This document shows positions 1 through 43,018 of a DNA stretch of 43,018 nt, piece by piece. The stretch lies in NCBI GenBank assembly GCA_003152165.1, contig PLZO01000087.1, positions 1 to 43,018 on the forward strand, read 5' to 3'. Numbering within the stretch: position 1 is the first letter of the stretch; the number at the start of each line of letters is the position of its first letter. Position numbers and translations under genes: made by a program. The stretch is from Chloroflexota bacterium (GTDB lineage: Bacteria; Chloroflexota; Limnocylindria; Limnocylindrales; CSP1-4). The notes under the pieces were generated by a model. It did not search any database. It was not told where the DNA came from and worked only from the letters and a program-made list of their open reading frames with translations.

Positions 1-511
1 CGCTCCAGTTGCAGAACAGGATGAGCAGGAAGAACGCGGCGAACAGGGGGATATACGGCTTGGCCGCGATCCCGCCCATCCCGATTCCGAAGCTCTCCAG
101 CCCCTCGTAGGCGAACTCGACCAGGTTCTGGAGCCGGTTGGGAACCAGCTTCATCCCGCGCGTGGACAGGAACGTGAGCAAGAGCAGGATGGCGATGACG
201 ATCCACATCGTCAGGATCGTGGACGTGATGCTCGGGTGGAAGCCGATGACCACGGACCCGCTGGCCAGCGGGTGGGCCGGATCCAGGTCGATCACGGTGT
301 GGGGCGGCGGAAGCTCGAGGGTGGCCGTGATGTAGCAGGTCGGGTAGGCGCACGCCTGGCCCGGAGTTCCGCCGAGCGGGAAGGGCGGCAGGAAGATGAC
401 CGCCAGGATGTCGAGCACGATGACGGCCACGACCAGCAGGCCCAGCCGGCGCAGGACGCGGCGACGCTCGGTCGTCGCGGGCGCGGGGGTCGTGACCAGA
501 TCGCTCGACAC
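1..511 (-). CDS. atpB: F0F1 ATP synthase subunit a, partial (C-terminus outside window)
   Basis: Minus-strand translation from GTG at 511: VSSDLVTTPAPATTERRR...HPSITSTILTMWIVIAILLLLTFLSTRGMKLVPNRLQNLVEFAYEGLESFGIGMGG...PYIPLFAAFFLLILFCNW; the PNRLQNLVE...NW pattern is typical of subunit a. Confidence 0.9.
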   Translation of the reverse strand, partial: MSSDLVTTPAPATTERRRVLRRLGLLVVAVIVLDILAVIFLPPFPLGGTPGQACAYPTCYITATLELPPPHTVIDLDPAHPLASGSVVIGFHPSITSTILTMWIVIAILLLLTFLSTRGMKLVPNRLQNLVEFAYEGLESFGIGMGGIAAKPYIPLFAAFFLLILFCNWS

Positions 512-580
512 GCTTGCTCCACACACTTGAGCACGGCAGCTGGGCCCGTGCCTCGAATTTCTCGCTCTGGTCCTGATCCG

Positions 581-835
581 TCAGTCGAACTTGCTCAGGA
601 ACCGGGAAAGCAGCCGGTAGATCCCGTACGTACCGATCCCGGCTCCGCCGAGGAACCCGACGAGCACGAAGATCGGGGAGGAACCGATTTGCAGATCGAG
701 CCAGTGCCCGGCCAGCGCCCCACACAGGGTGGTCACCAGCAGGAGGACGCCGATCTCGGAAAAGAGGGCGAAATAGGCTCCGGTTTGGCCCGACAAAGCG
801 CCCGGAGTGTAGCAGCTGCCAACTGGCCGCAGCAA
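581..835 (-). CDS. AtpZ/AtpI family ATP synthase accessory membrane protein
   Basis: 84 aa ORF with two TM segments and GHWLDLQIGSSPIFVLVGFLGGAGIGTYGIYRL, immediately upstream of atpB. Confidence 0.8.
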   Translation of the reverse strand: MLRPVGSCYTPGALSGQTGAYFALFSEIGVLLLVTTLCGALAGHWLDLQIGSSPIFVLVGFLGGAGIGTYGIYRLLSRFLSKFD

Positions 836-869
836 ACCCCGGGCGTCTGTCCGGCCGGCGACTCGCGGC

Positions 870-3359
870 CTAATGCAGGATCAGGAACCCATCGACATCA
901 ACCCGGCCAGTGCCGGCCACCGAGATGCCAATCTTATGCGTCGCACGCGAGGCCCAGGTCACGGACATGATCTCCTGGGCAGCAAGCGTCCTCGTGCTCT
1001 TCTCGCTGAAGGTCCCGATCAGGATGGTGTCAACGTAGACCTGCGCCGTGCCTCGGGTTGGCGCCTTCGGCCCGATCCAGGCAAACGCCGAGCAGGTGCA
1101 CGTCATCGAGGCGACCGCGCCGAGGGCGCTGGTGTACTTGACCGAGCCGTTCAGGGCGCCGGACAGCGCTGCGCTCTTCCAGGTGCCGCTGTAGGTGGCC
1201 GAGGTCTCCCCGTAGAGGGTTGGGGTGAAGGACAGGGACGCCCATCGGCCGACGTTCCCGACCCGGTCGATTGCCCGGACACGGTACTGGTAGAAGCTGT
1301 TGAGCGCCACCGTCTGGCGAGCAGCATGCGCGCCGACCCTGATGGTCACGCTCGCCCAGGGTGCGTGGTTGCGGCTCACTTGCAACTGGTAGATCTTGAT
1401 CCCGAAGCCCCGGTCCGTGCCGCTCCAGGTCAAGGTAATTTGGGCCGACGAGCCGATCGGCGGGGCCACGATCAAGGCGCGCGGCGCAGTCGTCACCGGC
1501 GCGAAGGTGTCCTTGACCACCGTCACAAGGACCGTGCCGACGGAGAGCCCGCCGCGTCCGTCCGACGCGGTGTAGGTGAATGAGTCGGTCCCGATAAACG
1601 AACCGGTCGGATGGTAGGTCAGGAACTTCTTATCCGCGGTGATGGCCACCTGGCCATTCGTGCCCTGGGTGACGCTGGCGATCGTGAGCGGATCGCCGTC
1701 GGGGTCGGAGTCATTGGCCAGCACGTCGATCGTCACCGGGCCGCTGCCCTGGACCACTGTCGGGAAGTCGTTGGTCGCGGCCGGCGGATGGTTCACCCCG
1801 CTGACCGTGATCGTGAACATCTGGGGGACACTCGTGTCGCTGCCGCCGTTGAGGGTGCCGCCGTTGTCCTGGACGGTCACGGTCACGTTGGCCGGGCCGT
1901 TCCGGTTGGCGGCGAGGGTGAAGGTCAGATTGCCGAGGGTATCGATCGCCGGCTCGGTGCTGAACAGGAGTGGATGGTCGTTGGTCAGGTGGTAGGCGAG
2001 CAGGGTCTGGGTCGACTCGCTGGGCGGACCCGGGCTGAAGCCGGTCGCCCAGCCGACGAACGTGTGAAGGACCGGACTGGCCTCCTCGGGAAGCGTGATG
2101 TTGGCGCCCTTGATGAAGGTCGGGGCATGATTGAGGACAAGCGTGACGGTGATCGTGAACGTCTGGACCGCGCTCGTGTCGACACCACCGTTGGCGGTGC
2201 CGCCGCTGTCGTGGATCTGGACCGAGACGATCGTTGTCCCGCTCGTATTCGTGGCCGGGGTGTAGGTCAGGGTCCCTGAGGGAGAGATGGCCGGCGGGGC
2301 GCTGAACAGCGCGCTGTTGTCATTCGTGACGATGAAGGAGAGGGTCTGGCTCGACTCGTTGGCTGGGCCGGCACTGAGTCCGGTGGCCCAATTCGGGACG
2401 GACTGGGCGCCGGCGTTCTCGTTGACCGACTGGTCCGCACCCTTGGTGAACGATGGGACTTGGTTCACCGGCGTGACCGTGATCGTGACGTTGCCCGTGT
2501 CGACGCCGCCGTGGCCGTCGCTGATGTTGTAGGTGAACGAGTCCGGGCCGCTGTAGTTGAGGGCGGGGGTGTAGTGGACACCAACCCCGCCGCCGTCAAC
2601 CGTCGCGGTGCCGTGCGAGGGCGCCGTCACGCTGGTCACGATGAGAGTATCGCCATCCGCGTCGGTGTCGTTGGACAGGACAGGGATCGCCGTGCTGGCA
2701 GCGTTCTCGAGGACGGTGGCCGCGTCGGGGTTGGCGACTGGGGGGTTGTTGCTCACAGTCAGGGCGGCGGTGTTCGACCTGGCCAAGTAGGTTGAGGTGA
2801 CAATGTGCGGACCGGGGACCGAGGCTGTGCAGCTGCCCGAGGCGCAACTTCCGTCCGGGGTGATCCCTAGGATTTCGGACGGGGTGACGTCGCCGATCAG
2901 GTTATTGAACGCGTCATATGCGGCAGTCGTGTACGGCTGCGAGCCCCCAGAGGCAATCGTGGCGGAGCTGGGCGTCAGGACCACGTGGTTCAGTGCTCCG
3001 GCGGCTACGGTGGTAGTAGCGCTGTTCGTGAGCGAGCCGTCGGTCACGGTCAGGGTCTGCGGCCCGGCCGTCTCGAACGTCACACTGAAGGCGTGGGCGC
3101 CGTTATCGGCGCTGATGAACGTGTAGGGAGGCAAAGCTGCGCTCAGACCTGTGCTCGTGAAGGTAACGGTGCCGGCGTAGGTGGGGTCCTGAATTCCACC
3201 CATCGTCGCGGTCACAACCACGCTCGTGTCCACCACTCCAGCCACCTCACTCGCGCTCAGCGTGAGCACCAGGCCGTCAGTCACGGCCTGAACCGCGGCG
3301 ACCGGCAGGTACATCGTGAGCAGCAGAACGCTGAGCAGGAGCCGGGCGCCGAGTCGCAT
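870..3359 (-). CDS. Secreted multi-domain protein with tandem cadherin-like/VCBS-type Ig repeats and a fibronectin-III-like C-terminal part
   Basis: Start chosen at MRLGARLLLSVLLLTMYLPVAAVQA (signal peptide); repeats such as PVANPDAATVLENAASTAIPVLSNDTDADGDTLIVTSV and DVLANDSDPDGDPLTIASV...GTDSFTYTASDGRGG. Confidence 0.8.
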   Translation of the reverse strand: MRLGARLLLSVLLLTMYLPVAAVQAVTDGLVLTLSASEVAGVVDTSVVVTATMGGIQDPTYAGTVTFTSTGLSAALPPYTFISADNGAHAFSVTFETAGPQTLTVTDGSLTNSATTTVAAGALNHVVLTPSSATIASGGSQPYTTAAYDAFNNLIGDVTPSEILGITPDGSCASGSCTASVPGPHIVTSTYLARSNTAALTVSNNPPVANPDAATVLENAASTAIPVLSNDTDADGDTLIVTSVTAPSHGTATVDGGGVGVHYTPALNYSGPDSFTYNISDGHGGVDTGNVTITVTPVNQVPSFTKGADQSVNENAGAQSVPNWATGLSAGPANESSQTLSFIVTNDNSALFSAPPAISPSGTLTYTPATNTSGTTIVSVQIHDSGGTANGGVDTSAVQTFTITVTLVLNHAPTFIKGANITLPEEASPVLHTFVGWATGFSPGPPSESTQTLLAYHLTNDHPLLFSTEPAIDTLGNLTFTLAANRNGPANVTVTVQDNGGTLNGGSDTSVPQMFTITVSGVNHPPAATNDFPTVVQGSGPVTIDVLANDSDPDGDPLTIASVTQGTNGQVAITADKKFLTYHPTGSFIGTDSFTYTASDGRGGLSVGTVLVTVVKDTFAPVTTAPRALIVAPPIGSSAQITLTWSGTDRGFGIKIYQLQVSRNHAPWASVTIRVGAHAARQTVALNSFYQYRVRAIDRVGNVGRWASLSFTPTLYGETSATYSGTWKSAALSGALNGSVKYTSALGAVASMTCTCSAFAWIGPKAPTRGTAQVYVDTILIGTFSEKSTRTLAAQEIMSVTWASRATHKIGISVAGTGRVDVDGFLILH

Positions 3360-3372
3360 GGGGTTCACCTGG

Positions 3373-4743
3373 CTAATTGACCGATACGTGGGTGGACTGC
3401 GGGTATGAGTTACCCGATCCGCTGTGGATCGTGAGGGTCGGGTAGTAGTCACCTTCGAACGAGTACGTATGACTGGCAGGGCTGCCGGAGACAGGTCCGG
3501 GCCAGGGCCCGCTTGAGGTCCCGTCATCGAAGGAGATCGTCCAGCTCGTCCCGAACTCGTACGTGCCCGAGAACTGCACCGTCAACCCGCTCACGGAGCC
3601 ACTGAAGCTCGTCACGATCGGCTGGGCCGGGGTCGGGGTTGGCTTCGGCGCGGGCGTGGGCGTGGGCTTTGGCGTTGGCACCGGCACGGGGGTCGGCCGC
3701 GGCGTCGGCACAGGGGTCGGCGGCGGCGTCGGCACAGGGGTCGGCGGCGGCGTCGGCACAGGGGTCGGTCTAGGTGTGGGAACCGGAGTGCGGACGGGGG
3801 TTGGCGCAGGGGTTGGCGCAGGGGTCGGCGATGGCGACGGGCTCGGGCTGGGGCTGTCGGACGGCAACGGGCTCGGGCTGGCTGTCGCGACCGGGGCGAA
3901 CGAGACCTCACTGATCGCTAGCGCGGTTGCGGCCGTCGGCGAGACGCCCCCAGAGACGATCGAGAGCCGCGGATGGAAGATTGCGACGGCAACGAAGACG
4001 ATTCCGGCGGTCACGAGCACCGCCCCCAGGCTGTCCCGGGCAAAGCGCGACCGCCCGTCGCCCCGCGACCCACGCCGGCCAGCGCCCGATGCTGCCGGCT
4101 TCAATGGTGCGGTCGTTGGTGGGGTGAACTTCGCCGGGTCGGGCGGCAAGCCCAGCTCGAGGCCACCGGTGAGGGAGGTCGAATGAGGAAGCAGGGGGGT
4201 GGCCGCCGCCGCCGCGTCATTGTTGTCCGGGGCGAACAGTCGGAAGCCACCTTTCGACGGGGCGGCGGGCAGGGGCGGCGTCACCGCTGCACCGGCTCCC
4301 GGCGACAACGCAACGTCAACCACGGGTACTGCGGCCGCAGCCGCAGCTGCTAAGACTGACGCCTGCGCGATCGCGGTGGATGCTTCGGGCTTGGAACGCG
4401 CCGACCGTGCCACCGAGGGACTGGGGGCGGCCGACCCGGGCGCGGCCCCTCCCGGACCGAGCGCGAGCGGCGCCGACTCCTGCGCGGCCATCGAGGCAGG
4501 CAGAACGACGCCGGCGCGCGCGACCGAAGGCCCGGTGACTGGCAGAGGCTCCGCCGGATCCTCATCGGCCAGGATGCCGAACACCCGGCGGAGTGCCTCG
4601 CGCCCGATCTCCGGATCGATCGGATCGGACCGGAACATCTTGTTCAGGGCCGCCTCGCGTTGGCGCCGAAGGACCAGATAGACGGCGCCCCAGGCAAGGA
4701 CCGCCGCCGTGAGCACGATCGCGAGGATGATTGGCAGGCTCAT
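3373..4743 (-). CDS. Membrane-anchored protein with proline/threonine-rich repeat linker and PKD-like C-terminal domain
   Basis: N-terminal TM ([37 protein letters not shown]), second TM, (TPVPTPxP)n linker, terminal [39 protein letters not shown] (PKD-like). Confidence 0.75.
3701..3768. repeat. 24-bp tandem repeat (~2.8 copies, ggcgtcggcacaggggtcggcggc) encoding the Pro-rich linker
   Basis: Direct reading: copies start at 3701, 3725 and 3749; the linker region around it is a degenerate version of the same repeat. Confidence 0.9.
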
Positions 4744-4904
4744 GGAATGTGCGCGCGGGCTCCCCGAAAAAACGTCGAACGCGATGCTAGCACTGAGCGT
4801 CCGAATGTGGATTAGGACGAGTGCCGATTGCCAAAGAACGAGCGGTTATACGGACTGCGAAGATGCGCCGCGGTCCGCTGCGGTCGCGCTGGGACGTGGC
4901 CGTT

Positions 4905-6065
4905 TCAGCCCGGGCGGAGAGGCTCCTCGACGGGCTCATCCACGGGATCGTCGTCCTTGTATGAGGCGGCCTGGAAGTCGTTCATCACGAGCGACCGCCG
5001 GGTGAGGATGAGGAGCGCGAAGCCGGAGCCCACCACGACCCCGAGGAACGCGTAGAGCTGGTCGGAGCCGGAGAGGAGGAACGACAGGACGGCCAGGGCC
5101 AGCGACAGGGCGTAGATCAGGAGAACCACCCGGGTCTGGCTCAGGCCAAGGTCCATCAATCGGTGGTGGACGTGGCCACGGTCGGGCGTGAACGGCGAGC
5201 CACCAGCGGCCAGGCGGCGGACGATATTCCAGAACGTGTCGATGATCGGTACGCCCAGCACCAGCAGCGCCACCGCGACCTTGGCCGAGCCCAGGATCGA
5301 CAGGACGGCCAGCGCGTAGCCGATCATCATCACCCCGCTCGTCCCGACAAAGATTGAGGCCGGGTGGAAGTTCCAGCGCAGGAACCCGAGGAGCGCCCCG
5401 GCCAGGGCAAAGCACAGCAGGGCGACATACGGCTGGCCGAGCAGGTCGGCGCTCACCGTGAGGCTGATCAGGCCCAGCGTGAAGGCCGCGATCAAGCCGA
5501 TCCCGCTCGAGAGGCCATCCAGGCCGTCGATCCAGTTGATGCTGTTGATCATCCCGGTGATCCAGAAGATCGTGAAGGCCACGCCCCACACCCCGTCCAG
5601 GCTGATCTGGCCGGGACCGAACGGGTTGGCGATCGAGTGGATGGAGATCCCGAGGATGATGGCGCCGCCTGCCAGGACCAGCTGGCTGACCAGCTGCCAG
5701 CGGGCCCGCAGGTTGAGCACGTCGTCGATCAAGCCGATCGCCGCCGCGAGGGCGGTGCCCAGCAGGAGGGCGGTCATCTCGCCCGGGCCGATCGAGGCCG
5801 GCAGTGAGAATCCGTTGAGGGTGCGGTGGGCAACCATCATGGTCAGGACCAGCGCCACGCTCAGGAAGCCGACCCCGACGGCCACCCCGCCGCCCCTCGC
5901 AATCGGTTGAGTGTTCACCCGCCGGTGGTTCGGCTCGTCCACCACGTTGAGCCGCCGGGCGACGGCGCGAACGACAGGTGTGAGCAGGAAGCTGATCAGG
6001 GCCGCGACGATGAATGCCGCGACGAACGCCGGCAGCAGCTGGGGCAGGCCGGCGATCAGCCGCAT
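4905..6065 (-). CDS. Glycosyltransferase family 4 / undecaprenyl-phosphate sugar-1-phosphate transferase (MraY/WecA-like)
   Basis: Multi-TM; VDEPNHRRVNTQPIARGGGVAV, GLIDDVLNLRARWQL, NSINWIDGLDGLSSGIG, FVGTSGVMMIGY, DRGHVHHRLMDLGLSQ motifs. Confidence 0.88.
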   Translation of the reverse strand: MRLIAGLPQLLPAFVAAFIVAALISFLLTPVVRAVARRLNVVDEPNHRRVNTQPIARGGGVAVGVGFLSVALVLTMMVAHRTLNGFSLPASIGPGEMTALLLGTALAAAIGLIDDVLNLRARWQLVSQLVLAGGAIILGISIHSIANPFGPGQISLDGVWGVAFTIFWITGMINSINWIDGLDGLSSGIGLIAAFTLGLISLTVSADLLGQPYVALLCFALAGALLGFLRWNFHPASIFVGTSGVMMIGYALAVLSILGSAKVAVALLVLGVPIIDTFWNIVRRLAAGGSPFTPDRGHVHHRLMDLGLSQTRVVLLIYALSLALAVLSFLLSGSDQLYAFLGVVVGSGFALLILTRRSLVMNDFQAASYKDDDPVDEPVEEPLRPG

Positions 6066-6078
6066 TGGGAACGAGCCA

Positions 6079-7407
6079 TCACGCCTCGGGCAGCCCCGGC
6101 ACCGGGAAGCGATCGGCAATCTCGCGGGCACGGGCACCGAGGCGGGCCAGCTTGGCCGGCTCGTCGCGCACCGCGATCGCCTCCACGATCAGGTGGGCGA
6201 TCGTCCGCATCTCGTCCGGGCCGAAGCCGCGGGTGGTGGTGGCCGGCGTCCCGATCCGAATCCCCGACGCGATGTTTGGGGGGTTCGTGTCGAACGGGAT
6301 CGCGTTCTTGTTGACGGTGATCCCGATCTCGTCGAGCAGCCGCTCGGCTTCGCGGCCGGTGACCCCCAGCGGCGTGACGTCGACCAGGATCAGGTGGTTG
6401 TCCGTGCCGCCGGTCATCAGCCGGGCACCGAGCGACTGGAGCGTCTCGCCCATCGCCCTCGCATTCGCGACGACCTGGCCCTGGTAGTTGCGGAACTCCT
6501 GGGTCAGGGCCAGCTTGAGGGCCACGGCCTTGCCCGCGATGACGTGCATCAGCGGGCCGCCCTGGACGCCGGGGAAGACGCTCCGATCGATCGTCGCGGC
6601 AAGGTTCGGCTTGACCATCGGGTAGTTGGCCGGATCCACGCTGGCGGGCAGTTCGCGCCGGCTGAAGATCATCCCGCCGCGCGCGCCACGCAGCGTCTTG
6701 TGGGTCGTGGTCGTGACGATGTCGGCGTGGGGGAACGGGCTCGGGTGGAGGCCCGCCGCCACCAGGCCGGCAACGTGGGCCATATCCACCCAGAGCAGGG
6801 CGCCCACCGAATGGGCGATGTCGGCCATCCGCTCGAATTCGATGATCCGAGGATAGGCCGAGGCGCCGGCCACGATCAGCTTCGGGCGGACCGCGCGGGC
6901 CTGGACCTCGAGCGCGTCGTAGTCGATCCGCTGGTTGTCCTCGCGCACCCCATAGGCGTGGATCTCGAAGTAGCGCCCGCTGAAGTTGAGGGCCATCCCG
7001 TGGGTCAGATGGCCGCCGTGGGCCAGGTTCATGCCCAGGACGCGATCGCCGGGATTGACCGAGCTCATGTAGGCGGCCATGTTCGCCTGGGCCCCGCTGT
7101 GGGGCTGGACATTGACGTGCTCGGATCCCGGGAAGAGCTCGAGCGCGCGCTCCTGGGCGAGCCGTTCGACCACGTCGACATACTCGCAGCCGCCGTAGTA
7201 GCGCTTGCCCGGCAGGCCCTCGGCGTACTTGTTGGTGAGCCACGAGCCCTGTGCCTCGAGGACCGCCGCGAAGACGTAGTTCTCGCTGGCGATCAGCTCG
7301 ATCTTGTCGTGCTGGCGGGTGCGCTCACCCTCGATCGCTGCCCAAACGTCCGGGTCGACCTCGGCGACGGATGCCCACGGGAGGGCGGTGGTCTGGCTGG
7401 CGGTCAT
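6079..7407 (-). CDS. glyA: Serine hydroxymethyltransferase
   Basis: [44 protein letters not shown] and [18 protein letters not shown]. Confidence 0.97.
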
Positions 7408-7873
7408 CGCGGACTCCTCGCGCTGTTCTCAGGGCGTGCGATGCGGCGCCGCCCATCTTCGCACGATGGGCGCCTGGTGACGTCGGGCGTTCCGCTCCGA
7501 GTCCCGCGCGCATCGCCGGGCAGCTCAACATGACCGCGATCAGCATATGATTGGGCGCAATCGAGGGCGCCCACCCGGGCGTGCCCGTGAGTGGAGGAAT
7601 CGGGTTCGCCCGTTAGTTACTGAATACACAGCTCAACGTCAACGTCACCTCGCCCAGGCCCACAGTCAGCGGCCGCAGGGCCGCTGCCCTCGATCGCTCG
7701 GCGGTCGAGGTTCACCTTCTGACCCGGCCAAGTCGAGCTGGCGGCGCCTTCGCCGCCCTCGCCAGGAAGGCAGATCCCCTAGACCCCAGGCATTCGGGCG
7801 GTGCTATGCCCCGCCCATCGACGGCGAACGTCCATCGCACGGAGCGCCACCCGATGGCGAAGGGTGGCAGCTA

Positions 7874-8257
7874 GTGGCAGGCCGTGGCAGGTCAAATGCG
7901 GACGCGTCGCTGATCGTTGCCCTCGCCCAGGGGCTGACCGTCGCCGAGGCGGCCGCGATTTCTGGCGTGGCGGAGCGGACCGTCTACCGCCGCCTCGGCG
8001 ATGCCGAGTTTAAGTTTCGGATCGCGGAGGCCCAGCAGGCGATCGTCGAGCGGGCGGTCGGGCTGCTTGCCGAAGGGACCGTACATGCGGTCCACACCCT
8101 CAGGAAGCTTTCGACCGAGGGATCGGAAGGTGTGCAGCTCCGAGCGTCGATCGAGCTCCTGGACAGGTACAGCAAGCTGGCTCACGAGCAGCGTCAGCGA
8201 GACATCTACTTGAAGGCGGACGCACGGAACCTCGATCATCGCAGGAAGCCTTCATGA
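7874..8257 (+). CDS. Helix-turn-helix domain protein of unknown function
   Basis: From GTG 7874: VAGRGRSNADASLIVALAQGLTVAEAAAISGVAERTVYRRLGDAEFKFRIAEAQQAIVERAVGLLAEG...; HTH (TVAEAAAISGVAERTVYRRL) followed by helical segment. Confidence 0.6.
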   Translation: MAGRGRSNADASLIVALAQGLTVAEAAAISGVAERTVYRRLGDAEFKFRIAEAQQAIVERAVGLLAEGTVHAVHTLRKLSTEGSEGVQLRASIELLDRYSKLAHEQRQRDIYLKADARNLDHRRKPS

Positions 8258-8267
8258 TGGCCTTGAC

Positions 8268-8444
8268 ATGCTGCGTGAGGCAGCGCCCGACCAGGAGCAG
8301 CGGGCGCGGGCGTGGCGATTCAGCGAGACCCGGATGGACTCGTCGATCCGCTGGAAATTCGATGCACGGCTCGAAGCTGAAGGGGCGGAGATCGATTGGC
8401 AGGATCACCGCCCGGCCTGGCAGCGGCACAATTGCTCGGAGTAG
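8268..8444 (+). CDS. Small hypothetical protein downstream of HTH gene
   Basis: 58 aa reading frame MLREAAPDQEQRARAWRFSETRMDSSIRWKFDARLEAEGAEIDWQDHRPAWQRHNCSE read directly from the sequence; not in the supplied ORF track. Confidence 0.3.
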   Translation: MLREAAPDQEQRARAWRFSETRMDSSIRWKFDARLEAEGAEIDWQDHRPAWQRHNCSE

Positions 8445-8486
8445 CTCTCAGCGCCAACTAGATCCGGTGGAGACAATGCGCTAGCC

Positions 8487-9176
8487 CTAGCCGCCGTCCC
8501 ATTCGTCGGGAGGCGGAGGCAGCACGGGCGTGGTCTCGGGTCGGCCCTTGCGGGCGGCCGTCACGATCTCCTTGATCCGGGCCGGCGGGACCGCCCCGAC
8601 GCGCAAGACCTCCGTGTCCCAGCCGTCGCAGCGGACCACCGTGGAGGGAATTCCGCCGGGCGCGGGGCCGCCATCGAGGATGATGTCGAGCTCATCGCCG
8701 AACTCGATCTGCAGGCCGGGAGCATTTGTCAGGTCGGGCTCGCCTGATCGATTGGCGGACGTGACCGGCAGCGGACCAAGGGCCCGGACGAGTGCCCGTG
8801 GCGTGCGGTGGCCGGGCAGTCGCAGGCCGATCGTCGAGCCGCCGGCAGTCAGGACGTCGAGCAGCCGAACCTCGGGGCGGCGCGCGAGGACGAGCGTCAG
8901 CGCACCCGGCCAGGCCGCGGCAGCAAGCGCTCGAGCGGCAGGACCGAAGACCGCGGTCCGTTCGGCCTGGCCGATGTCCGAGACGAGCAAGACAATCGCC
9001 TTGTCCGGCGGGCGGCCCTTCGCGGCGAACAAGCGCTCGATTCCGGCGGGGGCGTCGAGTGCGACGGCAATCCCGTACACCGTGTCGGTGGGCAGGCCGA
9101 CCAGCCCGCCCTGTCGAAGCACGTGGATCGCCTCGGCCCGACCCGCCGCGTCGTCCCGGAGCACTCGCGCCGTCAC
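8487..9176 (-). CDS. L-threonylcarbamoyladenylate synthase (Sua5/YciO/YrdC family)
   Basis: GGLVGLPTDTVYGIAVALDA, FAAKGRPPDKAIVLLV, RLPGHRTPRALVRALGPLPVTSANRSGEP. Confidence 0.93.
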   Translation of the reverse strand: MTARVLRDDAAGRAEAIHVLRQGGLVGLPTDTVYGIAVALDAPAGIERLFAAKGRPPDKAIVLLVSDIGQAERTAVFGPAARALAAAAWPGALTLVLARRPEVRLLDVLTAGGSTIGLRLPGHRTPRALVRALGPLPVTSANRSGEPDLTNAPGLQIEFGDELDIILDGGPAPGGIPSTVVRCDGWDTEVLRVGAVPPARIKEIVTAARKGRPETTPVLPPPPDEWDGG

Positions 9177-10063
9177 GACCCCAGGATCCCACTCGCGGCT
9201 TGGCGCCGGAACAGATCAGCATTCCGAACACCATCGGGGCCGGGCAGCACGAGCGCCTCGATCACCTGGGCAGCGCCTTCGTCGGCCACCGGCGGGGCGA
9301 TATAGCGGGCCGCGGCCTGGACCTCCGGCGGAGCGCTGGGCATCGCCACCCCATGGCCCACGCCCTCGATCATCTCGAGGTCGTTGAACTGGTCGCCGAT
9401 GGCCATCGTCTGCTCGAGCTGGATCCCCAGCCGCCGCGCCAGCCAGCGGACCGCTTCGCCCTTCGAAACCCGCGGCGCGAGGAACTCGAGGAACTCGGGA
9501 TGGCTGACCGTGACCTCGGCTCGTCCGGCGAAATGGGCTCGGGCGACCGGCAACAACAGGGTCGGCAATGGCGCGTCGGCCACGGCCAGGATCTTGGTGA
9601 CCGGGTGCTGGATCCAGGCGTCCAGGTCGGGCACGATCTCGGCCCGGGCACCGAGGAACACCGAGTAGTCGTCCGCGCGCGGGTCGCTGGCCGGCAGGAC
9701 GAACCGCTCGAGGTGATTGACATGGGCCGCGAGCCCATGCTCGGTCGACCAGGCCAGCGCCTCGCGGGCCACGGCCGTGGCAAGCGGTCGGTGGAAGAGG
9801 AGCTTGCCCAGCCGATCACCGGGTGCCCACATGTCACGGATCAGGGCGCCTTGGTAGGCGATGATCGGCGCGGTCTGGCCCAGGATCTCGGCGAACGGGC
9901 GGGCGCTCTTCGCCATCCGGCCAGTCGCGATCGAGATCTGGACACCGTCCGCAACGGCGGCCCGGAACGCGGCAACGGTCCGTGGCCGGAGGACCAAGTC
10001 CGGGCCGACCAGCGTCCCGTCGAGGTCCATCGCGATCAAGCGGATCGGGAAGCGCGCCTCCAT
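9173..10063 (-). CDS. Cof-type HAD-IIB family hydrolase
   Basis: LIAMDLDGTLVGPD...ISIATGRM...MAIGDQFNDLEMIEGVGHGVAM. Confidence 0.92.
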   Translation of the reverse strand: MEARFPIRLIAMDLDGTLVGPDLVLRPRTVAAFRAAVADGVQISIATGRMAKSARPFAEILGQTAPIIAYQGALIRDMWAPGDRLGKLLFHRPLATAVAREALAWSTEHGLAAHVNHLERFVLPASDPRADDYSVFLGARAEIVPDLDAWIQHPVTKILAVADAPLPTLLLPVARAHFAGRAEVTVSHPEFLEFLAPRVSKGEAVRWLARRLGIQLEQTMAIGDQFNDLEMIEGVGHGVAMPSAPPEVQAAARYIAPPVADEGAAQVIEALVLPGPDGVRNADLFRRQAASGILGS

Positions 10064-10983
10064 CAGCCGCCGCGGTCTGGCGGCGCGACACGCTCGATCC
10101 GGGCCACGCGGTCCAGCCCGGCCAGGTCGGGCAGGATCGTCGCCTGCCAGCCCGGAACCAGCTCAGCGGTCGCGGCGATCACTGCCGGCCCCTGGTCCGC
10201 GCCGATCTCGAGGAACGCCGCCCCATCCGGTCGCACGACGCGGGCGAGCTGTTCGAGCAACCGCCGGACGAGGTCGAGCCCGTCGGGACCGCCATCGAGC
10301 GCCATGGCCGGCTCGAATGAAGCCGCCACCGGCAGCCCGGCAATCGCCGCGGATGGGATGTAGGGCAGGTTCGCCGCCACGATCTCGAACAGCGTCGCGT
10401 CCCACGGCACGAGATCGCCGAGCTGGAACTGGATCCGATCGGCGACCCCATGGCCGACTGAATTCTCCCGGGCCAGCTGCAGGGCATCAGGCGAGGTATC
10501 GGTGGCGATCAAGCTCACATCGCCCTCGATCCGCCGCTTGCGCAGCTCAACCGCCAGGACAATCGCGATCGTGCCGGCGCCGGTCCCGACGTCGATCACC
10601 CGTAGCGCCGGCGTGCCGGCCGGCCGCGGGGCGGAGATCAACCGGTCGACGATCGCCGCAATCACGAGATCAACGAGCAGCTCGGTCTCGGGTCGGGGGA
10701 TCAGCGCCCGCGCGTCCGTCGACAGGGCGAGGCCGTGGAACTCCTTGAACCCGCGGATGTAGGCCACCGGCTCGCCGGCAATCCGACGCTGGAGACTCGC
10801 TTCATAGGCCGCCGCGGCGTCGGCGCCGACCGGCGCGTCGGAGTGGGCAATCAGGCCGACTCGATCGACGTGCAGGGCATTGCCGAGGAGCAATTCCGCA
10901 TCGAGTCGGGGGCTTTCCGAGCCGGCCATCCTGAGTCGCTCGATCCCCGCATGGAGCAGGAAACCGACCGTGACCGAGGTCAC
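10063..10983 (-). CDS. prmC: Peptide chain release factor N(5)-glutamine methyltransferase
   Basis: LIPRPETELLVD, VIDVGTGAGTIAIVLA, VAANLPYIPS (NPPY-like motif, NLPY); directly downstream of prfA. Confidence 0.95.
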   Translation of the reverse strand: MTSVTVGFLLHAGIERLRMAGSESPRLDAELLLGNALHVDRVGLIAHSDAPVGADAAAAYEASLQRRIAGEPVAYIRGFKEFHGLALSTDARALIPRPETELLVDLVIAAIVDRLISAPRPAGTPALRVIDVGTGAGTIAIVLAVELRKRRIEGDVSLIATDTSPDALQLARENSVGHGVADRIQFQLGDLVPWDATLFEIVAANLPYIPSAAIAGLPVAASFEPAMALDGGPDGLDLVRRLLEQLARVVRPDGAAFLEIGADQGPAVIAATAELVPGWQATILPDLAGLDRVARIERVAPPDRGG

Positions 10984-12080
10984 TCCTCGTCGGGCTCGAC
11001 GACGGACTGGAGCCGTTCGGCCTGATCGGTGGTGATCAGGACGTCGATCATCGGATCCAGGTCGCCGTCGAGGATCCCCGGCAGGTTCGACCAGTTCTGG
11101 TTAACCCGGTGGTCGGACACCCGGTCCTGGGGGTAGTTGTAGGTCCGGATCTTGTCCGACCGATCGCCGCCGCCAACCATGGAGCGTCGAGCGGTCGAGT
11201 TGAGGGCGAGCTGCTTCTGCTTCTCGTCGTCCTGGAGTCGGGCGCGCAGGACGGCCAGGGCCTTGGCCTTGTTCTTGTGCTGGCTCTTCTCGTCCTGGAT
11301 CTCGACCACCCGGCCCGACGGGATGTGGGTAATTCGGACGGCCGAGTCGGTGGTGTTGACGGACTGCCCGCCCGGCCCCGACGAGCGCTTGACCTCGATC
11401 CGGAGATCGCGGTCCTCGTCGATCTCGATCTCGGTCGGCTCCACCTTGGGCAGGACGACGACGGTGGCCGTGGAAGTGTGGATCCGGCCCGACGACTCGG
11501 TCGCCGGAATCCGCTGGACCCGGTGGGTCCCGCCCTCGAACTTGAGCCGGCTGTAAGCGCCATCGCCGGAGATATCGACGACCGCTTCCTTGATCCCGCC
11601 GATCCCGTTCTCGTTCTGGACCAGCATCTCCGCCGCGAAGCGGTGCCGCTCGGCGTAGCGCAGGTACATCCGCAGGAGCTCGCGCGCGAACAGGGCCGCC
11701 TCGTCACCGCCGGCGCCCTGGCGGATCTCGACGATCACGTCCTTGTCGTCGGACGGGTCACGCGGCAGGAGCAGGACCTTGAGAACCGCGAGGAGCTGGG
11801 CTTCCTTCTCCTCCAGCCGGGCGATCTCCTCGCGGGCCATCGCCCGGAGCTCCTCATCCGTCTCGGAGTCGCGCATCTCGCGGGCGCCGGTCAACTCGGT
11901 CGAGGTGTCGATGAGCTCGCGGTAGGCGTTGACCACTGGCTCGAGTCGGCTCAGCTCCTTGCCCAGGCGGCGGATCGCCGCGGGATCGGTCGACGTTTCG
12001 GGCAGCGCCGCCTCGGCCTGCAGCTCGTCGTACTGGTGGGCGACCGCCTCGACCTTGGCCAGCAGATGTTCGTCGCTCAT
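10980..12080 (-). CDS. prfA: Peptide chain release factor 1
   Basis: EIRQGAGGDEAALFARELLRMY, GGTHRVQRIPATESSGRIHTSTATVVVLP, SSGPGGQSVNTTDSAVRITHIPSG. Confidence 0.97.
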   Translation of the reverse strand: MSDEHLLAKVEAVAHQYDELQAEAALPETSTDPAAIRRLGKELSRLEPVVNAYRELIDTSTELTGAREMRDSETDEELRAMAREEIARLEEKEAQLLAVLKVLLLPRDPSDDKDVIVEIRQGAGGDEAALFARELLRMYLRYAERHRFAAEMLVQNENGIGGIKEAVVDISGDGAYSRLKFEGGTHRVQRIPATESSGRIHTSTATVVVLPKVEPTEIEIDEDRDLRIEVKRSSGPGGQSVNTTDSAVRITHIPSGRVVEIQDEKSQHKNKAKALAVLRARLQDDEKQKQLALNSTARRSMVGGGDRSDKIRTYNYPQDRVSDHRVNQNWSNLPGILDGDLDPMIDVLITTDQAERLQSVVEPDEE

Positions 12081-12085
12081 CGCAC

Positions 12086-13024
12086 TTAGGCCGATGCCTC
12101 GGCGGCGGCCATCGGGAGTGGCTTCCGGTCGAACGCTGCGCTGCCGGCCGGGAGCGTCTCGCCGTCGGCCAGGATGGCCTGTTCCATCGACACGATCGCA
12201 ACTTCGATCATGTCGTCGGTGGGTCGCTTGGTGGTGATCATCTGGACCAGGATCCCGGGGTACATCACGATCTGGATGATCGGGTTCGCCCGGTGCCGCC
12301 CGCCCAGGCGGAGGAGTTCGTAGCCGATCGCCGCGATCACCGGGATGAGCACGATCCGGGCCCCGACCATGACTGCTAGAGACTGCTGGCCAACCAGGCT
12401 GAAGGCCACGATCGAGAGGGCGATGACGATCACCAGGAACTCCGTGCCGCAGCGCGGGTGCGCTGTCGGGTAGCGTCTGACGGCCTCGGTGGTCAGGGGA
12501 TCGCCGGCCTCGAGGGCGTGGATGGTCATGTGCTCGGCGCCGTGGTACTGGAAGACGCGCCGAACGTCGGGCGCGCGACCAACCACCAACAGGTACCCGA
12601 CGAAGATCACGACCCGAACGAGCCCCTCGACGAGGTGCTGGACGAGGCCGTTGTCCACGCCGGCGGTGGCCACCGATGCGATCAGCAGGGGCAACAGGAA
12701 GAAGACCCCGATGCCGGCGACGAGGGTCAGGCCCAACATCAGGGCCAGCGCTCCCTTGCCCAGCTCGACGCCGTCCTCAATCACCGACAGCGAGGCGCTG
12801 CGCACGAGCCAGCGCGTACCGATCACGAGCGTCTCGTACAGGACGACCAGGCCGCGGACGCCCGGCACTCGAGCCCAGCGGCTGCCATGGAAGCCCGAGT
12901 CGAGGCGTTCCTCGGCCCACACGATCCCACCGCTGGGTGACCGAAAGGCCACCGCAATGGCATCGCGGCCACGCATCAGGACGCCCTCGATCAGGGCTTG
13001 ACCACCGTACGTGAACCTGGGCAT
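12086..13024 (-). CDS. DUF1385 family membrane protein (YqhQ-like)
   Basis: YGGQALIEGVLMRGRDAIAVAFR, YHGAEHMTIHALEAGDPLT, HPRCGTEFLVIV, MYPGILVQMITTKRPTDDMIEVAI. Confidence 0.92.
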   Translation of the reverse strand: MPRFTYGGQALIEGVLMRGRDAIAVAFRSPSGGIVWAEERLDSGFHGSRWARVPGVRGLVVLYETLVIGTRWLVRSASLSVIEDGVELGKGALALMLGLTLVAGIGVFFLLPLLIASVATAGVDNGLVQHLVEGLVRVVIFVGYLLVVGRAPDVRRVFQYHGAEHMTIHALEAGDPLTTEAVRRYPTAHPRCGTEFLVIVIALSIVAFSLVGQQSLAVMVGARIVLIPVIAAIGYELLRLGGRHRANPIIQIVMYPGILVQMITTKRPTDDMIEVAIVSMEQAILADGETLPAGSAAFDRKPLPMAAAEASA

Positions 13025-13107
13025 GGCGCTCAGTCTACCGGTCCTGTTCGGGCCGGCCGCGTCCTGGCGGGCTGGGCGCCCCCTGCTGGGCCTAGCCGGA
13101 CATATGC

Positions 13108-13320
13108 CTAAGCGCGGACCTGGCGCTCCATGCGCTTCTGGAAGCGCTCGACCTGGCCGGCCGTGTCGATGATCGTCTGCTTACCCGTATAGAACGGATG
13201 GCAGTTGGCGCAGACATCGACGCGCAGCTCTTCGCGGGTCGAGCCGATCGTGTACTCCGTGGCGCACGAGCCGCACACGACATGGGCCTGATGGTATTTG
13301 GGATGGATCTTCGGCTTCAC
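13108..13320 (-). CDS. rpmE: 50S ribosomal protein L31 (zinc-binding type)
   Basis: MKPKIHPKYHQAHVVCGSCATEYTIGSTREELRVDVCANCHPFYTGKQ; CxxC pairs. Confidence 0.96.
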   Translation of the reverse strand: MKPKIHPKYHQAHVVCGSCATEYTIGSTREELRVDVCANCHPFYTGKQTIIDTAGQVERFQKRMERQVRA

Positions 13321-13394
13321 GACTGGGTTTCTCCTCCGACGCCTTCCGAGCGGGACGTAGCCCGCCGGTGGCCGCCGGCTATGCGGACCGGAAC

Positions 13395-13685
13395 CTATGC
13401 CTCGGCCGCGACCGGCGAGGCTGCCGCGGGCGAGACAGGCTCGACGCGGATGCGCTTCTTGGACTTGGTCTGGTGCTCGAAGTGGACCTTGCCGGTAACC
13501 GTGGCGAAGACCGTGTAGTCCCTGCCCAGGCCGGTCCCGGTGCCGGACCGGAAGGTCATCCCGCGCTGGCGGACGATGATCGAGCCGGCCGGGACGAGCT
13601 GGCCGTCGCCGACCTTCACGCCGAGCCGCTGGCCAACGCTGTCGCGGCCGTTCTTCGAGCTCGAGCCTGCCTTCTTGTGGGCCAT
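13395..13685 (-). CDS. rpmA: 50S ribosomal protein L27
   Basis: [42 protein letters not shown]. Confidence 0.97.
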
Positions 13686-13689
13686 GGGG

Positions 13690-14322
13690 CTACGTGTCCT
13701 TCTTCGTGGTCGGCTTCGGCGCCGGCTTGGCCGGGGCCTTGGTCGCGGCCTTGGCAGCGGGTTTGGCAGTTGTCTTGGCGGTTGTCTTGGCGGTTGTCTT
13801 GGCGGCCGGTTTGGCCGACTTGGCCGCGCTGGCCTTCGAGGCAGCGCCGGTTTCGGATTTGGCGTCCGGCTTGGGGGCGTTGCGGGCGGCCAGCTTGGCG
13901 GCGAGCGCGGCGTCCTCGGCAGCCTGGCGCTTGGCGCCCTCTTCGAGGCGCTGGCGCTCGGTCCTGGCGTCGGACTGGGCCTTCTCGAGCGCGGCGGCTG
14001 CGCTCTTGCCGTTCAGCACGACATCGGTGATTCGAAGCAGCAGGAAGTCCTGGCGATGACCCTTCTTCACCCGGCGGCGGGCCTTCGGGCGGTACTTGAA
14101 CGAGATCACCTTGGGGGCGCGGTCCTGGCGGACGACCTCGGCGCTCACCGATGCCCCGGCGACGAGCGGTCGGCCAATCGAGGCCTGGTCTCCGTCGGCC
14201 ACGAGCAACACGCGATCGAGGGCGACCGACTCGCCCGTGCCGGCGTCGAGCAGCTCGACCTCGAGCTCCGTGCCGACCTCTACGCGGTACTGCTTCCCGC
14301 CGGTCTCGATGACTGCGTACAT
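13690..14322 (-). CDS. rplU: 50S ribosomal protein L21 with ~100-aa Lys/Ala-rich C-terminal extension
   Basis: L21 core [25 protein letters not shown]...[27 protein letters not shown], then low-complexity [38 protein letters not shown]. Confidence 0.95.
13769..13804. repeat. 3 x 12-bp perfect tandem repeat (gttgtcttggcg) encoding the KTTA repeat of L21
   Basis: Direct reading of three consecutive identical 12-mers. Confidence 0.92.
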
Positions 14323-14412
14323 GGATCCTCAGATGTGCGGGCCGACCGAGTCCGGCGACCGCTTACGATTAGACATGGGACGACGCCCAGACGGATCCGG
14401 GCGCGAACCGGC

Positions 14413-14442
14413 AGTGTACGGCTGACCCGCTCCGAGCGTCAA
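14413..14442 (-). promoter_or_regulatory. Sigma70-type promoter candidate for rplU-rpmA-rpmE operon
   Basis: Minus strand reads TTGACG-18 nt-TACACT, ~90 nt upstream of the rplU start. Confidence 0.6.
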
Positions 14443-14516
14443 CCGGCACAGGAGAAGGGAGATAAGGGCCTCGGATCTGTCGCGAACCCGGACGCGGCGA
14501 CGGACGAGTCGGCCGC

Positions 14517-16502
14517 CTACTTGCTCGGCCTGGAGGCTGTCGCGATGCCCCATTCGCCGCCGTGCACAACGCCCACCAGTGCACGGTTTGGGCCTTTGGG
14601 CGCCTTTGTGACGCGCACCTCCCCACCCGAGGTCATCAGAAATTCGCCAGCGGCGTGTCCTGACTGGGTCAGGAGATCGAGATGAACCAATCCCGCGGCA
14701 CCGAGTCCTAGCGCCTTTCGTGCGTCGAGCGGGACGGTCAGATGGCCAGTCGGCGGCGTGTCTCCGACGAAGAGCGTCACCGGCAAGGTGGTCCAGCAGA
14801 CTCTTATGAGCAGGTGCAATCAACTCGTCGGATAGTCGTACCGCCAGTCCGACCGTCACCACCCACGTCTCGAGTGTGCGCACGTCGAGCTCTGGCCCAT
14901 ACCCCTCGCCCCGCAATGACCTGACCACCGACACGCCGAGGCGGCGAAATTCTGCAGGTGTGAGATGTAGCTGCTGTCCCGTCAGCCACTCGAGGGCGTA
15001 TTCCTCTAATGTGATCCGCCCAAGAGGGCCATCAACAGGACCTCCGTGGCCAGTGTCACGCATGATTAGGAGCGATACGTACGCATTGATGAGTGACGAC
15101 TCAGTGGTAGGCAGCTGCCCGGTCGCCATCTTGGCGCCTCGGATTAAACCGAGCATGAGGGGATTCCGCGCGAGCGTCTGAAGAGCCTCAGGCAATCTCC
15201 AAGGCGGCTCGTCCAGAACGACTTCAATCTGCTCGTTTCCGAGGGGCTGGAGATGCAGATCGGTCCAATCCGCGAAGGACTTGGGTACACGGGCCGGTCG
15301 GGTCGTCAGGACAACCTGCAAGGCAGCGTGGATCATGGCAAATTCGGCCACCTCTCGCTCAGCCCTGTCCCTAGCGGCGGCCGGGACTTCGTCCATTCCA
15401 TCCAATACGAGGAAGGCGCTAGGCCGCCGCAGCAACGACTCCACCTCGGCGCTGGAGGGTTGGCGTTTGAGCGCCCGCGCCATCTCGGCTCTGATTACCG
15501 ATGCCAGATCTGTCGCCCAAGCGCCGAGCCGACGTGGAGGCCCTCTCGGCCCTGTTCCAGCCAAGACCGCGCCATGTCAGCGGCGATTCTGCTCTTTCCA
15601 GAGCCATGGGCGCCGATGAGAACGGTTCGTCGGGGCATTGCGGCGAGGTTCAGCGGTTCGCCGTCCGCAAATCCGCCGCCAGCGACCCTGCGATCGAGCT
15701 CAGGGAGTTGCGCGATATCGAGTCGCCGCAACCTAGTCTCAACCTCGTCAGCGTATGCCTGTCGATCGGGGATAGCCGCCCATCGGGATGAGATGAGTGC
15801 GATGCCTGCATCCAGCAGGGTCTGTCTGAGCGTCAGTCGGGAGATACGACGGCGAGCGATGGCGCTCGTACGCACAAGACGGAGGACTGGATCTACGGCT
15901 ACTGCCGGGTCGCCTACGAGCCCTTCGAGTCGTTGCTCGAGCTGGGAACTTAGATGTGACGGGTCCCCTATATTGTCGCGCACATTGATCGATGCGAACA
16001 AGCTAAGGGCTTCATTTCGATCGATCTTGAGGTGGTTGCGGCACGAGGCCACAAAGGCAACACCATCTGCCCGGAGGCGTTTGTCCCATTCGACAAGCGC
16101 CAGGTCGACGGCCTCAACGTGGTCTGTGGCAATGCCGTCAGCGTTCGCCTTGGAATCTCGGGCGCGCTGCGCCGCCTCGCGCAGTTTCCGGGCACTCGAA
16201 CTAGTGACAAGAAGAAGGGACGCGTCTGGCGTCGACCTGTGCTGTTTCAATAATTGATCGAGAACGCCCTCGCGTGCGAGTGTTGTCGCAGTCCATTCGG
16301 CGCCTGGCGAAAACTCCTTTACCTGCGCGTACGTGTCTGCGGTTGTGGCCCGCTGAACCAGAATGTCGTCGACGTCGGCAAAGGCCTCCGGCCACACGCC
16401 TAAGACGTCGTCGTTGCGGGCCATTTCTGCCACGTCAAGGGCGGCGACGAGGTCTTGGTAGCGGTAGCCAGAGTCCCCGGCCGGTCTTCCTGGCTCCGGC
16501 AT
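14517..16502 (-). pseudogene. Frameshifted STAND NTPase: N-terminal DUF4297/Cap4-like nuclease + NACHT-type NTPase
   Basis: 15495..16502: GYRYQDLVAAL...ADVDDILVQ...TYAQVKEF (PD-(D/E)xK-like) then Walker A VLIGAHGSGKSRIA. The next frame (ORF to 15564) carries GAWATDLASVIRAEM...AFLVLDGMDEVPAAA (NACHT Walker B), NPLMLGLIRGA. After ~14790 the original frame gives VTLFVGDTPPTGHLTVPLDARKALGL...WGIATASRPSK*. Two apparent frame changes. Confidence 0.65.
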
Positions 16503-16868
16503 CTTCTCGCCTCTCTATTTGTCAACCCTTGGACCAGGTCGACTTCCAGTCTAGGTTCGCGCCGGGCCGCGCGGGTCACCCGATGACGCAAATGGGTGTC
16601 CGGATCCCGGACTCCAAGGGCCAAGACCGGTCGCGGCATCTTGCCCTCTACGCCCGGCCATCGAGAAATCGGTCAGGACTGCTCGACGGCAGTTCGGCCC
16701 AGTGCTCTGGAGCGGGATTAATCGGTTGGACTCAGAAAGAAGCTATCGGACGTAGGGTTGGGCCATTGCTGGGGCGTCCTTGTCCGCCACGATCAGCCGC
16801 AGACGATCTCCATAGGCTGCCGAGACCTCAACCAACAGCTCGCCGTCGTGAGCCTGAGTGACCCGTAC

Positions 16869-17105
16869 ATGACCACGCCAGAGGCTGCCGAGCCCTGTTC
16901 TGGTTGTGGCGAGGAAACGGCGGCTGGCAGCGTCTTCTTCTCCGATCGTCACGCGATCGAGCAGGCGGATGGGCGACGGGCCTACCTCTGCGCCCTCTGC
17001 GACTCGCGTATTCGATCGTCGCGCAAGGGCAGGCCGCTGACGGCCCAGGAAGTCCGAAGCATCGTCGAGAACGGCTCGGCGATCGCCCTTACGTGGCGGC
17101 CCTGA
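16869..17105 (+). CDS. Small zinc-ribbon-like protein
   Basis: MTTPEAAEPCSGCGEETAAGSVFFSDRHAIEQADGRRAYLCALCDSRIRSSRKGRPLTAQEVRSIVENGSAIALTWRP: two CxxC pairs. Confidence 0.5.
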   Translation: MTTPEAAEPCSGCGEETAAGSVFFSDRHAIEQADGRRAYLCALCDSRIRSSRKGRPLTAQEVRSIVENGSAIALTWRP

Positions 17106-17176
17106 GTCATTAGCGGGCTCAAAGGCAAGAAGAACGCCACACGATGGGTGGATCGTGGTGCTCAGCGGCCGCCTGC

Positions 17177-18031
17177 CTACTCCACGTGCAGCCGGTTTGG
17201 GCTCTTACCTCTACTGCCGCGAAGGGCGGCGGCCCACGCGGCCGCGACGGCCATGGGGATGATCGGGAGAAGCTCAGCACCCATTGCGGGCGCTTCGAGC
17301 GACACTGCAACGCCGAGCCAGACGCTGGCGGCCACGGCGAACGCCATGGCGACCACGCCAACGCGCCCCAACATGACACACAGGCGGGGGACGGTTGGAT
17401 TCGGCGCGGCGTGCCTGACCAGCCGCGCAAGGCACGCCGCTCCGACGGCCCACCCGAGGAGGGCCATCAGCATGAGCACGCCGCTTGGTCCGGGCTCAAT
17501 GTAGGACCCGATCCCGGCGGCGCGAACCAGCCCGACGAAGGCTGCGCATGCGAGGAGCGCCACGGCGAGCGGGGCAAGGAGCCCTCGACGTGGCTGTCCC
17601 TGATGCAGTCGGGCCGACGCCAGGAAGAGGAACGCGCCGGCCATGATCGCGAGCAGGCCGACGGCGCCCGCAGCTTGCACGAGCCGGATCGCGAGGCGCA
17701 CGGCGGGGAAGTCGGCTCCGTACCCGTCCGAGGAGCGCCAACGCACGCTGAGGACCGCCGCCCAAGCCAGGGCGAAGACCACGGACGCCAGCAGCATCGA
17801 GCCGAGGCCCGACCGCAGATGCGCCGATGACGGGAGCGCATCCGCGGGACCGAGCTCCCGGTGACGATGGGCGTCGAGGGCACTGACCCCCAGGTTGAGG
17901 ACGGTCGACACCGTGACTTGGTGCTGATCGAGAACATCCTCGAGCTCCGCGCCGTAGCGGGCTCGCCAGGCACTGGGGTAGAGCGACAGGACGAGTCGGG
18001 ACGTTGGGCGAAGCACGCCACGCGGTCTCAT
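17177..18031 (-). CDS. Multi-TM membrane protein with N-terminal LYPxxWRxRYGxEL segment
   Basis: LVLSLYPSAWRARYGAELEDVLDQ followed by several hydrophobic helices; overlaps upstream PadR gene by 4 nt. Confidence 0.75.
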   Translation of the reverse strand: MRPRGVLRPTSRLVLSLYPSAWRARYGAELEDVLDQHQVTVSTVLNLGVSALDAHRHRELGPADALPSSAHLRSGLGSMLLASVVFALAWAAVLSVRWRSSDGYGADFPAVRLAIRLVQAAGAVGLLAIMAGAFLFLASARLHQGQPRRGLLAPLAVALLACAAFVGLVRAAGIGSYIEPGPSGVLMLMALLGWAVGAACLARLVRHAAPNPTVPRLCVMLGRVGVVAMAFAVAASVWLGVAVSLEAPAMGAELLPIIPMAVAAAWAAALRGSRGKSPNRLHVE

Positions 18032-18354
18032 GAACGTACCTCCAGCGAAGTCCGATCCACTCGTTGTCGCGCGGTGACCACGACCCGTTCCATCGTCGCG
18101 AGCCGTGCCTCGAGGACGCAGTGACCCGAGGGCGTCAGCGCATACGGCCGACGTCGGCCGGCCGGCTCGAGCGCGATGATCAGACCCTCGTGTTCAAGGC
18201 GGGCGAGAGCCCCGTACAGTGTGCCCGGCTCGAACCGCACACTGCTGAAGCGATCGATGTCCTCGAGGATCCCATACCCGTGCTTCTCGCCGCCAGCGAG
18301 GCTGGCAAGGATCAGCAGGCCTGGGTCGGACAGCCGTCCAAGGTCGTTCCCCAC
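18028..18354 (-). CDS. PadR family transcriptional regulator (copy 1)
   Basis: GTG start 18354; LSDPGLLILASLAGGEKHGYGILEDIDRFSSVRFEPGTLYGALARLEHEGLI...GRRRPYALTPSG. Confidence 0.88.
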   Translation of the reverse strand: MGNDLGRLSDPGLLILASLAGGEKHGYGILEDIDRFSSVRFEPGTLYGALARLEHEGLIIALEPAGRRRPYALTPSGHCVLEARLATMERVVVTARQRVDRTSLEVRS

Positions 18355-18377
18355 CTCATCACCCCAAACTCGGTCTG

Positions 18378-18388
18378 ACTTAGTAAGT
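18378..18388. promoter_or_regulatory. Inverted repeat acttaGtaagt upstream of PadR copy 1; operator candidate
   Basis: Perfect 5-bp arms around a single central G, ~24 nt upstream of the chosen GTG. Confidence 0.4.
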
Positions 18389-18438
18389 AACACTGAGTAT
18401 AGCGTGGGTCGATCTGGCGTCAATGGCCAGGTCATCAG

Positions 18439-18987
18439 TTAGCGTGAAACGATCAGGACCGCCGGGACGACGATCAGGACCGCGAACGCACAGATGACCG
18501 CGATCAAGCCAACGGTCAAGGCAAGTCGACGCAGCAGACGGACGAACAGGACGAGATCGGTTCGCAGCCAGGCCCTGTTTCGGAGCCGCCATCCGAGCGC
18601 GACGACACCGAGGACCAGGGCCGCGCCGGATCCAGCCGCGATGACGAGCCCGCGCTCGATGAATGGTTCCATCCCGGGTCGTGTAGCTGACCCGGCGCCG
18701 AGGATGGCCTGATTGACCAGGAGCTCTTTCGCTCCGGCTGCCGCCAGGACGAAGAGACCGGTGACGATCGCGGTGAGCGCAAGAAACGCGCTCGCCGCCT
18801 GAATCCGACGGGTGGATAGCATCGGTTCCTCCAGTGTGGATGCGAGATGAGCCCCGAGTGCGCCAGTGAGCACGTCGAGGACGAGGCTCAGCGAGAACGG
18901 CTCGTCGTCGAGGAGCGCCTGAAACTCCTCGCCGTAGCGGCGCCGCCAGCGCTTGGGATAGAGGCGGGTTAGGGAGGATCGGCGCAT
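18439..18987 (-). CDS. Multi-TM membrane protein with N-terminal LYPxRWRxRYGxEF segment (paralogue of 17177..18031)
   Basis: LTRLYPKRWRRRYGEEFQALLDDEPFSLSLVLDVLTGALGAHL plus about three TM helices. Confidence 0.75.
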   Translation of the reverse strand: MRRSSLTRLYPKRWRRRYGEEFQALLDDEPFSLSLVLDVLTGALGAHLASTLEEPMLSTRRIQAASAFLALTAIVTGLFVLAAAGAKELLVNQAILGAGSATRPGMEPFIERGLVIAAGSGAALVLGVVALGWRLRNRAWLRTDLVLFVRLLRRLALTVGLIAVICAFAVLIVVPAVLIVSR

Positions 18988-18992
18988 CGCGG

Positions 18993-19310
18993 TCAGGAGC
19001 TCGTCGCGAGGCGCGCCAGCCCCGCGTCGGCGAACTGGCGGAACGCGGCCAGTTGGTTTGCGAGCACCGTGCGCCCGAGCGCCGTTAGGCGGTACGGGCG
19101 ACGCAGCTCCTCGGTTGGGAGGGGCTCGATGAGCGCCTGCTCCTCGAGTCGATGGAGGGCTCCGTAGAGGGTACCGGGCCCCAGGTGGAGCCCGATGAGG
19201 CGGTCGATGTCCGCGATCATTGCGTGGCCATGTTTCGGGCCGCCGGCTAGGCTTGCGAGGATGAGCAGCCCAGGCTCCGGTTGGCCTCGGGCGCCGGGAC
19301 GGCGTGGCAT
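18993..19310 (-). CDS. PadR family transcriptional regulator (copy 2)
   Basis: MPRRPGARGQPEPGLLILASLAGGPKHGHAMIADIDRLIGLHLGPGTLYGALHRLEEQALIEPLPTEELRRPYRLTALGR. Confidence 0.88.
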   Translation of the reverse strand: MPRRPGARGQPEPGLLILASLAGGPKHGHAMIADIDRLIGLHLGPGTLYGALHRLEEQALIEPLPTEELRRPYRLTALGRTVLANQLAAFRQFADAGLARLATSS

Positions 19311-19337
19311 CGGGACTCCTCTGCTGACGGCATGATC

Positions 19338-19351
19338 GTAGTACGTACTAC
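19338..19351. promoter_or_regulatory. Perfect 14-bp palindrome GTAGTACGTACTAC upstream of PadR copy 2; probable operator
   Basis: Self-complementary sequence ~27 nt upstream of PadR ATG; flanked by further GTAG/CTAC half-sites (ctacatcgtag). Confidence 0.65.
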
Positions 19352-19842
19352 ATCGTAGCACGTAGGTAAGCTTCGTCAACCGGCGTCGAGATTGGTTCGC
19401 CACAGGGTTAATTGCCAGCTGCCGCGGCAGCGGATGGCATTCCCAGGGCCGCGACACCGCCGCTACCGGTGAGGCGACCAACGTAGCAGCCTTGGTCCTA
19501 CTACCGCCTGTTGCCGTGGCCGCGAGCGCTAGAACGACTAGCGCCACCACGATCGCGACAAGGATGACTTTGCTTCCGCGCGAAAGGTGCTTCCACCACG
19601 ATCCCATGCGACCAATCACTTGCTTGCCTCTAGGGGTTCATTCCACTCGACCCCGCCCGCATGGCGGGCCGGCTCATCTCTTCGAGTCAAGCTACGAGAG
19701 GCGGCGCCTTGGGGAAGCGCGGATCGACGACTAGATATGGTCTCTGAAGATGTTGTTCGCAAACGACGACCGCGCGGCACGGTGGGAGCTGTTGAGTGCC
19801 AAGGCCGGTCGGAGGCTCTCGTAGCACACGCTAATGCGCCTC

Positions 19843-20016
19843 TCAGAGGCCGGCGACGACAACCATGGAGCTTGGCGCGATGACCACGAACGCGGGGATC
19901 GGCACCAATAGGTTGATCGCCGCCGCGATCGCACCGATGTCGGCGCCCGCATTGAGGGTATTGGCGACGACGAGCGCCAGGCCGGCCGGATAGGGTCGCG
20001 AAGAGTGATGCCTTCG
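19843..20016 (-). pseudogene. Remnant of Nramp-family metal ion transporter
   Basis: Minus strand: RPYPAGLALVVANTLNAGADIGAIAAAINLLVPIPAFVVIAPSSMVVVAGL*; VANTxNxGADxGA is a characteristic Nramp TM segment, but the rest of the protein is absent. Confidence 0.6.
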
Positions 20017-20307
20017 TGGGTCCGACCCTGAGATGGCACCGGCACGCCTGACGGATCCCAGCCGCCCTGTCGTGCCCGCTGTCCGTCGCGCCATTGCCAG
20101 CGACCTCGAGGGTTCAGCTCCTGATTTGATGCTCCCAGCCTCAGGCAATCCGAACCCGGCTAATTGGCGCGACTTTGCAATGCGCAGGACCCGCTCGGGC
20201 GTCCACCGACGACATCGCGGGTGGGATCGTGGGCCGGAAGCGCAAGCTCGCGCGACCCACGATTGGAGACGGCGATTACTGACCATCGCACGTTCGAACA
20301 CAAGACC

Positions 20308-20565
20308 GTGACGACCGACACGAATGCTGCGCCGAGTAGCACGACCCAGACGCTCGAGAAGGGCGTCCATCATGGTGACGAGGAAGCCGGCGGCACCGTA
20401 GCCGGCGGGATCGGCGGCGCACTCGTCGGAGCCGTCGTCGGCGGCCCGGTCGGGGCCGTCATCGGCGGCGCGGTCGGCGCGGCGTCCGGTGCCACGGCCG
20501 GCGCTCTCGACGACAAGCGCAAGGACGAAGCGGTCGTCGTCACGAAGGAAGAAAAGACCTGGTAG
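20308..20565 (+). CDS. Glycine-zipper small protein
   Basis: VTTDTNAAPSS...EEAGGTVAGGIGGALVGAVVGGPVGAVIGGAVGAASGATAGALDDKRKDEAVVVTKEEKTW; start uncertain (GTG 20308 chosen). Confidence 0.6.
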   Translation: MTTDTNAAPSSTTQTLEKGVHHGDEEAGGTVAGGIGGALVGAVVGGPVGAVIGGAVGAASGATAGALDDKRKDEAVVVTKEEKTW

Positions 20566-20593
20566 CTCATCCATGGCAACCGACTCGAGACCA

Positions 20594-20624
20594 CTACCCG
20601 CTGTGCACGGCGAGCAGCGGGTAG
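20594..20624. terminator. Hairpin with perfect 10-bp stem (ctacccgctg / cagcgggtag), terminator-like without U-tract
   Basis: Read directly; lies between the glycine-zipper gene stop (20565) and the next small ORF (20665). Confidence 0.45.
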
Positions 20625-20664
20625 CCTTCGCCGTTCGCGGCTTCTCAGCAGGAGCTCACATCCA

Positions 20665-20742
20665 ATGACCATCGGAACCATCGTCATCGTCGTCGTGATC
20701 GTCCTGGTCGTGCTCTTTGTTCTCGGGCGCGGCAGGCTCTAG
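20665..20742 (+). CDS. 25-aa single-TM small membrane protein
   Basis: MTIGTIVIVVVIVLVVLFVLGRGRL* with upstream aGGAG; not in ORF track because of length cut-off. Confidence 0.4.
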   Translation: MTIGTIVIVVVIVLVVLFVLGRGRL

Positions 20743-21751
20743 ACCGGGCCCGAGCGAGGCAACAACGTTGGCCGCACCGCCCACGTTTGGCCGGCCCGGC
20801 ATCACCCGGGTCCGAATCGCGAGTCGTGTGCGCTATCGCGCATCCGAGGGGGAGTGGATCGTCGATCCGGTCGTCCTGGACCGAATCCGGAGCCTGGCGG
20901 TTCCGCCCGCATGGACCGACGTCTGGATCTCCGAGCAGCCCGGGGCACGGCTCCAGGCGACGGGCCGCGACGCCCGCGGTCGAAAGCAGTACCGCTACGC
21001 TGACGCCTTCCGTCGATCTCGCGAGGCCGACAAGTTTGCCGCCCTGGCTGATTTCGGGCGGGTGCTGCCGCGCCTCCGGCGGCGTGTTGATCGCGACCTG
21101 CGCCGGCGCGGACTCCCCCGCGAGAAGGTCCTGGCGACCGTGGTCGCGATCCTCGAGGCAACCCGGATCCGGATTGGCAATCGCGAGTACGCCCAAGCCA
21201 ACCACTCATACGGCCTGACGACGCTCCGTCCGCAGCAGGTGATCGTCGAAGGCGGCACCGTCCGCTTCGTGTTCCGCGGGAAATCTGGCCAACGCCATCG
21301 GATCGTGCTCGAGGACCACCGGCTGGCCAGGATCGTCGCCCGGTGCCGGGCGGTGCCGGGTCAGGATCTCTTCCAGTACGCCTCCACAGATGGAACCTGG
21401 CTCCCGATTCGGTCTGACGATGTCAACGGGTACCTGCGCGACGTGACCGGCAGCGACATCACGGCCAAGGAGTTCCGGACCTGGTCCGCGTCGGTCCTCG
21501 CGCTGGCGCTACTGCGGGCGGGCAGCGAGCCGGCGGTGGCCGGCCGGAGATCGGTCCTCGGTCGCGCGATCAGGACCGTGGCGGAGGGACTCGGCAACAC
21601 CCCGATCGTTTGTCGGACGTCGTACATCCACCCCCGCGTGATCTCGGATTATCTGGCTGATGATCTCGACGTCGCCCCAACCCGCCGCGGCATGGGCTGG
21701 CTCTCTGCGGATGAGCGTCGATTGGTCGCCCTGCTCGAACGGGCCGCCTGA
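20717..21751 (+). CDS. DNA topoisomerase IB (poxvirus/bacterial type)
   Basis: ITRVRIASRVRYRASEGEWIVDPVVLDRIRSLAVPPAWTDVWIS...GRDARGRKQYRYADAFRRSREADKF...RIRIGNREYAQANHSYGLTTL...TAKEFRTWSAS...NTPIVCRTSYIHPRV (catalytic Tyr). Start uncertain (TTG 20717 or 20768). Confidence 0.92.
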   Translation: MFSGAAGSRPGPSEATTLAAPPTFGRPGITRVRIASRVRYRASEGEWIVDPVVLDRIRSLAVPPAWTDVWISEQPGARLQATGRDARGRKQYRYADAFRRSREADKFAALADFGRVLPRLRRRVDRDLRRRGLPREKVLATVVAILEATRIRIGNREYAQANHSYGLTTLRPQQVIVEGGTVRFVFRGKSGQRHRIVLEDHRLARIVARCRAVPGQDLFQYASTDGTWLPIRSDDVNGYLRDVTGSDITAKEFRTWSASVLALALLRAGSEPAVAGRRSVLGRAIRTVAEGLGNTPIVCRTSYIHPRVISDYLADDLDVAPTRRGMGWLSADERRLVALLERAA

Positions 21752-22245
21752 GTCTGGCGCCAAAAGCCGGTGGGCAGCGGCGGAGACCTGTGGCGGGCGG
21801 CCTGGAAAGGCAGCAGACGACCGGGTGACCCATGGGCGCGGCGCCAGTAGGCGCATTGCCCGCGGATGTCTGCGCGACGTGGACATACCCCGAGTCAGTC
21901 CTGGACTCCTCAGTTTGGCGTCTGGCGACATCGTCGAGGGTGTCCCCTACGCCCCGGCCAGCAAGCCGGCGGTCTTGGTCCAGGCTGCGTCGGACCTTGG
22001 GCTTGGTATCCACGGCCGCGGGACCGACGGCCTCCAGGCGGGCGAGCTCGCCGGAGAACGTCGATTGGGCGGGTAGGACTTCGGTCCGAGCGGCGCGCAA
22101 AAGGACCGAGGGCCGTCCGTGCGACCGGGGTCGGTCCGAATCACGATACGAATGCAACATTCCGATCGATCCCGCTCCTGCTCCGCAAGGCTCGACCTCG
22201 CAGACTTCGTTCATCCGATTGTGGGCGTGAACCACCGAGGTTGCG

Positions 22246-22779
22246 ATGTCTGACGACGCACGAGCGCTCAAACGGCGGGCGGCGAGGCCGCCCGCCGTGG
22301 TCAGAGAGATTCTCGAGAGGCAGACGAATGAGTCTGCCGAATTGCTGGAGGCCACGGTCGGTCGAGCGTTCGGGGGCGATGTGACCAACCTCGGCCGGTT
22401 CGTCTCCACGTTGACGCCTGTCTTGCCGGCGGGCACCAAGATCTTCCTGCGGGGTAGCTCGGTGACGGGTCAGAGCTATGTCTCGGGCGAGCTGTTCGAC
22501 GCGCACGGGCCCGGGTCGAGCGACCTCGACATCGTCGTGAGTGGCGACGAGGTCATGAACCTGTTCTCGGGCGATGGGTTCTATTGTCCGCGAGTCAATA
22601 GTCGACCGCTGTGCGATACCGATCGGGACGTGGCGCCGCTCCTCGACAAAGCCCGGTCGGAATCCCAGGCATTGGTCGGCCGACCAGTGAGCATCCAGGC
22701 CATGGCCGAGTGGTTCCTGGACCTTCGGTCTGCGGCCCAGCAAACGCCGGTCATCCAGCTCGGTCGCGTGCCCTGGTGA
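22246..22779 (+). CDS. Nucleotidyltransferase-fold protein
   Basis: IFLRGSSVTGQSYVSGELFDAHGPGSSDLDIVVSGDEVM: GS...(S)DLD catalytic pattern of the NTase superfamily. Confidence 0.65.
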   Translation: MSDDARALKRRAARPPAVVREILERQTNESAELLEATVGRAFGGDVTNLGRFVSTLTPVLPAGTKIFLRGSSVTGQSYVSGELFDAHGPGSSDLDIVVSGDEVMNLFSGDGFYCPRVNSRPLCDTDRDVAPLLDKARSESQALVGRPVSIQAMAEWFLDLRSAAQQTPVIQLGRVPW

Positions 22780-23540
22780 CGTTGCGCGTCGCCAGCTACA
22801 ACCTCCGCTTCGGAGGGATTGGGCGAAAAGCGGCCATCAGTGCGTCGCTCGCGAGCCTCCAGCCAGACCTCGTCATCCTGCAGGAGGCGACGGACCAGCC
22901 GACGGTGGAATGGATTGGCCAAAGGCTTGGTCTGGATCACGTCGTGGTCGGATCCGGACGATCGGTGGCGGCTCTGAGCCGGCAACCGCTGGATTCGGCC
23001 TGGCATGAGATTGGCTTGGGTCGCAGCGCGCTTGAACTCAAATTCAGGCTGCGGGACTTCCGGATCTTTGGAGTTCATCTGTCGGCCGGCCTATCCCAAC
23101 GAGGCGAATCGCGACGCATGGTTGAGGTCTCGCGGCTGCTGGGTCAGATCGACGCCAGCGGCGGCGGCGAACGGACGATGATCGTCGGCGATTTCAACGC
23201 GATCGCTCCCGGCGACGGCCCTCTGATGCGACGGCTGCCGTTGTGGATCCGCATCCTGCTTCGCTTTGATGGCGGGATTCGAACCGAGGCGATGAGCTCG
23301 ATCGCGGCTGGCGGCTTCGCCGATGCGTTCCGACTCCTCCATCCGGATGATCCCGGCTTCACGATGCCATCGACTGAACCGAGCGTTCGTCTCGACTACA
23401 TCATGCTCGGCTCCGGCATTCGCCCACTTCTCAGATCGTGTGAGCTGATGAACGCTGGACGCGAGAGTGCTCTGGCAACGGACCACCTCGCGGTTCTGGC
23501 AGAGCTGGGCCTGGGCGAGGGGTTGGAGCAGACATTCTGA
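22776..23540 (+). CDS. Endonuclease/exonuclease/phosphatase (EEP) family protein
   Basis: GTG start at 22776 overlapping previous stop (GTGA); LRVASYNLRFGG, LVILQEATD, MIVGDFNAI, RLDYIMLGSG, ALATDHLAVLAEL. Confidence 0.9.
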   Translation: MTLRVASYNLRFGGIGRKAAISASLASLQPDLVILQEATDQPTVEWIGQRLGLDHVVVGSGRSVAALSRQPLDSAWHEIGLGRSALELKFRLRDFRIFGVHLSAGLSQRGESRRMVEVSRLLGQIDASGGGERTMIVGDFNAIAPGDGPLMRRLPLWIRILLRFDGGIRTEAMSSIAAGGFADAFRLLHPDDPGFTMPSTEPSVRLDYIMLGSGIRPLLRSCELMNAGRESALATDHLAVLAELGLGEGLEQTF

Positions 23541-23750
23541 TTTGGACGCCAGTTGGGCGGCAAGCCTTTTGGGCCGGAGTTGATCCATGTCTGGCCGGAG
23601 CCGCCTGGCGCCGTTCGAGCCATGAGTCTGGGATTCTAAAGCCAGAAGGCGACACCACCTACAGGATGGCGACAACGATGCGCCCGTACCTCGTCGGGCG
23701 ATCCGTCCTCGGGGCAGGGGCATCTGGACGAGCGCAGGTGGCAAGGCGCC

Positions 23751-23837
23751 TCGCCCTTCACCTGGGTCAAGACCCCTGACGAAGTCCTGGCCAAGGCGGT
23801 GCGCAAGCCGCAAGCCACTTCAGGCGCGGGGCACTAG
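23751..23837 (+). pseudogene. C-terminal remnant of IS630-type transposase
   Basis: SPFTWVKTPDEVLAKAVRKPQATSGAGH* resembles the conserved C-terminal PFxWTKTxDEVLAKAxRK... tail of IS630-family transposases; no upstream DDE domain found. Confidence 0.5.
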
Positions 23838-23913
23838 AGGGCACCTCCCCGTGATGTCTGGGACAATTGGCCCGATGGGGCGATGGTCGCCCTCGACAAA
23901 GGAACCTTGATCG

Positions 23914-24144
23914 ATGCTTCAGTCTCAGTCACCCGTGATCTACGTCGAGCGGCGGCACAGCCTCTTCCATGGCTCGCTGACCCTCCTGCTCGTGCTGTGG
24001 GCGATTGCCCTGCCTGCCCTGCTTCTGCTTCTCACCGCATTCGGGCCGATCGGCTGGCTCGTGGGGGCCGGCGTCGGGATCCTGCTCGCGGTGCCGTGGC
24101 TTGTGGGTCTCGGCATCCTGTGGTTCCTGCGCCACATCGCCTGA
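23914..24144 (+). CDS. Small two-TM membrane protein
   Basis: MLQSQSPVIYVERRHSLFHGSLTLLLVLWAIALPALLLLLTAFGPIGWLVGAGVGILLAVPWLVGLGILWFLRHIA. Confidence 0.55.
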   Translation: MLQSQSPVIYVERRHSLFHGSLTLLLVLWAIALPALLLLLTAFGPIGWLVGAGVGILLAVPWLVGLGILWFLRHIA

Positions 24145-24375
24145 CAGGTCTCAGACCCGGGACCTAGCACCCGGGGCGAATAGGCAGGGGTGATCGTCGG
24201 CGTGACCATGTGAGGGTGATTTCGACCAACCCGGTTGCTGTGGGTCCTCAATGACGCGGGCCTGTACCACCTGCTCGTTCACCAGCGTGGCTGGCCCCAG
24301 GAGCAGTTCCAGACGTGGCTATCGGCCTCGATGCGGGCTCAGCTCCTCGGCACGCAGGAGTAGGCCGGGAACAGG

Positions 24376-24756
24376 TCAGCTGGCGCCGGGAACGGGTCCC
24401 TCGCGCAGGCCGAAGACATTGCCGTCGGGGTCCTTGAACCAGGCGCCCCGGGCGGGCCCGATCTGGGCGATGAAATTGACCGTCTTCGGCGTCTCGTATT
24501 CCTCGAAGGTCACACCGCGGGACATTAGGTCGGCCATGACCGCGTCGAGATCGGCAACCTCGAAGTGCCCGACGGTCTGGCCCACGTTCGGCTGGCCACG
24601 ACGCACGGAGACCTGGCCGCCGCGACCCGCGCCGAACCGGATCGCGAACGGCGCCTCCTCGAGGATGGGCAGGTTGAGCTGCTCGCCGAAGAACTTCTTG
24701 GCGCGTTCGAGGTCCGTGACCGCGACGGTCGTGACCAGCAGCGAGTCGGATAGCAC
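24376..24756 (-). CDS. VOC (glyoxalase/bleomycin resistance) family protein
   Basis: GTG start with agaggtggg upstream; TTVAVTDLERAKKFFGEQLNLPI...VGHFEVADLDAVMADLMSRGVTFEEY...ARGAWFKDPDGNVFGLRE. Confidence 0.9.
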   Translation of the reverse strand: MLSDSLLVTTVAVTDLERAKKFFGEQLNLPILEEAPFAIRFGAGRGGQVSVRRGQPNVGQTVGHFEVADLDAVMADLMSRGVTFEEYETPKTVNFIAQIGPARGAWFKDPDGNVFGLREGPVPGAS

Positions 24757-25128
24757 GATCCCACCTCTGTTGAACGGATGCCCAGACCGGTCAATCGTAG
24801 TCCGACGGTGAGCCGTCCGGCGCGCTGGGCGATGTCGGGGCGTGCACGCGGCCCCGACAAAGCGCCACGAAGGGCGGCTTTCGCCGAGTCCTGCTCCGGC
24901 GCTGCTCACGAATTTAGCCCGAGCCACGCTCAAGGCAGCATGGATCGGGCCGTCCTCGATCCGCCTGCCGGCCCGCGAGGTCCCAGACGGCTCGAAGGAG
25001 GCCGTTTGTCGCGCCGGCTGCACGGGTCGACCGAGGGTCGAACGCCGGCCTTGGGGCCCGTGCTCGCGCCTGAGGTTCCTGCGCCGCCAATACATCGCGG
25101 TCAAGACGCGGATCCGCTCAGCCCGGGA

Positions 25129-26874
25129 TTAGCTCCGTTCGATTACGCCGTCCCGGGGCGGGTTCTCATGGAGCTTCTTCATCTCGCCGATCCGACGGCC
25201 CAGCCGCTCACGGCCAGCTGCCAACTCCCTGCCCACGCTCCGAGACACGGTGATGCGGGGTCGGACCGGGTTCGGCTCGGGGCCGAAGGTACGGACGAAC
25301 TCGGCCAGCCACGTCTTCCGGAAGGCGTCGAGCAGGTCGAACAGGCTCGAGTCGCCCGGAGCACCGATCAGGATGAACTCGTCGCCGCCATCCCGGATCG
25401 CTCGGCAGCCCGGAATTCGGGCGAGGGCCCGACCGAACGCGCCAATCACCTCGTCGCCCTTGGCCTGCCCGTTGTCAGTATTGAAGGTTCCGAAGCCGGC
25501 GAGGTCGACGAAGGCGATGTCCCACTCGGCGCGGGCAAGGCCGGGGACCTCCTGGACGGACCTGGCCAGGTCCGCGAACCAAGCGTAGGTCGGCAGCTGC
25601 GTCCGGCGATCGAGATCGAGCTTGAGCGCACCCGGCCAGCTGAAACGCTGGACGAAGGGGCGGGTCGACCGATCGAGCCACTCCACGACCGCGGCCGTCA
25701 GCCAGGGCACCTCGGGGTCGAGCGCCCGCCACCAGCCTTCGGGCTCCTGGGCGCGGGCGAACCAGACCACCGTGCGATCCGGGTCGAAGTCCGGATCGAG
25801 TCCGAGCAGGAGGTCCGCTGCAGCAAGGGTCGTCAGGATATCGGTTGGCTGACCCGGGTCGCCCCAGCCACCGTCGGAACGGATCTTGTCGGCCACGTGA
25901 TCGACCAGCTCGGGCACGAGTGATGGATAGATCCGCAGTTGCCACAGGACCGTGCCCAGCGCCGCGCTGGCCGAGACGAGCTGCTCGCCCTCGAACGAGC
26001 CCCTGCCGATGACCGGTCCCGCCACCCGCCGGGCCATCGTCGCGTAGCGGTAGGCGATCGCCGTCGCGAGGAACCACAGGTCGTTCAACGTGTGCGGGGC
26101 ACTCGTGAGCTGCCACAGCGCGAAGAGGTCGCGCCAGGGATCATCGGCCGCAACATGCAGCGCGAACCGGGCCTCCACCTGGGGCAGGAGGTCGCGCCGG
26201 ATCGGCGCGGCTGCCTCGCCCTTCGGATTGGACGTTTCGCCGAGCTCGGCCAGGAGCTCGAGGGTCTGGACCTGAGCGATCGGCTCGACGAGCCAGCGGG
26301 CGTAGGCACCCGGGTCGGAGGCCAGCCGCTCGGCATCGCGCGGGCGCCAATGGGCCGGTTGACCGGAGGCCCGGGCGTAGAGCGGTGAGCCGGGCCCGCC
26401 ATCCTCGGGGAACGTCCACGGCAGGCCGCGATCCGCCCCGCTGCTCTGGACGGAGCGGCGATTGTAGGCGGCGAGGAGCTGGCTTGCCTGGACACGTTCG
26501 CCGCGGCTCCGGGCGAAACGGTAGGCGGCGGCCATGATCGGATCGGCCAGCTCCTGGGGTCCGATCCGCTGGCCCAGGTCCAACAGGGCGGCCGTGCCCA
26601 GGGCGATGGCATCCTGGCCGGGATTGCCGGTCAGGTGGACTCGCGGTATCGATGGAGCCGCCGGGATGATCGGGTCGATCGGATCGACGACGGCAACTCC
26701 GATGACGCCTGGCGCTACGGCGACGGCGGCGTTCGAGGCCCCGGGGTCCGCCTCGAACGGACCCGGGTCGACCGGGCTCCGGAGACCGGGCCAGGCGCCG
26801 TCGACCAGCGGTCGGATCGTTCGATCGTGCCGACGAGATCGCCGCTGCTGCGGCGGTTCCCCCCAAACCTTCAT
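25129..26874 (-). CDS. GGDEF-domain protein with long uncharacterised helical N-terminal region
   Basis: C-terminus: LDRRTQLPTYAWFADL...DIAFVDLAGFGTFNTDNGQAKGDEVIGAFGRALARIPGCRAIRDGGDEFILIG. N-terminus unrecognised. Confidence 0.75.
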   Translation of the reverse strand: MKVWGEPPQQRRSRRHDRTIRPLVDGAWPGLRSPVDPGPFEADPGASNAAVAVAPGVIGVAVVDPIDPIIPAAPSIPRVHLTGNPGQDAIALGTAALLDLGQRIGPQELADPIMAAAYRFARSRGERVQASQLLAAYNRRSVQSSGADRGLPWTFPEDGGPGSPLYARASGQPAHWRPRDAERLASDPGAYARWLVEPIAQVQTLELLAELGETSNPKGEAAAPIRRDLLPQVEARFALHVAADDPWRDLFALWQLTSAPHTLNDLWFLATAIAYRYATMARRVAGPVIGRGSFEGEQLVSASAALGTVLWQLRIYPSLVPELVDHVADKIRSDGGWGDPGQPTDILTTLAAADLLLGLDPDFDPDRTVVWFARAQEPEGWWRALDPEVPWLTAAVVEWLDRSTRPFVQRFSWPGALKLDLDRRTQLPTYAWFADLARSVQEVPGLARAEWDIAFVDLAGFGTFNTDNGQAKGDEVIGAFGRALARIPGCRAIRDGGDEFILIGAPGDSSLFDLLDAFRKTWLAEFVRTFGPEPNPVRPRITVSRSVGRELAAGRERLGRRIGEMKKLHENPPRDGVIERS

Positions 26875-27087
26875 TTCGAGGAACCGCCCAAGACGCGCGC
26901 TGACGAGGAGATGAACGTTCCTCCGGATCGAGCCCAAGGCTGCCTTGCGGGCCCATCCAGTGTCCAATGTGGCACGGAACGGGGAAATGGGTCGAAAGTA
27001 CCGAGGCCGGTTCGCGCCCCGGCCGGGCGACTCCGGGACCGCCGCTGCCTGGGCTGGACCCAGCAGCCAGGAGCCAGACGGGCCAAG

Positions 27088-27477
27088 ATGGACAGCATGA
27101 TCCAGCCACCCAACCCGCATGCCGCACTCGGGCCCGAGCCGATCCGCACGATCGGGAAGGACGAGCTCAAGTCGAAGCTCGATCGGAGCGATGACTTCCG
27201 GCTCGTGATGGCCCTCAACAGCTGGGCCTACGACGCCAAGCACATTCCTGGCTCGGTCCACTTCAATACCCCCGAGGAGCTGTACGCGGCGATCCGGCCG
27301 GACGACGAGATCGTTGTCTACTGCTCGAACGTCGACTGCCTATCGAGCGTGGCGATGTACCGCGATCTCGTCCAGCGCGGCTATCGCAACGTGCGCCGGT
27401 ACTCGGGCGGCCTGCTCGAGTGGGAGGACGCGGGGCTGCCCCTCGAGGGCTCATTCGTGGTCCCGGCTCGCTCATGA
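27088..27477 (+). CDS. Rhodanese-like domain protein
   Basis: ELKSKLDRSDDFRLVMALNSWAYDAKHIPGSVHF...DDEIVVYCSNVDCLSSVAMYRDLVQRGYRNVRRYSGGLLEWEDAGLPLEG. Confidence 0.88.
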   Translation: MDSMIQPPNPHAALGPEPIRTIGKDELKSKLDRSDDFRLVMALNSWAYDAKHIPGSVHFNTPEELYAAIRPDDEIVVYCSNVDCLSSVAMYRDLVQRGYRNVRRYSGGLLEWEDAGLPLEGSFVVPARS

Positions 27478-27992
27478 CCCACGAACACGCGGCCCTGGCG
27501 ACCGATCTGCCGGGGCTGGCCGCCGATCACCCCTACCTGACCGAGCTCGACGCCGAGCGCCACGGCTGGTACGAGCTGGCCGAGCTGGTCCGGGCGTTGA
27601 CGCCCGAGGAGTGCCTGGCGCCCGGCTACTACCGTGATCCCGACTGGACGGTGCGCGACGTTGTAGCCCACCTCGGGACCTGGCTCGCCGAGGCGCAGGT
27701 CCAGTTCCAGCGCATGCGCGCGGGCACCTACGAGGGCCACGACATCGACATCGACGCGCTCAACGCGGTCTTTGCCGCGGCCATGGGCGATCAGCCCTGG
27801 AGCGTCGTGTGGGTCCAGGCCAATTCCGCTCGATCGATGCTGGTCCAGGACTGGTACGAGTTGCAGCACCCCACGGACGAGGCTGCATGGTGGATCCGCA
27901 AGTCGGGCGTCGATCACTACGCCGAGCACCTCGAGCGCCTGCGCGAGTGGGTCGCCGAGCTGACTCGCCGGCGGGAGGCCCCCACAGGCTAG
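27474..27992 (+). CDS. DinB-like/maleylpyruvate-isomerase-N-terminal-like metal-binding fold protein
   Basis: YELAELVRALTPEECLAPGYYRDPDWTVRDVVAHLGTWLAEA ... GVDHYAEHLERLREWV; overlaps the rhodanese gene by 4 nt (ATGA). Confidence 0.7.
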   Translation: MTHEHAALATDLPGLAADHPYLTELDAERHGWYELAELVRALTPEECLAPGYYRDPDWTVRDVVAHLGTWLAEAQVQFQRMRAGTYEGHDIDIDALNAVFAAAMGDQPWSVVWVQANSARSMLVQDWYELQHPTDEAAWWIRKSGVDHYAEHLERLREWVAELTRRREAPTG

Positions 27993-27999
27993 TCCCGCG

Positions 28000-28287
28000 T
28001 CAGCGCCACGAACGCTGGTCGCGCCGGCGATTGCCGAAGACGCCGCCGCCATACGTGCCCGCGTCGATCAGCACCGCGACCACGATCACGATCGGTGCCA
28101 GCCCGCCCAGCCCAGTTGGAGCGAAGTAGACGTAGGCCAGCGTGGTCCAGGGCAGGAACACGAAGCCGAGCACCGGCACGATCAGGTTGTCGAAGACGGC
28201 ACTCCAACGAGCCGTGTCAAGCAACCACCACAGGACGATGACGAGCCGGGGACTGATGATCGCGGCGATCGCCGCCAGGCAGCACAC
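28000..28287 (-). CDS. Small multi-TM membrane protein
   Basis: IISPRLVIVLWWLLDTARWSAVFDNLIVPVLGFVFLPWTTLAYVYFAPTGLGGLAPIVIVVAVLIDAGTYGGGVFGNRRR. Confidence 0.6.
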   Translation of the reverse strand: MCCLAAIAAIISPRLVIVLWWLLDTARWSAVFDNLIVPVLGFVFLPWTTLAYVYFAPTGLGGLAPIVIVVAVLIDAGTYGGGVFGNRRRDQRSWR

Positions 28288-28302
28288 CAGACGACGCTCG
28301 AG

Positions 28303-29577
28303 CTAGGAGCCGGCCAGGCTGCGCAGGGCGACGGCGACGTAGGTCGCGACCCCAATCGCCATCGCCGGCTCATCGAAGATCACCTTGTTCGAATGGTTCG
28401 CCGGGGCGGTCGCCGGATCCTCGTTGGCCGGCCGCGCGCCGACGAAGGCCATCGCGCCGGGAACCTTCTGGAGCACGTACGAAAAGTCCTCGGCGCCCAT
28501 TACCGGCTCGATCGAGCCCGGCACTCGCTCCTCGCCGAGCAGCTCGACGGCCGTCGCCCGGACCATCTCCGAAAAGGTCGGATCGTTCGTGGTCACGGGG
28601 TAGCCTGCAATCACCTCGATCTCGACCGTGGCTCCGTAAGCGCTCGCGATCCCCTCGGCGAGCCGCCGAATCCCGTCGTGGACGAGCGTCCGGGTCTTCT
28701 CCGAGAACGTCCGGATCGTGCCGTCCAGGAAGGCCGACTCGGGGATGATGTTGTTGGTCGTGCCCGCCGTCAGGTGGGCGATCGTGATCACGGCCGGGTC
28801 GAATACGTCGACCTGGCGGGTGACCATCGTCTGGAGCGCGATCACGATCTCGGCGGCGATCGTGATCGGGTCGAGGGCGGCGGATGGCTGCGAGGCGTGA
28901 CCGCCCCGGCCACGGACCTCGACCTTGAGGAAGTCCGCGGCGGCCATCATCGGGCCCGGCCGGATGTTAATCGTGCCCGTTGGGTACTCGGTCGAGATGT
29001 GCAAGGCGAAGGCGCCCTTTGGCCCGGGCGTGCCGGCGGCGTCGAGGAGGCCCTCCTCGAGCATCACCCGCGCGCCGTGAAAGCCCTCCTCACCGGGCTG
29101 GAACATCAGCAGGACCCGACCGGAGAAGCTCGCCCGACGCTCGACGAGCAGGCGCGCCGCCCCGAGCAGCATCGCCACGTGGGTATCGTGGCCACAGGCG
29201 TGCATCACGCCGTCCGTCTCCGAGCTGAAATCGAGGCCCGTGTCCTCGGTCAGGGGCAGGGCGTCCATGTCGCCCCGGAGCAGGACGGTCGAAGTCGCGG
29301 CCGCTCGGCTGGTTCCTGGGCTGGCTGGGCCGGTGCCGGGGACAGTGCCGGAGGTGGGGCCGGTGCCCTCGATGACCGCGACGACAGACGTGGTTGCCTG
29401 ACCAAGGTGGGCCTTCAGCCCGAGCTTCTCGAGCTCCTCAACGATCAGCGCCTGGGTGCCCGGGAGCGTGAGCCCCATCTCGGGCCGTCGATGGAGTCGG
29501 CGGCGGATGGCCACGATCTCAGGCAGGAGGGTTTCGGCGGACCGCACGAGCGACTTGATCTCGGGTGTCGTCATCAT
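28303..29577 (-). CDS. M20 family metallopeptidase/amidohydrolase
   Basis: RRRLHRRPEMGL, VLLRGDMDALPLTEDTGLDFSSETDGVMHACGHDTHVAMLLGAARLL, FQPGEEGFHGARVMLEEG, PVMGAEDFSYVLQKVPGAMAFVGA. Confidence 0.95.
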   Translation of the reverse strand: MMTTPEIKSLVRSAETLLPEIVAIRRRLHRRPEMGLTLPGTQALIVEELEKLGLKAHLGQATTSVVAVIEGTGPTSGTVPGTGPASPGTSRAAATSTVLLRGDMDALPLTEDTGLDFSSETDGVMHACGHDTHVAMLLGAARLLVERRASFSGRVLLMFQPGEEGFHGARVMLEEGLLDAAGTPGPKGAFALHISTEYPTGTINIRPGPMMAAADFLKVEVRGRGGHASQPSAALDPITIAAEIVIALQTMVTRQVDVFDPAVITIAHLTAGTTNNIIPESAFLDGTIRTFSEKTRTLVHDGIRRLAEGIASAYGATVEIEVIAGYPVTTNDPTFSEMVRATAVELLGEERVPGSIEPVMGAEDFSYVLQKVPGAMAFVGARPANEDPATAPANHSNKVIFDEPAMAIGVATYVAVALRSLAGS

Positions 29578-30105
29578 CACAGGATGGCACGATCCGGCGG
29601 GCCGCGGTCGGTCCGTCGATCCGCGGCGAGGCCCGGCGGGGCCCCGGCGTGCGCAGCGACGAATATTCCGGGCCCGGCGGGGCCAAGACCCCGATGCCAT
29701 CGACCGCCGCCCACGCGATCGTGTGTACTCCGTGCATCAAATCGGTAGATTAGGCTCGAGACGGGCATTTGGGACCTGATCTGACTTCACTGAAGGCGTC
29801 GACTACGGAGGATTCCTCCCGAGCCAAGCTCGTTCGGGATAGCGCGGCAGATCCGGACCCAGGCGGATGCACTCAGGAGATCAAATCGGCCGTTCTGGGC
29901 CCACTGCCTCGCGCCCCAAGCCATGAACGGACCGAGATCGACCAGTTGCGGCGGGCCGTGCCTCGTCGGACCGAGCCGGCCCCCAGCCCGAGGCGGCGCC
30001 TCGACAGCCATGGCCACCATCGCGGTACGGCCCCCTGCCCGAACCAGCACCCGGCCCGAACCGGCACCGACAACCACGGTTCGCGGCGTGTCACCGCCAC
30101 GGAAC

Positions 30106-31179
30106 CTAGCGGGTCAAGGTGACCTTGCTCAGGCCGGAGGGTGCGTCCGGACTCAGACCGAGCAGAACAGCGACGGCCTCGGCCAGCAGTTGGCCGGGCA
30201 GGATCAGGGCGAGCGGCGTGAGGCATTCCGGCAACTCCGCCAAGGCCGTGATTGCCAAGGCGTCAGGGGCGCCGGCCACTTCCAAGCCGCCAACGGTCCA
30301 CGCTCGAGCGCCGAGCGACCGGGCCCGGTCTGCTGCGGGGTCGATCGCCGCGCCCATCGGCCCATCCGGGCGGAAGACGAGGGTCGGGACGCCGGCGCTG
30401 GCGAGGGCGATCGGCCCATGCTCAAGGTCGGCACTCGAGTAGCCCTCGGCGAAGATTCGGCCGGTCTCCTTGAGCTTGAGGGCGGTCTCGAGGGCCGTGG
30501 CCAGGTTGAAGCCGCGCGAGACGACGAGCGCGCGACCGGCGACAGCCACCGCCTCGACGAGCTCGAGCCCACAGCCGTCACCCGCTCCACCCGCTCCAGC
30601 AAACCATGCCGAGGCGGCCGCGAGGGTCCGGTCCAGGGCGTCCGGGACCCGCCGCAGGGCGGCGGCCAGGTCCGAGTCCGGCACGAGCGCGGCCACGATC
30701 CCGGCCAGGGCGGCCAGCTCCGCGACGTAGCTCTTGGTGGCCGCGACTGCCCGTTCCTCGCCGGCGCGGCAGGGCACGGTGTAGGCAGCCGCGAGCTCGA
30801 GCGGCGATCCGGCCACGTTCGTCACGGCCACGGTCAGGGCCCCACCTCGACGGGCCGCCTCGACGACCGCCACGAGATCCGGGCTGCGCCCCGACTGCGA
30901 CACGGCCAAGACCAGCCCGCCGGTCCAATCGGTCGGCGCTCGATAGACGGTCGTCACCGACGGCGATGCGAGGGCGACCGGCCAGCCGAGCTGGGTCTCG
31001 ATCAGGTAACGGGCGAAGACTGCGGCATGGTCCGACGTGCCCCGGGCGACGACCGAGACCCATCGCGGTCGGGTCCGTCGGACGGCGTCAGCCACCGTGC
31101 CGAGCGCCGGCCCGCTGGCCTCGAGCTGCTCCCGGACCAGCTGGGGGCTCTGCCGGATCTCCTCGGCCATGACGGTCAT
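30106..31179 (-). CDS. SIS-domain protein (GlmS C-terminal/AgaS-like sugar isomerase)
   Basis: VVARGTSDHAAVFARYLIETQLG, VLAVSQSGRSPDLVAVVEAARRGGALTVAVTN, RAVAATKSYVAEL, FAEGYSSADLEHGPIALAS. Confidence 0.9.
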   Translation of the reverse strand: MTVMAEEIRQSPQLVREQLEASGPALGTVADAVRRTRPRWVSVVARGTSDHAAVFARYLIETQLGWPVALASPSVTTVYRAPTDWTGGLVLAVSQSGRSPDLVAVVEAARRGGALTVAVTNVAGSPLELAAAYTVPCRAGEERAVAATKSYVAELAALAGIVAALVPDSDLAAALRRVPDALDRTLAAASAWFAGAGGAGDGCGLELVEAVAVAGRALVVSRGFNLATALETALKLKETGRIFAEGYSSADLEHGPIALASAGVPTLVFRPDGPMGAAIDPAADRARSLGARAWTVGGLEVAGAPDALAITALAELPECLTPLALILPGQLLAEAVAVLLGLSPDAPSGLSKVTLTR

Positions 31180-31925
31180 GCTTCGGTCCCCCTCGTCGCC
31201 AACTTGACGAGGGTCGGGACCTCGTCAGTCGTCCAGGCCCGCTCGCGGACGAGCTCGACCAGTTCGAGCTGCCGGTCGATCGCCTCGCCGAGCGCAAGGA
31301 TCACCTCGTCAGGGCGTCCCGGCGGCCCGTCGGAAGAGGTCCGGAGCACCATCCGAATGGTCGCCCGCGCGACGGCCGGCTCACGATCCAGCCCCGGCCG
31401 GGCGCGCCCGCAGCCATCAACCTCCAGCTGGAGGATCAGCGGCCGGAGGTCATAGGTAATGCGTCGCTCGGTGCCAGTCGCTCGACTTCGCTCGAGCCGA
31501 TCAGCCGCCAGCAAACCGCGGCTGGCCGCCGCCAGTTCAACCGGCGCTGCTCCGGCTAACGTCGCCCGATGGCTCATGGCGCCGAGCATAGCGGTGATCG
31601 CGGGCGCACCGAGCCAGACGTCGTACAGCTCGACGACCTCGAAGCCGGCCGGCAGGGCTGCCTCGAGCGCGGCCCGCAGGCGCCACAGCGACCACCGTTC
31701 GCTCAGGATCAGGTCGGCCAGGTCGTGCTCGGCGGCTCGTCCCGGCGGGAGCGGCGCGGCAAACGTCAGGCGCGGCCGAGGGGTGGCGGCGGCGCTCATC
31801 ACGACCGGGATCCGGGCGGCGGTGAGGCCGGCTGCCCAGGCCCGGGTGATCTCCGGCGGGCCGAGGTCGAGCGCCGGCGAGCCACGCCGGAAGGCGATGC
31901 GCCAGCGCTGGACTGGTTCGACCAT
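31176..31925 (-). CDS. DUF2344 (TIGR03936-type radical-SAM-associated) protein
   Basis: QRWRIAFRRGSPALDLGPPEITRAWAAGLTAARIPVVMSAAATPRPRLTFAAPLPPG...AALPAGFEVVELYDVWLGAPAI. Confidence 0.75.
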   Translation of the reverse strand: MVEPVQRWRIAFRRGSPALDLGPPEITRAWAAGLTAARIPVVMSAAATPRPRLTFAAPLPPGRAAEHDLADLILSERWSLWRLRAALEAALPAGFEVVELYDVWLGAPAITAMLGAMSHRATLAGAAPVELAAASRGLLAADRLERSRATGTERRITYDLRPLILQLEVDGCGRARPGLDREPAVARATIRMVLRTSSDGPPGRPDEVILALGEAIDRQLELVELVRERAWTTDEVPTLVKLATRGTEA

Positions 31926-31944
31926 CCTGCTAGTCTGGCTGTCC

Positions 31945-32598
31945 GTGAGACCCACCGCTCAGCCTGACCTGTACAAGCTCCTCCAGGTCGACTCCGAGGC
32001 CGATCCTGAGGTGATCCAGGCCGCCTACCGCCGGCTCGCCCAGAAGTTCCACCCCGATCTCGCGCCGGGCGCGGAGGCGGCCGATCGGATGGTCGCGATC
32101 AACGGCGCATGGGAGGTCCTCGGCGACCCGGTCAGGCGCGCGGAGTACGACCGGCAGCGGGCCCAGGAGCGCACAGCGGCCGAGCCCGCTGTGAACGCGC
32201 CGGCACCGTCGACGGCGCCCTCGGTTCCACGTCCCGGCGCTCGCCGCCCCGCCAGCGCCGCCGGAATGCAAGCGCCGGAACCGATCAGCAGCAACTGGAC
32301 GTCCGGCCGCTCGAACGTCGGCGGAGGCTACGACGAGCGGTCGATGCGCCGGCCCGACGGCGAAGGCGCGGCCGGCCCACCTCCCGGCCACCCGTCGGGC
32401 AGCGTCGTGGGCTTCGGTCGATATGCCGGCTGGTCGCTCGGCGAGATCGGCCGCAGGGATCTCGAATACCTCGAATGGCTCGATCGAATGACGATCGGCC
32501 GCCCCTATCGGGACGAGATCGACGCGATCCTGCGCCGGACCGGACGCCGCCGATCGGCCGCCCGCGACGACCGACCGGGACTGTTCCGGCGGCGGTAG
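31945..32598 (+). CDS. J-domain protein with DUF3820-like C-terminal domain
   Basis: DLYKLLQVDSEADPEVIQAAYRRLAQKFHPDLAPG (HPD) ... VVGFGRYAGWSLGEIGRRDLEYLEWLDRMTIGRPYRDEIDAIL. Confidence 0.85.
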   Translation: MRPTAQPDLYKLLQVDSEADPEVIQAAYRRLAQKFHPDLAPGAEAADRMVAINGAWEVLGDPVRRAEYDRQRAQERTAAEPAVNAPAPSTAPSVPRPGARRPASAAGMQAPEPISSNWTSGRSNVGGGYDERSMRRPDGEGAAGPPPGHPSGSVVGFGRYAGWSLGEIGRRDLEYLEWLDRMTIGRPYRDEIDAILRRTGRRRSAARDDRPGLFRRR

Positions 32599-32628
32599 CG
32601 ACCGGCTCCTTCGACTAGCTCGCGACGA

Positions 32629-32650
32629 GCTCGTGACTAGCTCGTGACTA
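32629..32650. repeat. 2 x 11-bp tandem repeat (gctcgtgacta) at the 3' end of the antiporter gene
   Basis: Direct reading; an additional half copy lies at ~32613. Confidence 0.8.
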
Positions 32651-33623
32651 GCACCGCGACGAAGAGCAAGTAGGCGACGATGATCGCCGAGCCGCTTCGA
32701 CGGTTCAGCCCCTTGGCCTGCAGGGCCAGGGCGACGGCCAATGCCGTGAGCCCGAGGTAGAACAACGCCACGAAGCCCGCGTCCTGGGAGGGAGCGCCGA
32801 GGCCCAGGATCGCGGCCGGGATCGTCAGCCCGACAATCACGTTGATCGCGTTACTGTTGAAAGCCGTGCTCAGCATCGCGGCGCCCCGACCCTTCGACGC
32901 GAGGTAGATCGCGGCTACGGCATTGGGCAGGCTGGTCACAGCGGCGAGGATCACGCCGCCGATCAGGATCGGGGCCAACCCGGCCGCGGAGCCGAGGCTC
33001 GAGCCCGTCTCCTCCATCACCACGCTCGCGCCAACGACGGTCACGAGCGCAACGGCGACGAGCACGCCATCCCGCCAGTCCCCACGCTGGGGCCGGATCG
33101 CGATCGCCAGCTCGGACTCTTCCTCGTCGAGCGCCCGGGCCAGCCAGCCCGACAGTCGTCCAGGCAGGCTCAGTATCGGGCGCACGGTCGGCCGCAACGC
33201 GCTGTATGCCACGTACGGCAGGAAGGCCAGCAGGCCGAGGACCAGGCCCAGGCCGGGGCCGATCGCGCCGGCGACCACCGCGACCGCGATCAGCGCGAGC
33301 AGGATCGCCAGGGCGCCTTCGAGGATGATCGACCGTCGATGGAGCCCGATCCGCCCGGCGATCAGCGTGCTGAGCCCGAGCAGCGCAGCCAGGTTGAAGA
33401 CGTTCGAGCCGAGCGTGACTCCGATCCCGATCGTGCCGTGTCCGCCCGAGATCGCAGTGATCGACGAGGTGATCTCGGGCCCGTCCGCGGCCAGCGCGGC
33501 AGCGAGTCCGAGGAGCGCCTCGGATGCGCCGACTCGCTCCCCGACCCGTTCGAGCCGCGCGACGAGCACGACGCTGCCGGTGAGGCTGACAGCCGCGCTG
33601 AGCAGGAAGATCACGATCTGCAC
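32637..33623 (-). CDS. Sodium/calcium exchanger (CaCA) family membrane protein
   Basis: GTG 33623; EALLGLAAALAADGPEITSSITAISGGHGTIGIGVTLGSNVFNLAALLGLSTLI and second half-repeat SLPNAVAAIYLASKGRGAAMLSTAFNSNAINVIVGLTIPA (alpha-repeats). Confidence 0.88.
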   Translation of the reverse strand: MQIVIFLLSAAVSLTGSVVLVARLERVGERVGASEALLGLAAALAADGPEITSSITAISGGHGTIGIGVTLGSNVFNLAALLGLSTLIAGRIGLHRRSIILEGALAILLALIAVAVVAGAIGPGLGLVLGLLAFLPYVAYSALRPTVRPILSLPGRLSGWLARALDEEESELAIAIRPQRGDWRDGVLVAVALVTVVGASVVMEETGSSLGSAAGLAPILIGGVILAAVTSLPNAVAAIYLASKGRGAAMLSTAFNSNAINVIVGLTIPAAILGLGAPSQDAGFVALFYLGLTALAVALALQAKGLNRRSGSAIIVAYLLFVAVLVTS

Positions 33624-33709
33624 AGGCCATTCTGTGCGCGCCGGGCCGGCCCTGGGAGGAGCTGCGGGCACCCTCCGGGCTCGAGGTCAGCCGGGAATCG
33701 GGCGCCGAA

Positions 33710-34870
33710 TCACCACTCCGCCCGGGATTGCCGGATGTTGATGCTCTGGAGAATCCCCAATCCGATCGCCAGGCTGATCAATGAGGCTCCGCCACGGGTG
33801 ATGAACGGCAGTGGGATCCCGGTGATCGGCAGAAGCCCGATCACCATCCCCACGTTGACGATCAGCTGGAACAGCAGCATCGAGCCGATCCCCGCCGCGA
33901 AGATCGTGCCGAACCGGTCCTGCGATCGGTAACCGGACATCAGCACGCGCCAGAGCAGGACGACGAATAGGACGAAGACGAGCGCGGCGCCGATGAAGCC
34001 AAGCTCCTCGGCCAGTCGGGCGAACGCAAAGTCGGTGTCACCCACTGGCAGGAAGGCGAGGGCGTCCTGGGTGCCATTCGTAAGGCCCTTGCCGAACAGG
34101 CCACCCGAGCCAACGGCGATCTGCGACTGGAGGAGCTGGTAGCCCGAGCCCTGCGGGTCGCCGGCCGGGTTGAGGAAGCTCAACAGGCGCTGCTTCTGGT
34201 AGTCGCGCAGGATGTAGGTCCAGGCAATAGGGATGAGCGCGATCACGAGCCCCGCCAGCGCGCCGAGCCATTTCATGCTGGCCCCCGACAGGAAGAGCAT
34301 CCCGGCCAGGATCCCAGCCAGGACCAGCGACGTCCCCAGGTCCGGCTGGAGCATCACCAAGACCCATGTCGGGATCATCAGGATACAGGCGCCCAGGATC
34401 ACCCGGAGGGAGCCGAGCCGATCGTGGCGCTCGGCCAGGTAGTTGGCCAGGACCACGATCATCAGGATCTTGGCGAGCTCGCTGAACTGGAACTGGAGCG
34501 GCCCGATCGCGATCCAGCGAGCGGCGCCGCCGATGCCGGTGCCAACCACCAGGCTCAGCCCGAGCAGGCCGAGGTTCACGAAGTAGATCGGCCAGGCAAA
34601 CGTTTTGAGCCACTTGTAGTCGAAGACCGTCGCGGCGATGAAGACGATGGCGGCGATCCCGGACCACAGCAACCCGCGCAGGAAGTTCGAGCTCGGATCG
34701 AGCGGATTCGCCCCGGTCACGACGGTGCTGCTGTACGACATCGCCAGGCCCAGCCCGGCCAGGAGCAGGGCATAGATCGTCAGCTGGAGGTCGTAGGCGC
34801 GCCAGTAAGCCCCGACTGACCCGCTCGCCCAGTCCTGGACCTTGGCCGGCTCAGCCTTGAGCACGCCCAT
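33710..34870 (-). CDS. rodA: FtsW/RodA/SpoVE family peptidoglycan polymerase
   Basis: ARWIAIGPLQFQFSELAKILMIVVLANYLAE, MLQPDLGTSLVLAGILAGMLF, GSGGLFGKGLTNGTQDALAFLPVGDTDFAFARLAEELGFIGA, GIPLPFITRGGASL. Confidence 0.95.
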   Translation of the reverse strand: MGVLKAEPAKVQDWASGSVGAYWRAYDLQLTIYALLLAGLGLAMSYSSTVVTGANPLDPSSNFLRGLLWSGIAAIVFIAATVFDYKWLKTFAWPIYFVNLGLLGLSLVVGTGIGGAARWIAIGPLQFQFSELAKILMIVVLANYLAERHDRLGSLRVILGACILMIPTWVLVMLQPDLGTSLVLAGILAGMLFLSGASMKWLGALAGLVIALIPIAWTYILRDYQKQRLLSFLNPAGDPQGSGYQLLQSQIAVGSGGLFGKGLTNGTQDALAFLPVGDTDFAFARLAEELGFIGAALVFVLFVVLLWRVLMSGYRSQDRFGTIFAAGIGSMLLFQLIVNVGMVIGLLPITGIPLPFITRGGASLISLAIGLGILQSINIRQSRAEW

Positions 34871-34918
34871 CAGCGGCGGCCGCCGGTCACGCGTCGGGCC
34901 TCGGCGGGCGACCGGCCA

Positions 34919-36817
34919 TCAATTGCCACCACGGTAGAAGTTGCCAATCTGCATCAGGTTGAACAGGCGCAGGTCGTGCTTGATGCCAAAGTGGATCTGG
35001 AGGAAGTACTTGATCATCTCGGTTGCCGAGTTCCCGACGGTGTTGGCGTCCTCGTTGAAGCCGACCACGGCGAGCTGCGAATCGGGCTTGGAAACGTCGC
35101 CGTGGAGCGGCACGAAGGCGACGAACCAGTTGTGGTAGGGCAGGAGGCCCTTGGCGTCACGCACGCCGAATTCGGCCGTGCCGGTCTTGCCGGCCACCAC
35201 GAACGGCTCGTTGACCAGGTTGTAAGTGTGCTGGCTGGTGACCACCTGGCGGGCGGCCACGCGCATCGTCGTCAAGACACTGGCCGGTACCGCGATCTTG
35301 TGCAGGACGATCGGGGTGAACGGCCGGACGATATTGCCGTCGGGCCCGGTGATCTCGCGCACGACCTGGGGCTGGTAGAGCGTGCCGCCGTTGGCGAGTG
35401 CCGCGTAGGCGTTGAGGAGCTGGAGCGGGGTGGAGGTGTCAAAGCCCTGGCCGATTCCCGCCTGGACGAGCTCACCGGGCAGGATCGCCTGGCCGAAGGT
35501 GGCCTGCTTCCACTGGTCGTCGGGGACGATCCCGGCCACTTCGCCGGGAAGGTCGATTTTGGTCGGCGCACCGAACCCGAACTGGTGGGCCCAGTAGGCC
35601 AGTCGCTGGATTCCGAGCATCTCGGCAACCTGGTAGAAGAAGGTGTCGCTAGAGTCGGCAAAGCCACCCAGGATGTTGAGCGGGCCGAAGCCCATCTTGT
35701 TCCAGTCCCAGAACCTGTCCGCCCCGATCTGGATATAGGGATGGGTCTGGATGAGGGTGGTCGGGGTCAGTTTCTTGTCGGTCAGCGCGCCCGAGCCGGT
35801 GACCAGCTTGTACGTGGAGCCTTCCGGGAACTGCAGGCTGATCGCATGGTTGAGAAGAGGCTTGTCGGGGTTCTTCAGGAGCGCCTGAAATTGGGCATTG
35901 GTGATCCCCTGGGCGAAATCGTTGTCGTTGTACGTGGGCGTGCTGACCATCGCCAGGATCTCGCCGGTCTGCGGATTCATCGCGATGAGGACCGCCGACT
36001 TCAGCTTGGCCGCCTTCATCGCCCAGGCGACGGCGGTCTGGGCCTGCTGCTGCATCTTCGTATCGATCGTCAGCGTCAACGAATCCCCGGCGACCGGCTG
36101 GCGATCGGTCGAGAGGACCTGGATCTGCCGGCCGGTGGCATCGCGCTGGATCGTCTCCGTGCCGTAGGTGCCGCGGAGCTGGGTCTCGTACTGCTCCTCC
36201 ACGCCGGCTAGCCCGATGAGGTCGTCAGGCTGGTAACCCAGGGGCGTGAGCTGCTTCAGCGTGGCAGCATCGATCGCTCCGGTGTAGCCGAGCACCTCGC
36301 TCATGAGCGGCCCGTTGGTGTAATGGCGCAGAGCATCGACCGAGACCTCCACGCCGGGCAGGTCGAGATGCTCCTCGGCGATCAGGTTGGCCGTGGCGAC
36401 CGGCACGGCCTGGGCGATCCGGACGAGGTCGAAGGTCGAGCCGGGGTTGCCGTCGATCGCGGCGTTGATGTCGGCCGGATCCATCTTCAACAGCGAGGCC
36501 AGCTGGGCAACGACGGTAGCCCGCTGCGAGAACGGCAGGTCCGACGGCCGGATCTCCACCGTGTAGCTCGGAAGGTTGGCCACGAGGAGGAGCCCGTTGC
36601 GGTCGTAGATCAGGCCGCGGGTGGAGGGGATCGCCTGCTGGAACGTGCTGTTGCTGGTGGCCAGTTGCTGGTAGGTCTGGCCGCTGACCAGCTGGAGGTA
36701 GACCATCCGGGCAGTCAGCCCGCCGATCGCTAGGAGGGCGGCGATCCCGAAGGCAATGAACCGGATGAGCTGGCGCTCGCGCCCGGGCCGCTCATCGACA
36801 AGGCCGGCGGCTACCAC
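34919..36817 (-). CDS. mrdA: Penicillin-binding protein 2
   Basis: STRGLIYDRNGLLLVANLPSYTVEI, FPEGSTYKLVTGSGAL (SxxK), VAGKTGTAEFG (KTG). Confidence 0.95.
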   Translation of the reverse strand: MVAAGLVDERPGRERQLIRFIAFGIAALLAIGGLTARMVYLQLVSGQTYQQLATSNSTFQQAIPSTRGLIYDRNGLLLVANLPSYTVEIRPSDLPFSQRATVVAQLASLLKMDPADINAAIDGNPGSTFDLVRIAQAVPVATANLIAEEHLDLPGVEVSVDALRHYTNGPLMSEVLGYTGAIDAATLKQLTPLGYQPDDLIGLAGVEEQYETQLRGTYGTETIQRDATGRQIQVLSTDRQPVAGDSLTLTIDTKMQQQAQTAVAWAMKAAKLKSAVLIAMNPQTGEILAMVSTPTYNDNDFAQGITNAQFQALLKNPDKPLLNHAISLQFPEGSTYKLVTGSGALTDKKLTPTTLIQTHPYIQIGADRFWDWNKMGFGPLNILGGFADSSDTFFYQVAEMLGIQRLAYWAHQFGFGAPTKIDLPGEVAGIVPDDQWKQATFGQAILPGELVQAGIGQGFDTSTPLQLLNAYAALANGGTLYQPQVVREITGPDGNIVRPFTPIVLHKIAVPASVLTTMRVAARQVVTSQHTYNLVNEPFVVAGKTGTAEFGVRDAKGLLPYHNWFVAFVPLHGDVSKPDSQLAVVGFNEDANTVGNSATEMIKYFLQIHFGIKHDLRLFNLMQIGNFYRGGN

Positions 36818-37311
36818 GCGACCCGCTCGCGCTCGGCGAAACGCTTGTGGAGGGCGACCGCGGCCGGCGCCAGGACCACCGCAATTGCCGCGGAGTAGAG
36901 CGCACCAGGCAGGATGAGCTGGATTGGATCACCCACCTCGAGCTTGCCCCGGAGCGCCGTATACATCCCCAGGAACAGCAGGTCCGTCACGAAACTCAGG
37001 ACGAAGGTCGCGCCGATCGCTGTGACGATCCGGCCGCGCGGGATCAGCCGGGCGATCAGCGCGGCAATGCCGGTCGAGACGAGCAGCGTGAAGGCCGTCA
37101 GGCCGATTGGTCGCGGGGTTAGGAGATCGATCATCAGACCGCCAACGAATGCGAGCGTGATCCCACCTTCAGTGCTCCACGTAAACGTGGCGATGACGGC
37201 GACCACGAGGAGAAGATCCGGATAGGCCCCGTTGATACCGAGGTACTGGACGATGGTCAGCTGCAGGACCGCAGCCACCACGGCGACTACCGCGGCGAGT
37301 GGCAGACTCAT
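36811..37311 (-). CDS. mreD: Rod shape-determining protein MreD
   Basis: MSLPLAAVVAVVAAVLQLTIVQYLGINGAYPDLLLVVAVIATFTWSTEGGITLAFVGGLMIDLLTPRPIGLTAFTLL. Confidence 0.88.
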   Translation of the reverse strand: MSLPLAAVVAVVAAVLQLTIVQYLGINGAYPDLLLVVAVIATFTWSTEGGITLAFVGGLMIDLLTPRPIGLTAFTLLVSTGIAALIARLIPRGRIVTAIGATFVLSFVTDLLFLGMYTALRGKLEVGDPIQLILPGALYSAAIAVVLAPAAVALHKRFAERERVAW

Positions 37312-37553
37312 CTGGCGCGATCCTCGGCGAGGTGTCTGGCCCCTTGCCGGTGATCGGACGAGGCGACGATCGAGGTGACGGCTCCGGCCCGACCAGTATA
37401 CCGACCGACTCTGAATCCGGGCAATCGTGCTTCCGCCCGCCGGGCCGTGCCAGCCTTGCCGGCCGTGGTCTCGCCTGACGGCCACGCCATGATCGGCAAC
37501 GCCCGCCTCTCGAGGTAACGAGGGCCTGTGCAGTAGCGTATTCGTCCGCGAAC

Positions 37554-37569
37554 CGTTCCACGTGAAACA
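37554..37569. promoter_or_regulatory. parS-like centromere site (cgttccacgtgaaaca)
   Basis: 14/16 match to consensus TGTTTCACGTGAAACA, ~180 nt upstream of parA. Confidence 0.85.
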
Positions 37570-37702
37570 TCACGACGGACCGGCTTGACAACGAGCCAGG
37601 CAAGCGGTGAAGCGGATGATCTTGCCGCGAGGGAGAAGGACGCCGCCTGGGCCCTGGGATCTGCGGCGCCCGCTCAGGAAGGAGGCTCGAAGGGTCCCGC
37701 TT

Positions 37703-37711
37703 TGGTAGAAT
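37703..37711 (+). promoter_or_regulatory. Extended -10 promoter candidate (TGGTAGAAT) for parA operon
   Basis: TGnTAGAAT 36 nt upstream of the GTG at 37747; no convincing -35. Confidence 0.35.
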
Positions 37712-37746
37712 GGAGACGCGTGAATGACATCGGTCCGGGGTACTGA

Positions 37747-38636
37747 GTGGGCCAGACAATCGCCTGCGCCAACCAGAAGGGCGGCGTCGGAAAGACGACG
37801 ACGGTGGTGAACCTCGCCACTGATCTCGCTCTCGCCGGAGACCGGATCCTCGTCATCGATCTGGATCCTCAGGGTAACGCCACGAGTGGGCTGGGTGTCG
37901 ACCGGCGAACGGTCAGCCGCTCGATTTACGACGTCCTGGTGGATGGAGCCAGCATCGCCGATGCTGTGATTCCAATCGCGAGTACCGGAGTTGAGCTCAT
38001 TCCGTCGGCACCGGCACTGGCCGGAGCAGAAGTTGAGCTCGCCGCGATGAACAGTCGGGAGCGCCGCCTGGCTCGGGCGATTGGCCCGCTCGCCGACACC
38101 TACAACCTCATCCTGATCGACTGCGCACCATCGCTCGGGCTCCTCACGGTGAACGCGCTTACGGCTGCGGACTCGGTCCTCATTCCCCTCCAGTGCGAGT
38201 ACTACGCCCTCGAGGGGCTCGGCCAGCTCATCGGAACCATCCATCTCGTTCGCGACCACCTCAACCCGCGGCTCACGATCCAGGGAGTGCTCCTGACGAT
38301 GTACGACGCTCGGACGAACCTTTCCGCGGAGGTCCGCGCCGAGGTTCGCCGCCACCTTGGGCCGGCGGTCTACGACACCCTGATCCCGCGCAGCGTCCGC
38401 CTGTCCGAGGCACCCAGCCATGGCTTGCCGATCGCGCTCTACCAGGCCGACTCGAAGGGCGCCCGGGCCTATGGCGCGTTTTCGCGCGAGTTTCGCGCCC
38501 GGCTGTGGGCGGTCGATCCGGCCGCCACGCCCGACTCGAAGCCGGCCCGTGAGCCGATCCCGGTGATGACCAGTAGCGGAGCCGGCACGCCGCCCCACCC
38601 GACCAAGGCGCCGGCCACCCAGCCGGCAGGTGTCCA

Positions 38637-38640
<4 letters not shown>
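37747..38640 (+). CDS. parA: ParA/Soj chromosome-partitioning ATPase
   Basis: IACANQKGGVGKTTTVVNLATDLALAGDRILVIDLDPQGNATSGLGV...LILIDCAPSLGLLTVNAL. Confidence 0.97.
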
Positions 38641-41989
<3,349 letters not shown>

Positions 41990-41993
<4 letters not shown>

Positions 41994-42928
41994 CCAGCGG
42001 CTCAGCGATCACGGCGCGGGCCATTGCCTTCGTCGCAGCGAAGACGCCCGAGGCCGAGCGACTGGGCGGGCGGCTGGCGGAGCTCACGGCCGATCCCGAC
42101 GGGTTCAGCCGCGCGCTTTCGGGTGGCTTCGCAGGGTTGGCCGACCCGGAGTATCGCGAGGGTGAGCGCCGGATCGCGCCCGGTCTTGGGCCCACCTTCG
42201 GCGTGCGCTGGCCCTTGAATGCAGCCGTCGATCGAGGCTTCCGTCAGGCAACCCGGGGTGAGCGGCCAGCAGGCTACCTGGAGCTGTCCGAGCGGCTTTT
42301 TGCCCAGGCCGAGCTCGAGCCGCGCTGGTTCGCCTTCGAGCTCCTAGATCGACTCCTGCCGGTTGATCCGGAGCGGGCCTGGCAGCTCCTTCGGCGGGCG
42401 GCTCGGGAGGCCGCCGACTGGATCACGGTCGACGCACTTGCCCACCCCTATGGCCGGGGCATCCTGCTTGAGCCGTATCGCTGGGCCGAGCTCGAGCAGC
42501 TCGTCTACTCCCGGTCTCCTTGGGAGCGGCGGCTGATTGGCTCCACGATCGCAACGACGCCGTTCATCGACCGGCGGCTCGGTCGCGAGCGTCAGATCGC
42601 GGTCCACGGACTCGGGCTGATCGGTAGCCTGCTCGGCGACGCAGAGCCAAACGTGCAGAAGGCCCTGGCCTGGGCACTCCGTTCGCTGACCCTCGTCGAT
42701 CCGGAGCCCGTGCTCGCCTTCGTCGAGCGTGAGTCAGCGCGAGCCGCGGCGACGAACGACGGCCACCGAGCGTGGGTCCTGCGGGACGTGCTCGTCAAGC
42801 TGCCGGCAGCGCGAGCGTCAGCCATCAAGGCCCAGCTCGGCCTGATCCGCCGGCGTGCCGACGCTCCGGCTACGTCCGAAGCCGCGGCGCTCGGTGCCCT
42901 GGCACCCGCCGCCGCTACGCCAGTTTGA
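41990..42928 (+). CDS. HEAT-like / DNA alkylation repeat family protein
   Basis: GTG 41990; RLGGRLAELTADPDGFSRALSGGFAGLADPEYREGERRIAPGLGPTFGVRWPLNAAVDRGFRQ...WFAFELLDRLLPVDPERAWQLLRRAAREAADWITVDALA...WERRLIGSTIATTPF. Confidence 0.65.
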
Positions 42929-42950
42929 GCCGCCCAGGAGATCCTGAACC

Positions 42951-43018
42951 GTGACCGACGACATCGGCGACATTCGCTCGATCCGCATCGAGGACGAGAT
43001 GCGGGTGAGCTACCTCGA
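42951..43018 (+). CDS. gyrA: DNA gyrase subunit A, partial (N-terminus only)
   Basis: VTDDIGDIRSIRIEDEMRVSYLD matches the GyrA N-terminal (I)EDEMRxSYLDYAM motif; ribosome-binding aggag upstream. Confidence 0.88.
   Translation, partial: MTDDIGDIRSIRIEDEMRVSYL

What the first reader, a model, noticed from the sequence alone, without database searches (positions are those of the whole stretch)
14517..16502. Frameshifted DUF4297/Cap4-like nuclease + NACHT STAND gene: candidate anti-phage defence protein
Sequence shows one minus-strand coding stretch: PD-(D/E)xK-like N-terminus (GYRYQDLVAAL...DDILVQ...YAQVKEF), Walker A (GAHGSGKS) and, in another frame, Walker B (FLVLDGMDEVP) and NPLMLGLI. Established knowledge: nuclease-NACHT/STAND fusions (Avs-like, DUF4297/Cap4 effectors) are anti-phage sensors. 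The continuity is broken near 15510-15560 and again near 14790, and the second change restores the first frame. This could be a pseudogene, two indel errors in the assembly, or programmed recoding. I see no obvious slippery heptamer.
Basis: partly seen in the sequence, partly recalled or inferred. Interest (0 to 1): 0.7.

Follow-up and report, generated by a model that had tools for sequence, protein, structure and literature searches.

The report
Broken remnant of nuclease-NACHT defence gene
The stretch is the decayed front half of a bacterial immune-type gene (a DNA-cutting domain joined to a NACHT switch) that has lost its sensor half and its reading frame in this genome, so it is most likely an ordinary pseudogene; a complete copy exists in a related Chloroflexi genome.

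Summary
On the minus strand, 16502-15531 (frame A) encodes a Cap4-type nuclease plus Walker A, and 15528-14782 (frame B) continues the same NACHT protein with Walker B. An uninterrupted 1021-aa homologue in a same-family Chloroflexi genome (L003; E=9e-95, 38% identity) aligns residues 1-312 with frame A and 314-555 with frame B: one gene, one frame break at 15531/15528. The homologue has no break and there is no slippery site, so recoding is very unlikely. The "second frame change" near 14790 is not a frameshift of this gene: homology ends at 14782, and the homologue's last 466 residues (the expected sensor half) are absent from the window and from the rest of this genome. The frame-A piece downstream (14517-14819) is unrelated to the homologue; most of it is a ~252-bp sequence present once more in the genome beside sufB. 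The gene lies in a ~10-kb variable region just upstream of the rplU promoter. Best reading: a horizontally acquired nuclease-NACHT (bNACHT-like) defence gene, truncated and frameshifted, probably non-functional. Known kind, low interest. The intact relative sits in a mobile neighbourhood with ubiquitin-like conjugation genes.

The parts
15531..16502 (-). Frame A: Cap4-type nuclease (Pfam match at residues 9-106, ~16478-16185), linker, start of NACHT with Walker A GAHGSGKS (15614-15591); ATG at 16502
   Evidence: PF14130 E=6.5e-8; LmuA/HamA nuclease models; aligned to L003 residues 1-312, 37% identity
15528..15531 (-). Frame break: the gene passes to frame B, one base short relative to the intact homologue
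   Evidence: tblastn with L003: HSPs end at 15531 (L003 V312) and restart at 15528 (L003 L314); no slippery heptamer or homopolymer of 4 or more
14782..15528 (-). Frame B: remainder of NACHT with Walker B FLVLDGMDEVP (15414-15382) and downstream helical part NPLMLGLI ... HKSLLDHLA
   Evidence: aligned to L003 residues 314-555, 37% identity; weak NACHT PF05729 match, E=0.025
14781..14782 (-). End of homology: truncation point; L003 residues 556-1021 have no counterpart in the window or in genome G000
   Evidence: L003 C-terminal query finds nothing in G000
14454..14705 (.).
   Evidence: 87% over 255 columns; two copies in G000 and no full-length copy in 30 relatives
14442..14446 (.). Left boundary of the variable region, at the -35-like TTGACG of the rplU promoter
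   Evidence: conserved DNA in three same-genus genomes ends at 14442, 14444 and 14445; promoter-like boxes read from sequence
13690..14322 (-). rplU (ribosomal protein L21), intact host gene downstream
   Evidence: matches in 38 of 41 related genomes

Best explanation
It is a pseudogene: the 5' 54% (555 of 1021 residues) of a horizontally acquired single-gene STAND-type defence protein. An intact member would be an N-terminal Cap4-like PD-(D/E)xK DNase, a central NACHT ATPase and a C-terminal sensor. By analogy with studied bacterial NACHT nucleases, the sensor would detect infection, NACHT would oligomerise with ATP, and the nuclease would cut DNA (inferred, not shown). Here the sensor half is gone, the remaining 5' part abuts a repeat and the rplU promoter region, and a frame break between Walker A and Walker B separates the nuclease from most of the ATPase. 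The translated product would be a ~335-aa nuclease plus P-loop fragment. Shown: domains, frame break, truncation, site boundary. Inferred: loss of function, defence role of the ancestor.
For: One uninterrupted 1021-aa homologue spans both frames. The missing C-terminus is not elsewhere in the genome. The downstream frame-A ORF is unrelated to the gene and mostly a repeat. Conserved genes on the same contig (SHMT, HAD-like hydrolase, PrmC, PrfA, DUF1385-like protein, L31, L27, L21, FtsW, GyrB) lie in single frames, so indel noise is low. Local GC falls to ~61% against 68-71% in flanks, the DNA is absent at this place in same-genus genomes, and no relative turned up in 177 class genomes apart from G429 and a weak NACHT-only genome. 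The homologue lies between two tyrosine integrases.
Against: The 324 + 249 homologous codons contain no other stop, and the nuclease, Walker A and Walker B residues shared with L003 are kept. So the decay is recent, or selection lasted until recently. There is only one full-length homologue at 38% identity, so a shorter natural variant without the C-terminal domain cannot be strictly ruled out. The genome is ~92% complete, so a displaced C-terminal piece could in principle be missing from the assembly.
Confidence: 0.82

Rival explanations
1. The frame break is an assembly or sequencing indel, and the cell makes a shortened but working nuclease-NACHT protein ending near 14782 or slightly beyond.
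For: No further stops in 573 codons and catalytic motifs retained; the genome is a draft assembly in 177 contigs.
Against: Conserved genes on the contig are unbroken. Past the homology, frame B runs through a repeat and the rplU leader to 14329 with no natural end. The C-terminal 466 aa are absent, so sensing would be lost.
Confidence: 0.12
2. Programmed -1 recoding joins frame A to frame B, giving two products from one gene.
For: The change is in the -1 direction and both frames carry conserved sequence.
Against: The homologue has a single frame at the same place; no slippery heptamer; no Rfam family match at E<=1 over 14200-16800.
Confidence: 0.02
3. Two separate functional proteins: a nuclease/P-loop protein (frame A) and a second protein (frame B).
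For: Each frame is a long ORF: 15495-16502 (335 aa) and 14329-15564 (411 aa).
Against: The split falls inside the NACHT ATPase between Walker A and Walker B; the homologue is a single chain; frame B ends in non-coding DNA.
Confidence: 0.03

Closest known systems
bNACHT25/bNACHT32 (bacterial NACHT clade 6, PMC12169576)
   Same: N-terminal PD-(D/E)xK DNase effector (there D48A abolishes defence; here D45/D46 of the shared VDDI motif), central NACHT, C-terminal sensor in the intact relative
   Different: No NCH1 or other Pfam match in the C-terminal half of L003; clade placement not tested; the window copy lacks that half and is frameshifted
L003 / DAHXON010000018.1 (Chloroflexi bacterium isolate clean318, collection record without annotation)
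   Same: Homologous over the whole window remnant, same domain order
   Different: Intact at 1021 aa, no frame break, sits between two tyrosine integrases near Prok-E2_D, JAB and ThiF genes
Avs3 / AVAST type III (DUF4297-STAND)
   Same: Same kind of layout as recalled from own knowledge: Cap4/DUF4297-type nuclease followed by a STAND ATPase
   Different: No PADLOC Avs model matched window or L003; Avs proteins are much longer with TPR-like sensors (own knowledge)
LmuA (Lamassu) and HamA (Hachiman) nucleases
   Same: Closest PADLOC models to the nuclease domain: LmuA 2.3e-8, HamA 2.6e-7
   Different: Those are separate proteins working with an SMC-like or helicase partner (own knowledge); here the nuclease is fused to NACHT and no such partner was recognised among neighbours scanned

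Membership tests
Cap4-type (PF14130) nuclease | Pfam score above the curated cut-off | tested here: met
   33.5 bits vs cut-off 26.2, E=6.5e-8, residues 9-106
Cap4-type (PF14130) nuclease | Conserved D...QxK active-site motif | tested here: met
   VDDI and QVKE shared with L003; catalysis itself not testable
Bacterial NACHT (bNACHT) defence protein | Central NACHT with Walker A and Walker B | tested here: inconclusive
   Motifs present but in different frames; PF05729 sub-threshold in each part (E=0.1 and 0.025); L003 5.2e-5, 23.6 bits vs 26.7; genome-wide PF05729 search gave no hit at E<=0.001
Bacterial NACHT (bNACHT) defence protein | C-terminal sensor domain | tested here: not met
   Absent from window and genome; present as 466 aa without Pfam match in L003
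Bacterial NACHT (bNACHT) defence protein | Anti-phage activity | not testable with these tools
   needs expression and phage challenge of the intact relative
Avs3 / AVAST type III | Match to PADLOC Avs models | tested here: not met
   none at E<=1 (window) or E<=0.1 (L003)
Functional gene | Uninterrupted reading frame over the conserved domains | tested here: not met
   break at 15531/15528
Programmed frameshift gene | Slippery site and conservation of the shift in homologues | tested here: not met
   no heptamer; L003 in one frame
CBASS Cap4 effector | SAVED domain and CD-NTase neighbour | tested here: not met
   no SAVED match in window pieces or L003 and no such neighbour among ORFs scanned

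The most novel reading that the evidence does not exclude
The intact relative L003 represents a new, rare subfamily of nuclease-NACHT immune proteins with a previously undescribed ~466-aa C-terminal sensor, carried on integrase-flanked elements with ubiquitin-like conjugation genes in Chloroflexi; the window holds its dead copy.
Probability: 0.35. Interest if true: 0.35.

Novelty: new member of a known kind. Interest (0 to 1): 0.17.

Why it matters
It shows that a naive scan or a spliced in-silico protein would overcall a defence system here: the gene lost its sensor half as well as its frame. The useful by-products are an intact relative in DAHXON010000018.1 that could be tested, and a variable site just upstream of the rplU promoter in this genus.

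Tried and rejected
Structure prediction of L003 with the window pieces: mean pLDDT 37.5, pTM 0.27, too poor for a fold search, so none was run. Search for more relatives: genome contigs returned only L003's own record, viral contigs none, phages and plasmids only distant NACHT parts. PDB sequence search: only spurious low-complexity hits to TAL repeats and unrelated proteins. Identity of the downstream frame-A ORF: no Pfam, PADLOC or NCBIfam match, and weak hits at chance level; the two best (L065, L085) were inspected, L085 being antisense to a substrate-binding-protein-like gene. Substitutions between its two copies favour third codon positions (14 of 24), so it may once have been coding, but of another gene. 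tRNA-associated integration: no tRNA found. Link between the C116 recombinase-like fragment and the L003 integrase: no match.

Full report
What is there. The window is a whole contig (43018 bases) of a 3.6-Mb draft genome in 177 contigs; the record of its intact relative, from the same family, is labelled Chloroflexi. On the minus strand, frame A is open from ATG 16502 to a stop at 15495, and frame B from 15564 to 14329. Frame A carries a Cap4-type nuclease (PF14130, E=6.5e-8, above cut-off) and the NACHT P-loop; frame B carries the Walker B side with only a weak NACHT match (E=0.025). PADLOC's nearest models are the nucleases LmuA and HamA.

One gene, one break. A search of 400 genomes of the phylum found one strong relative, G429:C99 (L003), an uninterrupted ORF whose ATG gives 1021 aa. 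The same record is DAHXON010000018.1, Chloroflexi bacterium isolate clean318. tblastn with it covers the window in two pieces: residues 1-312 at 16502-15531 and residues 314-555 at 15528-14782, both 37% identical. The pieces are adjacent but in different frames, one base short of a codon. There is no slippery heptamer and no homopolymer of four or more around the junction, and the homologue reads through in one frame, so programmed recoding is not supported.

The second change is a truncation. Homology to L003 stops at 14782. The remaining 466 residues of L003 are not in the window nor elsewhere in this genome assembly. The stretch 14454-14705, which covers most of it, recurs once in the same genome, at C116:777-1029, beside sufB and the end of a frame that reads like a tyrosine recombinase (GTEVSRYLGHSSTDVTRRYAR; read by eye). 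Return to the starting frame is one of two possible outcomes of a frame change, so it is weak evidence.

Setting. DNA shared with three same-genus genomes ends at 14442-14445, at the -35-like box of the rplU promoter. In G002 only ~0.65 kb separates rplU from the glyoxalase-family gene that in the window lies ~9.9 kb away (24376-25104); in G001 the gap is ~4.8 kb and holds other genes. The insert is poorer in GC (about 0.61 against 0.68-0.71). The gene is rare in the class: only G429, plus weak NACHT-only matches in one other genome, among 177. Together this indicates horizontal acquisition. The intact relative sits between two phage-type integrases, downstream of Prok-E2_D, Prok-JAB and ThiF genes, a mobile and probably defensive neighbourhood (the defensive part is inference).

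Is the break real? Conserved genes of the contig checked against relatives or Pfam, including SHMT, PrmC, PrfA, L31, L27, L21, FtsW and GyrB, are in single frames, so indel errors are not common here. One isolated error cannot be excluded without reads. Even then the protein would lack its C-terminal half.

Mechanism. Bacterial NACHT proteins have an N-terminal effector, a central NACHT and a C-terminal sensor; bNACHT25 and bNACHT32 carry a PD-(D/E)xK DNase whose D48A mutant loses defence and DNA degradation (PMC12169576). The intact relative fits that plan: shared VDDI and QVKE motifs, Walker A and Walker B. The window copy keeps the effector and switch residues but not one frame and not the sensor, so it is most likely inactive. 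No further stop codons have accumulated, which suggests recent decay.

Verdict. A decayed member of a known kind (nuclease-NACHT/STAND defence gene). The sensor half of the intact relative has no Pfam match and no relative in 400 phylum genomes; that is the only part with some novelty.

Noticed in passing
window 14454-14705; L079 (G000:C116) 777-1029: A ~252-bp sequence occurs twice in this genome, each time ~100-130 bp upstream of a housekeeping gene start (rplU, sufB) and next to a truncated gene; mismatches between copies favour third codon positions of the minus-strand frame.
   Followed up: partly
window 14446-24373: Variable region between the rplU promoter and a glyoxalase-family gene: ~9.9 kb here, ~0.65 kb in G002, ~4.8 kb in G001, with different contents.
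   Followed up: partly
window 17177-19619: Two consecutive pairs of a PadR-type regulator and an unassigned, apparently membrane protein; the two PadR genes are related (69% over 123 bp).
   Followed up: no
L056 2829-12040 (G429:C99): Prok-E2_D, Prok-JAB, ThiF, AAA ATPase, integrase, nuclease-NACHT and a convergent integrase in a row: a mobile island with ubiquitin-like conjugation genes.
   Followed up: partly
L053 6758-7900 (G001): Fic-like protein (HPFRDGNGRMAR motif, read by eye) in the same variable region upstream of rplU in a same-genus genome.
   Followed up: no
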